Shown in pieces: positions 1-64,000 of a stretch of 64,000 bases of DNA (within the stretch, counting starts at the first letter, position 1; every line of letters starts with the position of its first letter). The notes beneath the pieces are model-generated. The model saw nothing but the letters and a program-made list of their open reading frames with translations, was not told the DNA's origin and made no database searches. The DNA is from Lentilactobacillus diolivorans DSM 14421 (lineage in GTDB: Bacteria; Bacillota; Bacilli; Lactobacillales; Lactobacillaceae), in NCBI RefSeq assembly GCF_001434255.1, contig NZ_AZEY01000090.1:281792-345791 (forward strand), in the 5' to 3' direction. The position numbers and the translations under genes are program-made.

Positions 1-1
1 T

Positions 2-619
2 AACGGGTCAGGAATGCACATTAATATGTCACTATTTACTGATGCTGGTAATACATTTTATGATAAGAATGGTGAACTTGAAATTTCCCAAGAAGCTTAT
101 TACTTCTTAGGCGGATTATTGAAACATGCCCGTTCGTTCACAGCCGTATGTAATCCAATCGTTAACTCGTATAAACGCTTAGTACCTGGCTACGAAGCTC
201 CTGTTTATGTTGCTTGGTCAGGGTCAAACCGGTCACCATTAATTCGAATTCCAAGTGCCCGTGGTAATTCAACTCGATTGGAACTTCGAAGTGTTGATCC
301 CACTGCCAATCCATATTTGGCAATTGCTGCTGTTTTGGAGGCCGGCCTTGATGGTTTGAAGAATAAGATTCAACCTGAACACAGTGTTGACCGAAATATT
401 TATCGAATGAACGAAGAGGAATTAGCAAAGAGTCATATTCAAAATCTCCCAGATACCCTTCATAATGCTTTGAAAGATTTGGAAGCAGATGATGTAATGA
501 GAAATGCCCTCGGCGAGCATTTGTTTAACAGTTTCATTGAGGCTAAGAACCTTGAATATGATTCATATCGAACTCAAGTTTCTGGCTGGGAACGTGATCA
601 ATACCTCGAAAAATACTAA
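2..619 (+). CDS. glnA: Glutamine synthetase, C-terminal part (5' end outside window)
   Basis: This is the 3' end of type I glutamine synthetase, which makes glutamine from glutamate, ammonia and ATP. The frame is open from base 2 and begins within the NGSGMH motif of the catalytic domain, so an upstream start is missing. The '[12 protein letters not shown]' segment and the '[25 protein letters not shown]' region (residues split across the active site and its following helix) are typical, and the protein ends 'DQYLEKY'. About 205 residues are visible of the roughly 445 usual for the Gram-positive GSI-alpha enzyme. In this group glnA is normally in a GlnR-controlled operon, but the promoter is not in the window. 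Family identification is secure. Confidence 0.95.
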
Positions 620-789
620 TATTTAATTTGTTATTAGGTAATCAGGTACTGGCTTTGCTAAAGAATGGTTGATTTAGTAATGAGTGAGAAATCGCAAATA
701 TTAGAATTAATAAAAATCATTCTTTACAAATGATGTTTTGGCGGTTAACTACCGTTCATAACAGCAACTATATACGTTATAGCAATTTG

Positions 790-806
790 TGTTACATGTT
801 ATAACT
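790..806. promoter_or_regulatory. GlnR/TnrA-like box candidate
   Basis: The 17 bases read TGTTA, seven bases, TAACT. This fits the GlnR/TnrA pattern TGTNA-N7-TNACA except for the last base. It lies 7 bases before a strong terminator hairpin and about 215 bases before the peptide-binding lipoprotein gene, next to glnA. A nitrogen-controlled role is inference only; such short patterns also occur by chance in AT-rich gaps. Confidence 0.3.
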
Positions 807-812
807 GTAATG

Positions 813-865
813 AGCCCGCACAAGTACACTTACCAAATTGGTTAGTGTACTTGTGCGGGCTTTTT
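813..865 (+). terminator. Strong Rho-independent terminator between glnA and the lipoprotein gene
   Basis: A stem of about 20 bp starts at AGCCCGCACAAGTACACT and closes with its complement ending GCGGGCT, followed by TTTTT. It lies about 190 bases after the glnA stop, farther than usual. It could therefore end glnA transcription or a separate short transcript from the gap. A weak promoter-like TTTACA near 733 with a TAACTA 17 bases later precedes it. Confidence 0.85.
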
Positions 866-1021
866 GTATCAAAAAAGTATCTAATTCAAATTTAATTAAA
901 TGATATTTTAACTTGAATTTGATTAGTTTTAAGTGAAAATCCGTATTAATCAAAGTTCAGAAACAGGCATCGGGTATAAATTTTGGTTGCTGGGTTAGGA
1001 ATATTAGGAGTGAGTTAAAAT

Positions 1022-2656
1022 ATGGAAAAAAAGCATTTACGTAAGCTAATGTGGGTAGCTTCTCTCGGATTAATCTTGGCAGGCTGTTCGTCACAGCAAA
1101 GTGGGTCTGGAAAATTAGCAGATAAACAGGAATTTACCACAGCAACTGATTCTGAATTGTCAACTGTTGATCTTTCAAAAACAACATCTCTGCAAACCTT
1201 TGAAATTTTGACCAATGTTGACGAGGGACTTTATCGATTAGGAAAAAATAGTCACGCAGATAATGCATTAGCTACAAAAACGGTTGTTTCAAAACACGGA
1301 TTACAATATACGTTCAATCTTCGTAAGGGAACCAAATGGAGTAATGGTGATTTAGTAACAGCTAAGGATTTTGTCTATTCGTGGCAACGAACGGTTAATC
1401 CTAAGACTGCCTCACAATATGGCTATTTATTTTCAGGGATTAAAAATGCCGACGCCATTCAGGATCATAAGAAATCGTATCGAAGCCTTGGAATCAGGGC
1501 AGTTGGTAAATATAAGTTAGTTGTAAATCTCGAAAAACCAATTCCGTACTTTAAAGTTTTGATGGGCTTTCCCGTGTTCTTCCCACAAAATCAGAAAGTG
1601 GTTGAAAAGTATGGAACTAATTATGGAACTAAGGGTAACCGGATGGTATATAACGGACCATATCGGTTAACAAATTGGAATGGAACTGGAATGACTTGGA
1701 CTCTGGCCAAAAATAAAACATATTGGGATGAAAAACATGTCAAACTTGATAAGCTTAATTACCAAGTAACGAAGAATCCATCGACTGGTTACAACCAATT
1801 TAAGATGGGAAAGCTCCAGTATGTCGGCTTGACTGGAATTTTAGCGAAAAACTTGAAAAATAATAAAGATTTAGTTTCGCGAAAATCATCTGGTTCCTAT
1901 TATTTAGCGTTAAATCAAAAGAAGCGGATATTTAAGAACTTGAAGATCAGAAAAGCAATTTCTATGGCAATTGATCGTGATCAATTGACGAATAAAATTC
2001 TTGGAGATGGTTCTTTTAATTCACAAAGTTTTGTTGCAAGTGGTTTATCGATTGATCCCAACACCGGAAAGGACTTTACCAAGTCGACAAATAAACCACA
2101 GTCAATGACATTTAATAAGGATCAAGCCGCAAAATTATTTAAGGAGGGACTCAAGGAACTTGGAATTAAAAAAATGAAATTTACAATCTTGAACTCTGAT
2201 GAATACTCTTCAAAACAAGTTAGTGAATATTTACAGGCAGAACTTGAAAAGTATTTACCAGGCTTGACTGTTCAATTAAGAAATGTGCCATTTCAGACTT
2301 TGCTTTCCCGCCAAAAAACGCACAGCTTCCAAGTAACTGTTGGAGATTGGTATGCAGACTTTGCTGATCCAATTACCTATTTAAATATTTTAACTACTGG
2401 TAATCCTAGCAACGTTTCTCAATGGTCTAACAAGACATACGATCGCCTAATTAAGAAATCTGCTTCAACGGATGCTGGAAATGCTAAAAAGCGATTTAAT
2501 GATTTAGTGAAGGCTCAGAATGTGTTACTTGAACAGCAAGGAATTACACCACTTTATCAACAGGGCAGCATGAGTTTGTTGAGTAGTAAGGTTAAAGGCT
2601 TAGTTTATAGCCCCGCTGGTTCGAATAATTATAAAGGTGTTTATATTAGTAAATAA
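1022..2656 (+). CDS. oppA: Oligopeptide ABC transporter substrate-binding lipoprotein (OppA family)
   Basis: This is an extracellular peptide-binding lipoprotein that hands peptides to an Opp-type ABC importer. It has a basic N-terminus, a hydrophobic segment and the lipobox LAGC with Cys22 as the lipidated residue. The mature part shows the SBP_bac_5 pattern: 'GLQYTFNLRKGTKWSNGDLVTAKDF' spread around residues 95-120, and the 'IRKAISMAIDRDQL' helix near residue 310. The length of 544 residues is normal. AGGAGTGAG precedes the ATG. No permease or ATPase genes flank it, so it is an orphan binding protein that must share a transporter encoded elsewhere; such orphans are common in lactobacilli. 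The exact peptide preference cannot be read. Confidence 0.9.
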   Translation: MEKKHLRKLMWVASLGLILAGCSSQQSGSGKLADKQEFTTATDSELSTVDLSKTTSLQTFEILTNVDEGLYRLGKNSHADNALATKTVVSKHGLQYTFNLRKGTKWSNGDLVTAKDFVYSWQRTVNPKTASQYGYLFSGIKNADAIQDHKKSYRSLGIRAVGKYKLVVNLEKPIPYFKVLMGFPVFFPQNQKVVEKYGTNYGTKGNRMVYNGPYRLTNWNGTGMTWTLAKNKTYWDEKHVKLDKLNYQVTKNPSTGYNQFKMGKLQYVGLTGILAKNLKNNKDLVSRKSSGSYYLALNQKKRIFKNLKIRKAISMAIDRDQLTNKILGDGSFNSQSFVASGLSIDPNTGKDFTKSTNKPQSMTFNKDQAAKLFKEGLKELGIKKMKFTILNSDEYSSKQVSEYLQAELEKYLPGLTVQLRNVPFQTLLSRQKTHSFQVTVGDWYADFADPITYLNILTTGNPSNVSQWSNKTYDRLIKKSASTDAGNAKKRFNDLVKAQNVLLEQQGITPLYQQGSMSLLSSKVKGLVYSPAGSNNYKGVYISK

Positions 2657-2689
2657 TCTCTTTGATTAATTTTCAAAGTCTAGTAGAGA

Positions 2690-2722
2690 AGCTGAGCAGA
2701 TGCTATTTTGCTCAGCTCTTTT
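2690..2722 (+). terminator. Terminator of the peptide-binding lipoprotein gene
   Basis: AGCTGAGC at 2690-2697 pairs with GCTCAGCT at 2710-2717 and is followed by CTTTTG. It lies 33 bases past the stop codon. Confidence 0.7.
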
Positions 2723-2768
2723 GTTGGTCATTGTGATGGAGGTAATTTAAAAAGGTTGGAAAGTTGAT

Positions 2769-2825
2769 GACATTAATGTGAATTCATCATCTTCTTTTAA
2801 TTGATGAATTTAATGTCTTTTTTCC
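2769..2825 (+). terminator. Second, larger terminator-like hairpin
   Basis: GACATTA (2769-2775) pairs with TAATGTC (2811-2817) and GAATTCATCA (2780-2789) pairs with TGATGAATT (2802-2810). The stem is followed by seven T. It acts as a back-up terminator or separates the lipoprotein gene from the operon that begins at 2958. Confidence 0.65.
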
Positions 2826-2957
2826 TTGTTGAATGTTCAAATGGCCGTTATTGTTTTTAAAAGATAAAACATTATGAAATTATTAGATTAGGGCTTTATT
2901 TATCATGACTTTTCCGATACCATTAAATGTATAAATAACGGGGAATGAGGCAATACT

Positions 2958-3839
2958 ATGGACAGACAAACTGAAACGGATCAGTTCAGTCAGAATGATG
3001 ATCAATTATCTTCCGCGCTTAATCAGAAGATAACATATCTTAATGATCTGAATGATTCCGTTAAAAATGGTGACGATTTAAAGATCTACGAGTTAATGGA
3101 TCCCAATCGTTTTGCGACTGAGTTAAAAGGCGAAGATTCTGATCAGCCAAAAGCTAGTTTTTTTGGATTAGCATCAGATTTGAACGCGCAGCTTAGTCAT
3201 CATTTAAGTGATAAGTTAATTGATTATTTGGGGGCGACATATCCTTTCTTTTATTATCACGAATACGAACTGGGCAAATTCAATGTGTATTTTGGAAATT
3301 GGTGGGATCATCGGTTATTCGGTCAACTTGATCCGATTAATGTGCGGTTTGATTTTGCCGAAGACGAATACAATAAATTATCACAATCATTTAGTCTAGA
3401 GACTGACAATAAACGCGTTAATGATGATGAAATGCGTCAATTAGCAGAGAAAAACGAGTACCTTACCAAACTGATTCAAGACCAAGATAAACGCGATCAG
3501 CGTAAAGAAGCCATTCGTCAACAACTTAAGGAAAATGAGGAAAAGTCACCGATGCCCTGGGAGGCTGGCAAAGTAAAGGAAGAGCGTCAACGATTGAACG
3601 ATGAGATGCTTGAGCTCACAAAAACTGATGAGCAGGCAACCAACGGTCGGTCAACCATTAAACAAAACGAGAATGAGATTCTTGTTTTATCTAAGGAAGA
3701 AACGATTTTGAGTCTTGAAAAACAGAATATTAGAGCAACTTTTGGGAGCTTTGAAGCCTTTATCGATAATAATAATCACCTCTACACAAAGTATCTGCAG
3801 AGTTTAGATAAAGAATCGCAGGTGAGTGATGGTGAGTAA
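2958..3839 (+). CDS. Unrecognised acidic protein with a charged helical C-terminal half; first gene of a three-gene operon
   Basis: I do not recognise this 293-residue protein. It has no signal peptide or membrane segment and looks cytoplasmic and acidic. The N-terminal third includes 'NGDDLKIYELMDPNRF'. An unusual aromatic patch follows at about residues 93-118 (PFFYYHEYE, then FGNWWDHRLFG). Residues roughly 140-250 are rich in Glu, Lys, Gln and Arg with heptad-like spacing, suggesting a coiled coil. The next gene overlaps its 3' end by about ten bases, and a dUTPase-2 family gene follows, so the three are probably co-transcribed. The ribosome site is weak (ATGAGG before the ATG). No function is proposed. 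Confidence 0.75.
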   Translation: MDRQTETDQFSQNDDQLSSALNQKITYLNDLNDSVKNGDDLKIYELMDPNRFATELKGEDSDQPKASFFGLASDLNAQLSHHLSDKLIDYLGATYPFFYYHEYELGKFNVYFGNWWDHRLFGQLDPINVRFDFAEDEYNKLSQSFSLETDNKRVNDDEMRQLAEKNEYLTKLIQDQDKRDQRKEAIRQQLKENEEKSPMPWEAGKVKEERQRLNDEMLELTKTDEQATNGRSTIKQNENEILVLSKEETILSLEKQNIRATFGSFEAFIDNNNHLYTKYLQSLDKESQVSDGE

Positions 3840-4764
3840 TGAAAATGAAGACCGGAAAATAACAACTAATGAACTTTTAGCTAATTATAGTCATGCCATT
3901 CAAAGCGGATTGGATAACGGGACAGCGTATATCAAGTCGTTTAATGTTTTAAATGAAACCCAAGATACTCAGGAATTATTATCTGCCGCTGTAAAACTCA
4001 CAAGTTTTCAATTGGACACTGATTTTGTGACGTTCCCTCATAAATTCTCTGATGAAGATATTCAGCTTGTCTTTTTGGAACGTTTGTTAACGCTTTCTGG
4101 TATTGAAAATGAACTTGTCATTAGTAACCCGGAGCATGTTCAAAAATTGCTATGTAAATTTAGTGAGTTGGGTGATAAAACCTTTACTTTTTCACGATCA
4201 AGTAAAAATCCAGATGGCTTTTTCTTCGGACCAACAATGATGAATCGACCGCTTTTTTATGTTAACCTCAAGGCCAAAGAATTAATGTTTCATGGGTCGT
4301 CACTAATTGAATACTTTGTGGTTGACCTTGAAGGGATTAAAACTGACGAAATTAAGAGTGCTTTGCAAGTTATGGTAAAGGCGGCTCAAATTTTGAAAGA
4401 AAGTTTTGGTTTTAAAATTGACTTTAATGTCCTCGACAGTGTTAATGGTGAATTTTATGCGTTTGCCTCCGGTGACTTACCAGATTCAATTATGGATGAA
4501 TTATTCGTAAAATCGGCTGAAAATCACTTTATCCTGATGTCTGCCCAAAATGGTGGTGCATCGTTAACATTGGACGATAAAACAGAAGTGACCGTTTATG
4601 ATGCTGGGGATGCATCTCGACCAAAATGGGGTGCTACGATTCATGATCAGGATCAAAAAGAGAGCTGGCTGTGTCTTTTGTTGGATTATCCATTTATTAA
4701 AGAATGGTATTTAAGAAACCAAAAACAGCTGGAAATTCTCTCTAATCAATTTATTTTTGGATAG
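3829..4764 (+). CDS. Unrecognised soluble protein; second gene of the operon
   Basis: This 311-residue protein belongs to no family I recognise. Three consecutive in-frame starts exist (GTG 3826, ATG 3829, GTG 3832). I chose the ATG; AGGTGAG lies just upstream inside the preceding gene. There is no membrane segment. The middle part alternates beta-like segments ('PLFYVNLKAKELMFHG', 'IEYFVVDLEGI') with helices. The C-terminus is hydrophobic and aromatic (LLLDYPFIKEWYL near residue 285). Overlap with the gene before it and a 9-base gap to the gene after it argue for translational coupling and a shared role. The function is unknown. Confidence 0.75.
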   Translation: MVSNENEDRKITTNELLANYSHAIQSGLDNGTAYIKSFNVLNETQDTQELLSAAVKLTSFQLDTDFVTFPHKFSDEDIQLVFLERLLTLSGIENELVISNPEHVQKLLCKFSELGDKTFTFSRSSKNPDGFFFGPTMMNRPLFYVNLKAKELMFHGSSLIEYFVVDLEGIKTDEIKSALQVMVKAAQILKESFGFKIDFNVLDSVNGEFYAFASGDLPDSIMDELFVKSAENHFILMSAQNGGASLTLDDKTEVTVYDAGDASRPKWGATIHDQDQKESWLCLLLDYPFIKEWYLRNQKQLEILSNQFIFG

Positions 4765-4773
4765 GAGATTTTC

Positions 4774-5313
4774 ATGGATTTACAAAGCTTAATGACATCA
4801 TCAGTTTTTTTAAACCGGCAAATTGAAGAGAAAAAACAATTACATTGGTCAAATGAAGCTCGAATTAAGAACGCATTTGTTTCGTTGGATGTTGAATTGT
4901 CAGAAATGGCGAATACGTCAGAATGGTTCAAAGTTTGGAAAATTCATCGCGGCAAGAGTGAACCAAATAAGACTCCAAAGGAAACACTGCTGTATGAATA
5001 CGTTGATGCCCTTGATTTCTATTTGCTCATCTCAAATTTGAAGAATTGGAATCATTTTGTTTTGAATTCTCAAGATGATCTTTCAAAAATTAAGCAGTTA
5101 AAAAAGGAAGATAATTTGGATAAGCAATATTTAGCGATGAAGCGAATGCTATTTGATGCCTATTTTAACCACAGTGGTGATAGCTTTAATCATTCATGGC
5201 GGTTGTTTTTGAAATTTGGTTTAGTTGATTTCGGGTTTACCGAACAGGAAATCGAAACAGCGTTTAATGATAAGAATCAGATTAATCAGGAACGACAAAA
5301 AGACAATTATTAA
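4774..5313 (+). CDS. All-alpha dimeric dUTPase (dUTPase-2 / MazG-like NTP pyrophosphatase family)
   Basis: The likely role is hydrolysis of dUTP, or a related nucleotide, to the monophosphate and pyrophosphate, which keeps uracil out of DNA. The metal-binding signature of the all-alpha NTP pyrophosphatases is visible: ELSE at residues 41-44 and EYVD at 75-78, within 'VELSEMANTSEWFKVWK' and 'LLYEYVDALDFYLL'. The C-terminus ends 'KNQINQERQKDNY', close to the usual ending of the dUTPase-2 family. It has 179 residues and a good AGGAG site. It is the last gene of a three-gene unit with two unknown proteins and is followed by a terminator. The family call is strong; substrate specificity is inferred. 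Confidence 0.82.
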   Translation: MDLQSLMTSSVFLNRQIEEKKQLHWSNEARIKNAFVSLDVELSEMANTSEWFKVWKIHRGKSEPNKTPKETLLYEYVDALDFYLLISNLKNWNHFVLNSQDDLSKIKQLKKEDNLDKQYLAMKRMLFDAYFNHSGDSFNHSWRLFLKFGLVDFGFTEQEIETAFNDKNQINQERQKDNY

Positions 5314-5325
5314 TTAGCATCGTGG

Positions 5326-5366
5326 GAGTCCAGGCAAAAAACAATTTTACCTGGACTCTTTTTTTA
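5326..5366 (+). terminator. Terminator of the three-gene operon
   Basis: GAGTCCAGG (5326-5334) pairs with CCTGGACTC (5350-5358) and is followed by a run of eight T. It lies 13 bases after the dUTPase-like gene. Confidence 0.9.
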
Positions 5367-5480
5367 TAGACCAATTTCAATCTAATTAAAATTGGTAAGT
5401 TCAAGCGAGTTAAACTGGATTTTTAAGTGACATGATAAAGGCTGATCAAACTTTACAGACGGCAATCATTTTTTGAAAAT

Positions 5481-5553
5481 AAAAAATCAGCCGTTCTCAC
5501 AGCTGAAACTTTGATGGATAATTGCACAGACACTTTTCCACGGTTGATTTTTT
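5481..5553 (-). terminator. Possible terminator of the 38-residue peptide gene (minus strand)
   Basis: The plus-strand sequence AAAAAATCAGCCGT at 5481-5494 is complementary, with one mismatch, to ACGGTTGATTTTTT at 5540-5553. Read on the minus strand this gives a stem with a 45-base loop ending in TTTTTTATTTT. The stem begins inside the stop codon of the small gene. Confidence 0.45.
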
Positions 5554-5668
5554 ATTTTCGTTGAGCTAAATGCTTGCCGTTCTCTTTCATGGATGTTGGA
5601 GAACCGACAAAATACTGAATCAATCCACAAACTATAAATATGAAGACAATAAATAGAACGAATCCCAC
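5552..5668 (-). CDS. Small single-pass membrane peptide, 38 residues
   Basis: A very strong ribosome site, AGGAGGTGG, stands a few bases before a GTG start at 5668. The reading frame encodes a hydrophobic helix VGFVLFIVFIFIVCGLI (residues 1-17), then QYFVGSP and a basic tail ending KHLAQRK. It ends at TAA 5552-5554 inside a probable terminator stem. The hydrophobic head and positive C-terminus suggest one membrane segment with a cytoplasmic tail. I do not recognise the family. It is not a shadow, because no ORF lies on the other strand here. Toxin, regulatory or structural roles are all open. Confidence 0.65.
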   Translation of the reverse strand: MGFVLFIVFIFIVCGLIQYFVGSPTSMKENGKHLAQRK

Positions 5669-5835
5669 AACTTCCACCTCCTAAAATATAGCGGCAGAAA
5701 AACCGCCTACCTTGATTATCTTTTCTTAATACTTGTGATTCAAATATTTCGCATGAGAGCGTCTCTAATTTAATAAAAAATAAATTTTCTTAAGGAAATC
5801 ATAATAAAGCCATTCCGGGTTTTATCGAATTAACA

Positions 5836-5864
5836 TTGACTAGCTTGTTAATATTTCATATAAT
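5836..5864 (+). promoter_or_regulatory. Promoter of tRNA-Arg
   Basis: TTGACT (5836-5841), a 17-base spacer and a perfect TATAAT (5859-5864) place the start about 8-10 bases before the mature tRNA. Confidence 0.85.
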
Positions 5865-5879
5865 TGTCCTTGTTGATTT

Positions 5880-5953
5880 GTCGCAATAGCTCAGCTGGAT
5901 AGAGCAACGGTCTTCTAAACCGTAGGTCGAGAGTTCGAATCTCTCTTGCGACA
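5880..5953 (+). tRNA. tRNA-Arg, anticodon TCT
   Basis: A complete cloverleaf can be drawn. The acceptor GTCGCAA (5880-5886) pairs with TTGCGAC (5946-5952) and the discriminator is A. The anticodon loop is CTTCTAA with anticodon TCT, which reads AGA/AGG. The T arm is GAGAG-TTCGAAT-CTCTC. CCA is not encoded. It stands alone with its own promoter and terminator. I see no attachment-site duplication in the window, so there is no sign that it is occupied by an integrated element. Confidence 0.97.
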
Positions 5954-5980
5954 TAACACTAGTTTTGTTGATATAGAGTA

Positions 5981-6016
5981 AACGGCTAAGGCAATTATGC
6001 CTTAGCCGTTTTTTCA
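5981..6016 (+). terminator. Terminator of tRNA-Arg
   Basis: AACGGCTAAGGC and GCCTTAGCCGTT form a 12-bp perfect stem with a short loop, followed by TTTT. Confidence 0.9.
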
Positions 6017-6097
6017 TTCATAACTATAAAAAGTTGGTGCTGTCCTCACCTTAATGGATTTAAGAATTATGATTCTTGTGAATTTTGAAAAGGTGGT

Positions 6098-6856
6098 TTA
6101 TCTACTAGAATTTTTAGACCCTTTTTTTAACTGGTTCTCCAAGTCCTTCATTTCCAACTTTAAAGTTATATTTTCACTTTCAATATGTTTCAGTGTTTTA
6201 AAGATTTTGTTTAATCGATCGTCACTATCCTTTTTAGTGAAGAATGTGGTCATTGTACTTGTTAAGGAACCAATGAAACCAATACCAATGAACATTAAAA
6301 GGATAGCGGCAATTTTACCAATAACCGTATGAGGTGAAATGTCACCATACCCAACAGTCGTTGCAGTTGTAATTGCCCACCAAAGCGATTCTCCCCAAGA
6401 GACATTTTCGGCTAAGGCATACAATGTAGTTGACAGAAGTAAAGTTGCCAAACTTGTCCAAACTAAATAGATAAATCCATTGGTTTTTAAAATATTATGA
6501 GAATATTTTTGAATTTTACCAATAAAACCAACGAATCTTATGAAGCGAAAGGCTCGGGCGACTCTTATCAATCTCAAAATGCGTGCGAAACGAAAAAAAC
6601 TAAAAATCGAGTAAAAAGGTAAAATTGCTAGTAAGTCAAAAATATTATGTTTAAAGAAATCCCATTTGTCATTGCTTAAAAATAATCTGATGAAGTAATC
6701 AGCGGTGAAAATTAGCAATATGCCATTATCCATTTCGAACCATGGTGATTCGTCTAAATTGATTGTTTTTGAAAAGTCACTGATGGCTAAAACTATTGAG
6801 AATAGTGCTAGAATAACAATGATTACATTATACATTTTTATAGTGTGTTTATTCAT
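6098..6856 (-). CDS. Voltage-gated-type potassium channel, six transmembrane segments
   Basis: This 252-residue membrane protein has the layout of a Kv-type channel. S1 lies near residues 8-27. The arginine-rich S4 lies near 89-109 (FRFARILRLIRVARAFRF), with Arg about every third residue. The pore helix and selectivity filter TVGYGD are at 167-172, and the last segment is near 182-205. A charged C-terminal tail of about 45 residues with heptad-like Leu/Glu spacing may be a tetramerising coiled coil. No RCK/TrkA domain is present. The gene is monocistronic and divergent from rplU. A GAGGCGG ribosome site precedes the ATG. The channel identity is sure; its physiological trigger is not readable. 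Confidence 0.93.
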   Translation of the reverse strand: MNKHTIKMYNVIIVILALFSIVLAISDFSKTINLDESPWFEMDNGILLIFTADYFIRLFLSNDKWDFFKHNIFDLLAILPFYSIFSFFRFARILRLIRVARAFRFIRFVGFIGKIQKYSHNILKTNGFIYLVWTSLATLLLSTTLYALAENVSWGESLWWAITTATTVGYGDISPHTVIGKIAAILLMFIGIGFIGSLTSTMTTFFTKKDSDDRLNKIFKTLKHIESENITLKLEMKDLENQLKKGSKNSSR

Positions 6857-7072
6857 TGAATCCGCCTCGATTTTTAAATGATTTTGTAATACGGTTCAGA
6901 TGTTTTTCTGTCGCTTACATAACCCATCACATCTGAATTGTAAGATATAGTCCGTAAAAGTAAAGTGTCTCACTTTGAATTGGCGACGGTTGGATAGTCA
7001 TCGTTACCTAATGATTGATACGGCTTAACAATTAACAAAATAAGGGGTAATAGATTATCTTCAAGCTTTCTA

Positions 7073-7101
7073 TTGACGAAGGTCAGTCAATTATGTATAC
7101 T
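7073..7101 (+). promoter_or_regulatory. Promoter of the rplU operon
   Basis: TTGACG (7073-7078) and TATACT (7096-7101) are separated by exactly 17 bases. A leader of about 110 bases runs from here to the rplU start. Confidence 0.8.
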
Positions 7102-7107
7102 TGTATC

Positions 7108-7208
7108 GTTGTAATTGTGGCTTCCACAGCTACAACCGCTCGATTCGAGCTATCAAGTTCCTTTTTAAAGGGCGCTTTGTTTCGGCGAGTCTAAGCAAAA
7201 ATACAAGG
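7108..7208 (+). ncRNA. Probable L21 autoregulatory leader upstream of rplU
   Basis: The 5' untranslated region of rplU is long for an ordinary start and contains potential helices, for example GGCTTCCACAGCTACAACC and CGATTCGAGC, before the AGGAGG site. Firmicute rplU transcripts are known to carry an L21 leader that binds the ribosomal protein. Position and length fit, but I could not match the covariance model by eye, so this rests mainly on context. Confidence 0.5.
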
Positions 7209-7219
7209 AGGTGCACAAC

Positions 7220-7528
7220 ATGTACGCAGTTATTACTACAGGCGGTAAGCAATACAAGGTTTCAGAAGGTGACGCCATTTACGTTGAAAAATTAAACGCA
7301 AGTGAGGGCGACAAAGTTACTTTTGATCAAGTTGTTATGCTCGGCGGTGATTCAGCAAAATTTGGTACACCATTAGTTGATGGCGCATCAGTTACTGGAA
7401 CTGTTGAAAAACAAGGACGTCAAAAGAAGATTACCATCTTCCGTTACAAACCCAAGAAGGGTTCACGTTCAAAGAAGGGCCATCGTCAACCATATACCAA
7501 GGTTGTCATTGATTCTATCAAGGCTTAA
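7220..7528 (+). CDS. rplU: 50S ribosomal protein L21
   Basis: This is a large-subunit protein that binds 23S rRNA. It starts [14 protein letters not shown] and contains the signature '[21 protein letters not shown]' region near the C-terminus; its 102 residues are the usual length. I chose ATG 7220 over GTG 7211 because AGGAGGTG at 7206-7213 must act as the ribosome site. It is the first gene of rplU-prp-rpmA, transcribed from the promoter at 7073. Confidence 0.98.
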
Positions 7529-7552
7529 TTTAAGTTTGAGGTGACTGATAAG

Positions 7553-7888
7553 ATGATTCAAGCAACCATTCACCATTATCGTGATCACGTGAGCGGCTTT
7601 ACGATCACCGGCCATGCTGATGCAGGGGAATACGGACAGGATATTGTTTGTTCAGCTGTTTCTGTTCTAAGTATCACAACTGTTAACGGCTTACAAGAGG
7701 TTGTTGGTTTAGACGTTAGCGTCGATAGCGATGATAAAAATGGCGGCTATTTATCAGTTGAAATCCCTGTTATTGCTAATTCAAAAAAGGGTCTCCAGGC
7801 AGATGCCATTTTGAAGACCTTTGAAAATGGCATGGCGGATATCGCTTCAAGTTATAGTGATTATATTAAGTTAAAAGTAGCTAATTAA
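7553..7888 (+). CDS. prp: Ribosomal-processing cysteine protease Prp
   Basis: Prp removes the N-terminal extension of ribosomal protein L27, which is essential for ribosome function in Firmicutes. The catalytic pair is visible as His in TGHA (about residue 19) and Cys in DIVCSAVS (about residue 31). It has 111 residues. ATG 7553 is preceded by GAGGTG with a 9-base spacing. It sits between rplU and rpmA, and L27 here carries the matching target (MLAMNLQFF before SHHKGGG). Older names are YsxB and DUF464. Confidence 0.95.
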   Translation: MIQATIHHYRDHVSGFTITGHADAGEYGQDIVCSAVSVLSITTVNGLQEVVGLDVSVDSDDKNGGYLSVEIPVIANSKKGLQADAILKTFENGMADIASSYSDYIKLKVAN

Positions 7889-7915
7889 ACAAGTTAAATC
7901 TGGAGGTGTAAACCT

Positions 7916-8209
7916 ATGCTAGCAATGAATTTACAATTCTTCTCTCACCATAAAGGTGGTGGATCAACTGCTAACGGCCGTAACTCAGCTGGTCGTCGTT
8001 TAGGCGCCAAAGCTGCTGATGGCTCATCAGTACACAGTGGTTCAATTATTTATCGTCAACGGGGCACTCATATCTATCCGGGAAACAATGTTAGTCGTGG
8101 AAACGATGATACGTTGTTTGCTTTGGTCGACGGTGTTGTTCGCTTCGAGCGTAAGGGCCGCGATAAGCGCCAAGTTTCAGTTTATCCAGTTGCTGAAACT
8201 GCTAAGTAA
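7916..8209 (+). CDS. rpmA: 50S ribosomal protein L27 (with cleavable N-terminal extension)
   Basis: L27 reaches the peptidyl-transferase centre with its N-terminus. The start MLAMNLQFF is the Firmicute extension removed by Prp, after which the mature chain begins SHHKGGGST. The typical '[21 protein letters not shown]' region follows. It has 97 residues and is preceded by GGAGGTG. It is the last gene of the rplU operon, with a terminator 17 bases downstream. Confidence 0.98.
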
Positions 8210-8225
8210 TCTTTTAGTTTTTTCA

Positions 8226-8252
8226 AAAAGGGCCGGTTAGGGTCCTTTTTTT
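8226..8252 (+). terminator. Terminator of the rplU-prp-rpmA operon
   Basis: AAAAGGGCC and GGTCCTTTT form a 9-bp stem (one G-T pair) with loop GGTTAG, followed by T residues. Confidence 0.88.
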
Positions 8253-8352
8253 GTTCGAATGAATGATATCCGAATTAAAACATTTTTATAAGTTGATTGG
8301 ATGTCAGGGTAAGATGTTAAGAATTTAAGGTTATTCACGAAAAAATGGATAT

Positions 8353-8381
8353 TTGACATTAAAGTATTATATAATTATTGT
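8353..8381 (+). promoter_or_regulatory. Promoter upstream of efp
   Basis: A perfect TTGACA lies at 8353-8358. With a 17-base spacer the -10 would be TATTGT at 8376-8381; a better TATAAT at 8370-8375 is too close at 11 bases. It is the first good promoter of the efp-recN gene string. Confidence 0.5.
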
Positions 8382-8410
8382 ATGTTACTTTATATTTAGG
8401 AGGAACAAAA

Positions 8411-8971
8411 ATGGCAATTTCAACTGCTGATTTTAAAAATGGATTAACTATCGAAGTCGATGGTGCGATCTGGAGAATTTTGAGTTTTCAACACGTTAAA
8501 CCTGGTAAAGGCGGCGCATTTGTTCGTTCAAAGTTAAAGAACTTAAGAACGGGTGCCGTTCAGGAAAAGACATTCCGAGCCGGCGCTAAAATGGAACAAG
8601 CTCAAATTGATTCTCGTAATATGCAGTATTTGTATGCTGACGGTGACCAACACGTTTTCATGGACACAGATACGTATGATCAAATTTCAATTCCAGCTGA
8701 AGAAATAAAATCTGAGCTCAAGTACCTTCAGGAAAATATGGATGTTAACGTCATTCAATATGGCAATGAGACACTGGGAATTGAGCTCCCTAACACAGTG
8801 ACACTTGAAGTTGCTGAAACCGAGCCGGGTATCAAAGGTGATACAGCTTCTGGTGGTTCCAAACCTGCTACGATGACAACTGGTTTAACTTTACAAGTAC
8901 CATTTTTTGTTAACCAGGGTGACAAGTTAGTGATTAACACAACTGATGGAACTTACATTTCACGAGCATAG
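8411..8971 (+). CDS. efp: Elongation factor P
   Basis: EF-P relieves ribosome stalling at polyproline stretches by binding between the P and E sites. It starts [18 protein letters not shown] and has the KOW-like first domain with the tip lysine in [10 protein letters not shown] (about residue 32), the residue modified in many bacteria. The conserved C-terminal domain '[19 protein letters not shown]' follows. It has 186 residues. The start is ATG 8411 after AGGAGGAAC rather than the in-frame upstream codon. No modification enzyme gene is nearby. Confidence 0.97.
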
Positions 8972-9006
8972 TAATTTGATCTGATTTAAAACGGAGGCTT
9001 TTTATA

Positions 9007-9444
9007 ATGGCTGAAGATACGAATATTATTCTCCACACAAATGATCCTGAATTGGGTAAGATTGAAATTGCCCCCAATGTTCTTGAAATTATCGCTGGCG
9101 TTGCTGCTGCTCAAGTGGATGGTGTTAATCGGATGAGAGGATCATTTTCATCGAGTGTTAACGAATTGCTTGGTCGACGTAAGGAACATGGCAAAGGCGT
9201 TAAACTCACTTATACCAACGAAGAATTAGATGTGGATATTTATGTTTACTTGAATTACGGTGTTTCTGTTCCAAAGGTTGCTTTAGAGATTCAGAGCCAA
9301 GTTGAACAGCAACTTTTGTTTATGACTGAAATTAAAGTTCATGAAGTGAATGTGCACGTTCAGGGCGTTATTCCGGAGAAAACAACCAGTACTGTTGACC
9401 CCAATAACCCGTTTGCAGATGATGAAGAGAATGGTGACGAATAG
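9007..9444 (+). CDS. yqhY: Asp23/Gls24 family protein YqhY
   Basis: This is a 145-residue cytoplasmic Asp23/Gls24 domain protein. The domain core is visible as 'NVLEIIAGVAAAQVDGVNRMRG' near residues 22-43 and 'VPKVALEIQSQVEQQL' near 90. An acidic tail (FADDEENGDE) follows. In B. subtilis YqhY is encoded beside accBC and affects acetyl-CoA carboxylase. Here it lies between efp and nusB, the usual lactobacillar place. Its stop overlaps the nusB start by one base. A second member of the family is at 30077. Confidence 0.88.
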   Translation: MAEDTNIILHTNDPELGKIEIAPNVLEIIAGVAAAQVDGVNRMRGSFSSSVNELLGRRKEHGKGVKLTYTNEELDVDIYVYLNYGVSVPKVALEIQSQVEQQLLFMTEIKVHEVNVHVQGVIPEKTTSTVDPNNPFADDEENGDE

Positions 9445-9857
9445 TGGAATTAAACCGACACCAAATTCGTGAACTCGCCTTTCAGACGCTGTTTGCGTTA
9501 AATACAAATGAACAGACTGATCGAGAAAGTTTTTTCCAGGTTTTGACGGACGGTAAGTATGGCGATAAGTATCCTGATTATTTAGAACAATTAATCACGG
9601 GTGTTCTTGACCATAAGGATAAAATTGACCAAACGATTGAAAAGTATTTAATCAGTGGTTGGTCACTAAACCGAATTGCGAAAACTGATTTAATTATTCT
9701 TGAAATTGCGCTTTACGAGATGATGTATGTTGATGATTTACCGGCAAAGGTTTCAATTAATGAAGCGATTGAACTTGCTAAAAAATTTAGCGATGATCGT
9801 TCCAGAAAATTTGTTAACGGGATTTTGTCACATGCTTTAGAAGAACTGGTAAAATAG
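9444..9857 (+). CDS. nusB: Transcription antitermination factor NusB
   Basis: NusB binds boxA RNA with NusE (S10) and supports rRNA antitermination and assembly. It is an all-helical protein of 137 residues. It starts with GTG overlapping the yqhY stop. The family pattern 'RELAFQTLFALN' near the N-terminus and 'AKVSINEAIELAKKFSDDRSRKFVNGIL' at the C-terminus are clear. The stop codon lies inside a terminator stem. Confidence 0.96.
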   Translation: MELNRHQIRELAFQTLFALNTNEQTDRESFFQVLTDGKYGDKYPDYLEQLITGVLDHKDKIDQTIEKYLISGWSLNRIAKTDLIILEIALYEMMYVDDLPAKVSINEAIELAKKFSDDRSRKFVNGILSHALEELVK

Positions 9858-9885
9858 ATTTACATATTTGTAAGTCTATTTTTTT
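9853..9885 (+). terminator. Terminator overlapping the nusB stop codon
   Basis: AATAGATTTAC (9853-9863) pairs with GTAAGTCTATT (9870-9880), loop ATATTT, then TTTTT. It would reduce read-through into folD, which may have its own start site. Confidence 0.8.
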
Positions 9886-9934
9886 GTATCCTGAGTCAAT
9901 CAGTGGCTTACAATTCAAAAGGAGAGGTTTCGAG

Positions 9935-10801
9935 ATGGCGACAGTTATCGATGGTAAAGCACTTGCTAAAAAAATAAATGAACAGACCACCCAACGGGTT
10001 GAAAAATTACAAGCAGATTATGGCATTACGCCCGGGTTAGTTGTCCTCATTGTGGGAACTGATCAAGCCAGTGAACGTTACGTTCGCAATAAGCATCGAA
10101 CAGCTCAGCGTTTAGGAATTAATTCGATCGTTCGACAATTGCCGGTCGATATTTCTGAAGCTGAGCTGCTTAAAATCATTCAGCAATATAATAATGATCC
10201 GACAATTGATGGCATCCTTGTTCAAGATCCGTTGCCTGATCAGATTAACGAAAAAGATGTTACTCGCACAATTTTGCCAGAAAAAGATGTGGACGGTTTT
10301 CACCCGGTTAATGTTGGTAAGCTCTTTATTGATGATTCAACAAAATATCCGGTTTCTTGTACCCCTAAGGGAATTATGACGATGTTTGATGAATATGGGA
10401 TTTCCTTGAAAGGCAAAAAAGCGGTCATGATTGGTAGAAGTGCAATTGTTGGTAAACCGATGGCTGCTTTAATGATTAACGCTGGCGCAACAGTTTCAAT
10501 TTTGAATCGTTACACACCAGATATTAAGGATTATACAAAGGATGCTGATATTATTGTCTCTGCAACTGGTCAATTACATTTGTTGGGTCCTGATGCAATT
10601 AAATCAGGTGCCGTCATTATTGATGTTGGTCAGAACATGAATGAACAAGGTCATTTGGTCGGGGATGTTGACTATGATGATGTTTTTGATAAAGTTGGCT
10701 TTATTACACCCGTTCCAGGTGGAGTTGGTCCAATGACTATTGCAACATTGATGCAGCAAAGTGTTGATTTGGCAGAATGGGGCATGCAACGTGGAAAATG
10801 A
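9935..10801 (+). CDS. folD: Bifunctional methylenetetrahydrofolate dehydrogenase / cyclohydrolase FolD
   Basis: FolD interconverts 5,10-methylene-, methenyl- and 10-formyl-tetrahydrofolate for purine and formyl-Met synthesis. It has 288 residues. It shows 'GTDQASERYVRNKHRTAQRLGI' with the catalytic Lys, the substrate motif 'GILVQDPLPDQI', the dinucleotide-binding 'MIGRSAIVGKPMA' and the C-terminal 'PGGVGPMTIA'. ATG 9935 follows GGAGAGG; an upstream in-frame codon has no ribosome site. Its 3' end overlaps xseA by 11 bases. Confidence 0.97.
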   Translation: MATVIDGKALAKKINEQTTQRVEKLQADYGITPGLVVLIVGTDQASERYVRNKHRTAQRLGINSIVRQLPVDISEAELLKIIQQYNNDPTIDGILVQDPLPDQINEKDVTRTILPEKDVDGFHPVNVGKLFIDDSTKYPVSCTPKGIMTMFDEYGISLKGKKAVMIGRSAIVGKPMAALMINAGATVSILNRYTPDIKDYTKDADIIVSATGQLHLLGPDAIKSGAVIIDVGQNMNEQGHLVGDVDYDDVFDKVGFITPVPGGVGPMTIATLMQQSVDLAEWGMQRGK

Positions 10802-12149
10802 TTATCTGACTGTTAGTGCGTTAACAAAATATATTAAGCGTAAATTTGATGTGGATCCTTATCTGAATAAGATTTATTTAACGGGTGAAATTTCTAACTT
10901 TCGTTTACGGCCAAACGCACATCAATATTTTAGTTTAAAAGACGATCATGCAAAAATTAGTGCCATCATGTTCAAGTCTGCGTTTAATAAGATTAAGTTT
11001 ACCCCTGAAGAAGGGATGAAGGTCCTTGTTGTGGGTCACATTTCAGTTTATGAGCCGTCGGGAAGCTATCAGATTTATGTGGAGCGAATGGAACCGGATG
11101 GTGTCGGTCAGCTGTACCAAGCCTACGAACAATTAAAAAAGAAATTGGCAACTGAAGGACTGTTTAGTTTGGAAAAACAGGAGCTGCCAAAGTTTCCAAA
11201 ACAAATTGCCGTTGTGACATCCCCAAGTGGTGCCGTTATTCGCGATATCATTACGACGGTTCGGCGACGGTATCCGATTGCTCAAATCGTCTTGTTTCCT
11301 GCATTAGTTCAAGGAACGGAAGCTAGCGCCGATATTGTTCAACAAATTCAACGGGTAAATGAAATTGGTGGTTTTGATACTTTAATTGTTGGCCGTGGTG
11401 GCGGTTCAATTGAAGACTTGTGGCCATTTAATGAAGAGAACGTTGCCAGAGCAATTGTTGCCAGTAAAATTCCGATCATTTCTTCAGTTGGGCATGAGAC
11501 TGACACAACGATTGCTGATCTGGTTGCTGATGTTCGCGCTGCAACCCCAACTGCAGCCGCAGAACTGGCTGTTCCCCGATTGGATCAGGTGTTGGTTGAT
11601 CTAAAGACCTCGCAAAATCGCATCGTGAATGCTGAATACCAAATTCTTGAACAGTTAAAATTGAGACTCAAACGGCTTGAACAATCCCCAGTCTTGACTG
11701 CTCCTCAACGAATTTACGAAACATTCTCACAGCGTTTAGACATACTGACCCAACGCTTGTATAATCAGGCGGATAAGATTACCGGTAAGCGAAAGTACCA
11801 GTTTGCTGATCTTAAAATGCGATTAAGACTGGTGGCACCTACGTATGCGATTAAACAACAACAACAATTGTTGACGACTTTGCAGGCACGGCTTGAAAGG
11901 GCAACCAAGCAGAATTTTAAAAATATTCACCAACATTATCAGGTATTGGTTGGCTCACTGGATCATTTAAGTCCTTTGAAGATCCTAAGTCGCGGTTATA
12001 CGTATACGACTGACGATGCGAACCATTTTATTAGCAGAGTGAGTCAATTAAAGAGTCACTCAGTTCAAGTCCATTTTAGTGATGGAATATTAAAGGCTCG
12101 TGTTGATCAGGTAATACCTAAAGAAAAAGAGGAAAAGAAGAATGGCTGA
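10791..12149 (+). CDS. xseA: Exodeoxyribonuclease VII large subunit
   Basis: This is the catalytic subunit of ExoVII, which degrades single-stranded DNA in both directions. It has 452 residues: an N-terminal OB fold ('IYLTGEISNFRLRPNAHQYFSLKD'), a nuclease domain with 'VTSPSGAVIRDI' and 'GRGGGSIEDLWPFNEE', and a long helical C-terminal part. I chose GTG 10791 (protein start MENDYLTVSALTKYI) because it matches the family N-terminus; the earlier in-frame codon lies deep in folD. It overlaps xseB by 8 bases, giving the usual coupled pair. Confidence 0.95.
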   Translation: MENDYLTVSALTKYIKRKFDVDPYLNKIYLTGEISNFRLRPNAHQYFSLKDDHAKISAIMFKSAFNKIKFTPEEGMKVLVVGHISVYEPSGSYQIYVERMEPDGVGQLYQAYEQLKKKLATEGLFSLEKQELPKFPKQIAVVTSPSGAVIRDIITTVRRRYPIAQIVLFPALVQGTEASADIVQQIQRVNEIGGFDTLIVGRGGGSIEDLWPFNEENVARAIVASKIPIISSVGHETDTTIADLVADVRAATPTAAAELAVPRLDQVLVDLKTSQNRIVNAEYQILEQLKLRLKRLEQSPVLTAPQRIYETFSQRLDILTQRLYNQADKITGKRKYQFADLKMRLRLVAPTYAIKQQQQLLTTLQARLERATKQNFKNIHQHYQVLVGSLDHLSPLKILSRGYTYTTDDANHFISRVSQLKSHSVQVHFSDGILKARVDQVIPKEKEEKKNG

Positions 12150-12411
12150 TAAGCAACAAGATAACCAAACATTTGAACAAAAAATGGACCAGTTGGAAAC
12201 GATTGTGAACCAGTTGGAACAGGGAAACGTTTCTTTAGAAGATTCGATGGACAAATTTAAGACTGGAATCAAATTAAGCGAACAGCTTCAGGACACACTT
12301 ACCAAAGCCGAACATACAATGGCAAAAATGATGGATAAAAATGGCGATGAAGTTTCGTTTGAAAATGCCGATGATAAAAAGGATGATGCTGATGGGAACC
12401 AAGCTAAGTAA
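12142..12411 (+). CDS. xseB: Exodeoxyribonuclease VII small subunit
   Basis: This is the small helical subunit of ExoVII, with several copies binding the XseA C-terminal region. It has 89 residues and shows 'FEQKMDQLETIVNQLEQGNVSLEDSMDKFKTG', the usual two-helix hairpin, then an acidic tail (DDKKDDADG). It overlaps xseA at its start and ispA at its end. Confidence 0.95.
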   Translation: MADKQQDNQTFEQKMDQLETIVNQLEQGNVSLEDSMDKFKTGIKLSEQLQDTLTKAEHTMAKMMDKNGDEVSFENADDKKDDADGNQAK

Positions 12412-13285
12412 GTTTATCCAAACATGGGTACCCCAAATTGATACAATTTTAGAAAATGATATCCAAAGAGATGCCGATCAACAACGATTAGCCGAATCAA
12501 TGAGCTATTCGGTTAATGCCGGTGGCAAACGGTTACGTCCCTTATTGACGCTGGCGACGCTTCAAACAGTTGGTCATCCAATTGATCACGTTATTTTGAA
12601 AGTCGCTTGTGCGCTGGAGCTCATGCACTCTTATTCACTGATTCACGATGATCTGCCTGCGATGGATAACGATGATCTTCGCCGTGGCAAACCAACTAAT
12701 CACGTCAAATATGGGGCGGGGATGGCAACTCTTGCCGGGGATGGCCTGCAGACTCTTGCTTTTCAATGGCTCGTGGATAATAATTTGAATTCCATTAAAC
12801 AGGCTGAATTGACTCTCGCACTTTCCAAAGCCGCCGGCCCGCATGGAATGGTTTCTGGACAGGCAGATGATATTCAATTTGAGGGCACTCGATTGTCTTT
12901 AAAAGGTCTTCAAAAATTAGATCGGAATAAAACCGGTGCATTGATTCGTTATGCGGTGGAAGCCGGTCTGATTATTGCGGCAACGCCTAAAAGCGATCGA
13001 AAATTGTTACTCCAATTCGCTGAATTGTTTGGATCGGCCTTTCAAATTTATGATGATATTTTAGACGTTGTTGGCGATGAAAAAGCAATTGGTAAGCCGG
13101 TGCATCAAGATAATGGTAAGAACACCTATCCTAATTTGCTTGGCTTGGATCAATCTTATTCTGTTCTAAGCCAGACAGTCGCTCGAGCAAAACAGGTCTT
13201 ATATGACGCTCAACAGCTATCTGGGATAGACACTTCTCTATTAGTGGATTTTTGTAGTTATTTTAAAATTAAGGACGAAAAATAA
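12392..13285 (+). CDS. ispA: Polyprenyl (farnesyl) diphosphate synthase
   Basis: It condenses IPP with allylic diphosphates to make farnesyl (or geranyl) diphosphate for undecaprenyl and quinone synthesis. It has 297 residues. Both aspartate-rich motifs are present: DDLPAMDNDDLRRG (first, DDx4D type as in bacterial short-chain enzymes) and DDILDVVGD (second). The start is set at ATG 12392 after AAAAGGATG, inside the xseB 3' end. Product chain length is inferred from context (xseB-ispA-tlyA order). Confidence 0.93.
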   Translation: MGTKLSKFIQTWVPQIDTILENDIQRDADQQRLAESMSYSVNAGGKRLRPLLTLATLQTVGHPIDHVILKVACALELMHSYSLIHDDLPAMDNDDLRRGKPTNHVKYGAGMATLAGDGLQTLAFQWLVDNNLNSIKQAELTLALSKAAGPHGMVSGQADDIQFEGTRLSLKGLQKLDRNKTGALIRYAVEAGLIIAATPKSDRKLLLQFAELFGSAFQIYDDILDVVGDEKAIGKPVHQDNGKNTYPNLLGLDQSYSVLSQTVARAKQVLYDAQQLSGIDTSLLVDFCSYFKIKDEK

Positions 13286-13287
13286 GA

Positions 13288-14100
13288 ATGGAAAAACAAC
13301 GTGTTGATGTATTATTAGTGACCCAGGGCTTATTTGATACTCGAGAGAAAGCCAAACGAGCAGTGATGGCAGGAGAGATTCTTGGTGACAATGAAGAAAG
13401 ATTGGACAAGCCAGGCATGAAGATTCCGGTAGATACCGAGCTTCATCTCAAAGGAAAACCCATGCCTTATGTCAGTCGCGGAGGCTTAAAACTTGCGAAA
13501 GCATTAAAAGTCTTTAATATTGATGTCAACCATCTAACTGTTTTAGATATCGGTTCCTCAACTGGTGGATTTACAGACGTCATGCTTCAAAGTGGAGCTA
13601 AATTAAGCTATGCCTTGGATGTCGGCAGCAATCAACTGGTTTGGAAACTTAGGGAAGATCCAAGAGTGGTTGTGATGGAGCATACTAACTTTCGTTACAG
13701 TAAGCTGAGTGATTTTACCCATGGGCAACCACAGTTTGCTTCGATTGATGTCTCATTCATTTCACTGGAGTTGATCTTACCACCACTTAAGCAGATTCTA
13801 GTTAAAGATGGCATAGTTGTGGCGCTAATCAAGCCGCAATTTGAAGCTGGTCGAGAGAATGTTGGCAAGCATGGGATTGTCCGAGATTCTAATGTTCACA
13901 AGATGGTTCTTGAAAAGATCCTCCATTTTGCCGTCAAGGCTGGTTATTCAGTTGAAAATTTGGATTATTCTCCGATTAAGGGTGGTGCCGGCAATATTGA
14001 ATTCTTAGTGCAGCTTAAATCAACCGATAAGCCAACAATGGGTGCTAATATTTCAATTGAAAAAGTGATTGAGAACGCTTATTCTGAACTCAAGGGTTAA
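13288..14100 (+). CDS. tlyA: TlyA-family RNA methyltransferase (S4 + FtsJ-like domains)
   Basis: This is a 270-residue protein with an N-terminal S4 RNA-binding domain (residues about 4-65, 'RVDVLLVTQGLFDTREKAKRAVMAG') and an FtsJ-like SAM-dependent methyltransferase domain with motif I 'VLDIGSSTGGFTDVML' near residue 87. TlyA proteins 2'-O-methylate rRNA. In Firmicutes the gene (yqxC) regularly lies between ispA and argR, as here. It starts 3 bases after the ispA stop. The rRNA target is inferred from family knowledge. Confidence 0.9.
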   Translation: MEKQRVDVLLVTQGLFDTREKAKRAVMAGEILGDNEERLDKPGMKIPVDTELHLKGKPMPYVSRGGLKLAKALKVFNIDVNHLTVLDIGSSTGGFTDVMLQSGAKLSYALDVGSNQLVWKLREDPRVVVMEHTNFRYSKLSDFTHGQPQFASIDVSFISLELILPPLKQILVKDGIVVALIKPQFEAGRENVGKHGIVRDSNVHKMVLEKILHFAVKAGYSVENLDYSPIKGGAGNIEFLVQLKSTDKPTMGANISIEKVIENAYSELKG

Positions 14101-14138
14101 CAATCAATGCGTACTTAAAACTTTTTGGAGATGACGAT

Positions 14139-14594
14139 ATGCGGAAAAAAGAACGACAGCGGCTTATTAAACAGCTACTTACTAGTAACAACATTCAACG
14201 TCAAGAAGATTTCGTGAGTTTGCTCGGCGATCAGGGGATTCGGGTCACCCAAGCAACCGTCTCGCGAGATATTAAGGATATGCAGCTGGTTAAAGTCCCC
14301 TCGGTGACCGGTGGCTATCGGTATAGTTTGCCAACTCAAAAAAATGTTGATACAGAGAAAAAATTAATTCAAACGATTCGTGATTCATTTGTCTCAGTGG
14401 CTTCACAGGACAAGATGATTTTTATGAAGGTTTTACCTGGTAGTGGCCCAGTCATTTCGAGCCTGCTTTATCAAATGAATTACAGCGGGATATTTGGAAC
14501 AATTGGCGATGACAGTACTGTTTTGATCGTTTGTAAAACCGAAGAAAGCACCGCAGATTTTCGTGAACGAATTGACAACATGTTAAGCAATTAA
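14139..14594 (+). CDS. argR: Arginine repressor ArgR/AhrC
   Basis: ArgR is an arginine-responsive hexameric regulator. It has 151 residues: an N-terminal winged helix ('RQRLIKQLLTSNNIQRQEDF', recognition 'VTQATVSRDIKDMQLVK') and a C-terminal oligomerisation and arginine-binding domain ('VLPGSGPVISSLLYQM', then GDDSTVLIVC). No arginine genes are near; its place between tlyA and recN is the standard Firmicute one, so this is the housekeeping copy. GGAGATGA precedes the ATG. Confidence 0.93.
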   Translation: MRKKERQRLIKQLLTSNNIQRQEDFVSLLGDQGIRVTQATVSRDIKDMQLVKVPSVTGGYRYSLPTQKNVDTEKKLIQTIRDSFVSVASQDKMIFMKVLPGSGPVISSLLYQMNYSGIFGTIGDDSTVLIVCKTEESTADFRERIDNMLSN

Positions 14595-14619
14595 TGATTA
14601 TCATTGAAAGGATTTATTT

Positions 14620-16314
14620 ATGTTACTTGAACTATCAATTACTGACTTTGCAATAATTGAACATTTAGATATTGAATTCCAATCTGGAATGACCGTTTTG
14701 ACAGGTGAAACAGGTGCCGGCAAATCAATCATCATTGACGCGGTTGGGTTGTTGGTCGGTGGTCGTGGGTCGCATGATTTAATTCGAACTGGAGCCAAGA
14801 AATCGGTAATTCAAGGAAACTTTATTCTTCATGATGATAATCCTACATATTCGGTTCTTGATAAATTAGGGATTGATCACTCGGATGGAAACGTTATTAT
14901 CGAACGAGAGATATTTGCCAATGGTCGTAATAGTTGTCGCGTTAATGGCATCATGATTAACATTGCGACGTTAAAACGAATTGGCGAAACAATGGTTGAT
15001 ATTCAAGGCCAAAATGAACATCAGGAATTGATGAGACCAGAAAAACATATTCAACTATTGGATGATTTTGCTGATGATCAGCTCCGAGCTATTATGGCTA
15101 AGTATCAGCAAGAATACGATGAATTTGTAAAGCTTCGTGATTTAAACGAAAAAAAGCACGAGAATGAAAAAGAATGGGCGCAACGAGTTGACATGCTAAA
15201 ATTTCAGATTAAGGAAATTGAAGCAGCTGATCTTCATGAAAATGAAGACACCGATTTAGTCTCAGAGCGTGATCATCTCACTAATTTTCAAAGAATTCAT
15301 GATTCATTGGTGAATAGTTATGAGGGTATCAATGGTGAACAAACAGGATCGTTGGATTCAATTGGTTCAGCAATGAGTGCTATGCAGGATATTGAAGATT
15401 TAGATCCCCAATATAAGCAAATTTCTGATGATTTGTCGGGTGCCTTTTTTACATTGCAGGATGTTGCCAGTCAAATTTCAGATCAATTAAGTAATCTTGA
15501 ATTTGATCAAGATCGTTTAGATCAGGTTGAGCAACGATTAAATACGATCTATCAACTAAAGCATAAATACGGTGATTCGGTTTCTCAGATATTGGATTAT
15601 CTTCGTAAAATCAAAGATGAGCTTAACGAGATGTCTGGGAATACAGCTGCCCATGATGATCTGGAAGCTCAACTGACTGAAATAAAGTTATCACTGGTTG
15701 AACATGCAAAAAAGATTAGTCAGATTCGTCGAAAAGTTTCTAAGAAGTTGGAAAAGGCGGTTCACAAGCAGCTGGCCGATTTATATATGGATAAGGCCGT
15801 CTTTGAAGTTCGAATTCGCCAGAACACATCTCTGAATCGATTGGGAGCTGATCACGTCGAATTTTATATTCAGACAAATCCGGGTGAAAAGATGCTGCCA
15901 TTGGTTAAATCAGCTTCAGGTGGTGAATTATCGCGGATTATGCTGGCTTTAAAAACGATGTTTGCTAAAGCTGCCGGAGTGACGTCGATTATTTTTGATG
16001 AGGTTGATACCGGTGTGTCTGGCCGAGTAGCCCAAGCAATTGGAAACAAAATCTATACAATTTCAACCAAATCACAGGTCTTATGTATTACTCATTTACC
16101 ACAGGTTGCGGCGATGAGTGATCATCATTACTTTATCGAAAAAAAGGTGCATGATGATCGGACTACGACAACAATCACTGAATTAACTGCGGCTCAGAGT
16201 GTCACTGAAATTTCAAGAATGTTATCGGGAACAGCAATTACCAAATTGACCAAGGAACATGCTGGTGAACTGCTTAGATTGGCAGACGAAGAAAAGAAGA
16301 AAATTAGCGTGTAA
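14620..16314 (+). CDS. recN: DNA repair protein RecN
   Basis: RecN is an SMC-like ATPase that acts early in double-strand break repair. It has 564 residues: Walker A GETGAGKS near residue 29, a long coiled-coil middle (about 150-380), the ABC signature SASGGELSRIMLALK and Walker B 'IIFDEVDTGVSG'. AAAGGA lies before the ATG. It is the last gene of the efp-recN string. I see no LexA box directly in front of it; no clear terminator follows. Confidence 0.96.
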   Translation: MLLELSITDFAIIEHLDIEFQSGMTVLTGETGAGKSIIIDAVGLLVGGRGSHDLIRTGAKKSVIQGNFILHDDNPTYSVLDKLGIDHSDGNVIIEREIFANGRNSCRVNGIMINIATLKRIGETMVDIQGQNEHQELMRPEKHIQLLDDFADDQLRAIMAKYQQEYDEFVKLRDLNEKKHENEKEWAQRVDMLKFQIKEIEAADLHENEDTDLVSERDHLTNFQRIHDSLVNSYEGINGEQTGSLDSIGSAMSAMQDIEDLDPQYKQISDDLSGAFFTLQDVASQISDQLSNLEFDQDRLDQVEQRLNTIYQLKHKYGDSVSQILDYLRKIKDELNEMSGNTAAHDDLEAQLTEIKLSLVEHAKKISQIRRKVSKKLEKAVHKQLADLYMDKAVFEVRIRQNTSLNRLGADHVEFYIQTNPGEKMLPLVKSASGGELSRIMLALKTMFAKAAGVTSIIFDEVDTGVSGRVAQAIGNKIYTISTKSQVLCITHLPQVAAMSDHHYFIEKKVHDDRTTTTITELTAAQSVTEISRMLSGTAITKLTKEHAGELLRLADEEKKKISV

Positions 16315-16465
16315 ACGATAAATAAACGCTTGGCTTATAAAAGTTCCCTTTGAATGGGGAATGGCCAATATTTTGTTATAATTGGGTGATCAAGTTATAA
16401 CTCATTCTGTGGGTGATGGGAATTGGATTCTTTTTGGCTATATTAAATTAACTTTTCCTGGATAT

Positions 16466-16498
16466 AAAAAAGGCTGCAGCAAATTGATTGCAGCAGTC
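16466..16498 (-). terminator. Terminator of the YolD-like gene (minus strand)
   Basis: GGCTGCAGCAA (16472-16482) and TTGCAGCAGTC (16488-16498) form an 11-bp stem with one mismatch. Read on the minus strand it ends in six T (16471-16466). Confidence 0.8.
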
Positions 16499-16515
16499 TC
16501 TGTGGATGATGGTTG

Positions 16516-16818
16516 TTAGTTTCGTTTAATCGATTGAATTTCTCCAAGACTAAAAAGTCGATTCATACTTCCATCACTAGAAGTGACGAGATATCGGTCA
16601 CCGGAAATTCTATTTAAAATTCCCGTGGCGGCCGGAGTTTGATCATTAAATTGAATGGTGACCTGAAAGTTTCTGGATAATGCCTGATCAATAAAAAAGT
16701 TAAGTTGGAAAGTCGGCATCTGTTTTAATTGAGTGTGTGGTGTGATTTCGAAGAAACGATAGTAATTATCTTTAACTGATTTACTGATCTCTGAGAGATA
16801 GGATTGTTTGTTTTGCAT
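16516..16818 (-). CDS. YolD-like small protein, probably SOS-regulated
   Basis: This is a 100-residue soluble protein. The second half ('FQVTIQFNDQTPAATGILNRIS', then DRYLVTSSDGSMNRLFSLGEI) resembles the small beta-barrel of YolD-like proteins, which are usually encoded beside Y-family DNA polymerases (UvrX/UmuC type). ATG 16818 follows GGGGTG at a good distance; an upstream in-frame codon lies in the promoter and is not used. Two LexA-type boxes flank the TATAAT of its promoter. No polymerase gene accompanies it. It is the only minus-strand gene between kch and rpmB. The family call is moderate; SOS control is inferred from the boxes. Confidence 0.6.
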   Translation of the reverse strand: MQNKQSYLSEISKSVKDNYYRFFEITPHTQLKQMPTFQLNFFIDQALSRNFQVTIQFNDQTPAATGILNRISGDRYLVTSSDGSMNRLFSLGEIQSIKRN

Positions 16819-16831
16819 GTTTTGTTCACCC

Positions 16832-16845
16832 CGAACGTTTGTTTG
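16832..16845 (-). promoter_or_regulatory. LexA-type box 1
   Basis: CGAACGTTTGTTTG fits the Gram-positive SOS box CGAAC-N4-GTTYG. It lies between the -10 and the ribosome site of the YolD-like gene. Confidence 0.6.
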
Positions 16846-16852
16846 TAATTTC

Positions 16853-16881
16853 ATTATACGAACATTAGTTCTAAAACGCAA
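16853..16881 (-). promoter_or_regulatory. Promoter of the YolD-like gene with LexA-type box 2 in the spacer
   Basis: On the minus strand the order is TTGCGT (16881-16876), 17 bases, TATAAT (16858-16853). The spacer carries a second SOS-type dyad at 16859-16872: on the plus strand CGAAC, ATTA, GTTCT. A repressor here would block polymerase directly. Confidence 0.7.
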
Positions 16882-16928
16882 CCCCCAATTTTGAATTTAA
16901 TCAAATTCCCATAAAACATTGATTTAAC

Positions 16929-16957
16929 TTGTCAAACGGGGGAAAAAGGGCGATAAT
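16929..16957 (+). promoter_or_regulatory. Promoter of gmk-rpoZ
   Basis: TTGTCA (16929-16934), a 17-base spacer and GATAAT (16952-16957). It is divergent from the SOS-type promoter of the YolD-like gene. Confidence 0.65.
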
Positions 16958-16992
16958 TGTTGGTATTATAAATAATTGAAGGGATTTTATCA

Positions 16993-17607
16993 ATGGCAAA
17001 AAGAGGAATGTTGATTGTTTTATCTGGACCATCTGGTGTTGGTAAGGGAACAGTGCGAAAGGCGCTTTTTGAACAACCAGACGTTGATTTTGAATATTCA
17101 ACTTCAATGACGACCAGGAAGCCTCGACCGGGAGAAAAGAACGGCGTTGATTATTATTTTGTTTCAAAAGAACAATTTGAAAGTAATATTCAAAATGGTG
17201 AAATGTTAGAATATGCCAAATACGTTGACAATTACTATGGCACACCATTAAAATACGTTAATGAAACGTTAGATTCCGGAAAAGATGTTTTTTTGGAGAT
17301 TGAAGTGAATGGTGCCATGCAAGTTCGTGCAAATTGTCCCGATGCTGTGTTCGTATTTTTGACCCCACCAGATCTTATGGAGCTTAAGCACCGACTTGTT
17401 GGTCGCGGAACCGATAAGATGGATGTCATCAACAAACGAATTAAAAAAGCGGTTGGTGAAATTAGCATGATGCGGAATTACGATTACGCAGTGTTGAATG
17501 ATAAGGTACCATTTGCCGTTGATCGAATAAAGTCAATTATTCGAAGTGAAAGGTTAAAAGTTGCCCGGGTAATGCCCGACTACGAATCGATGTTAGGAGA
17601 CGATTAA
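16993..17607 (+). CDS. gmk: Guanylate kinase
   Basis: It phosphorylates GMP to GDP with ATP. It has 204 residues, with the P-loop [15 protein letters not shown] near residue 11 and the GMP-binding '[22 protein letters not shown]' region. The lid and C-terminal helix '[17 protein letters not shown]' complete the family. AAGGGA lies before the ATG. rpoZ starts 3 bases after the stop, the normal gmk-rpoZ pair. Confidence 0.97.
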
Positions 17608-17610
17608 ACT

Positions 17611-17823
17611 ATGTTACTTTACCCATCAGTAGATAAGCTACTAGATAAGATTGATTCACGATATTCTTTGATTATGCTTGCCAGTAAACGGGCTCATGAA
17701 TTAGATGCCGGCGCTAAACCACTGTTAGATAGCTATAAATCACAAAAATCAGTTGGAAAAGCACTTGAAGAGATTGCAGCCGGCGTTTTGAAGATTGATC
17801 CAAACGAAAAAGACTTTAATTAG
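17611..17823 (+). CDS. rpoZ: RNA polymerase omega subunit
   Basis: This is a 70-residue subunit that stabilises beta-prime. The diagnostic stretch '[20 protein letters not shown]' is present and the tail is '[13 protein letters not shown]'. It is co-transcribed with gmk and followed by a terminator. Confidence 0.95.
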
Positions 17824-17842
17824 CGATTTGTTTATGAATCTG

Positions 17843-17884
17843 AGACTGGGACAAAATGAAAAATTTTGTCACCAGTCTTTTTTA
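17843..17884 (+). terminator. Terminator after rpoZ
   Basis: AGACTGG pairs with CCAGTCT, with an inner ACAAAAT/ATTTTGT stem, then TTTTTT. The sequence resembles the terminal hairpin of the dispersed repeat at 58260. Confidence 0.9.
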
Positions 17885-18122
17885 CATTTAGATCATTAAT
17901 TGATAACAATCGAATTAATAGTTGAGAATTAACAAGGACATTGCAATTGTCAATGTATGGGATTATTCCTATCTAAATTAATCGAAAATAAATGTCAATC
18001 GGTATTGATTAAAATAAACACGATTGGATTACGAATTCAGGTTGCCTTGAATTATTGGCTTATCTGCTTGTGCTTATTAATTGATTTTCTTACAATTAGA
18101 TTTGTATTAAGAAGAAACGGCG

Positions 18123-19337
18123 GTGAACATATTGTTTCAAAACAAAAAAATTACATTATTTGTGACTGGAAGTATTGCAGTTTACAAATCTTTAATTTTG
18201 ACACGGTTACTGGTTAAAAATAATAATGATGTTCAGGTAGTTATGACGGAAGCGGCGCAAAAATTTGTGACGCCCTTGGCCTTTCAAACACTCAGTAAAC
18301 ATCGAGTGGTAACAGATGACTTCAGTTCCGATGATCCTAAAAGTATTCCTCACGTCAAATTGGCTGATGAAACCGATTTAGCGATTGTTGCTCCGGCTAC
18401 AGCAAATACGATTGCAAAAATGGCTGATGGCATTGCTGATAATGTGGTTAACGCAACACTTCTGGCGACGACAAGTCCAATCTTTGTGATACCGGCAATG
18501 AATAACCATATGTTCAATAATTTCGCGACTCAAAATAATTTAACCAGGTTGGCAAGCGCTGGGATTCATGTAATGACTCCGGAAACCGGTTTTTTAGCTG
18601 AAGGTTATTCTGGACAGGGACGAATGCCTGAGCCAGAAGCAATTTTAAACTGGGTGATGTCTTCATATCAACCGGTGCCAACAGCGTTAACTGGTAAAAA
18701 AGTTGTTGTAACTGCCGGTGGAACTCGTGAACCTTTAGACCCGGTTCGATACTTAACAAACCATTCCTCTGGAAAAATGGGGTATGCGATTGCCCACGCA
18801 GCCCAATTGGCGGGCGCCGAGGTGACATTAATTTCCGCGAATTCATCTCTACAGATACCCAATCATGTTAGACTAATAAAGGTAGAAACGGCTGCGGATA
18901 TGTTAACTGCAGTTCAAAAAGCTTTTCAATCAGCAGACGTGTTGATTATGTCAGCCGCAATTGCTGATTTCCGACCGGCTCATGTGGCCGATCGAAAAAT
19001 AAAAAAGAGTACTGATAATCAAAGGATGACGTTGGATTTGATTCGAAATCCAGATATTTTGGAGACGGTTGGTCAAACGAAACAGAAAGATCAAGTAATG
19101 ATCGGTTTTGCAGCCGAAACAAATGATTTAATTATGAATGCTCAAAAGAAAATTAAAGCCAAGAACTTGGATATGATTGTTGCCAATGATGTTTCAAAAA
19201 AGACAATTGGTTTTAATTCTGACAACAACCAAGTGACTTTTCTATTTGCTAATGGCGATCAAATCAAAACAGATGTCGAGAGTAAACAGCAAATAGCCAA
19301 TCGTTTGGTTAGACTAATCGCTGATAAATTTCTTTGA
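18123..19337 (+). CDS. coaBC: Bifunctional CoaBC: phosphopantothenoylcysteine decarboxylase / phosphopantothenate-cysteine ligase
   Basis: It makes 4'-phosphopantetheine for coenzyme A in two steps. The N-terminal FMN-dependent CoaC half shows 'VTGSIAVYKS', the active-site His77 (SIPHVKL) and the PAMN motif with Asn127. The CoaB half begins near residue 185 with 'VVTAGGTREPLDPVRYLTNHSSGKMGYA'. It has 404 residues. Oddly, the flap motif reads FLAEGYSGQGRM, so Glu160 sits where the E. coli enzyme has its proton-donating Cys158 (ACGDIGPGRM). The GTG start at 18123 fits the family N-terminus but has only a weak ribosome site. Confidence 0.92.
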   Translation: MNILFQNKKITLFVTGSIAVYKSLILTRLLVKNNNDVQVVMTEAAQKFVTPLAFQTLSKHRVVTDDFSSDDPKSIPHVKLADETDLAIVAPATANTIAKMADGIADNVVNATLLATTSPIFVIPAMNNHMFNNFATQNNLTRLASAGIHVMTPETGFLAEGYSGQGRMPEPEAILNWVMSSYQPVPTALTGKKVVVTAGGTREPLDPVRYLTNHSSGKMGYAIAHAAQLAGAEVTLISANSSLQIPNHVRLIKVETAADMLTAVQKAFQSADVLIMSAAIADFRPAHVADRKIKKSTDNQRMTLDLIRNPDILETVGQTKQKDQVMIGFAAETNDLIMNAQKKIKAKNLDMIVANDVSKKTIGFNSDNNQVTFLFANGDQIKTDVESKQQIANRLVRLIADKFL

Positions 19338-19355
19338 TTGAGAGGAGGATTAAAC

Positions 19356-21755
19356 TTGCAGATTGCTCAAGTCATTGTCGATATTCCGACAAGTCAGACG
19401 AATAATCCGTTTAGTTATCTTATTCCAGATAACTTGAGTGGTCAGGTAAGTCCAGGAATGCGGGTCCAGGTGCCATTTGGGCCCCGAAAAATAACTGGAT
19501 TCATTGTGGCAATTACCGATCGTTCTGAATTTCAGGGGAAATTAAAGCCAATCAGTTCGTTGGTGGATTTGTATCCGGTTATTAATCAAGAATTGCTCGA
19601 ACTGGCAACCTGGATGGCAGGTCAGACGTATTCATTTAAGATTAATTGTTTGCAAACCATGCTTCCTGGTGGGATGCGAACAAAATTTAAGAAGAAATTA
19701 ATTGCTAAGAGTGATCAAATTAGGGATGACAACCCCCAAATTTTTGCAGGTCAAAACGAGGTTGACTATGATCGTGCCCATTATTCAAGCAACCTTTTAT
19801 CGCAAATTCTCAATCTGCAGAAGACTGATCAAATTAAGGTTGAATATGAATTGACCATTCATGCTAAGCCAGTCATGATGGCGGCTTTCAAACGTCAAAT
19901 GACGCCTGAAGCTCTTAAGGCCGAGAGTCAACATGTTCGCAGTAATGCCATTGCCCAACAGCACCTTTTAAAACTATTATTAGACCATCCCGACGAACAA
20001 TTTTTGCAGTCAAAATTGAACCAGAAAGGGATTAGCAGTTCAACAACGCGGGTGGCTGAACAGCGCGGCTGGATAAAAAAGACGCAGGTTCGCCAAATTC
20101 GTAATCCATTTTTAAGGTCGGTTAAGAAAAGCCAACCGTTGAAGCTTAATGCGGATCAGCAAGCTGCTGTGAGCCAGATTAATTCAGCAACTTCCACCAA
20201 ACAAAATCAAATCTTTTTACTGGAGGGCGTTACGGGATCAGGAAAGACCGAGGTTTATTTACAGTCGATTGCCCATGCCCTTTCATTGGGACGGACGGCA
20301 TTAATGCTTGTTCCAGAAATTACTTTAACCCCTCAAATTGTGGGTCGAATTCGCAGCCGGTTTGGTGATCAGGTGGCCATGCTGCATAGTGCCTTATCGA
20401 ATGGCGAACGGTTCGATGAATGGCAACGGATTAATAGTGGTCAAGCCAAAGTTGTTGTTGGAGTTCGTTCGGCAGTTTTTGCGCCGTTAACAAATTTGGG
20501 CCTCATTATCATTGATGAGGAACATGATAGTAGTTACAAGCAAGCAGATAATCCTCGTTATCAAACTCGTGATGTTGCAAAATGGCGGGCTGCCTATCAC
20601 CATTGCCCGGTTGTTCTGGGAAGTGCAACGCCATCCTTAGAATCGCGTGCACGTGCAATGAAGGGCGTTTATCGGCTGTTGCGATTGCCACATCGAATTA
20701 ATCGCCATGCGCTTCCCCATGTTTCAATTATTGATATGAAAATAGAAATGGCCAAACACCATAGTGCATTATCAACGGCACTATCAACGGCAATTAGTGA
20801 TCGGTTGGCTAAACATGAACAAATTATTTTATTATTGAACCGGCGGGGCTATTCCTCATTTCTCATGTGCCGTGACTGTGGTTATGTTCCCCGATGTCCC
20901 AATTGTGATATTTCGTTAACGATGCATAAAGATACCGGGACATTAGATTGTCACTATTGTGGCCATAAAGAACCGATCCCCCGAGTGTGTCCTCAATGTC
21001 ATAGCAAGCGAATTGGTCATTATGGTATGGGGAGCCAACAGTTGGAAGAACAGGTTAAGGAAATGTTTCCGACTGCGCGGGTCTTAAGAATGGACGTTGA
21101 TACAACTCGTCGAAAGGGATCTCATGAAGCAATTATTGATAAATTTGGTGCTCACAAGGCTGATATTTTGTTGGGAACTCAGATGATTGCCAAGGGATTG
21201 GATTTCCCCGAGGTAACCCTGGTTGGCGTCTTAAACGCCGATTCAGCATTAGCTTTTCCTGATTTTCGTTCCAGCGAGCGAACGTTTGAATTATTAACGC
21301 AAGTCTCTGGTCGAGCCGGTCGAGCTGATAAAACTGGCGAGGTATTTATCCAAACCTTTAATCCGGACCATTACGCTATTCAGCTGGCACAAACGCAAGA
21401 TTATGAGCGGTTTTATGCAACTGAAATGCGTGTTCGCCATGATGGTAAATATCCGCCGTATTACTTTACAGTGAAACTAACTGGTAGTTCACCAAATGAA
21501 AATCAAACAGCTGCAGAGATGTATGCGATATTAAATTTCCTAAAGGCGAATTTATCAAAGATGGCAATCATCCTAGGGCCAACCCCTAAGACCATTACTA
21601 GAATTAACAATCGTTACTACTACCAAATCATTATCAAGTATCAAAACGAGCCACATCTAAAAGCGGTTCTTGACCAGGTGTTGCTTAAATCGCAAAAAAA
21701 ACAGCGTCATGGGCTTCAGATCGCCATTGATAATGAACCACTTGATTTTATGTAA
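19356..21755 (+). CDS. priA: Primosomal protein N' (replication restart helicase PriA)
   Basis: PriA recognises stalled forks and reloads the replicative helicase. It has 799 residues: a 3'-end-binding N-terminal domain ('IVDIPTSQTNNPFSYLIP'), Walker A GVTGSGKTEV near residue 290, DEEHDSSYKQ as the DEAH-type box, and a zinc region with eight Cys ('CRDCGYVPRCPNC', then CHYCG and CPQCH). The conserved helicase motif 'GTQMIAKGLDFPEVTLVG' follows. The TTG start at 19356 is set by AGAGGAGG at 19341. The gene follows coaBC and precedes fmt, as usual. Confidence 0.96.
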   Translation: MQIAQVIVDIPTSQTNNPFSYLIPDNLSGQVSPGMRVQVPFGPRKITGFIVAITDRSEFQGKLKPISSLVDLYPVINQELLELATWMAGQTYSFKINCLQTMLPGGMRTKFKKKLIAKSDQIRDDNPQIFAGQNEVDYDRAHYSSNLLSQILNLQKTDQIKVEYELTIHAKPVMMAAFKRQMTPEALKAESQHVRSNAIAQQHLLKLLLDHPDEQFLQSKLNQKGISSSTTRVAEQRGWIKKTQVRQIRNPFLRSVKKSQPLKLNADQQAAVSQINSATSTKQNQIFLLEGVTGSGKTEVYLQSIAHALSLGRTALMLVPEITLTPQIVGRIRSRFGDQVAMLHSALSNGERFDEWQRINSGQAKVVVGVRSAVFAPLTNLGLIIIDEEHDSSYKQADNPRYQTRDVAKWRAAYHHCPVVLGSATPSLESRARAMKGVYRLLRLPHRINRHALPHVSIIDMKIEMAKHHSALSTALSTAISDRLAKHEQIILLLNRRGYSSFLMCRDCGYVPRCPNCDISLTMHKDTGTLDCHYCGHKEPIPRVCPQCHSKRIGHYGMGSQQLEEQVKEMFPTARVLRMDVDTTRRKGSHEAIIDKFGAHKADILLGTQMIAKGLDFPEVTLVGVLNADSALAFPDFRSSERTFELLTQVSGRAGRADKTGEVFIQTFNPDHYAIQLAQTQDYERFYATEMRVRHDGKYPPYYFTVKLTGSSPNENQTAAEMYAILNFLKANLSKMAIILGPTPKTITRINNRYYYQIIIKYQNEPHLKAVLDQVLLKSQKKQRHGLQIAIDNEPLDFM

Positions 21756-21779
21756 AAAATGAAAGAAGGAAACATTACT

Positions 21780-22724
21780 TTGACAACAGTTGTTTTTATG
21801 GGAACTCCGAGCTTTGCAGTGCCAATTTTGCAAGGCTTGGTTGATTCAAAATATAAAGTGTTGGCGGCTGTTACTCAGCCGGATCGTCCGGTTGGTCGAA
21901 AGCATCGAATTCAGCAGTCACCAGTGAAACAATTAGCACTTAAGTTAGGGATTCCGGTTTTACAACCAGAAAAACTGAGTGGCAGTGACGAGCTTCAGCA
22001 GGTGATCGACCTACATGCTGACTTAATTATAACTGCTGCATTCGGCCAGTTTTTACCCACCAGAATGTTACAATCAGTTAAGGTTGCTGCGGTTAATGTC
22101 CATGGGTCACTCCTACCTAAATATCGGGGTGGTGCGCCTGTTCAATACGCAATTATGAACGGTGATCATGAAACCGGGATTAGTTTAATCTACATGGTGA
22201 AAAAGATGGATGCTGGTGATATTTTGGCACAACAGGCCATCCCCATTACCAAGAATGATGACACTGAGTCAATGTTTGCAAAATTAAGCATTGTTGGTCG
22301 GAACCTGTTACTCGATACACTGCCTAAGCTACTTGCAGGGGATGTCCATCCAATTGAACAGGATGAAAGCCAAGTTGTTTTCTCGCCAACAATTAAACCC
22401 GGTGAAGAACAACTGGACTTTTCTCAACCCGCCGCTTTGGTTGATGCCAAGGTTCGAGCGTTGCGTCCAGATCCAGGAGCTTATACGGTGATCGGCAATA
22501 AGCGGACTAAGATTTGGGTGACTGAAGTGATTGATCAAACGACTGACGATGAGGCCGGGACAGTTGTCTATAAAGACAAGCATCATTTATATTTGTCAGC
22601 AGGTAGCGGATCGGTCCTTTCAGTTTTGGAGCTCCAACCTGCTGGTAAGCCCAAGCAAAAAATTACAGATTATTTGAATGGAATTGGTCAGACTTTAACA
22701 GTCGGCCAAAAGGTGATTAATTAA
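21780..22724 (+). CDS. fmt: Methionyl-tRNA formyltransferase
   Basis: It formylates initiator Met-tRNA using 10-formyl-tetrahydrofolate, which FolD upstream helps to supply. It has 314 residues. The family start 'VVFMGTPSFAVPIL' and the catalytic HGSLLPKYRGGAP (Asn/His/Asp site) are clear. I chose TTG 21780 after AGAAGGAA; ATG 21759 would lie only three bases past the priA stop and leave the Shine-Dalgarno inside the gene. Confidence 0.95.
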   Translation: MTTVVFMGTPSFAVPILQGLVDSKYKVLAAVTQPDRPVGRKHRIQQSPVKQLALKLGIPVLQPEKLSGSDELQQVIDLHADLIITAAFGQFLPTRMLQSVKVAAVNVHGSLLPKYRGGAPVQYAIMNGDHETGISLIYMVKKMDAGDILAQQAIPITKNDDTESMFAKLSIVGRNLLLDTLPKLLAGDVHPIEQDESQVVFSPTIKPGEEQLDFSQPAALVDAKVRALRPDPGAYTVIGNKRTKIWVTEVIDQTTDDEAGTVVYKDKHHLYLSAGSGSVLSVLELQPAGKPKQKITDYLNGIGQTLTVGQKVIN

Positions 22725-24059
22725 ATGAAATATACAACAAACAATCCACGGCAATTGGCTGTGGAAACATTGGTTCGGACAAGTAGTGGTTCTTATTCGA
22801 ATTTGCAGATTAATGCAGTTATTGAATCAACGACTATGAACGCGGCTGATCGGGGACTATTCACCAATATTGTCTATGGCGTTATTCAGCATCGGTTAAC
22901 TCTTGAGTTTCAGCTCAAGCCATTTCTTCGGGATCCTGAAAAAACAGAATCCTGGGTTAAAGAGCTGCTGTACACAGCCATGTATCAGTTGGAATATTTA
23001 GATCGGGTTCCAAAACGGGCAATTTTTGATGAGACCATCAAGATTTCCAAAAAGATGGGTCATGATGGTACCCGCCGTTTTGTAACCGGTATTTTGCACC
23101 AAATGGATCGTAAGGGAATGCCTAAGATTGCCGATATTCAAAATGAAACCGACCGCTTGTCAGTGATGTACAGTGTACCAACCTGGTTGATTTCAATGCT
23201 TCAGGTTCAACTTGGTAAACCTAAGACCGCTGCAATTCTTAAATCACTTAATAAGGCCCCAAAACAATCAGTTCGATTTAATGCGGCTAAAATTACTAAA
23301 AGCCAATTAATGGATCAACTAACTGTTGATGGATTTGATGTTGAGGCAAGCAAAGTTTCTGAAAGCGGCATCGTCATTGATGGTGGTCAGATTATCCACA
23401 GCTCGTTTTTTAAGGATGGCTTGTTAACCATTCAGGATGAAAGTGCCATGTTACCAGTTGAATCAATGGCAATTCACCCAAGTGACCTCATTTTAGATGC
23501 CTGCAGTGCACCAGGAGGCAAGACAACCCAAATTGCCAGTCATCTGACGGATGGTAAAGTGTTCGCGTTGGATATTCATAACAATAAATTGAAGACGGTT
23601 AAGCGCAACGCCAGCCGGTTGGGTGTTTTGCCCCAAGTCGAAACATTTGAGCTGGACGCCCGGAAGGTTGATCAGAAGTTTAAAGACGAGATGTTTGATC
23701 AAATTTTGGTCGATGCCCCTTGTTCGGGACTGGGACTTCTTCGTCGCAAGCCAGAGATTCGTTATGACAAGACCCCTGAAGATATCGAACGTCTCAGTCA
23801 CATCCAAATGCAGATCTTAGAAGCGGTTGCACCTAAAGTGAAAACTGGTGGTACTATTACATATAGTACTTGTACAATTGTGAAGCAGGAAAATCAGGAC
23901 GTGGTGAGCGAATTTGTTCGTCGCCATCCTGATTTTCAAATTGATAAAACCAAAACAGCTTTAGACCTTCATCAGGATGAAACCGGGATGCTTAAGATTT
24001 ATCCGGATGATTATGAATCGGATGGGTTCTTTGTCTGTTCATTGGTTAAGAAATCTTAA
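22725..24059 (+). CDS. rsmB: 16S rRNA (cytosine-967-C5)-methyltransferase RsmB
   Basis: It methylates C967 of 16S rRNA. It has 444 residues. The N-terminal third is a NusB-like RNA-binding domain ('AVETLVRTSSGSYSNLQINA', 'LYTAMYQLEYLDRVPKRAIFDE'). The C-terminal Rossmann domain has 'ILDACSAPGGKTTQIA', 'DAPCSGLGLLRRKPEIRY' and the catalytic TYSTCT cysteine. The ATG follows directly on the fmt stop (0-base gap). Confidence 0.96.
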   Translation: MKYTTNNPRQLAVETLVRTSSGSYSNLQINAVIESTTMNAADRGLFTNIVYGVIQHRLTLEFQLKPFLRDPEKTESWVKELLYTAMYQLEYLDRVPKRAIFDETIKISKKMGHDGTRRFVTGILHQMDRKGMPKIADIQNETDRLSVMYSVPTWLISMLQVQLGKPKTAAILKSLNKAPKQSVRFNAAKITKSQLMDQLTVDGFDVEASKVSESGIVIDGGQIIHSSFFKDGLLTIQDESAMLPVESMAIHPSDLILDACSAPGGKTTQIASHLTDGKVFALDIHNNKLKTVKRNASRLGVLPQVETFELDARKVDQKFKDEMFDQILVDAPCSGLGLLRRKPEIRYDKTPEDIERLSHIQMQILEAVAPKVKTGGTITYSTCTIVKQENQDVVSEFVRRHPDFQIDKTKTALDLHQDETGMLKIYPDDYESDGFFVCSLVKKS

Positions 24060-24073
24060 CGGAGTTGATTAAC

Positions 24074-24823
24074 ATGCAGATTGCTTATCAATCATCAACT
24101 GGCAAGGTTCGCGATAAAAATGAAGATGCCGTCGGTGTATTTAAAAATAAGCACGGTTTGATTTTAGCTTTGATTACAGATGGGATTGGTGGCAATAATG
24201 CCGGGGAAGTTGCGTCTAGAATGGTTGTTACTCACATTGGCGCTAGTTTTGAAAAGACAGCCATCGATACTTTGGATGGTATCGAAGGTTGGTTTGAAAA
24301 ACAACTTGCGGAAGCTAATGCAGCCATTATTGATGAGTCCAATACCGATTTACGGCTAAAAGGAATGGGAACCACCATTGTTGCAGCACTGGTTGATGGC
24401 GGCAAGAGTATTATTGCCAATATCGGCGATAGCCGTGGCTACATCTTTTCAAACCAGCGTCTATTTCAAATTACGGAGGACCACTCTTACGTTAATGAAT
24501 TGGTGAAGCACGGTGATTTAACTCCCGACCAAGCTAAAAACAATCCATATAAAAACATTATTACTAAAAGTCTGGGCATTAATAATGATTCGGCAGCAGA
24601 TTTTAAATCGTATGCTGTTCAACCAAATGATCAAATTTTGCTCTGTACGGATGGCCTAACCAACATGGTTGATGATCCGGAAATCGAAAAAATTTTGGCT
24701 CGTCAAGAACCATTGCAAGCTAAGTGTAATTCACTAGTGGCCTTAGCAAATCAAAATGGTGGTTTGGATAATATTACAGTACTGATTGCCAAAGCCGATT
24801 CGGAGGTGAAACCCGATGAATAA
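24074..24823 (+). CDS. prpC: PP2C-type Ser/Thr protein phosphatase
   Basis: This metal-dependent (PPM) phosphatase is partner and antagonist of the kinase encoded next. It has 249 residues. Metal-binding aspartates are in RDKNEDA, TDGIGG, LCTDGLTNM and GGLDNITVL. ATG 24074 follows GGAG; an in-frame TTG nine bases earlier is less likely. It overlaps the kinase gene by 8 bases, the usual prpC-pknB (stp-stk) pair acting on cell-wall and division proteins. Confidence 0.96.
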   Translation: MQIAYQSSTGKVRDKNEDAVGVFKNKHGLILALITDGIGGNNAGEVASRMVVTHIGASFEKTAIDTLDGIEGWFEKQLAEANAAIIDESNTDLRLKGMGTTIVAALVDGGKSIIANIGDSRGYIFSNQRLFQITEDHSYVNELVKHGDLTPDQAKNNPYKNIITKSLGINNDSAADFKSYAVQPNDQILLCTDGLTNMVDDPEIEKILARQEPLQAKCNSLVALANQNGGLDNITVLIAKADSEVKPDE

Positions 24824-26897
24824 AGGCTATGTATTAAACGGTCGTTATGAGATTATTAATCGGTTAGGTGAAGGCGGAATGGCTGATGTCTACCTGGCTG
24901 AGGATTTGATTTTGAAACGGAAAGTGGCCGTTAAGCTTTTACGTTTGGATTTCCGTGATAACCCGAAAGCCAAAAAGCGGTTTCAGCATGAAGCGATGGC
25001 GGCAACGGAACTTGATAATCCACACATTGTTGGGATTTATGATGTTGATGAAGTTGAAGGGATGCAGTACCTGGTCATGGAATATGTCGATGGCGAGGAT
25101 TTAAAGCAGTATATTAAAGACCGATTTCCAATTCCTTACGCTGAAGTCGTTGACATCATGGAACAAATTTGTTCCGCGGTCAGCGAAGCTCATCGTCATA
25201 ACATCATTCACCGTGATTTAAAGCCTCAAAACATTCTGGTTGACAAAAAAGGGTATATTAAAATCACTGATTTTGGGATTTCAAGAGCCGGAACCGAAGA
25301 TACGATGACTCAGACCAGATCAATTATCGGCTCAATTCACTATTTATCGCCGGAACAAATTAAAGGCGAAATGGCAACGCAACAATCGGATATCTACTCA
25401 CTGGGGATTATTCTCTACCAAATTTTAACAGGAAAAGTACCATTTAATGGTGATACGGCTGTTTCAATCGCAATTAAGCATTCACAAGAACCCATGCCGT
25501 CTGTCCGTGACTTTGATCCGCGAATCCCCCAGGCACTGGAAAATGTGGTTTTAAGAGCCACCACTAAGGATCCAAAAGATCGCTATCGGACTGTTAATCA
25601 GCTGGCAGATGACCTAAACACATCACTTGATAAATCTCGAGCAAATGAGTCAAAGTTTATCGTTCCTGATGAACGGCAAAAAGTTGATGAAAAGACCCGG
25701 GTGATGCCTTTTAATGCTTTACCGAGTAGTAGTGCTTCGGCAAACGAATCTGATGCTCAGCGTCCGTTGCCTAACGATAACGAGAATCGTTCAGCCGATA
25801 AACGGCCAAAAAAAAGGATGTCGAAACGTAAGCGTCGTTGGTTGATATTGGGGGGCATTCTTGCTTTCCTGGTATTGCTGCTGACTCTGGTAATGATTGT
25901 GACAGCTAACGGTAAAACGACCGTTCCAGTGATTACCGGTACAGAGGAAAATGAAGCCAGCCAAAAAATTAAATCAGCTGATCTTCGGTTGGGGAAAGTT
26001 CGTTATCATAGTAGTGATACGATCGATCGTAACCGGGTTATTTCTTCTAACCCCCATGAAAATACAAAAGTTAAGAAAAATACGAAAGTTTCGTTGGTCG
26101 TTAGTTCCGGACCTCGTAAAGTTCGAGTTGACAACTATGTCGGCCAAAATTACGATCAGGTAAAGCAACGACTGGAATCTGAAGGATTCAAAGTTCGTCG
26201 TCGGAATGCACCATCAAGTTCATTTCGGACTGGGCGCGTGCTGCAACAAGATTTCGAAGCTGGTAAGAAAATGAATCCGGCCAAACATACGCTAACTTTT
26301 GTGGTGTCAACGGGTATTAAACAAATTACTCTGGAAGATCTAACGGGAATGAGCAAGGCACAGGTTATTTCATATGCAAATAAGGAAGAAATCAATCCAA
26401 CGTTTGACTACGTTTATTCTAGTGATCAACCTAAAGGCCGGGTTGTTAAACAATCGCCGGCTGCGAATACAAGTATTCGGCAGGGGGGAAACGTTGCAGT
26501 TTCCTTGTCACGAGGGTCAAAGACTAAAAAGAATGACGACTTGAAGAGCTTTGATGTTCGCGTTACAATTCCTTATTTTGATGGTAATCAAGGTTCAAGC
26601 AGTGCCAGCTCGGCATTTAACAATTCCCAAGGGACGCAAGCACCAGCATCATCTTCAAGTGCGGAATCGGCGACTCCCGAACCAACCAGTGCCGAAACGC
26701 CAGAAAACGTGGTTTTAATTTATTTGAAGGACCACGATCATGATTTCGGAACGGTTTATAAGCAAATGGTGATTACTAAAGATACAGCGGTGTCACTGCC
26801 ATTTAAGTTAACTAAAAATGAAGTTGGTCGTTATAAAATTGTCCGTGATGGTCAAACTATTTTACGGGATAATAATATAACTTACGACTCACATTAA
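24816..26897 (+). CDS. pknB: PASTA-domain Ser/Thr protein kinase
   Basis: This is a membrane eukaryote-like kinase that senses peptidoglycan. It has 693 residues. The cytoplasmic kinase domain has the Gly loop LGEGGMADVY, Lys40, the catalytic HRDLKPQNIL and DFGISR. A basic juxtamembrane stretch (KRMSKRKRRW) and one membrane segment near residues 347-369 follow. Outside are three PASTA repeats ('VPVITGTEENEASQKI' and following). After them come an Ser/Ala/Pro/Thr-rich linker (about residues 590-625) and a C-terminal globular part of about 65 residues. The activation-loop Thr residues (DTMTQTRS) are present. Confidence 0.96.
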   Translation: MNKGYVLNGRYEIINRLGEGGMADVYLAEDLILKRKVAVKLLRLDFRDNPKAKKRFQHEAMAATELDNPHIVGIYDVDEVEGMQYLVMEYVDGEDLKQYIKDRFPIPYAEVVDIMEQICSAVSEAHRHNIIHRDLKPQNILVDKKGYIKITDFGISRAGTEDTMTQTRSIIGSIHYLSPEQIKGEMATQQSDIYSLGIILYQILTGKVPFNGDTAVSIAIKHSQEPMPSVRDFDPRIPQALENVVLRATTKDPKDRYRTVNQLADDLNTSLDKSRANESKFIVPDERQKVDEKTRVMPFNALPSSSASANESDAQRPLPNDNENRSADKRPKKRMSKRKRRWLILGGILAFLVLLLTLVMIVTANGKTTVPVITGTEENEASQKIKSADLRLGKVRYHSSDTIDRNRVISSNPHENTKVKKNTKVSLVVSSGPRKVRVDNYVGQNYDQVKQRLESEGFKVRRRNAPSSSFRTGRVLQQDFEAGKKMNPAKHTLTFVVSTGIKQITLEDLTGMSKAQVISYANKEEINPTFDYVYSSDQPKGRVVKQSPAANTSIRQGGNVAVSLSRGSKTKKNDDLKSFDVRVTIPYFDGNQGSSSASSAFNNSQGTQAPASSSSAESATPEPTSAETPENVVLIYLKDHDHDFGTVYKQMVITKDTAVSLPFKLTKNEVGRYKIVRDGQTILRDNNITYDSH

Positions 26898-26913
26898 TAA
26901 ATTACTGCAAATT

Positions 26914-26955
26914 AAAGTTACTTCTCTTATAATGAAAGATGAAGTAACTTTTTTT
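26914..26955 (+). terminator. Terminator between pknB and rsgA
   Basis: AAAGTTACTTC (26914-26924) pairs with GAAGTAACTTT (26941-26951), followed by TTTT. The loop contains a TATAAT, which could instead serve as the -10 for rsgA. Confidence 0.8.
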
Positions 26956-26970
26956 GATAGAGGTGATTAA

Positions 26971-27861
26971 TTGACCCAAGGAAAAATTTATCAGTCACTG
27001 AGTGGATTTTACGACGTTCATGTGGGTGATAAGATTTATCGGACCCGAGCCAGGGGGAATTTTCGAAAACGGAAAATAACACCACTGGTCGGGGATGACG
27101 TTGAATTTAAGATTAAAGATCAAGATCAAGGATATATTTTAAAAATCTTACCGCGAAAGAATTCGTTGGTTCGGCCGCCGGTGGCTAATATTGATCAGGC
27201 AATTGTTGCAACAGCCGCGATTGAACCGGATTTTTCCAGCAACTTATTAGACCGTCAATTGATTGGGTTGGAAATTAGTCGCATTAAGCCGATTATTTAT
27301 TTTACTAAGACTGATTTGTTAACTAAGGATCAGTGGCAACGATTGTCACAAATTGCTACGGATTACCGAGCAATTCCCTACGATGTTATTTTTCCTAAAC
27401 AGGCATTTGATGACGCATCATTAAATGAATTGCGGCAGCTGTTTGCTGGAAAAGAAAACGTGATCATGGGGCAAACTGGGGCTGGTAAGTCAACTCTGTT
27501 AAATCATCTGGCACCAGGACTTGATTTAGCGACAGGTGAGATTTCGGCTGCTTTAAATCGGGGAAAGCATACCACCCGAAAAGTTGCCCTTTTAAATGTC
27601 AATGATGGGATTATTGCTGATACACCGGGATTCTCATCATACGATACATTTGATATTGATTATCGTCAGTTAGGAAGTTATTTTCCTGAGTTCAAACGAG
27701 CTTCAGTAAAATGTCGATTCAGGGGATGTGCGCATGTTAACGAACCAGGTTGTGAAGTGAAACGGCAGGTAAGCGCGGGCACAATTATGACAAGTCGATA
27801 TGAAAATTATTTACAATTGTATACGGATATTAAAAACCGTAAACCTATATATAAAAAGTGA
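26971..27861 (+). CDS. rsgA: Ribosome small-subunit-dependent GTPase A
   Basis: RsgA is a circularly permuted GTPase that checks late 30S assembly. It has 296 residues: an OB domain near the N-terminus, permuted G motifs with TKTD (G4) before [14 protein letters not shown] (G1) and DTPGFSSYD (G3), and a zinc knuckle '[16 protein letters not shown]'. The TTG start follows AGAGGTG. It is followed closely by rpe and thiN, as in B. subtilis. Confidence 0.96.
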
Positions 27862-27872
27862 GGAAGTTAGTT

Positions 27873-28526
27873 ATGATTAAAGTTGCACCTTCAATTTTGA
27901 GCGCGGATTATGTTAATTTACAAAGAGATATTGAAATGGTTGATAAGGGTGGTGCTGAACTGCTGCATATTGATATCATGGATGGTGCTTTTGTTCCAGC
28001 ATTGTCATATGGTCCAGGTTGGGTTAAAGCCATCAAGCCGATTACTGGTTTAACGTTGGATGTTCACATGATGGTTCAGAATCCAGAGCGCTATATTGAT
28101 ACGTTCGCTGATGCCGGGGCTGATATTATTGGGGTTCATACTGAAGCTACCCCCCACATTCACCGAGCTTTGCAGATGATCAAAAATAAGGGTGTTAAAG
28201 CTGAAGTTGTTATTAATCCAGGAACACCGGTTGCTGCAATCACACCGGTCTTATATATGGTTGATCAGGTTCTTGTAATGACGGTTAACCCTGGTTTTGG
28301 TGGTCAAAAGTTCTTACCTGAAACAGTCAAAAAGATTGCCGAACTAAATGATATTAAGAAACATCAGGGATTGGACTTTGATATTGAAATTGATGGTGGT
28401 GTTAATGAAAAAACCGTTGTTGATGCCTATCAAGCTGGTGCAACGGTTGCTGTTGCCGGATCGTATGTATTTGATGCTGATGATCCAGTTTCAAGAATTC
28501 AAGCCTTAAAGGATGCTACGAAATAA
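27873..28526 (+). CDS. rpe: Ribulose-phosphate 3-epimerase
   Basis: It interconverts ribulose-5-P and xylulose-5-P. It has 217 residues in a TIM barrel: 'KVAPSILSADYVNLQRDI' at the N-terminus, the metal/catalytic 'HIDIMDGAFVPALSYGP', DVHMMV, and 'MTVNPGFGGQKF'. ATG 27873 is preceded by GTGAGGAAG, which includes the last bases of rsgA. In a heterofermentative lactobacillus it would feed the phosphoketolase route; that metabolic type is inference. Confidence 0.96.
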   Translation: MIKVAPSILSADYVNLQRDIEMVDKGGAELLHIDIMDGAFVPALSYGPGWVKAIKPITGLTLDVHMMVQNPERYIDTFADAGADIIGVHTEATPHIHRALQMIKNKGVKAEVVINPGTPVAAITPVLYMVDQVLVMTVNPGFGGQKFLPETVKKIAELNDIKKHQGLDFDIEIDGGVNEKTVVDAYQAGATVAVAGSYVFDADDPVSRIQALKDATK

Positions 28527-29189
28527 ATGAAAATTTTAAATTTGTTAGTTGGGGGACCAATTGACTTATGGCCGGATACATTGAAAGCTGGTCAAATTAA
28601 AGGTGAATGGATTGGGATTGACCGAGGCAATTTGCATTTAATTAGAATGGGCATTGACCCAATTGTGGCCATTGGCGATTTTGATTCTTTAAAGCCCCAA
28701 GAGCTTCAACTGGTTCGGGATCATATTCCTGATATCCGGCAGTCAATCCCAGAGAAGGATGATACGGATACTCAGTTGGGACTTAAAGTTGCCATTGAGG
28801 AACATCAGGCGGATCGCTTGGATATCTACGGCGCAACTGGGGGGCGTCTTGATCATTTTTTGGCAAATCTATGGATGGTCTTGGAGCCACGGTTTAAAAA
28901 GTACGCGCCAAAGATTCGAATGATTGACCGCCAAAACACGATCACCTTCTTTTTGCCTGGTGAATATGAAATCAACAAGGAACCAGACAAAAAATATTTA
29001 GCCTTTGTTGCCTTAACGCCAATGGATCATCTCACGTTGTTTGATGAAAAATACAAGTTGAATGACTATCAGGTGAAACGACCAATTTCGCTGGCCAGTA
29101 ATGAATTTGTCGGCCAAACCGCCCGCTTCAAATTTGCCAGTGGTATGATGTGTGTGATTCAGAGTCGCGATGTGGACCGCTTTAGTTAA
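28527..29189 (+). CDS. thiN: Thiamine pyrophosphokinase
   Basis: It converts thiamine to thiamine diphosphate with ATP. It has 220 residues and starts directly after the rpe stop. Family motifs are 'GIDRGNLHLIRMGIDPIVAIGDFDSL', 'EKDDTDTQLGLKVA' and 'DIYGATGGRLDHFLANL'. No thiamine biosynthesis genes lie near, which fits salvage of external thiamine. Confidence 0.95.
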   Translation: MKILNLLVGGPIDLWPDTLKAGQIKGEWIGIDRGNLHLIRMGIDPIVAIGDFDSLKPQELQLVRDHIPDIRQSIPEKDDTDTQLGLKVAIEEHQADRLDIYGATGGRLDHFLANLWMVLEPRFKKYAPKIRMIDRQNTITFFLPGEYEINKEPDKKYLAFVALTPMDHLTLFDEKYKLNDYQVKRPISLASNEFVGQTARFKFASGMMCVIQSRDVDRFS

Positions 29190-29254
29190 ATGGACTCTCT
29201 TTTCCATGCTGTGGGATTACGGTATGTGGCTAATTTAATTTAAAACAGAAAGTG

Positions 29255-29472
29255 GCTGGGACAATAGTCCAAATTTGTATTATGGCGTCTTAACTTCAAA
29301 GTAAAAATCCCGTAAAATCAGTTTTTTTTGAAAACTGATTTTACGGGATTTTTGAAAAGTAACTATTTTTATTGACTTATGTCCCAGCTTTTTTGCACGA
29401 GCACAATTATTACCGAGTAAAAATGTGGGAAGAAAGACAACTTCCAGAGCGTAACCGCCTTTCGTCTCACTC
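29255..29472 (-). repeat. Dispersed hairpin-terminator repeat, copy B (shortened, minus orientation)
   Basis: Read on the minus strand it begins GTGAGACGAAAGGC (29470-29457), continues through CTCGGTAATAATTGTG, and ends in GCTGGGAC/GTCCCAGC (29388-29381 and 29262-29255). It matches the order of parts in the copy at 58113-58301, but the central long hairpin is missing and a 23-bp-stem hairpin sits inside the terminal loop. It lies between thiN and rpmB, which converge on it. Confidence 0.7.
29303..29353. terminator. Bidirectional terminator between thiN and rpmB
   Basis: A perfect 23-bp stem: 29303-29325 (AAAAATCCCGTAAAATCAG...) with 29331-29353, loop TTTTG. T runs stand on both sides, so it can end thiN transcription and anything arriving on the minus strand. 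Confidence 0.85.
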
Positions 29473-29617
29473 TCATCGTTTTGGCTTTATTGAAGATGGT
29501 AGACGCTGCTATCGGAATTAGGGGGCGATGATGAGTTTCTGGAATAACGGCAATTGGCCACCAATTTGGTCGTGTTGGCTGATGCTCAGCTTTTTTATCA
29601 GTCAGAATTGAGCGTAC

Positions 29618-29643
29618 AAAAAAAGACCGACATCTCATCGATC
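29618..29643 (-). terminator. Terminator of rpmB (minus strand)
   Basis: On the minus strand GATCG (29643-29639) and CGGTC (29629-29625) form a short stem followed by seven T. It lies 12 bases after the rpmB stop. Confidence 0.6.
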
Positions 29644-29654
29644 CAATTAAGCAA

Positions 29655-29840
29655 TTATACCCGAGTAACTTTACCTGATTTAAGAGTCCGGGCTGAAATC
29701 CAAACTTTCTTTGGTTTTCCGTCAACTAGGATCCGAACTTTTTGCAAGTTTGGCTTCCAGCTACGACGACTTGAGTTCAATGCGTGTGAACGTTTGTTAC
29801 CAAAGTGAGTCCGTTTACCATTAATAAAATCTTTAGCCAT
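29655..29840 (-). CDS. rpmB: 50S ribosomal protein L28
   Basis: It has 61 residues: [20 protein letters not shown], then '[15 protein letters not shown]' and the C-terminal '[13 protein letters not shown]'. It has no zinc-binding Cys pairs, so it is the Cys-less form. The ATG at 29840 is set by AAGGGAG upstream; the longer in-frame extension is not coding. As in B. subtilis it is transcribed away from the yloU-fakA operon. Confidence 0.97.
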
Positions 29841-30076
29841 GGATAACAAATCTCCCTTCTTTGCAATTTTAGTGTTAAATGTCTGAATCATTACACTTGA
29901 ATAATTTATCATAGTTACCCTGATATTGCAACACTTTTCTTTCAAGTAATTATACTTGACAGGATTGTTTGAACACATTAAGTTTACTTTGGTTTTTTAG
30001 GGGTTTGTGGTAATATTAACTATCGTTAATAATAAAATAGACCATTTTAGATAAAATTCAAGGAGGCTGTTAACAC

Positions 30077-30439
30077 ATGGCCGTCAAAATTAAGACGAAG
30101 TTTGGTACAGTTGATATTGACAATGATGTCATTGCAAATATTGTTGGTGGTGCCGCAACTGATAATTACGGTGTTGTTGGTATGGCAAGCCGAAATCAAC
30201 TTCGCGACAATATGAACGATATTTTAAATCGAGAAAATTACTTTAAGGGCGTTGAGGTTAAGCAGCGTGACAATGAAATTGTCATCAATGTCTATATTAT
30301 TGTCAGTTATGGGAATAAGATTTCTGAAGTTTCAAAGAATGTCCAATCAAAAGTGAAGTACAATCTTCAAAGCATGCTTGGCGTCACCGCAAATTCGGTC
30401 AATGTAATTGTTCAGGGTGTTCAGGTTCAAAATGACTAA
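30077..30439 (+). CDS. yloU: Asp23/Gls24 family protein YloU
   Basis: This is a 120-residue Asp23-domain protein with 'DNDVIANIVGGAATDNYGVVGMASRN' at the start and 'VSYGNKISEVSKNVQSKVKYNLQSMLGVTANSVNV' further on. It always precedes the fatty acid kinase gene in Firmicutes, as here. Its biochemical role is not settled. AAGGAGG stands before the ATG. It is a paralogue of the protein at 9007 but lacks the acidic tail. Confidence 0.9.
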   Translation: MAVKIKTKFGTVDIDNDVIANIVGGAATDNYGVVGMASRNQLRDNMNDILNRENYFKGVEVKQRDNEIVINVYIIVSYGNKISEVSKNVQSKVKYNLQSMLGVTANSVNVIVQGVQVQND

Positions 30440-30474
30440 CTAATTACTGTAAATTGACCAAGGAGGAAAAGTAG

Positions 30475-32196
30475 TTGAAAGTAACAAAAATTACCAACGC
30501 TGAATTTACGGCAATGGTTCAAGCTGCAGCTAATAAATTAAATAAAAATACTGATTTTATTAATTCACTGAATGTTTTCCCGGTACCAGATGGTGACACC
30601 GGAACCAATATGAGTTTGTCACTGGCTAGTGGTTATAAGTATGTTAACAAGGATACCAGTTCGGATGTTGGCGACTTGGCAGGGTCATTAGCCAAGGGGC
30701 TTTTAATGGGTGCCCGAGGTAACTCTGGTGTCATCTTGTCGCAGATTTTTCGTGGCTTTTCAAAGTCAACGGCTGGCAAGGCGAGTCTGAGCGCACAGGA
30801 TCTTTCCGATGCCTTTGTGGCTGGTACCGAAACCGCTTATAAGTCAGTGATGAAACCAACTGAAGGAACAATTTTGACAGTTGTTCGAATGGCTGCCCAA
30901 GCTGGCAAGAAAGCCGCAGCTACAACTAACGATGTCATTGCTGTGATGGATGCCATTTTTAATAATTCAAAGACCGCCCTTCAAAAGACACCTGATTTAT
31001 TACCTGTCCTGAAACAGGTTGGTGTCGTGGATTCCGGTGGCCAGGGACTGGTGTTCGTATTAGAAGCATTTGATGATGTTTTAAATGGTCGTGATGAAGC
31101 ACAAAAAGATTCATATCAACCTAATGATGCCGAAATGACTGAAATGATCGATGCCGCTCATCATCAAAGTGTCCAAAGTAAGCTAAATCCTGATGACATT
31201 GTTTACGGCTACTGTACTCAAATTATGGTTCGAATCGGCAAGGGTAAGGAAGTTGACCGTAAGTTTGATTATCAAACTTTCTATGATTATTTGGCAAAGC
31301 TTGGAGATTCGTTATTAGTTGTCAATGATGAAGATATTGTTAAAGTTCACGTTCACACTGAGCATCCCGGCAAAGTATTAGCCTGGGGACAAGAATTCGG
31401 TGATCTTGCGACAGTTAAAGTGGATAATATGCGACTGCAGCAAGAGACAATTATTGAAGGCGATGAGGATGAAGGCGAGAGCTCAGATGCCGCCACACCA
31501 ATTGAGAAAGCCGAGAATTTAAATACCCAGCAGCCAATTTCAGATACGGCGATTATTTCTGTTTCTTCTGGTAAGGGGCTTAATGAACTCTTTAATAGCT
31601 TAGGTGTTAACTATATTGTTAATGGGGGTCAAACAATGAATCCAAGTACGGAGGATATTGCAAACGCCATTAAGAACACCCATGCTAAGCAAGCCATCAT
31701 TTTGCCTAACAATAAAAATATCTTTTTGGCTGCTGAACAAGCCGCACAAGTGGTTGATATTCCAACAGTCATTGTTCATTCAAAAACAATTTCTCAGGGA
31801 ATTACTGCTATGCTGGGATATAATCCCGAGGATTCGTTAACTGATAATCAAAAAGCCATGGAAGATAATTTGCCAACGGTTAAATCTGGACAGGTAACTA
31901 CTGCCATTCGTGATTCAAATATTGACGGACTCCAAATTAAAAAAGGCCAATATATGGGAATTGCTGATGGAACAATTAAAACCGTTGATAACGATTTGGT
32001 CGCAACTGCAATTTCAATGGTTAAAACAATGCTCGATGATGATAGTGAGGCCATCACAATTATTTGGGGTGATGGTGCTGACGAAAAACTGGCTGATCAG
32101 GTTCAAAAGGGAATTACAGATATCGATAATGACCTTGAAGTTGAAGTCCATGAAGGGGATCAGCCCGTTTATCCGTTCTTAATTTCTGTTGAATAA
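30475..32196 (+). CDS. fakA: Fatty acid kinase catalytic subunit FakA (DAK2/DhaL domain, YloV)
   Basis: FakA phosphorylates fatty acids held by FakB proteins; the acyl-phosphate then enters phospholipid synthesis through PlsX/PlsY, both encoded in this window. It has 573 residues. The N-terminal DhaL nucleotide domain shows 'NVFPVPDGDTGTNMSLSL' and 'LLMGARGNSGVILSQIFRG'; a long middle region and a C-terminal EDD-like part follow. The TTG start follows AAGGAGGAAAAG. No fakB gene is in the window. Confidence 0.93.
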   Translation: MKVTKITNAEFTAMVQAAANKLNKNTDFINSLNVFPVPDGDTGTNMSLSLASGYKYVNKDTSSDVGDLAGSLAKGLLMGARGNSGVILSQIFRGFSKSTAGKASLSAQDLSDAFVAGTETAYKSVMKPTEGTILTVVRMAAQAGKKAAATTNDVIAVMDAIFNNSKTALQKTPDLLPVLKQVGVVDSGGQGLVFVLEAFDDVLNGRDEAQKDSYQPNDAEMTEMIDAAHHQSVQSKLNPDDIVYGYCTQIMVRIGKGKEVDRKFDYQTFYDYLAKLGDSLLVVNDEDIVKVHVHTEHPGKVLAWGQEFGDLATVKVDNMRLQQETIIEGDEDEGESSDAATPIEKAENLNTQQPISDTAIISVSSGKGLNELFNSLGVNYIVNGGQTMNPSTEDIANAIKNTHAKQAIILPNNKNIFLAAEQAAQVVDIPTVIVHSKTISQGITAMLGYNPEDSLTDNQKAMEDNLPTVKSGQVTTAIRDSNIDGLQIKKGQYMGIADGTIKTVDNDLVATAISMVKTMLDDDSEAITIIWGDGADEKLADQVQKGITDIDNDLEVEVHEGDQPVYPFLISVE

Positions 32197-32349
32197 AATA
32201 GGCAAAACAAGTTGAATCAAGCTGGAGAAATAAGACTCAGAATCATCGGTTTAAGAAAACCAATATCTTAATACATGAGTGATTAACTTTCCTTAAAATT
32301 GGTTTTGGTGTTTGTTTTAATTCAGCAATCGTTGTTATTAAAAAAAGAA

Positions 32350-32456
32350 GAGTGGAACGAAAGGGTTGCCTTACTTACTATGTTTCTACTTGCTAATAAG
32401 CGTGATCACACTAAAAGGGACTGGGCAAAATTACTTTTGTCTCAGCCTCCTTTTTA
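32350..32456 (+). repeat. Dispersed hairpin-terminator repeat, copy C
   Basis: It starts GAGTGGAACGAAAGGGTTGCCTT, continues TTTCTACTTGCTAATAAGCGTGATCACAC, and ends with a hairpin GACTGGGCAAAATTACTTTTGTCTCAG followed by TTTTT. The 3' half matches copy A at 58211-58301 closely in order and wording. The long central hairpin is absent. It ends transcription from fakA shortly before recG. Confidence 0.65.
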
Positions 32457-32482
32457 TATTTTATAAAAGATGGGGGTTAAAA

Positions 32483-34513
32483 ATGAGTAGTCTTAGCGAT
32501 CCGGTATCGGTACTTAAAGGTGTTGGTCAAAGACGGCAGATTGCACTGAATAAACTGGGAATTGACACGATTAACGATTTGCTAACTTATTTTCCCCGAC
32601 GTTATGATGATCTGTCACTCAAAGACTTGTCAACAGCTCTAGACGGCGAAAGGGTAACGGTTAAAGGCATCGTCATTACGGCGCCCACGGTTGTTTTCTT
32701 TGGCCGTAAACGTAGCCGACTCAGTTTTCGGTTAAAAATCAATGACGATATTTACAATGTGACATTTTTTAATCAACCCTGGTTAAAGCGCCAGTTATCT
32801 CTTGAATCTGAGGTCATTGTTTTTGGGACTTTTAATCAATCGCGAAATCAAATCCAAGGAATGAAGATTTTGAGTCAGGATCAAAACGATGCTTATGATT
32901 CAATCTATCCAGTCAACAAAGAAGTTAAACAGGCAACGATCAAACATTTAATTAAATTAGCTTTTGAAGCTTATGGTGGTCAATTGGTTGATATTGTTCC
33001 AACTTCGTTACGAAAAAAGTACCGATTGGAAAGCTTTCATGATACGATTCAAAACATTCATTTTCCAGAGTCACCGATTGCGGCTAAAAAAGCATTTCGA
33101 ACTGCAAAATTTATGGAGTTCTTTTTGTTTGCCATGAAAATTCAAATTTTGAAAGTCACTCGGCGGCAGGAAGATCCACAAGCGCAGATCAAGTATAATC
33201 CTCAGCTGATTCAGTCATTTAAGGATCAATTGTCCTTTCAGCTAACCGATTCTCAAAATAAAGTTTCCCATGAAATTTTGACTGATTTGCAACAGCCTCT
33301 GGCAATGAACCGATTGCTCCAAGGTGATGTTGGGAGTGGCAAAACCGTTGTTTCAGCGATTGCAATCTTGGCCACAATTAGTGCACACAAGCAGGCAGCT
33401 ATTATGGCGCCAACTGAGATTCTTGCTGAACAACATGCAAATAATTTTGCCAAAATGTTTGCAAAATTTAACGTTAACATTGCTCTGTTAACTGGAGATA
33501 CATCAGCTGTTGCAAGAAGAGCAATGTTGCCGAGGATTAAAGATGGGGAGGTTAATCTAATTGTTGGGACACATGCATTGTTCCAAGATCAGGTGACTTA
33601 CGACAATTTAGGATTGGCGGTCATCGATGAGCAGCATCGATTTGGTGTTCATCAACGTCAAGCACTGCGCAAGAAAGGAACCAGCACTAATATGTTGGCA
33701 ATGACGGCAACGCCAATTCCCAGAACGTTGGCCATTACTATGTACGGTGATATGGATGTTTCAATTATTAATGAGCTGCCAAAGGGTCGTAAGCCAATTA
33801 AGACTTCTTGGATCACGTCAGCTAAAACGGAGGCTGCCATTAGATTTGTCAAAAAACAACTTCAAAGTGGCAATCAGATTTATGTTGTAACTCCCTTGAT
33901 TGAAGAATCTGAAGCAGTTGATATGAAAAATGCAGTTGCCATATATGAACGGTTTAAGGCAATCTTTGAACCGAATTTTTCGGTTGGCTTATTGCACGGG
34001 CGCATGTCCAACGATGAAAAGGATCAGGCAATGGTTGATTTCAAAAATAATCAGTTTCAGGTTTTAGTGGCCACAACGGTTATTGAAGTTGGTGTCGATG
34101 TTGCCAACGCCAATACGATGTTAATTTTTGATGCCGATCATTTTGGATTAGCTCAACTGCATCAACTACGGGGACGAGTTGGCCGAGGATCAACTCAGTC
34201 TTATTGTATTTTGATTGCTGATCCCAAAAACGAAATTGGCAAAAAACGAATGAAAGCTATTGCCAGTAGCACTGACGGCTTCTTTTTATCACAAAAAGAT
34301 TTAGAATTGCGTGGTCAGGGCGATATTACTGGGCTTAAACAATCAGGGATGCCGGATTTTAAAGTTGCTGATCCGGTTGGTGACTTGAATATCCTAACGG
34401 TTGCGAATCAAGAGGCTCGGGAAATTGCCATTGATCGAAATTGGCAAAAAAAGCCAGAAAATGTACAATTAGCACAGTATTTAAAATTTAATCAAACAAT
34501 AACAACTGATTAG
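32483..34513 (+). CDS. recG: ATP-dependent DNA helicase RecG
   Basis: RecG regresses stalled forks and branch-migrates Holliday junctions. It has 676 residues: an N-terminal wedge with OB fold ('ERVTVKGIVITAPTVVFFGRKRSRL'), Walker A GDVGSGKTVV, DEQH box (VIDEQHRFGVHQRQAL), 'MTATPIPRTLAITMYGD' and the C-terminal QLRGRVGRG motif. ATG 32483 follows a GGGGG-containing site; the longer upstream frame is repeat sequence and not coding. Confidence 0.96.
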   Translation: MSSLSDPVSVLKGVGQRRQIALNKLGIDTINDLLTYFPRRYDDLSLKDLSTALDGERVTVKGIVITAPTVVFFGRKRSRLSFRLKINDDIYNVTFFNQPWLKRQLSLESEVIVFGTFNQSRNQIQGMKILSQDQNDAYDSIYPVNKEVKQATIKHLIKLAFEAYGGQLVDIVPTSLRKKYRLESFHDTIQNIHFPESPIAAKKAFRTAKFMEFFLFAMKIQILKVTRRQEDPQAQIKYNPQLIQSFKDQLSFQLTDSQNKVSHEILTDLQQPLAMNRLLQGDVGSGKTVVSAIAILATISAHKQAAIMAPTEILAEQHANNFAKMFAKFNVNIALLTGDTSAVARRAMLPRIKDGEVNLIVGTHALFQDQVTYDNLGLAVIDEQHRFGVHQRQALRKKGTSTNMLAMTATPIPRTLAITMYGDMDVSIINELPKGRKPIKTSWITSAKTEAAIRFVKKQLQSGNQIYVVTPLIEESEAVDMKNAVAIYERFKAIFEPNFSVGLLHGRMSNDEKDQAMVDFKNNQFQVLVATTVIEVGVDVANANTMLIFDADHFGLAQLHQLRGRVGRGSTQSYCILIADPKNEIGKKRMKAIASSTDGFFLSQKDLELRGQGDITGLKQSGMPDFKVADPVGDLNILTVANQEAREIAIDRNWQKKPENVQLAQYLKFNQTITTD

Positions 34514-34637
34514 GCGGAAAGGTTAATGATTAATCCAATTTAAATTGATTAAATTCTGCCAATAATTCAGAGCGAGTGTTATTAGAATCTTACATTGTAT
34601 CATCGTGATATCTAATCAGGAAAGGAACGATTTCATT

Positions 34638-35681
34638 ATGAAAATTGCTGTTGACGCTATGGGCGGCGACTTTGCCCCTAAAGAAATTATTGAAGGGATT
34701 GAATTGGCGAGGGATGCCTATCCGGATATTACCTTTCAATTGTTCGGCCGAACTGACCAAATTAAGAAATACCTACACAACGATACCAGAATTCAAGTTG
34801 TTCAAGCTGATGAGGTTATTGAGATGGGGGATGAACCGGTTAAAGCTGTTCGGACAAAAAAGCAGTCCAGTATTGTCTTGGCCGCTACGGCTGTTAAGGA
34901 AGGGACGGCAGATGCCTTTTTCTCCGCTGGTAATACAGGTGCAATTTTAGCGGCCGGATTATTCATTGTTGGCCGGATTAAAGGGATTGATCGGCCTGGG
35001 TTAACCACTACTTTGCCCGTTATTAATAATCAGGATCATAAAAACTTTGTCATGATTGATGTGGGTGCCAATGCGGATACGAAGGTGTTGAACATATATC
35101 AATATGCGCTGATGGGAAAGTATTACGCGCAAAATGTTTTAAAAATTGATCAGCCACGGATTGGCTTGCTTAATAACGGAACCGAAGCCGACAAAGGAGA
35201 TATGAATCACCGCAAAGTCCATGACTTACTAGCGGCTGATAAAGATCTTAATTTTATTGGCAATGTTGAATCTCGTGAACTCTTAAATGGTGTCGCTGAC
35301 GTTGTTGTCACTGACGGGTTTACTGGCAATGCCGTTCTTAAAAGTATTGAAGGAACGGCACTTTCCATGCTTAAATTGATTAAAGGGAGTATCATGTCGG
35401 GTGGTGTTAAATCAAAAATGGGTGCGGTTATGCTAAAAAGTACCTTTGGAGATATTGCCAGCTCAATGGATTATTCAAAGTACGGTGGGGCTGTTTTGCT
35501 AGGCGTCAAGGCCCCAGTTGTTAAGACTCACGGTGCCAGTAAAGCGCCAACTGTTAAGAACACGATTGGGCAAATTAAGGACATCATTGATTCTAAAATG
35601 ATCCCACAATTAAATGACTATGTGACTGACCATGCTGAGGAATTACAGCAAATTAAAGACAGTATTAAAAGTAACCGATAA
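34638..35681 (+). CDS. plsX: Phosphate acyltransferase PlsX
   Basis: PlsX makes acyl-phosphate from acyl-ACP (reversibly), the donor for PlsY. It has 347 residues. The family start 'KIAVDAMGGDFAPKEII' and 'SAGNTGAILAAGLFIVGRI' are clear. ATG 34638 follows AGGAAAGGA. It lies upstream of acpP and rnc, as in most Firmicutes. Confidence 0.96.
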   Translation: MKIAVDAMGGDFAPKEIIEGIELARDAYPDITFQLFGRTDQIKKYLHNDTRIQVVQADEVIEMGDEPVKAVRTKKQSSIVLAATAVKEGTADAFFSAGNTGAILAAGLFIVGRIKGIDRPGLTTTLPVINNQDHKNFVMIDVGANADTKVLNIYQYALMGKYYAQNVLKIDQPRIGLLNNGTEADKGDMNHRKVHDLLAADKDLNFIGNVESRELLNGVADVVVTDGFTGNAVLKSIEGTALSMLKLIKGSIMSGGVKSKMGAVMLKSTFGDIASSMDYSKYGGAVLLGVKAPVVKTHGASKAPTVKNTIGQIKDIIDSKMIPQLNDYVTDHAEELQQIKDSIKSNR

Positions 35682-35731
35682 TTTGATATAATAAATGTTA
35701 TGTTAACTAATAAATGAAATAGGTGTAGAAA

Positions 35732-35974
35732 ATGAGCAAAGAAGAAGTTTTTAACAAGATTGCCGATTTGGTAGCTGACCAATTTGATGTTGACCGTGCA
35801 AAAATTACCGGCAATTTAAATTTTAAAAAGGATTTAGATGCAGATTCAATTGATTTCGTTGAGTTTGTTTTGGATTTGGAAGATACGTTTAATGCCGAAA
35901 TTTCAGACGAAGACGCTGAGAAGCTAAATACGATTGACGAAGCAGTTGATTTTGTAATGAATAATCAAAAGTAA
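35732..35974 (+). CDS. acpP: Acyl carrier protein
   Basis: This is an 80-residue acidic carrier. The phosphopantetheine Ser lies in DLDADSIDFVEF (about residue 37). It is encoded between plsX and rnc. CoaBC elsewhere in the window serves synthesis of its prosthetic group. Confidence 0.96.
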   Translation: MSKEEVFNKIADLVADQFDVDRAKITGNLNFKKDLDADSIDFVEFVLDLEDTFNAEISDEDAEKLNTIDEAVDFVMNNQK

Positions 35975-36039
35975 TTTTAAGATGCCTGATGAGGTGTTTT
36001 GAAATAGGAAAAGAACCATTAATTTATGGAGGCATTAAT

Positions 36040-36750
36040 TTGATAGCAGGTTTAAATGAGATGTTGAAGCAGGATTTTAACATTCATGTAGACAATCAGG
36101 ATTTGTTGGATGAAGCATTTACACAGGCATCTTATGTTAACGAACATAAGGGTGAGGGTCTCAAATTTTATGAACGACTCGAATTTTTAGGTGACGCGGT
36201 TTTGCAATTAATTGTTTCGGAATATATTTTTGTTCGCTACCCTAAGTTGCCCCAAGGTCGACTAACCCGCTTAAGGGCAGCAATGGTTAATGAGCAGAGT
36301 TTTAGCACATTTGCCCGTGAATGCCATTTTGATAAATATATTCGTTTGGGCCGGGGTGAAGAAAAAGCCGGTGCTCGCAAACGGGACTCCCTCTTATGCG
36401 ATATTTTTGAATCGTTTGTTGGCGCATTATATCTGGATCAGGGTAAAAAAACAGTTGAAGCTTTTGTTCAGCAGGTTATTTTTCCTAAGTTGGATGAAGG
36501 GATGTTCGCTGAGTTTTTTGATCATAAAACTGAACTCCAAGAATTAGCCCAAGCTGATGGCCCCGTCGATATTGATTACGAATTAGTTGACGAGTATGGC
36601 CCGGACAACGACCGTTCATTTAAGGTTAATGTGTCAATTGGCGGCAAATTGTTTGGTGTTGGTATTGGTCATTCTAAGAAGGGTGCGGAACAAAGGGCGG
36701 CTCAACAAGCACTTACCCACTATGACACAGCCGGAGATAATTTAGTTTAG
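36040..36750 (+). CDS. rnc: Ribonuclease III
   Basis: It cleaves double-stranded RNA in rRNA and mRNA maturation. It has 236 residues. The signature ERLEFLGDAVLQL carries the catalytic acidic residues; the second set is in DIFESFVGALYLD. A double-stranded RNA-binding domain ends the protein ('IGHSKKGAEQRAAQQAL'). I chose TTG 36040 after GGAGG (36028-36032); the earlier in-frame ATG has no ribosome site. Confidence 0.95.
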   Translation: MIAGLNEMLKQDFNIHVDNQDLLDEAFTQASYVNEHKGEGLKFYERLEFLGDAVLQLIVSEYIFVRYPKLPQGRLTRLRAAMVNEQSFSTFARECHFDKYIRLGRGEEKAGARKRDSLLCDIFESFVGALYLDQGKKTVEAFVQQVIFPKLDEGMFAEFFDHKTELQELAQADGPVDIDYELVDEYGPDNDRSFKVNVSIGGKLFGVGIGHSKKGAEQRAAQQALTHYDTAGDNLV

Positions 36751-36764
36751 ATTGGAGAAACATT

Positions 36765-39700
36765 GTGCAACTGAAATCCATTGAAATTATTGGCTTTAAA
36801 TCATTTGCAGATAAGACTCGAATCAATTTTCCAGCTGGAATGACGGGAATTGTTGGCCCTAATGGAAGTGGAAAAAGCAATATTGCTGAATCAATTCGTT
36901 GGGTGCTTGGGGAGCAGTCTGCTAAGAATCTACGCGGATCACGGATGCCGGACGTTATTTTTTCCGGCTCTACTGATCGGCGTTCTTTGAATATGGCTAG
37001 TGTTACTTTAACGCTTGATAATACAGATCAATTTATTAAGACGCCCTATTCAGAACTCAAAATTTCTCGAAAGCTCTTTCGAAATGGTGATAGTTCATAC
37101 TACATTAACGAAAATCAATGTCGTTTAAAAGATATTACAGATTTATTTATGGATACGGGGATTGGTCAGGGGTCTCTTTCGATTATTTCGCAAGGGAACG
37201 TTGAAAATATTTTTAATAGCAAACCTATTGAGCGACGTTCGATTATCGAAAATGTTGCCGGCGTTTATAAATACAAGCAGCATAAGTTAACCGCTCAAAA
37301 GGAAATTGATCAAACTGTTGATAACCTTAATCGCGTTGACGATATTATTCATGAAATCAAGAAACGGCTAGATCCGCTTGAAGAACAAAGCAGCTTAGCT
37401 ACCGATTATTTGGATCAGACTAAAAAGCTCCAGAGGCTTAAGAAAAAACAACTGATCATTACAGCGACTCGTCTCATTACTGATACTGATCAATTACGTC
37501 AAACTGTTGATCAGAAGGAGCAAATTGTTGATCGGTTATCTGCCCAAATCCATAAACGTGAACAATCGCGGGCACAATTAAAGGCCACTATTAGCCAACA
37601 GAGGTCATTAATTGAAAAAACGAATCAAAAATTGTTGGATTTGACTCAGCAGGTCCAAACGCTTAAAAGCCAACATCAATTGTCTGAGCAGGCTCATGAT
37701 TATAAAAGTGCGGATTTTACGCGCATTAACCAGCATATCAACTCAAATAAGCAGCAAATAAAGGACTTACAGTTAAGATTAAACCACTCAGCGGATGATC
37801 AGCAAAAATTGGCAGAAACGCTAACAATTCATCAGCAACAGTTCGATGAGTTGATTCAAAAGGAAAGGCAAAATAATCCGGGTGCACTTGAAAAAAAGAT
37901 CGAGACGCTTCGAAATCATTATGTTGATTTGCTTCAGAAGCAGACATCTGTAAAAAATCAAATCAATTTGAATGAGCATGACAATCAACGATTGAGCGAG
38001 CAGCTGCGTTCTCGTCATCAGCGCATTGATTTAGCTAGCGACCATTTAACAAAGACTAAAGAGCAGATTGTTGAAAAGAAAAAAGAAATTTCAAAAACAC
38101 AAGTTGACCTGGCTGATATCAATCAACAGTTGACGGAGCTTACGGCTACTTTATCAGCTAAGCAATCGACAACAGACCATTCTCAAGCAAATTGGCTGAC
38201 GGCGTTGAAGGTTGCCGAGCAGGCCAAGGCTAAGTTAAATTCCCTGCAATCTCTTCATGATTCTTATCGCAGCTTTTATCGCGGAGTTGCTAATCTTTTA
38301 AAGTACCGAAATGAAATATCCGGAGTTATTGGCCCAGTTGCTGATTACCTGGATATCGAGCCCAAATTTGTTAAAGCAATTGATATTGCACTAGGTAGTC
38401 AGTCTCAACATGTCATTGTTCAAGACAATTCGGCCGCTTCAACAGCCATTCAGTTGTTAACCCGTAAGCGGCTGGGAAGAGTGACACTATTACCTATTTC
38501 GGTGATTTCGGCGCGAACGTTATCAAATCAACTTGTGCAGTTAGCTTCCGAGATGACTGGATATATTGGGATAGCAGCCGATTTGGTTTCAATGCCGGCA
38601 AAGATGACCTCGATCAAGAAATTTCTGTTGGGAAGAACGATTATTGCCGATCAATTAGATAATGCAATTCTAATCAGTCAAAAGATCCAACACCGTACCA
38701 GAGTAGTTACTTTGGATGGCCAAATTGTGAATGCAGGCGGTTCGCTGACGGGTGGTGCCAATCGGACCGAGAATGAGGGCGTCCTTGTTCAAAAGACTGA
38801 GTTAATATCTTTGCAGAAGGCGACCCAGGAAATGGCACAGCGTCTAAAGAAAAGAGAAAGTGATCTTTCTGTTGCTAAGCAGGCGCTTTCTGACATTAAA
38901 GCTTCTTTGGAGCGTGGTAAACAAAAGAAATTCCAGGTTAGCCAAACATTAAGCAGCCGACAAGCTGATCTTGCCAAATTAGAGACATCTTTTAACAATC
39001 AACAACGGGAAGTCGATACGCTTAAACTGTCATTATCGAATTCACTACGAGATACGGCTTCTGCAGATGATGCAACTTTAGAATCACAAGCTGACAGCAT
39101 TCAACATCAATTGGACGAAACGGCTTCACAGGTGTCGCAAAAGCGTGATCAGCTAAACCATGTTAAGGAACTGGCTTCCCAATATGCGGTTCAAAAACAA
39201 ACGATCCAAAAAACGCTAATTGTGACGCGTCAGAAGTTAAAACAGTCTAAAGAAAAAGAAGTTGAACTAAGAGGCCAAATTGATATGCTGAAAGCTGATC
39301 AACAAAAGCAGCGATGCGAGATTGAAAAATTGAGCAAACAACTTGGCAATCAAAAAGCAACCGAGACTTTGAAGCTAAAAATTAAGCAATTAATGGATAC
39401 GCAAATAAAGTTAAATCAACAGTTGACCGCGACAAAGCAACAAGTTGCTACGGATGAGCAACAACTTGATCTTGTTGATCGGCAGCTCAATGATCAACGT
39501 GAAAATCTTAATCATGCGACTTACGAGTTGACGGTTGATCGCGATCAATATCGGGATCATGAGCAGCAACTTCAAACTAATTTGGTAGAATTAAAGACAA
39601 AGCATCAAATTGATAGGGATGCATTGGAGCAGTTAAAACTTGATTTGGATTCCTCAGACGTTGAACGGCAGATAAAAGTTCTCCAAATGGGGATTGCTGA

Positions 39701-40316
39701 AATTGGTTCAGTAAATGTGTCGGCAATCCAAGAATTTAAGGAAGTTTCGAAGCGTTATGATTTTCTATCGCAACAGCGTCAAGATTTGATTGATGCTAAA
39801 AATCATCTAACGGCAACGATGAGTGATATGGATACCACGATTAATCAAAAATTCTCCAAGGCGTTTTCAGAGGTTGCCGAAACGTTTTCAACAGTGTTTG
39901 TTGACATGTTTGGTGGTGGTGAGGCAAAGCTTGTTTTAACTGATCCAGCCGATATGTTAACTAGTGGGGTTGAAATTATGGTTAAGCCGCCTGGCAAAAA
40001 TTATCGAAGTTTAAGTCTTTTGTCTGGTGGTGAGAAAGCATTAACGGCGATTACGCTCTTATTTGCAATCATTAAAGTTCGGCCAGTCCCGTTTTGCATC
40101 CTTGATGAGGCTGAGGCGGCTTTGGACCCCTTTAACGCTGATCGTTTTGCTAAGTATCTGAAACGTTTTGGGGATGACACTCAGTTTATTGTGATTACCC
40201 ATCGTAAAGAAACTATGATTTATGCCGATCAGTTGTATGGAATTACAATGCAGGAATCTGGCGTTTCTAAAGTTGTCACTGTTAACTTAGATAATTTAAA
40301 AACAGAGGTGAGTTAA
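36765..40316 (+). CDS. smc: Chromosome partition protein SMC
   Basis: SMC is a chromosome-condensing ATPase. It has 1183 residues: Walker A GPNGSGKSNI near residue 32, a first coiled coil (about 170-495), the hinge (about 505-665, GVIGPVADYLDIEPKF and GGSLTGGANR), a second coiled coil, then the signature LLSGGEKALTAITLL and Walker B FCILDEAEAALD. GTG start. It lies between rnc and ftsY as usual. Low-complexity Gln/Lys-rich stretches in the coils are normal. Confidence 0.97.
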   Translation: MQLKSIEIIGFKSFADKTRINFPAGMTGIVGPNGSGKSNIAESIRWVLGEQSAKNLRGSRMPDVIFSGSTDRRSLNMASVTLTLDNTDQFIKTPYSELKISRKLFRNGDSSYYINENQCRLKDITDLFMDTGIGQGSLSIISQGNVENIFNSKPIERRSIIENVAGVYKYKQHKLTAQKEIDQTVDNLNRVDDIIHEIKKRLDPLEEQSSLATDYLDQTKKLQRLKKKQLIITATRLITDTDQLRQTVDQKEQIVDRLSAQIHKREQSRAQLKATISQQRSLIEKTNQKLLDLTQQVQTLKSQHQLSEQAHDYKSADFTRINQHINSNKQQIKDLQLRLNHSADDQQKLAETLTIHQQQFDELIQKERQNNPGALEKKIETLRNHYVDLLQKQTSVKNQINLNEHDNQRLSEQLRSRHQRIDLASDHLTKTKEQIVEKKKEISKTQVDLADINQQLTELTATLSAKQSTTDHSQANWLTALKVAEQAKAKLNSLQSLHDSYRSFYRGVANLLKYRNEISGVIGPVADYLDIEPKFVKAIDIALGSQSQHVIVQDNSAASTAIQLLTRKRLGRVTLLPISVISARTLSNQLVQLASEMTGYIGIAADLVSMPAKMTSIKKFLLGRTIIADQLDNAILISQKIQHRTRVVTLDGQIVNAGGSLTGGANRTENEGVLVQKTELISLQKATQEMAQRLKKRESDLSVAKQALSDIKASLERGKQKKFQVSQTLSSRQADLAKLETSFNNQQREVDTLKLSLSNSLRDTASADDATLESQADSIQHQLDETASQVSQKRDQLNHVKELASQYAVQKQTIQKTLIVTRQKLKQSKEKEVELRGQIDMLKADQQKQRCEIEKLSKQLGNQKATETLKLKIKQLMDTQIKLNQQLTATKQQVATDEQQLDLVDRQLNDQRENLNHATYELTVDRDQYRDHEQQLQTNLVELKTKHQIDRDALEQLKLDLDSSDVERQIKVLQMGIAEIGSVNVSAIQEFKEVSKRYDFLSQQRQDLIDAKNHLTATMSDMDTTINQKFSKAFSEVAETFSTVFVDMFGGGEAKLVLTDPADMLTSGVEIMVKPPGKNYRSLSLLSGGEKALTAITLLFAIIKVRPVPFCILDEAEAALDPFNADRFAKYLKRFGDDTQFIVITHRKETMIYADQLYGITMQESGVSKVVTVNLDNLKTEVS

Positions 40317-40318
40317 AT

Positions 40319-41812
40319 ATGGGGCTCTTTGATATATTCAAGCGTCGTTCAAAGAAAAACGAAAAGAAACAAGAAAAAGAACAGCAACAAGAAACACAAA
40401 AATCATCCAAACGATCTTCTGCTGAAACTGAATCGAATAAAACAATTGGAGATACTGAAAAGGTAACCCAGGCAAGCCAGGAAGATACAGGTGATAAACA
40501 GAGTCAAACCAGTAAACAGCGACAAGTGGAGGCACCAACGAATGACTCACAGGAATCGGCCAATCGATCGGTTTCTCAGGTTGATGATCGCAATTCAAGT
40601 GATAATGTCTCACAGGCTTCTTCTGAGGTAAAACTGGAAATTGGATCTAATCAGAATGAGTCAACTAAAGCTGCTGAGAAAAGCCAACCAGGTGAGCCTG
40701 ATCAATTAGTGGCTAAAGAGTCGTCGCGTGATCATCCCGAATCAGTACCAGCTAGTCAAGATGACGAGCAAAAAAAGACTGACGAGAAAGTGCAACGCAC
40801 ATTGCCAACGGTGGATGAGGCAGCATCTCCCGCTGAAAAACATCGCTTAGATGATGAAGAGGCGTCAAGTGAGACTACCTCAACCCAATCTTATGAGCGT
40901 GGATTAGAAAAATCGCGTTCTTCATTTGGCGCAAAATTAAACGCCCTGTTAGCAAATTTTCGACATGTTGATGAATCATTCTTTGATGATTTGGAAGATA
41001 TGTTAATTGAATCAGATGTCGGCTTTGACTCAGCTATCCGAATTACGGATGAACTCCGTGAAGAGGTTAAATTGCAAAACGCTAAGAAGTCTAAAGATGT
41101 TCAAAACGTTATTGTTAAAAAATTAATTGACATGTATGATGCTGCTGGTAATGGCGAAAATGCAAGCATTAACATGGCTAAAAGCGGACCAACCGTCATC
41201 CTAATGGTTGGTGTTAACGGTGTCGGCAAGACAACCACGATTGGTAAAATGGCAAAGATGTATAAAGACCAGGGCAAAAAAGTTGTTCTCGCGGCTGCCG
41301 ACACTTTTCGGGCTGGGGCCATTGAGCAATTAAATGTTTGGGCAGAACGCGATGGTGTTGATATTGTTAAGGGTAAGCCCAAGAGTGATCCATCATCAGT
41401 TGTTTTTGATGCTGTTAAGAAGGCTCGCGATGAAAGTTATGATATTTTGATGGTAGACACAGCTGGTCGACTTCAGAACAAAGTTAACCTGATGAACGAG
41501 CTCAGTAAGATGAAAAAAATTCTGACCAGAGAAATTCCTGAGGCGCCACATGAAGTTTTGCTGGTTCTGGATGCCACCACCGGTCAGAATGCGATGACGC
41601 AAGCAAAAATGTTTAAAGAGGCAACAGATGTCACCGGTATTGTATTAACCAAGCTTGATGGTACCGCTAAGGGTGGTATTGTTTTGGCGATTCGCAGTGA
41701 ACTTCATTTGCCCGTCAAATATGTTGGTTTGGGTGAAAAGGTGACCGACTTAAAGCCGTTTGATCCAAATGACTTTGTATATGGTTTATTTAAGGGATTA
41801 ATTTCTGAATGA
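40319..41812 (+). CDS. ftsY: Signal recognition particle receptor FtsY
   Basis: FtsY is an SRP receptor GTPase at the membrane. It has 497 residues. About 190 N-terminal residues form a highly charged, Ser/Gln/Glu-rich region, longer than in many Firmicutes. The NG domain follows with [14 protein letters not shown] (G1), [20 protein letters not shown] (G3) and [10 protein letters not shown] (G4). It starts 2 bases after the smc stop. A 13-bp triple repeat begins inside its stop region. Confidence 0.97.
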
Positions 41813-41847
41813 TGTTATTTCATGATGTTATTTCATGATGTTATTTC
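41809..41847 (+). repeat. Triple 13-bp tandem repeat at the ftsY stop codon
   Basis: The unit ATGATGTTATTTC is repeated three times perfectly (41809-41821, 41822-41834, 41835-41847). The first unit contains the ftsY TGA stop. It looks like replication slippage; copy number could vary between strains. Confidence 0.9.
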
Positions 41848-41876
41848 GCAAAATGAAAGATATGCTTTTAAAAGTT

Positions 41877-41987
41877 GGTGGGCCAAAAAGTAGATTTTAG
41901 GTGGATAAACGAATAAGCCAAATCTTCGAATTGAAATGTTCGGCTTACCCATGGGCACTTTGAAATCTAATCGCTTTTTGGCCCACC
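41877..41987. repeat. Long interrupted inverted repeat after ftsY
   Basis: The outer arms GGTGGGCCAAAAAG (41877-41890) and CTTTTTGGCCCACC (41974-41987) are perfect complements. Inner parts TAGATTT/AAATCTA and TAAGCC/GGCTTA extend the foldback. No T run follows, so it is not a standard terminator. It could be a small mobile-type repeat or an RNA structure that stabilises the ftsY transcript 3' end. Confidence 0.75.
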
Positions 41988-42034
41988 TTGTCTTATCTCG
42001 AACTTAATTGCGATTGAATAAATGATAGTTGACA

Positions 42035-42063
42035 TTGACTACCATCTGAAAAATCGGTAATCT
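42035..42063 (+). promoter_or_regulatory. Promoter of ylxM-ffh
   Basis: TTGACT (42035-42040), 17 bases, TAATCT (42058-42063). Confidence 0.6.
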
Positions 42064-42098
42064 AGAGAACGTATTCATATGGCTAAAGGAGTTTCAGG

Positions 42099-42440
42099 AT
42101 GGAACTTGAAAAAAATAATTATATTAATTCTTTATTTGAATTTTATGAACCGTTGTTAACTAAAAAGCAGGCGAATTATATTCAACTATATTATGCCGAT
42201 GATTTTTCGCTAGGTGAAATTGCCGAGGAATATGATGTTAGTCGCCAAGCAGTTTATGATAATATTCGCAGATCCGAAAAAATTTTACAGCAATATGAAA
42301 GCAAACTGGATTTGTATCACAGTTTTGTAGATCGAAATCATAAACTAGATAAGATTCAGGCCTATGTGAAGGATAATTATCCAAAGGATCAGAAGCTCAA
42401 TCAAATGATTAGTAGTCTTGAAACAAGTGAAGAAGAATGA
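42099..42440 (+). CDS. ylxM: YlxM-family SRP-associated DNA-binding-like protein
   Basis: This is a 113-residue helix-turn-helix protein with '[27 protein letters not shown]' in the middle. YlxM proteins are encoded directly upstream of ffh in Firmicutes and can modulate SRP activity. AAAGGAG lies before the ATG. Its end is close to the ffh ribosome site, so the pair is coupled. Confidence 0.92.
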
Positions 42441-42453
42441 AAGTGGTGGAATA

Positions 42454-43887
42454 ATGGCTTTTGAAGGATTAACTGAACGATTGCAAAATGCCATGAAGAA
42501 ATTACGGGGCAAAGGGAAGGTTTCCCAGTCTGATCTGCGCGAGACAATGCGTGAAATTAGATTGGCGCTTCTTGAAGCCGATGTTAATTTCCAAGTGGTT
42601 CGCCAATTTGTCAAGACGGTTGAACAACGCGCAACTGGTGCAAAAGTGTTAGAAGGGTTAAATCCATCTCAACAAATTGTTAAAATTGTTGATGAAGAAT
42701 TAACCAAGATGATGGGGGACGAGGCTGTCCCACTCAATAAATCAGAGAAAATTCCAACAGTTATCATGATGTCCGGACTACAAGGTGCCGGAAAAACGAC
42801 GACTGTTGGAAAGTTAGCTTTAAAGTTAAAGAACGAGCAGAATGCCCGGCCGCTGTTAATTGCTGATGATGTGTATCGACCGGCTGCCATTGAGCAGTTG
42901 CAAACGGTTGGTCAGCAAGTTGATGTTCCGGTATTTCAACTAGGAACTGATGTTGATCCGGTTGAAATTGCCAAGCGTGGATTAGCTCAGGCACAAGAAA
43001 ATCATAATGATTATGTTATTATTGATACGGCTGGTCGTCTGCAAATTGATGAAAAGTTAATGGGCGAATTAAGTGATATTAAGAAGGCAGTCAATCCTGA
43101 TGAAATTTTGTTAGTGATTGATGCAATGACCGGTCAAAATGCTGTTGCAACTGCCCAAGGGTTTGATGAAACATTGGACGTTACCGGAGTTGTTTTGACA
43201 AAGCTTGATGGTGATACCCGTGGTGGTGCTGCCCTATCAATCAGAGCAGTGACTGGTAAACCAATTAAGTTTGTTGGTCAAGGTGAAAAAATGTCTGATT
43301 TGGACGTCTTTCATCCTGATCGAATGGCATCTCGAATCCTTGGGATGGGGGATATGCTTTCCCTGATTGAAAAGACCCAGAAAGAATATGATCAAAAGCA
43401 GGCTGCCGAGTTATCCGAAAAGATTAAAGAAAACACTTTTGATTTCAATGACTTTTTAGACCAAATGAGTCAAATTCAAAAAATGGGACCCTTGGATGAA
43501 ATAATGAAGATGATTCCGGGAATGGCCAACAACCCGGCCCTTCAGAATGTCAATATGGATCCAAAGGACATCGAGCATATCAAGGCGATCATTTATTCAA
43601 TGACTGAACAAGAACGAACTGACCCCGATGTGTTAAATCCGTCAAGACGTAGGCGAATTTCTCGTGGATCTGGTCGGCCGGTTCAGGAAGTAAACCGGAT
43701 GATCAAACAATTTGGTCAGATGAAGACAATGATGAATAAAGTTTCTAAAGGTAATATGTCCGGTATGGAAAATGTAATGCAGTCGACAGGGATGGGTGGC
43801 AAATTATCCAAGTTGGCAATGAAGCAATTTAGTCGGAAGATGAAAAAGAATAAACGACGCCGTGCCAAGAAACGGAAAAAACGGTAA
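42454..43887 (+). CDS. ffh: Signal recognition particle protein Ffh (SRP54)
   Basis: Ffh is the SRP GTPase that binds signal peptides with its methionine-rich M domain. It has 477 residues. NG domain: GLQGAGKTTTVGKL, DTAGRLQID, TKLDGDTRGG. The M domain near residues 330-460 is Met-rich ('MKTMMNKVSKGNMSGMEN'), with the RNA-binding 'RRRRISRGSG'. The basic tail KKNKRRRAKKRKKR ends the protein. The true start is ATG 42454 (MAFEGLTERL). Confidence 0.97.
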   Translation: MAFEGLTERLQNAMKKLRGKGKVSQSDLRETMREIRLALLEADVNFQVVRQFVKTVEQRATGAKVLEGLNPSQQIVKIVDEELTKMMGDEAVPLNKSEKIPTVIMMSGLQGAGKTTTVGKLALKLKNEQNARPLLIADDVYRPAAIEQLQTVGQQVDVPVFQLGTDVDPVEIAKRGLAQAQENHNDYVIIDTAGRLQIDEKLMGELSDIKKAVNPDEILLVIDAMTGQNAVATAQGFDETLDVTGVVLTKLDGDTRGGAALSIRAVTGKPIKFVGQGEKMSDLDVFHPDRMASRILGMGDMLSLIEKTQKEYDQKQAAELSEKIKENTFDFNDFLDQMSQIQKMGPLDEIMKMIPGMANNPALQNVNMDPKDIEHIKAIIYSMTEQERTDPDVLNPSRRRRISRGSGRPVQEVNRMIKQFGQMKTMMNKVSKGNMSGMENVMQSTGMGGKLSKLAMKQFSRKMKKNKRRRAKKRKKR

Positions 43888-44031
43888 TCAAATCGAGTTC
43901 ACGACAACTTAGACGTTTAATGATTTTTATATGATAGTTAATTACAGGCATAAAAGAATGTCTGAAATGTTTCAAGAGTCGTTATTCAAGGTTGCTTGTA
44001 GCAGGATTTTTATGGTGTAAAGAAAAAAACC

Positions 44032-44060
44032 TTTACAACCATTCGAATTACTGGTATATT
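44032..44060 (+). promoter_or_regulatory. Promoter of rpsP
   Basis: TTTACA (44032-44037), 17 bases ending TGG, TATATT (44055-44060): a near-consensus site with an extended -10. Confidence 0.78.
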
Positions 44061-44094
44061 ATTAATCGTTAAATGATTATAGGAGGTAAATTGC

Positions 44095-44370
44095 ATGTCA
44101 GTTAAGATTCGTTTAAAGCGAATGGGTTCAAAAAAGCGTCCATACTATCGAATCGTTGTTGCCGACTCACGTAGCCCTCGTGATGGCCGGTTCATCGAAA
44201 AAGTTGGTACTTACAGCCCATTATCAGAACCAGCTAAGGTTACTCTTGAAGAAGAATCAATTCTTAATTGGTTAAACAACGGTGCTCAACCATCTGATAC
44301 GGTGCGTAACTTATTATCAGATGCTGGTATCATGAAGAAGTATCACGAAGCTAAATACTCAAAAAAGTAA
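44095..44370 (+). CDS. rpsP: 30S ribosomal protein S16
   Basis: It has 91 residues: [21 protein letters not shown], then '[20 protein letters not shown]'. Strong AGGAGG. It is first in the rpsP-khpA unit, with rimM and trmD next, the standard order. Confidence 0.98.
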
Positions 44371-44387
44371 AGTGAGTGATCAGCGTC

Positions 44388-44633
44388 ATGATTAACGTCG
44401 ACGGATTAATTAAAAAGATTGTGTCACCATTAGTAGATTATCCGCACGAAATTGAGATTTTACATGATGAGTCTGATCGATTTATGGAATATCACCTTCA
44501 CTTGAATGAAGATGATGTTGGTCGAATTATCGGTAAACACGGTCATGTGATTCAGACAATTCGAACAGTTGTTTATAGTGTTCCAGTTGTAGGTCGCAAA
44601 AAGGTGCGATTAATTGTTGATGATGGCAAGTAA
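44388..44633 (+). CDS. khpA: KH-domain RNA-binding protein KhpA
   Basis: This is a small KH protein of 81 residues with the RNA-binding loop GRIIGKHGHVIQTIRTVV. In streptococci KhpA partners KhpB/EloR in cell elongation control. The start could be GTG 44376 or ATG 44388; I chose the ATG because it matches the usual length. Confidence 0.92.
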   Translation: MINVDGLIKKIVSPLVDYPHEIEILHDESDRFMEYHLHLNEDDVGRIIGKHGHVIQTIRTVVYSVPVVGRKKVRLIVDDGK

Positions 44634-44636
44634 TAG

Positions 44637-44678
44637 GTTCTTAAGCGAAACGGCCGTTTTGTTTAAGAGCTTTTTTTC
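44637..44678 (+). terminator. Terminator after khpA
   Basis: A fully paired 17-bp stem (44637-44653 with 44654-44670, several G-T pairs) with tip CGGCCG is followed by seven T. It begins 3 bases past the stop. Confidence 0.9.
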
Positions 44679-44705
44679 GTATTCAGCATTGGTGGAGGTT
44701 TTTGA

Positions 44706-45233
44706 ATGAAGGCTACGTATTATAATGTTGGTAAGATTGTAAACACTCAAGGACTTAAAGGTGAAGTCCGGGTCATTCCAATTACTGACTTCCCTGAGAA
44801 ACGATTTAAAAAAGGCAATAAAGTTTACGCTAAACTTGACAAGAAACCTGACTTAGTAACGCTTGTGATTGATGGTGTTCGAAAACATAAAGGGTTTATT
44901 TTATTACATTTCGAGAACCATCCCTCAATTAATGATGTTGAATATTTAAAACCTTCTCTTTTACAAATTACCGAAGATACATTATCTGATGATGATTTGA
45001 AACCAGGAGAGTATTATTATCATCAAATTATCGGGTTGGATGTGTATGACCGGGACCAACAACTGATTGGCATTGTCAAAGAGATTCTTTCACCAGGTGC
45101 CAACGATGTGTGGGTAGTGGCTCGCGATGGAAAATCGGATTTACTATTACCGAAAATTGATTCTGTCATTAAACAGGTTAATCTTGATGCTCACCGAATT
45201 GTTGTAGACATTCCGGAGGGGTTGGACGAATGA
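44706..45233 (+). CDS. rimM: 16S rRNA processing protein RimM
   Basis: RimM is a 30S maturation factor that binds S19. It has 175 residues: the N-terminal beta-barrel '[20 protein letters not shown]' and a PRC-barrel C-terminal half ('[12 protein letters not shown]', '[10 protein letters not shown]'). It overlaps trmD by four bases (ATGA). Confidence 0.95.
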
Positions 45234-46000
45234 GAATAGACGTTTTAAGCTTGTTTCCCGAGATGTTTCAAGTGCCAATGCATGATTCGATTTTAGGAAA
45301 AGCAATTGATAATGGGATCTTTGACTTGAGGGTCACCAACTTCCGGGAATTTACGCAGGATAAGCATCGTCATGTTGATGATTACCCGTTTGGTGGTGGT
45401 GCTGGTATGCTACTTCAAGCCCAACCAATCATTGATGCTTATGAACACACCAAGCGGGCCGCAGAAGAAGATGGGCTGCCTGTTGGAAAAGTTATTTTAA
45501 TGGATCCCGCAGGAAAACAGTTCAAACAACATGATGCGGAAACTTTGTCTAAGTCTGAACACCTTACCTTTATCTGCGGTCATTATGAAGGTTACGATGA
45601 ACGAATTCGCTCGATTGTAACTGACGAGTACTCACTGGGTGATTTTGTACTGACAGGTGGTGAGTTGCCCGCGATGGTAATGATTGACGCACTGACACGG
45701 TTAATTCCAGGCGTTTTGGGCAATCAACAATCTAAGGTGGAAGAATCATTTTCAACCGGCCTGTTAGAAGAACCGCAGTACACTCGGCCAGCAGATTTTC
45801 GGGGAATGAAAGTTCCAGAAGTTTTAATGAATGGCGATCATAAAAAGATTGCTTTATGGAATCAAAAAGAAGCACTTCGTCGAACATATCGTCGTCGACC
45901 GGATTTGATTGATCATCGTAAACTAACGAGTATTCAAAAAAGATTGTTAGCCGATGTTCGAATTGAAGAGGAGCAAAGACAGGCGAAGTCACCACAATAG
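45230..46000 (+). CDS. trmD: tRNA (guanine-37-N1)-methyltransferase TrmD
   Basis: It makes m1G37 and prevents frameshifting. It has 256 residues with a SPOUT knot: '[14 protein letters not shown]', '[12 protein letters not shown]' and '[19 protein letters not shown]'. It starts within the rimM stop. rplS follows behind its own promoter and leader. Confidence 0.97.
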
Positions 46001-46017
46001 CTGACAAGAAAAAGCCC

Positions 46018-46120
46018 TTTACACAGTTGTGGTTATTATGTTACACTAGTTCTTGGCGTAAGCTGCAAAACAACATTCCGCTGTCAGACAAGATAATGAA
46101 TGTTAGTGAAAGGAAGATTT
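46018..46120 (+). promoter_or_regulatory. rplS promoter and probable L19 leader
   Basis: TTTACA (46018-46023), then TACACT (46042-46047) with an extended TG give a promoter directly after trmD. The following untranslated stretch of about 70 bases to rplS is where Firmicutes carry the L19 autoregulatory leader. The promoter is visible; the leader is inferred from position. Confidence 0.55.
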
Positions 46121-46124
46121 ATTT

Positions 46125-46487
46125 ATGCGACAAAATCAATTGATCGAAAAAATCAATCAAGGACAACTTCGTGATGACATTCCTGATTTCCGTGCTGGGG
46201 ATACAGTTAGAGTCCACGTTAAAGTTGTTGAAGGAACTAGAGAACGTATTCAGTTGTTTGAAGGCGTTGTTATCAAACGTAAGGGTTCAGGAATTCAAGC
46301 TACATACACTGTTCGTAAAGTTAGTAACGGTGTTGGGGTTGAACGAATCTTCCCACTTCATTCACCACGAGTTGACAAAGTCGAAGTAATTAGACATGGT
46401 CGAGTTCGTCGTGCCAAATTGTATTACTTACGTGAATTACAAGGTAAAGCTGCTCGTATCAAGGCTTCACTGCGAACTCGTTCGTAA
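46125..46487 (+). CDS. rplS: 50S ribosomal protein L19
   Basis: It has 120 residues. '[26 protein letters not shown]' and 'ESIFPLHSP'-type '[16 protein letters not shown]' are diagnostic. AAAGGAAGA precedes the ATG and a terminator follows. Confidence 0.98.
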
Positions 46488-46501
46488 TTATAAACATTCT
46501 G

Positions 46502-46539
46502 GACTGGAATCAAGGGTTAGCCTTGATCCGGTCTTTTTT
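46502..46539 (+). terminator. Terminator after rplS
   Basis: GACTGG-ATCAAGG pairs with CCTTGAT-CCGGTC, followed by six T. Confidence 0.9.
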
Positions 46540-46909
46540 GTTGCGACATTTTCTTTGAATCTTGAGAAAGGATAAAGAAACTTAATATCCTTTTAAAAGT
46601 TATCTAAAATAGGTTACCTTTGCCAAATCGTGAGTAGAATTACGCTAATCGCCGCTAATTAAAGTTGAGCAAGCGAATATCTTTTTAAATCAGATTTAAA
46701 ATCCACAAATATTAGCGTTTCCATGGGCATTTATTAAACATGTCTGATATGATAATAGATGTGCGATAATTAGGCTCAAACTATAATTCCTAGTTGAAAA
46801 TTTTGAAGCGATCTTGTTTAATTTTGAGATAAATGGATGAGTCGCATACTAGATAACGGATTAACCGGTAATACCGATTGAGGTTCTGAATTTAAAAGAG
46901 GTTGAAATT
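46540..46909. other. Non-coding gap of about 370 bases before xerC
   Basis: I see no gene. It contains a dyad ACGCTAAT (near 46633) / ATTAGCGT (near 46714) with an 80-base interval, and a TATGATAAT at about 46749 that could be the xerC -10, without a good -35. The rest is AT-rich and unremarkable. Confidence 0.5.
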
Positions 46910-47845
46910 ATGGAAACAGATCAGAAAAATATTGATTGGTTTCTCAAATATCTTCGAAGTGATCGACATTATTCTGTGGACACAATCACTGCATATCAGT
47001 TAGCAATTTCTGAATTTGTGATTTTTTTAGATGAGGTCCCCAATGATCGAAAGTCCTTAATTAAGGTTGATGCATACGATGTCGAGGCCTTTTTAACTAA
47101 TCTGTATGATAAAAAGTATGCTCGTAATTCAATTGCTCAAAAGGTTTCGGCGATCAGATCATTTTATAATTTTATGGTCAAAAATGACGTCATGAAAACC
47201 AATCCATTTGAATATGTACATTTGAAGGCCCAGAATCGGCACTTACCACGCTTTTTCTATCAAAATGAAATGCAAGCGCTTTTCGCGGGTGCCAAGAAGG
47301 GAACCCGAGAGCTTGCACTGCGAAACACAGCCATTTTGGAACTTTTATATGCAACTGGTATTCGAGTTAGTGAATGTGCGGGTATTCGGTTGAAAGATAT
47401 TGATTTTGAGAATAAGATGTTGCTAGTTACTGGAAAAGGTAACAAGCAACGTTATGTACCATTTGGTCAGGAAGCTATGAGGGCGATTCAACATTACCAA
47501 ATTGACTCTCGGACAAAGCTGATGACTAAATTCCATCAAAATCATGACGTCTTGTTCATCAACCATTATGGTCGCCCGATTTCTTCTCGAGGGATTGAAT
47601 ATATTATGGATGAAATAATTCACCAAAGTAGTTTGACAACTAATATTCATCCGCATATGTTAAGGCATACTTTTGCAACAGAGATGCTAAATAATGGGGC
47701 TGATATGCGATCAGTTCAAGAACTTCTGGGACATAGCAGTCTATCAACCACTCAGATTTATACCCATGTAACTAAATCTCACTTGATGAGTGATTATCAA
47801 AAATTTTTTCCAAGAAATAATGAATCATTTAAATCTAAAAAATAA
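46910..47845 (+). CDS. xerC: Tyrosine recombinase XerC
   Basis: XerC acts with XerD at dif to resolve chromosome dimers. It has 311 residues: an N-terminal SAM-like core-binding domain and a catalytic domain with Arg in ATGIRVSE, His-x-x-Arg in [12 protein letters not shown], His in LGHSS and nucleophile Tyr in QIYTHV. It is identified as XerC, not XerD, because it leads straight into hslV-hslU, the codV-codW-codX order of B. subtilis. A dif-like site is about 15 kb downstream. Confidence 0.93.
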
Positions 47846-47859
47846 AAGGGGTATCTTTT

Positions 47860-48402
47860 ATGCCAGTTAAATTTGAAGCAACAACGATTTGTGCAGTCCG
47901 TCATAATGGTCATTTAGCAATGGCCGGTGATGGTCAAGTAACCATGGGTGAAAAAGTCATTATGAAAGGAACTGCTAGAAAGGTCCGTCGAATTTATAAT
48001 GATAAAGTAGTGGTCGGCTTTGCCGGTAGCGTTGCCGATGCATTTAACCTTGAAGAACGTTTTGAAAAAAAATTAAGCCAGTTTGATGGTGACTTGAAAC
48101 GGTCTTCAGTCGAGCTTGCCCAGGATTGGCGCGGTGATCAACAACTTCAAAAATTAGAAGCTTTGCTGATTGTCATGAATGATCATGATCTGTTATTAGT
48201 ATCAGGTTCCGGAGAAGTTATTGAACCCGATGATGATATCCTGGCAATTGGTTCAGGTGGTAATTTTGCCCTTGCTGCGGCGACCGCAATGAAACACCAC
48301 GCTTCGGATATGAGCGCCCGCGAAATTGCGGAAGCAGCTATTCATATTGCCGGAAATATTGATATCTTTACTAACCAACACGTCATTTCTGAAGAAATAT
48401 AG
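47860..48402 (+). CDS. hslV: ATP-dependent protease HslV (ClpQ) peptidase subunit
   Basis: This is the proteasome-like peptidase of HslUV, 180 residues. The chain begins [21 protein letters not shown], so the family Thr-Thr pair (residues 8-9) is preceded by seven residues that must be removed or tolerated. B. subtilis CodW has a similar extension (MSSFHATTIF), but with Ser where this protein has Pro2. '[21 protein letters not shown]' and '[17 protein letters not shown]' confirm the family. Confidence 0.95.
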
Positions 48403-48417
48403 AGAGGAATTCAAAAA

Positions 48418-49833
48418 TTGACAGAATCTACTCAAACACCTAAGCAAATTGTCGAAGTATTAGACCAGTATATTGTCGGTCAGTCTGAAGCTAAAAAGGC
48501 TGTGGCCGTTGCTCTCCGTAATCGGTATCGACGGATGCAATTGACAAAAGCCATGCAGGACGAAATTTCACCTAAGAATTTGTTAATGATTGGACCTACA
48601 GGAGTTGGAAAAACCGAAATCGCCCGTCGACTTGCCAAAATTGTTAATGCACCGTTTGTTAAAGTCGAAGCAACCAAATTTACGGAAGTTGGATATGTTG
48701 GTGGTGATGTCGAATCAATGGTTCGTGATTTGGTTGAAAACGCCATTCAACTTGAGCGTGAAGATGAATATAAGAATGTTCATGTCGATGCTGAAAAACA
48801 AGCCAACAATCAATTGGTTAAATTATTGGTTCCGGCTAAAAAGAAAGAAAATCGTCAAAATGATATGCAGAATTTAATGAGCATGTTTACTCAAATGCAA
48901 AATGGGAAAATGCCTTCTGCCAATGATGATTCCAATCAAGAGGAAGTAACTGATGATATTCGCGAAAAGCGGATGTCGACTGCCGAAAAGCTTCGAGCCG
49001 GCCTTTTGGAAAACGATGAAGTTGAAATTGAAATGGACGACCCTTCGCAACAACTATCAGGTCAAAACAGCATGCTTAATCAAATGGGCATTGATTTGAA
49101 TGATACGTTATCTGGATTAATGCCTAAAAAGAAAATTAAACGAACGGTTCCCGTCAGTGAGGCCCGTCAGATTTTGCTTCGCCAAGCATCCGAGGAATTG
49201 ATTAATAAGGCAGATCTTTATCACAATGCCATTGTTCGCGCTGAAAATACCGGGATCATTTTCATTGATGAGATTGATAAAATTGCTCCTGGAAAATCAC
49301 AAAATAGTGGTGAAGTTTCTCGTGAAGGGGTTCAACGTGATATTTTGCCAATCGTTGAAGGATCCCAAGTTAATACAAAATATGGTCCGGTTAACACAGA
49401 TCACGTTTTGTTCATCGGTTCAGGGGCTTTTGCGGATAGTAAGCCATCTGATCTGATTCCGGAATTACAAGGGCGTTTTCCAATCAGGGTTGAGTTAAAT
49501 GATTTAACTAAAGATGACTTTGTTCGAATCCTAACTGAGCCAACTAATTCATTAACCAAGCAATATATTGCAATGATTGGAACTGATAATATCAAAGTAA
49601 CATTCACCATTGAAGCAATTAACAAAATTGCTGAAATTGCAACTGATGTTAATCATAATACTGACAACATCGGGGCTCGAAGATTGCACACAATTCTTGA
49701 AAAGCTTCTGGAAGACATCCTTTTTGAGGGGCCAGATATGCAAATGGGTGAGATTACCATTACTGAAAAATACGTCGATAATAAGGTCGGCAAACTTGCC
49801 CAGAATAAAGATCTTTCACGTTATATTCTATAA
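48418..49833 (+). CDS. hslU: ATP-dependent protease ATPase subunit HslU (ClpY)
   Basis: This is the AAA+ unfoldase partner of HslV, 471 residues. Walker A GPTGVGKTEIARR near residue 60; an inserted I-domain near 110-230 rich in Gln/Met/Asn; Walker B GIIFIDEIDKIAP; sensor and C-terminal SRYIL-type end (LSRYIL), which inserts into HslV. TTG start after AGAGAGGAA. Confidence 0.96.
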   Translation: MTESTQTPKQIVEVLDQYIVGQSEAKKAVAVALRNRYRRMQLTKAMQDEISPKNLLMIGPTGVGKTEIARRLAKIVNAPFVKVEATKFTEVGYVGGDVESMVRDLVENAIQLEREDEYKNVHVDAEKQANNQLVKLLVPAKKKENRQNDMQNLMSMFTQMQNGKMPSANDDSNQEEVTDDIREKRMSTAEKLRAGLLENDEVEIEMDDPSQQLSGQNSMLNQMGIDLNDTLSGLMPKKKIKRTVPVSEARQILLRQASEELINKADLYHNAIVRAENTGIIFIDEIDKIAPGKSQNSGEVSREGVQRDILPIVEGSQVNTKYGPVNTDHVLFIGSGAFADSKPSDLIPELQGRFPIRVELNDLTKDDFVRILTEPTNSLTKQYIAMIGTDNIKVTFTIEAINKIAEIATDVNHNTDNIGARRLHTILEKLLEDILFEGPDMQMGEITITEKYVDNKVGKLAQNKDLSRYIL

Positions 49834-49857
49834 TGATTGTTGGAGGCAAGTTTAAAC

Positions 49858-50733
49858 ATGATTACTTTGAAAAATCAGTATTTAACCGTTCTTATTAATG
49901 AATTTGGTGCAGAATTAACAAGTGTCAAGGACAGTAAGTCAATTGAGTATATTTGGCAGGCGGATCCCAGCTTCTGGAAGCGTCACGCACCAATTTTGTT
50001 TCCAATTGTTGGTCGCTTGAAAGATAACCAATATTCCTATCATGGACAGCAATATCAGATGAGCCAGCATGGATTTGCACGTGATCAGCGATTTAAGGTT
50101 GAAAAGCAAAATGAAGATTCCGTGACCTTACTGCTAACGGATAGCGACGAAACGTTGGCGATTTATCCATTTTCGTTTCAACTGCGAGTTACTTACGAAT
50201 TGGTTGATCATACGTTAAGAGTGAGTTTCTTGGTTGTAAATCCAAATACTGAAGAAATGCTGTTTTCATTAGGTGCTCATCCAGGGTTTAACGTGCCATT
50301 AACGTCTGAAGGTGGTCATTTTGAAGATTCGTTTATTCGGGTGGCACCGAAAAAGGAATATCGACGGATTCCATTAAAACCCCCATATAGTGATCCAAGT
50401 GATCCAAGAACTCTAGACCTTACGAAACCGTTGAGATTAAATCACCGTTTATTTAACAGTGATGCTTTGGTTCTTGATTTAGGAGGCAATGAGACGACAG
50501 TCATGCTGGCAAACACGCTTAACGATCATGGTGTGGCCGTCACGCTCTTTAATGCACCATATGTTGGTATCTGGTCCCCTTATCCCAAACAAGCGCCATT
50601 CGCTTGTATCGAGCCTTGGTGGGGGCTGGCCGATACGGTTAATGCTGATGGCCAGTTTGAAAACAAATTTGCCATTAATCGGCTCAATGTTAATCAAACA
50701 TTCAAAGCTCAGTATGAGATTAGTTTCTTTTAG
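49858..50733 (+). CDS. Aldose 1-epimerase family protein (LacX-like)
   Basis: This is a 291-residue galactose-mutarotase-fold protein. 'PILFPIVGRLKDNQY' and HGFARD near residues 48-75, 'SLGAHPGFNVPL' in the middle and 'CIEPWWGLADT' near the C-terminus match the LacX subgroup. It probably interconverts sugar anomers or acts on hexose-6-phosphate; the substrate cannot be told. ATG 49858 is set by TGGAGG. It lies just after hslU, with a terminator behind it. Confidence 0.88.
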   Translation: MITLKNQYLTVLINEFGAELTSVKDSKSIEYIWQADPSFWKRHAPILFPIVGRLKDNQYSYHGQQYQMSQHGFARDQRFKVEKQNEDSVTLLLTDSDETLAIYPFSFQLRVTYELVDHTLRVSFLVVNPNTEEMLFSLGAHPGFNVPLTSEGGHFEDSFIRVAPKKEYRRIPLKPPYSDPSDPRTLDLTKPLRLNHRLFNSDALVLDLGGNETTVMLANTLNDHGVAVTLFNAPYVGIWSPYPKQAPFACIEPWWGLADTVNADGQFENKFAINRLNVNQTFKAQYEISFF

Positions 50734-50768
50734 GAACTACATCCAGCATGATTACAGCTAATGAAGAT

Positions 50769-50811
50769 AATAAAAACGAGTGATTCCAAAAATGAATCGC
50801 TCGTTTTTATT
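50769..50811. terminator. Bidirectional terminator between the epimerase gene and plsY
   Basis: AATAAAAACGAGTGATTC pairs with GAATCGCTCGTTTTTATT around loop CAAAAAT. T/A runs on both sides serve both converging genes. Confidence 0.9.
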
Positions 50812-50819
50812 GGTAGATC

Positions 50820-51461
50820 CTATTCCTTTGATTGTTGATGTTTTCTAATTAAATTTCCGAGTCCAAACGGCACCATGCTTTCAGTTCCATTCATGATTCG
50901 ACCAATGTTTGATCGGTGACGGTAAAATATAAAGATCGTCAGGACAATTGCTAAAATACTAAGAAATAAATCATTAATAAAAAATGTCGCTAGGGTTGTA
51001 CATGTGAAGGCAACCATACTAGCTAAACTAACCATGCTTGTCAGCAGGACTAATAGTAACCAAATTCCGGCGGCCAGGAAAAAGAAAGATGGTTTGTACG
51101 CAAGTAACATCCCTGCGCTTGTTGCGACTGCTTTGCCACCCTTGAATCGATCAAAGACAGAAAAGGTATGTCCCAATATGGCTGCGAGGCCAAATACAAG
51201 TGGATTAATCGTAAAATTGTGAAAGAAAAATGGTAGCAGGGTTGCAATAGCCCCTTTTGAAATGTCCATAGCCATGACAATGGTTCCGGCAATTGGACCT
51301 AAAACTCGATATGTATTGGTTGTACCGATGTTTCCAGATCCGTGGCGACGAATATCGATATGAAAGAATCCCTTACCGATCCAAACGCCGCTGGGAATTG
51401 CCCCTAGTAAATAAGCGATAACTAACATTAATATAACTTGTTCGATATTATTAGAATTCAT
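50820..51461 (-). CDS. plsY: Glycerol-3-phosphate acyltransferase PlsY
   Basis: This integral membrane enzyme adds the first acyl chain (from acyl-phosphate made by PlsX or FakA) to glycerol-3-phosphate. It has 213 residues with about five to seven membrane helices. Motifs: 'LLGAIPSGVWIGK', 'RRHGSGNIGTTNTYRVLG' and 'FKGGKAVATSAG'. ATG 51461 is chosen over GTG 51473. It is divergent from parE, the same arrangement as in other lactobacilli and B. subtilis. Confidence 0.94.
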   Translation of the reverse strand: MNSNNIEQVILMLVIAYLLGAIPSGVWIGKGFFHIDIRRHGSGNIGTTNTYRVLGPIAGTIVMAMDISKGAIATLLPFFFHNFTINPLVFGLAAILGHTFSVFDRFKGGKAVATSAGMLLAYKPSFFFLAAGIWLLLVLLTSMVSLASMVAFTCTTLATFFINDLFLSILAIVLTIFIFYRHRSNIGRIMNGTESMVPFGLGNLIRKHQQSKE

Positions 51462-51546
51462 CTCAGGCCCCACTATTATCGTGTTTTATTGATACAACAG
51501 CGCCTATTATTTTAGCATGATAATTGCTTTCCGCCAACAAAATTCG

Positions 51547-51575
51547 TTTTCAAAGCGGTTATTTTAGGTTATTAT
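51547..51575 (+). promoter_or_regulatory. Promoter of parE-parC
   Basis: TTTTCA (51547-51552), 17 bases, TATTAT (51570-51575), 36 bases before the parE ATG. Confidence 0.5.
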
Positions 51576-51611
51576 GAAGTAGATTGTTTTAAAAAGGAGT
51601 CATACAACGAA

Positions 51612-53567
51612 ATGGTAAAACAAAAGCAAAAGTACGATGATTCCTCGATTCAGATTCTTGAGGGACTCGACGCAGTTAGAAAGCGCCCGGGAATGTACAT
51701 TGGATCCACTGATTCACGTGGCTTGCATCACTTGGTTTATGAGATTGTTGACAATGCTGTCGATGAAGTCTTGGCAGGATATGGTGATGAAATTAATGTC
51801 GTCATTCATAAAGATAATAGTATTACTGTTAAGGATCATGGGCGTGGAATGCCGGTTGGGATGCATGCTTCTGGAAAACCAACGCCAGAGGTTATTTTAA
51901 CCATGCTGCATGCTGGCGGAAAATTTGGCCAGGGTGGTTATAAAACCGCTGGGGGTTTACATGGTGTTGGTGCCAGTGTTGTTAATGCACTTTCAACTTG
52001 GTTAAAAGTTGTGATTGTCAGAGATGGCTATAAGTACGAGGAAGACTTTAAAGATGGGGGCCATCCTGTTGGTACGCTTAAAAAAGTTGGCAAAACTCGT
52101 GATCATAGTGGCACTATGCTTACTTTTAAAGCAGATTCAAAAATATTTACGAGCGTTGTTTACAATTTTTCAACATTATCAGAACGGTTACGAGAGTCAG
52201 CCTTTTTACTAAAGGGGACTAAGATTACACTCACTGACCAACGACCTGGTCAGGAACAAGAAGCCGTTTATCATTATGAAGAGGGAATCAAAGAGTTTGT
52301 TCGGTATCTCAATGAAGGCAAACATACTTTAGGTGATGTGATGGACTTTGACGGCGTAAAAGATGGTGTCGAAGTTGAGGTAGCTGCTCAATATAATGAC
52401 GGTTATTCCGAAACTATGCTCTCGTTTGTTAACAATGTGCGAACTAAAGATGGTGGTACCCATGAAGCCGGCTTTCGAAATGCTTGGACAAAGGCGTTTA
52501 ATGATTATGCCCGAAAAGTTGGCCTACTGAAGGATAAAGATAAAAATCTCGAGGGTAGTGACGTTCGTGAAGGTTTATCGGTTGTCCTTTCCCTGAGAGT
52601 ACCCGAGGAAATTCTTCAATTTGAAGGACAGACTAAGGAAAAGTTGGGGACCCCTGAAGCCCGTTCAATTGTTGACGGCGTGGTTAGTGAAAAACTTGGC
52701 TATTATTTGATGGAAAACGGTGAGTTTGCCCAGACCCTGGTACACAAGGCATTAAGGGCACGTCAGGCACGTCAGGCGGCCAGGCGTGCGCGTGATGAAA
52801 CGCGTAGTGGTAAGCGTCACAAAAAACAAGAACGACTATTATCTGGTAAGCTAACGCCTGCCCAATCGAAAGATTATAGTCGAAATGAACTATTCTTGGT
52901 CGAAGGGGATTCTGCCGGCGGTTCTGCTAAACAGGGTCGTGATCGGCGTTATCAAGCCATTCTGCCGTTACGTGGAAAGGTTTTAAATACCGAGCGGGCT
53001 AAATTGCCTGAAATTATGAAAAACGAAGAAATTAACACGATGATCTATACGATTGGTGCTGGTGTTGGCAGTGATTTTAAGATTGAGGATGCGAACTACG
53101 ACAAAGTCATTATTATGACTGATGCCGATGATGATGGTGCTCATATTCAAATTCTGTTATTAACTTTCTTTTACAAATATATGCGACCGATGATTGATCA
53201 AGGTCGAATTTTTATTGCATTACCACCCCTATATAAATTGCAACGTGGCACTGGGAAGCGAGCAAAAATTCAGTATGCTTGGACTAATGAGGAACTTAAC
53301 AAAGTTTCAAAAGCGTTCGGCAAAGGATATAGTTTGCAAAGGTTTAAAGGTTTGGGTGAAATGAATGCTGATCAGCTGTGGGAAACCACAATGAATCCTG
53401 AATCACGAACGTTAATCCGGGTTCGAATTGATGATGCTGCATTGGCGGAGCGCCGGGTTACAACACTAATGGGTGATAAAGTTGAACCTCGACGTAAATG
53501 GATTGAAAGTAATGTTAAATTTAATTTAGAAGAAGAAGGCAGTATTCTAGACAATACTACTAAATAA
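51612..53567 (+). CDS. parE: DNA topoisomerase IV subunit B
   Basis: This is the ATPase half of the decatenating topoisomerase, 651 residues. GHKL motifs DNAVDEVLAGYG, HGRGMPVGMH and GLHGVGASVVNAL; TOPRIM motifs LVEGDSAGGSAKQGRD and DADDDGAHI. The C-terminal 'QRFKGLGEMNADQLWETTM' is complete. It sits close to the dif-like site, fitting its job in separating sister chromosomes, though parEC position alone proves nothing. Confidence 0.96.
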   Translation: MVKQKQKYDDSSIQILEGLDAVRKRPGMYIGSTDSRGLHHLVYEIVDNAVDEVLAGYGDEINVVIHKDNSITVKDHGRGMPVGMHASGKPTPEVILTMLHAGGKFGQGGYKTAGGLHGVGASVVNALSTWLKVVIVRDGYKYEEDFKDGGHPVGTLKKVGKTRDHSGTMLTFKADSKIFTSVVYNFSTLSERLRESAFLLKGTKITLTDQRPGQEQEAVYHYEEGIKEFVRYLNEGKHTLGDVMDFDGVKDGVEVEVAAQYNDGYSETMLSFVNNVRTKDGGTHEAGFRNAWTKAFNDYARKVGLLKDKDKNLEGSDVREGLSVVLSLRVPEEILQFEGQTKEKLGTPEARSIVDGVVSEKLGYYLMENGEFAQTLVHKALRARQARQAARRARDETRSGKRHKKQERLLSGKLTPAQSKDYSRNELFLVEGDSAGGSAKQGRDRRYQAILPLRGKVLNTERAKLPEIMKNEEINTMIYTIGAGVGSDFKIEDANYDKVIIMTDADDDGAHIQILLLTFFYKYMRPMIDQGRIFIALPPLYKLQRGTGKRAKIQYAWTNEELNKVSKAFGKGYSLQRFKGLGEMNADQLWETTMNPESRTLIRVRIDDAALAERRVTTLMGDKVEPRRKWIESNVKFNLEEEGSILDNTTK

Positions 53568-53588
53568 TTTTAGGGGGAAACGACTGTA

Positions 53589-56027
53589 GTGAGTAAAATA
53601 GAAAATCTAACCCTCGAAGATGTCATGGGGGAACGCTTCAGTAGATATTCTCGTTCAATTATTCAAGAACGAGCCCTACCAGACATTCGTGATGGATTAA
53701 AACCAGTTCAACGCCGAATTTTGTATGCAATGAATAAGGATGGCAACACATATGATAAAGCGTTTCGTAAATCTGCCAAGTCTGTGGGTAATGTGATGGG
53801 TAACTTTCACCCACATGGTGATAGTTCGATTTATGAAGCACTGGTTAGAATGAGTCAGGACTGGAAAGTTCGAGAACCTCTGATTGAAATGCATGGGAAT
53901 AATGGTTCGATGGATGGAGATCCGCCGGCCGCCATGCGATATACGGAAGCTCGTCTGAGCAAAATTTCTAGTGAAATGTTGCGGGACATTGATAAAAACA
54001 CGGTAGATTGGGTACTGAATTTTGATGATACCGAATATGAGCCAACGGTATTGCCATCTAGATTCCCAAACTTGCTGGTTAATGGTTCTACGGGAATATC
54101 AGCAGGGTATGCAACAGATATTCCGCCTCATAACTTAGGTGAGGTTATCGATGCCGTTTTGTATTTACAGAAGCATCCCAAGGCAACATTAGACGATTTA
54201 ATGGGGTTCGTAAAAGGCCCCGATTTCCCAACTGGGGCTATTGTTCAGGGGATTGACGGCATTAGGAAGGCTTATGAAACCGGTCATGGAAAGATTATGG
54301 TTCGTTCAAGGACGTCAATTGAACCACTAAAGGGAAATAAATCTCAGATTGTAATCACCGAAATTCCTTACGAAGTCAACAAGGCCCAACTTGTTAAACG
54401 AATTGATGAAATTCGACTTAATAAAAAGATTGAGGGAATTGCTGAAGTTCGTGATCAAAGTGACCGTGAAGGGCTGAGTATCGTGGTTGAATTAAAACGG
54501 GAAGTGGATTCTCAAGGTATTTTGAATTATTTATTTAAGAACACCGATCTCCAAATTTCCTATAATTTCAACATGGTTGCAATTGATCATATGCGGCCGG
54601 TTCGATTATCCTTAAAACGGATTTTAACTGCATATCTTGACTTTCAACAGAACGTTGTCAAGAAGCGAACCCAATTCGATTTACAAAAGGCAATGGATCG
54701 ACAGCATATTGTTGATGGTTTGATTAAAGCCTTATCAATTTTAGATAAGGTGATTAAAACAATCCGTGCCAGCAAGAATCGAAAAGACGCTCGTGATAAC
54801 TTAGTTAACGAATACGATTTTTCAGAAAAGCAGGCCGATGCAATTGTAGCCTTACAACTTTATCGATTAACCAACACAGATGTTACTGAACTTAAAGCGG
54901 AGTCCAAAGAACTTTCTGATCAAATCGCCGGTTTTCAAAAGATTCTAAATAACCCTAGTGAATTAAACAAAGTCTTGGCTAAAGAACTACGACAGTTAGC
55001 CAAAACTTATCGCAATCCGCGTCGCACGGAAATTCAAAACAAAGTTTCCAATATTAAAATTAGTACCGATGTTATGGTTCCTGACGAAGATGTTGTGGTG
55101 ATGGTCAGTCACGATGGCTATATTAAGCGAAGCAGTCTCCGATCTTATAAGGCGTCATCTAGTGAAAGCGGGCTTAAAGATGAAGATTATCCGATCTTTA
55201 TGGAACAATTAAACGCGCGTGATCATCTGTTTATGTTTACAAACAAAGGTAACTTAATTTATCGGCCGGTTCACGAAATTGCTGATGTTAAGTGGAAAGA
55301 TACTGGTGAACATATTTCACAGACAATTGGCTTGGATGCCGATGAAGAAATTATTGGCACGTTCGCCTTTAATTCATTAAAGGAATCGGGGAACTTTCTG
55401 ATTGCCACCGATGACGGTCACATTAAACAAACAAGTTTTCAGGATTTGAAGCCGGGCCGAACGTATAAAAATCATGCGTATACCTACGAAAAATTAAAAG
55501 CTGAAAACGCGAAAGTTGTTGCCGTTCAGTATTTGGCAAATCCAGAGCAATCAAGCGAATTATTGCTGATTTCACATCACGGATTGGCTTTAAGATATGG
55601 TTTGGATGAGGTTCCGGTCAACGGCGCCCGAACTACTGGTGTTAAGTCAATGGGGCTGCGCGGCGATGACTTGGTAACCAACCTGCAGCTTATTCAGCCG
55701 AATAGTGTTGTGGCTATTGTGACGCAGCGAGGCGCATTCAAAAAGTTAGCTGTTAAAGAAATTCCAGCTACTTCACGAGCTCGCAAAGGGGTGATGATTT
55801 TACGTGAGTTGAAAGCCCAGCCACATCGAGTTGTTGATTTTGTTGTGATTGACCATGAAGATCAACCATTGGAAGTATTGACAAATCGAGCGCGCAGCCA
55901 TGATATATTACCCAAGGAATATTCAGTGGGTGGTCGCTATTCGAATGGTTCTTTTGTGATCGATGTCGATTCAGAAGGTATTCCGAAACAAATACGGATA
56001 AAGCCTTCAGAACTAACTGTTAATTGA
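53589..56027 (+). CDS. parC: DNA topoisomerase IV subunit A
   Basis: This is the DNA-breaking subunit, 812 residues. The catalytic Tyr lies in AAMRYTEARLS. The quinolone-resistance region reads HPHGDSSIYEALVRM with the susceptible-type Ser and Glu residues. The GyrA-like C-terminal beta-pinwheel follows from about residue 490. The GTG start follows GGGGGAAAC. It is coupled to parE (21-base gap). Confidence 0.96.
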   Translation: MSKIENLTLEDVMGERFSRYSRSIIQERALPDIRDGLKPVQRRILYAMNKDGNTYDKAFRKSAKSVGNVMGNFHPHGDSSIYEALVRMSQDWKVREPLIEMHGNNGSMDGDPPAAMRYTEARLSKISSEMLRDIDKNTVDWVLNFDDTEYEPTVLPSRFPNLLVNGSTGISAGYATDIPPHNLGEVIDAVLYLQKHPKATLDDLMGFVKGPDFPTGAIVQGIDGIRKAYETGHGKIMVRSRTSIEPLKGNKSQIVITEIPYEVNKAQLVKRIDEIRLNKKIEGIAEVRDQSDREGLSIVVELKREVDSQGILNYLFKNTDLQISYNFNMVAIDHMRPVRLSLKRILTAYLDFQQNVVKKRTQFDLQKAMDRQHIVDGLIKALSILDKVIKTIRASKNRKDARDNLVNEYDFSEKQADAIVALQLYRLTNTDVTELKAESKELSDQIAGFQKILNNPSELNKVLAKELRQLAKTYRNPRRTEIQNKVSNIKISTDVMVPDEDVVVMVSHDGYIKRSSLRSYKASSSESGLKDEDYPIFMEQLNARDHLFMFTNKGNLIYRPVHEIADVKWKDTGEHISQTIGLDADEEIIGTFAFNSLKESGNFLIATDDGHIKQTSFQDLKPGRTYKNHAYTYEKLKAENAKVVAVQYLANPEQSSELLLISHHGLALRYGLDEVPVNGARTTGVKSMGLRGDDLVTNLQLIQPNSVVAIVTQRGAFKKLAVKEIPATSRARKGVMILRELKAQPHRVVDFVVIDHEDQPLEVLTNRARSHDILPKEYSVGGRYSNGSFVIDVDSEGIPKQIRIKPSELTVN

Positions 56028-56162
56028 TTTGAAAATATTAAACACTTTTTAAATAAAGCGCTATATTAATTGATTGTCAGCTGGTTTCGAATTATTATTA
56101 ATGTTAAATGATAATAAAAAGGGTATCTAATGGTCGAAATGAGACCACTAAGGAGAGACTGA

Positions 56163-57122
56163 ATGAAAACCACTCAGGAAAATATTTTTTCTTCCAAGAC
56201 CTTGTCATATTTTCTTCAGTTAGCCGATACAATGAATTATACTCAGGCCGCTCAGATATTGGGAATCACGCAACCTGCTTTAACGCAACAGATTAAGAAA
56301 CTTGAGCGAACGGTCGGAACATCATTGTTTTATTCGGTAGGTAAGAAACTACGGCTTACGGACGCGGGATACATTATGTTAAAGACGACTCATCAGATTT
56401 ATGATTTACTAAATGATGCAACGGATGAAATTCAACAGGCGACTAGTTCAACGACCGGTGAAATTAACCTTGGAATTTTAGCTTCAATTGAAACTAAAGT
56501 TTTTGAAGATTTTGCTTTGGCGTTATACAAAGAAAATCCGGATTTGGTGATTAATTTTCATATGTTGACTCGTAAGGAAATCTGGGAGAGTTTGGAAAAT
56601 AATAAGATTGATCTGGCAATTATGTACTTGCCGGATGAATCAATCAAAAACTGGAAACCATATAGCTCAAAGAAAATCATTTCGGACGATTTACTATTTA
56701 TTCACCATAATCAAGACCTGTCCAAGCGCAAAAAGGTTCGTTTGAAAGATGTTAACGATCGACCGTGGGTCATGTATCCACAGGATTATTATCTTAACCA
56801 GACCTTACGTGAAACTTTTAAGAATCAGATGGTTGATTTTCCAACAACGGCTGCCAGATATACCATGCCCGAGCAAATTCTTAAGTTTGCGATTAATACG
56901 CGAACTAACACAGCATTACCTAAGTCATATATGCTCAACATTGATCTTAAATCTTTAACAGATGAGGATATTTGGGTAAGTGAATTTGACCCGAGGATCA
57001 AGTTTGATTTAAAATTTGTTTATCGGAAAAATAAGAATGAAATCCCTCGAATTGGCCGTTTCTTAAGTAAGTTTGATGAATTTCTTTCCAAAAAAGACTA
57101 TTTAGACCGATTAGCAAAATAG
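56163..57122 (+). CDS. LysR-family transcriptional regulator
   Basis: It has 319 residues: an N-terminal winged helix ('[40 protein letters not shown]' split around residues 15-54) and a periplasmic-binding-like effector domain. The effector and target genes are unknown. LysR regulators often control a divergent gene, but here both neighbours point the same way. A short dyad TGGTC/GACCA lies just before its ribosome site (AAGGAGAGA). Confidence 0.9.
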
Positions 57123-57151
57123 TTTTAAAAAAATTAAGGGAGATAATGTTA

Positions 57152-58081
57152 ATGAGTAAAGAATTAGTTTTTGGTCACCAAAGCCCCGATACTGATGCCA
57201 TTGTGGCAGCTAAGGCGTTTTCATATCTACAAAATAAATTAGGCTATGATACTGAGGCTGTTGCTTTGGGTGAACCTAATTCGGAAACTGCTTTTGTGCT
57301 AAATTATTTTGATGAACCAACACCACGAATCATTAAAACTGCTAAGAATGAAGTGGACTCAGTCATGTTGGTTGACCATAATGAATTTCAACAGAGTGTC
57401 TCAGATATTAAAGATCTGACAATTACTCACGTTGTTGATCATCATCGAATTTCAAATTTCCAAACCCAGCAACCATTATATTATCGTGCAGAGCCGGTTG
57501 GTTGCTGCAGTACGATTATTGTAAAAATGTTTGATGAAAATAGGGTTGAAATTCCAGTTCAATTGGCTGGATTGATGCTTTCAGCAATTATCTCAGATAC
57601 ATTATTGTTAAAGTCACCAACTACCACCGATGAAGATCGAATTGCTGTCAAGACATTAGCTGAAATCGCCGACATTGACTATGAAAAGTATGGGATTGAA
57701 ATGCTTAAAGCTGGAACTAATGTTTCCGCTAAAAGTGATCAAGAGCTAATTGATTCAGATGCCAAGTCCTTTACAATGGGTGGCAAGAGTGTTCGAATTG
57801 ATCAAATTAACGTTGTTGATTTCGATGATATTGATAAACGTCAAGATGATATCAAAAAAGTAATGGCTGCTGAGGCTAAAGCCAAGAGTTATGATTTGTT
57901 TTTAGTCTTAGTGACTAATGTTTTAAACAGCGATTCTCGATTAATTGTTGTTGGCGAGCCTACCGAGGCGGTTGAAAAAGCATTTAACAATAAGCTTGGT
58001 GCCGATGCTACAATGCCGTTACCTGGTGTTGTCTCACGTAAAAAACAAGTTGTGCCACCATTAACCAATGCATTGAGCTAA
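57152..58081 (+). CDS. ppaC: Manganese-dependent inorganic pyrophosphatase
   Basis: This is a family II (DHH) pyrophosphatase, 309 residues. Metal ligands are in '[18 protein letters not shown]', VDHNE and VVDHHRI (the DHH motif); the C-terminal substrate residues are in [15 protein letters not shown] 57152 follows AAGGGAG. It drives biosynthetic reactions by removing PPi. Confidence 0.97.
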
Positions 58082-58112
58082 TTTAACAGTTCATCTTTAC
58101 AAGTAGGAATCA

Positions 58113-58301
58113 GAGTGAGACAAAAGGCGGTTAACTTCCAGAGTACAACTGGATTATCCGAATATTCCGGGCTTGAATATTGGGATAATTCGGTTGTACG
58201 GCAGGAAGTTGCCTTTTATCTCACGTTTCGACTCGGTAATAATCGTGATTACACAAATAGGGGCTGGGACAAAATTACTTTTGTCCCAGCCCCATTTTTT
58301 T
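58113..58301 (+). repeat. Dispersed hairpin-terminator repeat, copy A (full length)
   Basis: A long foldback: GTGAGACAAAAGGC (58115-58128) with GCCTTTTATCTCAC (58211-58224), CTTCC/GGAAG, GTACAAC (58143-58149) with GTTGTAC (58193-58199), and GGATTATCC/GGATAAT at the tip. It is followed by CTCGGTAATAATCGTG and a perfect 15-bp terminator hairpin (58260-58274 with 58279-58293) plus seven T. Related shorter copies are at 29255-29472 (minus) and 32350-32456. No protein is credible here. Confidence 0.85.
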
Positions 58302-58302
58302 G

Positions 58303-58331
58303 TTTACATTAAATAACATCCCCCATATAAT
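58303..58331 (+). promoter_or_regulatory. Promoter of msrB-msrA
   Basis: TTTACA (58303-58308), exactly 17 bases, and a perfect TATAAT (58326-58331). It starts right at the end of the preceding terminator. Confidence 0.85.
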
Positions 58332-58340
58332 ATGAGGTAG

Positions 58341-58360
58341 ATACATTGTACACAATGTAT
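58341..58360. promoter_or_regulatory. Operator-like perfect dyad over the msrB start site
   Basis: ATACATTGT, AC, ACAATGTAT: a perfect 9+2+9 inverted repeat located about 10-29 bases after the -10, where a repressor would block transcription. It is also 26 bases before the msrB start codon, so an RNA hairpin is an alternative. The binding protein is unknown; MarR/OhrR-like regulators use similar sequences. Confidence 0.7.
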
Positions 58361-58385
58361 TCGTATGACAATCTGGAGGTATGAG

Positions 58386-58814
58386 ATGAAAGATAATGAG
58401 TTGAAAAATAAATTAACACCAAAACAATATGAAGTTACTCAGCAAAAGGGAACTGAAGCACCTTTCAGCGGTAAGTATGACAACTTCTATGAAGATGGTA
58501 TCTACGTTGATGTTGTGAGTGGAGAACCATTGTTTTCATCGAAAGACAAATATGATGCCGGTTGCGGATGGCCGTCATTTACTCATCCAATTGATCTCGA
58601 CCACATTGACCAACACACTGATTTGTCTCACGGCATGATTCGCCAAGAGGTTCAAAGTAAAGACGCCAAGTCGCATTTAGGACATGTTTTTCCTGATGGG
58701 CCCAAGGATGCCGGTGGTCAGCGGTATTGTATCAATTCTGCTGCATTAAAATTTATTCCGGTTGATCAATTGGATCAGAACGGCTATGGTCAATATAAAG
58801 AAATCTTTAAGTAG
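58386..58814 (+). CDS. msrB: Peptide methionine (R)-S-oxide reductase MsrB
   Basis: It repairs the R form of oxidised methionine in proteins. It has 142 residues: '[10 protein letters not shown]' and the catalytic Cys in RYCINSAAL near residue 119. The zinc-binding CxxC pairs of some MsrBs are absent, which is an accepted variant. ATG 58386 follows TGGAGG. It is followed 13 bases later by msrA. Confidence 0.96.
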
Positions 58815-58827
58815 GGGTGTTTGATTA

Positions 58828-59358
58828 ATGGAAGAGACAGCAATATTTGCAGGTGGTTGTTTTTGGTGTATGGTTAAGCCATTCGATACAATGCCTGGTA
58901 TCAAAAAGGTAATTTCCGGATATACCGGCGGTCACGTTGCCAATCCAACGTATGAACAAGTTTCTAGTCATACAACCGGCCATACTGAGGCAGTTAAGGT
59001 GATCTTTGATCCAGAAGCCATTAGTTATAAACGGCTTGTCCAGATTTATTGGCAACAGACTGATCCGACAGACGCGATGGGTCAGTTCCAAGATCGCGGT
59101 GATAATTATCGACCGGTTATCTTTGTTAAGGATGATGTCCAGAGAAAAATTGCCGAAGCTTCAAGGAATGCCTTAGCCGAAAGTGGCATGTTTGATGACC
59201 CCATCGTGACTAAAATTGAGGACGCCAAGCCTTTTTATCCCGCGGAACCGGAACATCAACAGTTTTATAAGAAAAATCCATTGAGGTTTCAAATGGAAGA
59301 AGCAGGCGGACGAGCAAAATTTGTCAAGACTCATTGGAAGGTTAATAAAACTAATTAA
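58828..59358 (+). CDS. msrA: Peptide methionine (S)-S-oxide reductase MsrA
   Basis: It reduces the S form of methionine sulfoxide. It has 176 residues. The catalytic motif GGCFWCM is near residues 9-15, with '[24 protein letters not shown]' following. It forms a two-gene oxidative-damage repair unit with msrB, probably under the operator at 58341. Confidence 0.97.
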
Positions 59359-59360
59359 TG

Positions 59361-59410
59361 AAATAAGCCGAAACCACTTTCTCTAGAAGAAAATTGGCTT
59401 CGGCTTATTT
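59361..59410 (+). terminator. Hairpin between msrA and mutY
   Basis: AAATAAGCCGAAACCA (59361-59376) and TGGCTTCGGCTTATTT (59395-59410) form a 16-bp stem with one mismatch. The T run is short, so it may be a weak terminator or a processing hairpin before the mutY ribosome site. Confidence 0.65.
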
Positions 59411-59425
59411 AAAAGGAGAATCAAG

Positions 59426-60559
59426 ATGATTGAATGGTCACCCGAAAAGATCAAGGGCTTTCAAAAAGCGTTGCTGAATTGGTATGATCAAAATAAACGC
59501 GATTTACCATGGCGTGTGGATCACGACCCGTATCATGTTTGGATTTCAGAAATTATGCTGCAACAAACCCAAGTTCAAACTGTCATTCCATATTATCAGC
59601 GGTTCATGAAACTATTTCCCACTGTTGGCCAGTTGGCAAAAGCAGACGAATCGGTGCTCTTGAAAGCATGGGAAGGACTAGGGTATTATTCGCGTGCCCG
59701 TCATTTACAAACAGCAGCCCGTCAAATAGTGACCGACTATGGTGGCCAGTGGCCACAGACAATTGATGGTCTTAAATCGCTTTCCGGTGTTGGACCTTAT
59801 ACCGCTGGGGCAATTGCAAGTATTGCTTTTAATCAACCCGTTCCGGCTGTTGATGGTAATGCATTTCGAGTTTTTTCCCGATTATTTAAAATTGATGCTG
59901 ATATTGCTAAACCCCAAACCCGTCACCTATTTGAAAAAGTCATCCAAAATGTTATTTCCAGGGATCGCCCGGGCGACTTTAATCAAGCAATTATGGATTT
60001 GGGTGCTAGCTATATGAGTGCTAAGAATCCGGATACTGTCCATTCTCCCGTTAAACAGTTTGATCAAGCATATTTAGATGGTGAAGAGGATAAGTATCCG
60101 GTTAAGTCAAAGAAAAAACGACCGGTTCAAGTGAACTACTTTGGACTAATCATTCATTCCAGCAAAGGATTTTTATTTGAGCAGCGTCCCAGTGATGGCA
60201 TTTTAAGCCATTTTTTGATGTTTCCATTAATTAAGGCCGACGAATTGGATAATCAAAAGCGATCAGTCCAAAAAATATCAAGTGATGAAATAATTGATAC
60301 TATTTTTCAAAGTTGGGTATCGACTTATCAACTCCAGTTAATTGATCTAGCATTTGTGGACAGTCAAAAAGTATCGCATACGTTTACTCATCAAAAATGG
60401 CAAATCACTTTATTGGAAGCAACTTTACCATCAAATAGTGATTTGAGTTATTTTCCAGGTAAATGGGTTCCCCAAGACCAGTTTTCGACGATTGCATTTT
60501 CAAAGGTTCAATCAAAGATGTGGGCTGCATACCAACAAAAAATACCAAAGACAAATTAA
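59426..60559 (+). CDS. mutY: Adenine DNA glycosylase MutY, lacking the [4Fe-4S] ligands
   Basis: It removes adenine mispaired with 8-oxoguanine. It has 377 residues. Catalytic Glu42 (VWISEIMLQQTQV) and Asp143 (VPAVDGNAF) and the HhH motif (LSGVGPYTAGAIA) are in place. The C-terminal NUDIX-like domain carries the 8-oxoG-sensing VSHTFTH loop. The four cysteines of the iron-sulfur cluster are all replaced (positions equivalent to Met197, Thr204, Ser207, Asp213), and the whole protein has no Cys. AAAAGGAG precedes the ATG. It sits beside msrBA, so three oxidative-damage genes are adjacent. Confidence 0.95.
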   Translation: MIEWSPEKIKGFQKALLNWYDQNKRDLPWRVDHDPYHVWISEIMLQQTQVQTVIPYYQRFMKLFPTVGQLAKADESVLLKAWEGLGYYSRARHLQTAARQIVTDYGGQWPQTIDGLKSLSGVGPYTAGAIASIAFNQPVPAVDGNAFRVFSRLFKIDADIAKPQTRHLFEKVIQNVISRDRPGDFNQAIMDLGASYMSAKNPDTVHSPVKQFDQAYLDGEEDKYPVKSKKKRPVQVNYFGLIIHSSKGFLFEQRPSDGILSHFLMFPLIKADELDNQKRSVQKISSDEIIDTIFQSWVSTYQLQLIDLAFVDSQKVSHTFTHQKWQITLLEATLPSNSDLSYFPGKWVPQDQFSTIAFSKVQSKMWAAYQQKIPKTN

Positions 60560-60569
60560 ATAAATCTGG

Positions 60570-61664
60570 TTACTTATGGTCTTCTTTGTGCAAATCATCC
60601 AAGGCTTTTTTCTGAGTTGTGTCGACAATATGTGTGTATAATCCAGTTGCTTTGGTTGAGGATTGACCAAGTTGAGTGGCAACAAGATGTTCGTTATTGG
60701 TTTCCAAATACAGCTTTGAGGCTAGTGTATGTCTAAGTTTGTGAGGGGTAATTCGCACGTGATTGAACGCTTGCGAGTATTTTGCGACTAGTAGTTCGAC
60801 AGTTGCTGTTGATATTCGCCTAGGTTGGTCCGCCCCTTTTGTTAAAAAGAGGGCAGGGGTAACCTTAGTTGCGTGATAATGTTGCTTGCGAATAGCGAGA
60901 TATGGTTCAATATATGGCATTACCCAGTTCGCAATTGGAACAGAATCCCGTTTGCCACCTTTACGCTGAACCGAAACGGTTGCCTTAGTGAGGTTGATAT
61001 CCTTTACGTTAGCGTTAACAAGTTCAGAGACTCGAATCCCGGTTCCAAGCATTAAAGCGTTGATTGCCACGTCCCGTTGACGGTCACGTTCATACATCTT
61101 GTGAACACGTTTTCCTTTAATTTGTTTCGGATAATCATTCAAAATAAAATCCAGGTAATGAACATCCGCGTTGCCGAGCATTAATTTATCTTTAATATTA
61201 CGAGCACGCGTCTGATAGGTTTCACTATCAGGAACTAAAGCAATTTTTTTCATTACATTTCGATAAAAGTATGGCTCGCCGTCAGCGTTTTCCGATTCTT
61301 CAGTCAGATACCTAAAAAGTGCTGAAAGTGCATTTAACGATCGATTCACGGTTCGATGGGATAGCGTTCCTTGTGGGTTTTTAGCTGTTTGCTTACCACG
61401 ATTGAGTAGAAACGCTTTGTATAACTCCATGTCCTGTTTACGGAACTTTTCAAGGTCAGTTAATGAAATCATAGCCATAGTGGAGGCATTTGTTACACCG
61501 GTTTCAATCATCCAGGCGAAGAAGCGGTGAAATTCATTGAGGTATTGATATAAGGTTGCTGGAGATAAGGGAATCGTTGATTTTTCTAGATAGTAATCTT
61601 GAACATAGTTGGGCATTTCCTGAATAAGTGTCTCATTATTAGCAATGTAGCTGGATTTTTTCAT
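60570..61664 (-). CDS. xerS: XerS-like tyrosine recombinase
   Basis: This 364-residue recombinase resembles XerS, the single enzyme that streptococci and lactococci use at dif-SL in place of XerC/XerD. The typical N-terminal part is present ('LYQYLNEFHRFFAWMIETGV', 'VNRSLNALSALFRYLTEESENADGEPYFYRNVMKK'). Catalytic residues: Arg in GTGIRVSEL, Lys in RKGGKRDSV, HKLRHTLASKLY, LGQSS (Gln in place of the usual His) and Tyr in GLYTHIV. It is on the minus strand, convergent with mutY. A 19-bp inverted repeat with a 6-bp centre lies about 70 bases upstream. Its true target is unproven. Confidence 0.9.
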   Translation of the reverse strand: MKKSSYIANNETLIQEMPNYVQDYYLEKSTIPLSPATLYQYLNEFHRFFAWMIETGVTNASTMAMISLTDLEKFRKQDMELYKAFLLNRGKQTAKNPQGTLSHRTVNRSLNALSALFRYLTEESENADGEPYFYRNVMKKIALVPDSETYQTRARNIKDKLMLGNADVHYLDFILNDYPKQIKGKRVHKMYERDRQRDVAINALMLGTGIRVSELVNANVKDINLTKATVSVQRKGGKRDSVPIANWVMPYIEPYLAIRKQHYHATKVTPALFLTKGADQPRRISTATVELLVAKYSQAFNHVRITPHKLRHTLASKLYLETNNEHLVATQLGQSSTKATGLYTHIVDTTQKKALDDLHKEDHK

Positions 61665-61736
61665 TGTAAAACTCCTTAATTGGATTTAAATAGAAACGGC
61701 TAAAATCATGTTTTTGGGTGGGGCGTTTTTATTTTT

Positions 61737-61780
61737 ATAATATAACTTGATAAAAGGACAATTTTATTAAGTTATATTAT
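61737..61780. repeat. Near-perfect 19-bp inverted repeat with 6-bp centre upstream of xerS
   Basis: The left arm (61737-61755) runs ATAATATAACTTGATAAAA and the right arm (61762-61780) runs TTTTATTAAGTTATATTAT. They are complementary at 18 of 19 positions around GGACAA. The 6-base centre flanked by inverted arms is the architecture of a Xer recombination site. It could instead be an operator of xerS. Confidence 0.8.
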
Positions 61781-61928
61781 ATCATATTATTACCGTTATT
61801 TTGGATAATTAAAGATCAAAATATTTGACCATCAAGTTAAAACTCCATAAGATAGCATAGACGAACAAAAAATAGTCGAAAGAGGTTTTTAAATGAAATA
61901 AGGATTAATAAATTAAGGGGGCTTTCAT

Positions 61929-62795
61929 ATGATGGTTGATATGAAGCAAATTCACGGAATTCAGCTGGAAATATTGAAGCAAGTCGCACGTTTGAGTTCC
62001 AAGCACCATATCAAATATTTTATGACCGGAGGCTCCGCAATCGGCGCCGTCCGGCATCAAGGATTTATTCCGTGGGACGACGATATTGATATCGGATTTA
62101 CTCGACATGATTTTGAAAAGTTTTTAAGAGTTGCACCAGGAGAATTCAGATCAACTAACTATTTTGTTGAAGAAAATCGTTTGAATCCTGCTTATGAATA
62201 TGATTTTGCCAAGGTGATGTTTAAAGGAACTGAAATATTGGAGCGTGGCCGTGAAGAAGCAAAATCATTTAATGGTATTTTTATTGATGTTTTTCCGTTT
62301 GATAAAATGCCCGCAGCCAAACATCAGCAAGTGGCTCAAAGCCAGGCGCTTCAAGCTATCTTACAGGAAATTCGCCGTCGATTTTACCCGGACCTATACC
62401 CAAATATGTCTTTAGACCCTAAATACGTTGACATGACAATAGATCAGCTGTATAAATTACGTTTGCAGATCATGGTTAAATATGATCGTGATCCGTCACT
62501 CGCATACGTCAATTTATCATCACCATATAAATACGGTAAAGAACGAATTCTGCCTGCTGAGATGCATCGTTTTACTGAAATGAAATTTGAAAATTTACGA
62601 GTTCCTGTTTTATCAGCATACGATTCGTACTTAACACGGCTTTATGGTAACTATATGAAATTACCACCGGTTGAGAAACGCATTCAGCGTCACATTTTAA
62701 AAGCTTCCGTTGATAATCCACAAGAACTGTCGGAGAATGAACCAGATAGTCAAATAGAAAAGCATCGAAATGGATTTGAAGCCGAAGCAAGTTAA
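61929..62795 (+). CDS. LicD-family nucleotidyltransferase-fold protein
   Basis: It has 288 residues. The core 'MTGGSAIGAVRHQGFIPWDDDIDIGF' near residues 35-60 is the LicD/nucleotidyltransferase motif with the metal-binding Asp cluster. LicD proteins transfer phosphocholine or similar phospho-groups to teichoic acid or surface glycans. No choline or polysaccharide genes are adjacent, so the acceptor is unknown. AAGGGGG precedes the ATG. It is an isolated accessory gene between xerS and the dif-like site. Confidence 0.87.
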   Translation: MMVDMKQIHGIQLEILKQVARLSSKHHIKYFMTGGSAIGAVRHQGFIPWDDDIDIGFTRHDFEKFLRVAPGEFRSTNYFVEENRLNPAYEYDFAKVMFKGTEILERGREEAKSFNGIFIDVFPFDKMPAAKHQQVAQSQALQAILQEIRRRFYPDLYPNMSLDPKYVDMTIDQLYKLRLQIMVKYDRDPSLAYVNLSSPYKYGKERILPAEMHRFTEMKFENLRVPVLSAYDSYLTRLYGNYMKLPPVEKRIQRHILKASVDNPQELSENEPDSQIEKHRNGFEAEAS

Positions 62796-62898
62796 GCGTA
62801 TAATTTTAGACATTAAAATAACTTTTAGTCATATTTAATAGGAACGTCAGTTGGTCGTATTTTTGACCGTCTGAACGTTTCTTTTTGATTAAGCACTT

Positions 62899-62926
62899 AC
62901 TTCGTATAATATATATTATGTAAAGT
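62899..62926 (+). other. dif: Chromosome dimer resolution site dif (candidate)
   Basis: The 28 bases are ACTTCGTATAA (XerC-type arm), TATATA (centre) and TTATGTAAAGT (XerD-type arm). Against the B. subtilis dif as I remember it (ACTTCCTAGAA, TATATA, TTATGTAAACT) 25 of 28 bases agree, including the whole centre. It is intergenic, between licD and a minus-strand acetyltransferase gene, at the point where gene orientation turns over. XerC is encoded at 46910; XerD would be elsewhere. Confidence 0.85.
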
Positions 62927-63001
62927 AGAATTGAAATAGACATTTAGACTATCAATTACCTGTATTTAAATAATTACCCTCTCTTAGATCTGTTCCAATT
63001 T

Positions 63002-63067
63002 AAATCGTGTTTAATTAAAAAAGATTATCTGATGTATTGGATAATCTTTTTTAATTAAACACGATTT
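63002..63067. terminator. Perfect 28-bp inverted repeat; bidirectional terminator
   Basis: 63002-63029 (AAATCGTGTTTAATTAAAAA...) is the exact complement of 63040-63067, with a 10-base loop. The arms include A6/T6 runs, so it can terminate in both directions. It closes the acetyltransferase gene 4 bases after its stop and shields the dif-like site 76 bases away from that transcription. Confidence 0.85.
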
Positions 63068-63070
63068 GGT

Positions 63071-63514
63071 TCAAATGATTTTATCAAAATGTTCAATATC
63101 AGTTCGTTTTGCAAATTTTAATTTTTGCCAAAATAATTTACCGGCCTGATTATTAATCATTACCACAACTGAAATTTTATGGATGCCAACTTCTTGAAGT
63201 TCTTTAATGACCTTATTAACTAATTGACTTCCAATACCATCGTGTTGGTAATTAGTAGACACTGCTAAATGGTAAATTTTCCCACGACGCCCATCTGTTG
63301 CGCCAAGAATTGTTCCGACAATTTGTTGATCAATTTCTGCCACAAAACAAAATCCTGGATTGAATTTAATTAATCGGGCAATTTCTTCAAAACTGTCCTC
63401 AGATTCTCTCAGATGCATACCCGGTGTTTTTTGCCAAAGCGCATAGGCATCTGGATAGTCTTCAGCAACCATTTTTCGAATTAAAATTTGAGAATCTTTA
63501 TTAATTATTGCCAT
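63071..63514 (-). CDS. GNAT-family N-acetyltransferase
   Basis: It has 147 residues and a single GNAT domain: the N-terminal 'ILIRKMVAEDYPDAYALWQKT', the acetyl-CoA strand 'IYHLAVSTNYQHDGIGSQLV' (pyrophosphate loop HDGIGS) and the C-terminal 'INNQAGKLFWQKLKF'. The substrate is unknown; an RimI-like protein or small-molecule target is possible. ATG 63514 is set by AAGGGAG. It is the only gene after the dif-like site and points back towards it. Confidence 0.88.
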   Translation of the reverse strand: MAIINKDSQILIRKMVAEDYPDAYALWQKTPGMHLRESEDSFEEIARLIKFNPGFCFVAEIDQQIVGTILGATDGRRGKIYHLAVSTNYQHDGIGSQLVNKVIKELQEVGIHKISVVVMINNQAGKLFWQKLKFAKRTDIEHFDKII

Positions 63515-63541
63515 GATGCTCCCTTCATGCGCCATTGTCAT

Positions 63542-64000
63542 ATCGTTAAAGTGAACCCGACCTTCGTTTAAATCGCTTGCCAGTAACCAGTAATTGGAAA
63601 ATTTATTGAGACTTGGATTTTATTTTGAAAAGCAATTTTGGATTCCAGTGATCAATAATTTCCTCGCCAAAATAATATTTTTCGATACTGGGGTTATAAC
63701 ACAATTCAATTTAAATGGATGACACTGACCTCATATTACCATAATGATGAGTGATATGCCCGAACCGGAAAATTATTTGAGATACTTTGGTTCAAATCTG
63801 AAAATTAACGTTGAAAGTACTTCAATAGTTACTCAGACGATATTTGATTAAAATTGCTACCAAAGACAACACCGTTAGTTAACCTGACTATTGGTTTTTG
63901 GTATTGGTAAAACTATGACAATCAAGTTAATTAAAATTTCCCCCAAAAATTGCCCATTTATGCATAAACTAAGTATCGCAATTTTTCTGTGATATGGACG
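63542..64000. other. AT-rich end of the window without a recognisable complete gene
   Basis: I see no full gene in these 459 bases. On the minus strand a frame ending at 63603 reads IELCYNPSIEKYYFGEEI and then DHWNPKLLFKIKSKSQ, about 35 codons back to a stop near 63711. It looks like real protein but has no start or ribosome site, so it may be the 3' remnant of a decayed gene. No promoter stands out. Confidence 0.4.

Follow-up and report, generated by a model that had tools for sequence, protein, structure and literature searches.

The window, by which we mean the whole 64,000-nucleotide stretch of Lentilactobacillus diolivorans DSM 14421 analysed here, carries close to its right end the gene for the tyrosine recombinase XerS, an inverted repeat that is a candidate site for it, and a 28-bp sequence of the XerCD-type dif class, in that order (Table 1). 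XerC, XerD and XerS are all encoded in this one genome, each above its curated cut-off, and xerC adjoins hslV (47860-48402) and hslU (48418-49833). The closest named XerS, among the best 80 of 451 relatives and with near-identical records possibly omitted, is that of Lentilactobacillus hilgardii (86% identity). XerS looks to be under purifying selection when the sequences of L. rapi and L. dabitei are compared (dN 0.007, dS 0.151); in four other pairs dS was saturated or nearly so. The genome also holds two more integrase-domain genes, with equal scores and on small contigs (G000:C103:4416-4973 and G000:C50:5140-5697), which are perhaps copies of one mobile element.

Table 1. Recombinase genes, sites and neighbouring features, in window positions
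Feature	Position	Strand	Description
xerC	46910..47845	+	TIGR02224, 351.1 bits, cut-off 335.15
xerS, tyrosine recombinase XerS	60570..61664	-	364 aa; NCBIfam NF003462 equivalog, 445.6 bits, cut-off 267
Candidate XerS recombination site, difSL-like	61736..61781	-	inverted repeat, 20-bp arms, 6-bp spacer
LicD-like gene between the two sites	61929..62795	+	weak NCBIfam match
Cumulative GC skew maximum	62309	.	between dif and inverted repeat
XerCD-type dif	62899..62926	+	ACTTCGTATAATATATATTATGTAAAGT: 11-bp arm ACTTCGTATAA, 6-bp centre TATATA, 11-bp arm TTATGTAAAGT
28-nt perfect inverted repeat	63002..63067	.	10-nt loop; 76 bp past dif
XerD	contig C38 (L001)		TIGR02225, 384.7 bits, cut-off 329.6

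dif and the switch in GC skew

The sequence-only reading had placed a canonical Firmicute dif in the window, and the 28-mer is found exactly there, identical at 25 of 28 bases to the Bacillus subtilis dif as printed in PMC3025954. It is the single match in the window at three or fewer mismatches (none of 100 shuffles gave any), and a search for other such 28-mers, which that reading had proposed, found none elsewhere in the 3.26 Mb draft genome (109 contigs) at the same threshold. Across 14 Lentilactobacillus loci its conservation is 0.97, against 0.55 in the flanks. It is intergenic, as had been said, overlapping neither of the ORFs 61929-62795(+) and 63071-63541(-) between which it lies; both of these genes look accessory, again in agreement with the earlier description, and xerS is the next gene.

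Cumulative GC skew, computed from the start of the window to 35 kb past its end, switches 0.6 kb from dif and 0.55 kb from the inverted repeat at 61736-61781, which bears out the claim that dif marks the terminus. The 281 kb before the window are G-rich on the plus strand in all eight 10-kb pieces sampled; after it come 20 kb that are C-rich and then the last 15 kb of the contig, which are ambiguous in skew. Of three relatives, G045 and G124 show a clear switch, the peak lying 2.0 kb from the site and at dif, respectively, and G154 has no clear switch at its site. Sequence and setting support the 28-mer as a canonical dif at the replication terminus, at which XerC and XerD would act; by analogy, its predicted role is FtsK-dependent recombination by XerCD.

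The gene between the two sites has a cholinephosphotransferase model, below cut-off, as its sole NCBIfam match, and we take its product to be LicD-like. An ORF of 280-288 aa occupies its position in 9 of the 14 Lentilactobacillus loci and none does in the other five; the gene would be a passenger and not part of the system. The strong bidirectional terminator that had been described beside dif exists as an inverted repeat and is probably such a terminator, but it is not conserved in relatives: perfect arms of at least 17 nt within 400 bp of dif are absent from the 13 other Lentilactobacillus loci, which share the same arm type. A better second dif had been named as the observation that would speak against this one; no second XerCD-type dif is present, but an XerS-type candidate site is. 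Taken as a whole, the sequence-only reading was right about dif and the terminus but overlooked xerS and a second candidate site 1.1 kb off, and we retain dif itself while rejecting dif alone as a full account of the terminus.

The inverted repeat upstream of xerS and its family-wide order

The arms of the repeat (61736-61755 and 61762-61781) are complementary at 19 of 20 positions and enclose the spacer 61756-61761; read along xerS, the candidate site is TATAATATAACTTAATAAAA, spacer TTGTCC, TTTTATCAAGTTATATTATA. Its centre lies 94 bp upstream of the xerS start, a linkage that is looser in some relatives, and dif is 1.1 kb away. The pattern occurs at one place in the genome at three or fewer mismatches, and in 20 simulated 64-kb windows not one AAAA-N6-TTTT repeat reached 12 or 13 arm matches out of 13. 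In the 14 Lentilactobacillus loci, the two arms are conserved at 0.97 and 0.99, the spacer at 0.51 and the flanks at 0.56. A tyrosine recombinase site needs conserved arms, and its spacer must match only that of its own sister copy; thus, conserved arms with a free spacer fit such a site. From its sequence, the repeat is likely the XerS site of Lactobacillaceae and the likely counterpart of difSL. XerS would bind and recombine it, with each inverted arm binding one XerS and strand exchange taking place across the 6-bp spacer. An RNA element at the terminus was rejected, as no Rfam match at gathering score was found in 60000-64000.

Scanning genomes with an alignment of 15 XerS proteins gave 451 relatives, of which the best 80 were taken as named loci: 72 Lactobacillaceae and 8 Streptococcaceae (one being a metagenome bin labelled Lactobacillales). 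In these, dif was scored at four or fewer mismatches and the repeat as AAAA-N6-TTTT with 10 or more of 13 arm positions matching. Within these best 80 of 451, dif is present in 57 of the 72 Lactobacillaceae xerS loci and the repeat in all 57 dif-holding loci, always in the order dif-repeat-xerS, with 510-1168 bp (median 826) from dif to repeat. Measured upstream from xerS, the distance to the repeat is 73-159 bp in 46 of the 57, 408 bp in one and 1.8-8.3 kb in ten; other repeats of equal quality number eight in the 1.34 Mb of the 72 loci. The orientations of dif and xerS are the same in 43 of 57 loci and opposite in 14, so the module sits on either side of dif. G127 speaks against the reading of the repeat as an XerS site next to dif, its dif being downstream of xerS. 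Three of the 15 loci without dif have the repeat and 12 have neither in the stretch covered, which in one of the 12 is cut by a contig end. For some of these 12, a repeat was found by other searches: it is 14.7 kb from xerS and 0.8 kb from dif in L. zymae (G111) and about 15 kb from xerS in S. odoratitofui (G185), while that of Dellaglioa differs at a centre base and lies 522 bp upstream of xerS. Four relatives (G023, G032, G036 and G188) have two to three dif-like matches per genome at three or fewer mismatches, perhaps integrated elements using Xer.

We put at a little over three in four the probability that two dimer-resolution systems, XerCD/dif and XerS with its own site at 61736-61781, adjoin each other at this terminus. 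An ordinary terminus, at which XerCD/dif does everything and the nearby xerS is non-functional or an unrelated recombinase, would explain why XerC, XerD and a highly conserved dif are all present, and the stops in the xerS of some relatives (G015, G208, L207) fit it as well. However, XerS looks to be under purifying selection between L. rapi and L. dabitei, xerS keeps one and the same order with respect to dif in 57 of 57 dif-holding loci among the best 80 of 451, and 12 xerS-bearing genomes keep XerS with neither a dif match nor an XerD over the cut-off, all of which makes an ordinary terminus unlikely. Alternatively, the repeat might be an operator or terminator controlling xerS, with XerS acting on dif itself. 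That 46 of 57 loci have it 73-159 bp ahead of xerS would suit this, and symmetric arms suit any dimeric binding protein. Yet even with xerS 1.8-8.3 kb off (10 of 57 loci) or, in G111, 14.7 kb off, the repeat is still no more than 1.2 kb from dif; it keeps its distance to dif and not to xerS, and is thus not simply a xerS control element. Moreover, it matches difSL in form and place, its A/T-rich arms without a G+C stem would make a poor terminator, and it is kept in xerS-bearing genomes without a dif match (genus g6 and Bombilactobacillus apium). We consider control of xerS a very improbable role for the repeat and rejected it on the ground that the repeat stays by dif when xerS is distant.

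Arm types and the distribution of the site

In a family sample of 201 Lactobacillaceae genomes, 55 of which have XerS over the cut-off, the window arm type is found at two or fewer mismatches in 13 genomes and the CTTTCATTAAAA arm type in 14, all of them with xerS. At exactly three mismatches, the window type appears in six more genomes (one with xerS, five without) and the CTTTCATTAAAA type in ten more (seven with, three without), and backward-pattern controls matched 12 genomes in one arm-pattern search and one in another; these matches in genomes without xerS and in controls indicate that weak matches mean little. By a tally over several pattern searches, the site is present in 48 of the 55 xerS-bearing genomes, and no convincing site was found in the other seven (G130, G049, G132, G022, G127, G086 and G047, the last with xerS cut by a contig end). 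G049 and G132 (L077, L088) share a conserved block of about 30 bases some 180 bp upstream of xerS, in intergenic DNA that has otherwise diverged; going by sequence, it is possibly a divergent XerS site. On a quick XerS tree (66 rows, not bootstrapped, some branches long), arm type goes with the XerS lineage and not with the host; Lentilactobacillus kribbianus, for example, has a Levilactobacillus-type XerS together with that type's arms and side of dif. In genus g6, a CTATAA-centred site, with the same spacer as the Floricoccus difSL, occurs in 31 of 39 xerS-bearing genomes and in none of the 11 others. The backward control of the g6 pattern matches 19 of 50 genomes; weak matches to it are common, and the common spacer CTATAA therefore carries the weight.

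XerS relatives also occur on 516 plasmid records, 383 of them from Enterococcus. With a possible plasmid origin of the module in view, eight of 536 places were examined (none of the eight from Enterococcus), and at none of them is the repeat just upstream of xerS; the XerS of plasmids may act on a different type of site. In one of the eight, L243 (CP033373.1, labelled Limosilactobacillus fermentum DR9 plasmid unnamed2), 4047 bases are 99.65% identical to chromosomal DNA (L112) of G154, a genome placed in another genus (g6) than the label of L243; the record is mixed or mislabelled, or the transfer was recent. Three XerS relatives are in phage records. A phage or integrating element using the repeat was rejected as an explanation, since the two arm patterns have no exact match in viral contigs.

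XerS with and without XerCD/dif

At three or fewer mismatches, dif is found in 169 of the 201 family genomes, and the 55 with xerS divide into 43 with dif and 12 without a dif match. XerD, judged by each genome's best E-value, is over the cut-off in 42 of the 43 and in none of the 12, an association that Fisher values overstate, as genomes of one genus are non-independent; the sole exception among the 43 is the fragmented draft G047. The 12 genomes span five genera (eight from g6, G031 of Dellaglioa, G078 of Bombilactobacillus apium, G086 and G116), and XerS appears sufficient in them, given that they lack a dif match and an XerD over the cut-off. One could extend this to the dual genomes and suppose that activity there is confined to XerS and its own site, with XerCD/dif retained for something else, for instance plasmid resolution. 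Plasmid uses would not require that dif stay nearly unchanged at the skew switch, as it does in dual genomes, and we regard silence of XerCD/dif as the least probable of the readings weighed here.

Under the two-system reading, the genomes without dif bear on how XerCD/dif might decay. The best XerD match in G031, G078, G086 and G116 reaches only E 1e-21 to 1e-40, and the eight g6 genomes have an XerD-like gene at 219-303 bits against a cut-off of 329.6. The four g6 XerD-like proteins examined (L246-L249, from G045, G154, G077 and G177) are all closer to XerD than to XerC. According to PMC5357621, in its description of the catalytic set, the residues are R-K-H-R-H/W-Y; in these four, respectively, the catalytic HxxR has Q, Q, R and Q in place of its His, and three of them lack the GKG-motif Lys, whereas both residues are kept by XerD from the window's own genome and from G205, a g6 genome that bears dif. 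A drifted XerD-like gene with its catalytic His replaced thus persists in all four g6 genomes examined, rather than having been lost. These genes without the catalytic His are still open reading frames in four of four cases, and their products possibly keep a non-catalytic role.

Across the 50 g6 genomes, XerS is present in 39 (broken in one, G208) and never together with dif or an XerD over the cut-off (0 of 39); XerD is over the cut-off in eight, seven of which have dif, and three genomes, at 75-86% completeness, have neither XerS nor an XerD over the cut-off. The wider family does not follow a simple rule. Among the 146 family genomes without xerS, 13 have XerD and no dif match, which indicates that the dif pattern misses some dif sites, and seven lack both an XerD over the cut-off and a dif match. 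Four of these seven, at 94-100% completeness (G034, G131, G155 and G178), are without XerS, XerD over the cut-off and a dif match, and three of them (G131, G155 and G178) belong to genus g9, as do xerS-bearing species. As far as sequence can tell, some relatives seem to do without either system, and these four may have some other way of resolving dimers, or none.

Comparison with known Xer systems and implications

The dual terminus resembles two described systems at once. It shares with XerC/XerD-dif of Firmicutes (CodV/RipX-dif in Bacillus subtilis, as given in PMC3025954) a 28-bp site matching at 25 of 28 positions, the TATATA centre, a single copy at the skew switch and both recombinases, and differs in having a second recombinase with a candidate site. 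With XerS/difSL of streptococci and lactococci, as set out in PMC5357621, it shares an XerS equivalog, a terminus site upstream of xerS, the AAAA-N6-TTTT centre and comparable arms; the difSL arms printed there are TTTCCGAAAA and TTTTCTTGAAA. All eight Streptococcaceae loci carry these arms with 0-2 changes of 21 (exact in two, one change in four, two in two), starting 58-92 bp before the xerS match, with the AAAA-N6-TTTT centre common to them and to the Lactobacillaceae repeat, and no dif was found in the eight at five or fewer mismatches. The window-type arms are less similar to the Streptococcaceae arms than the CTTTCATTAAAA type is. In that account, XerS is the only Xer recombinase of its hosts and the 31-bp difSL is asymmetric, its right arm having an extra base, whereas the window genome also has XerC, XerD and dif, and its arms pair at 19 of 20 positions with no extra base; in addition, the spacer varies between Lentilactobacillus species, and a dif is nearby in 57 of 57 dif-holding loci. 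From its sequence, the terminus would work like XerS/difSL while departing from two of its described features, the sole Xer recombinase and the asymmetric site.

Other systems are more distant. The 2011 survey PMC3025954 places xerS close to the skew switch of Lactobacillus helveticus, which also has xerC and xerD, reports neither dif nor an XerS site there, and suggests that this species is an evolutionary intermediate, whereas both sites lie side by side here in other genera and a CTATAA-centred site is found in g6. XerH/difH of Helicobacter and Campylobacter, as presented in PMC2731167, likewise has a single recombinase often linked to an inverted-repeat site with a variable six-base centre, but that recombinase is unrelated to XerS in the tree given there, and each genome has a single Xer-like recombinase. 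In Lactobacillus delbrueckii ssp. bulgaricus, one terminus also holds two candidate resolution sites, but both opposed copies are the same XerCD-type dif, derived from a large inverted repeat, and XerS is unmentioned where PMC5345009 describes them. PMC8987985, where it treats XerS, assigns it to Streptococcus and Lactobacillus and names no site. Our literature search, with the 2007 XerS paper outside its coverage, found no described XerS site or paired sites in Lactobacillaceae.

FtsK-dependent dimer resolution at division is established for both XerCD/dif and XerS/difSL. By extension, FtsK would trigger XerS at division, each of the two systems would resolve chromosome dimers under FtsK, and both would be active in one cell, the activity of dif and of the repeat being predicted from their sequences. 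The dual terminus is best read as an intermediate from which XerCD/dif decayed repeatedly: the xerS-site module would be a transferable unit that was placed next to dif, with decay of XerCD/dif following in several genera. A wider proposal is tentative, and we think it rather doubtful in its full form, namely that dozens of Lactobacillaceae run two dimer-resolution systems with sites about 1 kb apart, that xerS with its site is a transferable replacement cassette, found on either side of dif, which has repeatedly taken over as XerD lost catalytic residues, and that the division-coupled recombination zone is about 1 kb wide. If this holds, the dif-repeat distance of at most 1.2 kb would point to a zone far narrower than expected.

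These observations bear on how bacteria swap one chromosome-separation system for another, a question for which the dual terminus may offer living intermediates and a candidate site. The genomes in which the swap looks complete would make the handover open to study through simple deletions in food bacteria that are harmless, and recombinase-site pairs with differing arm sequences would be gained as well.
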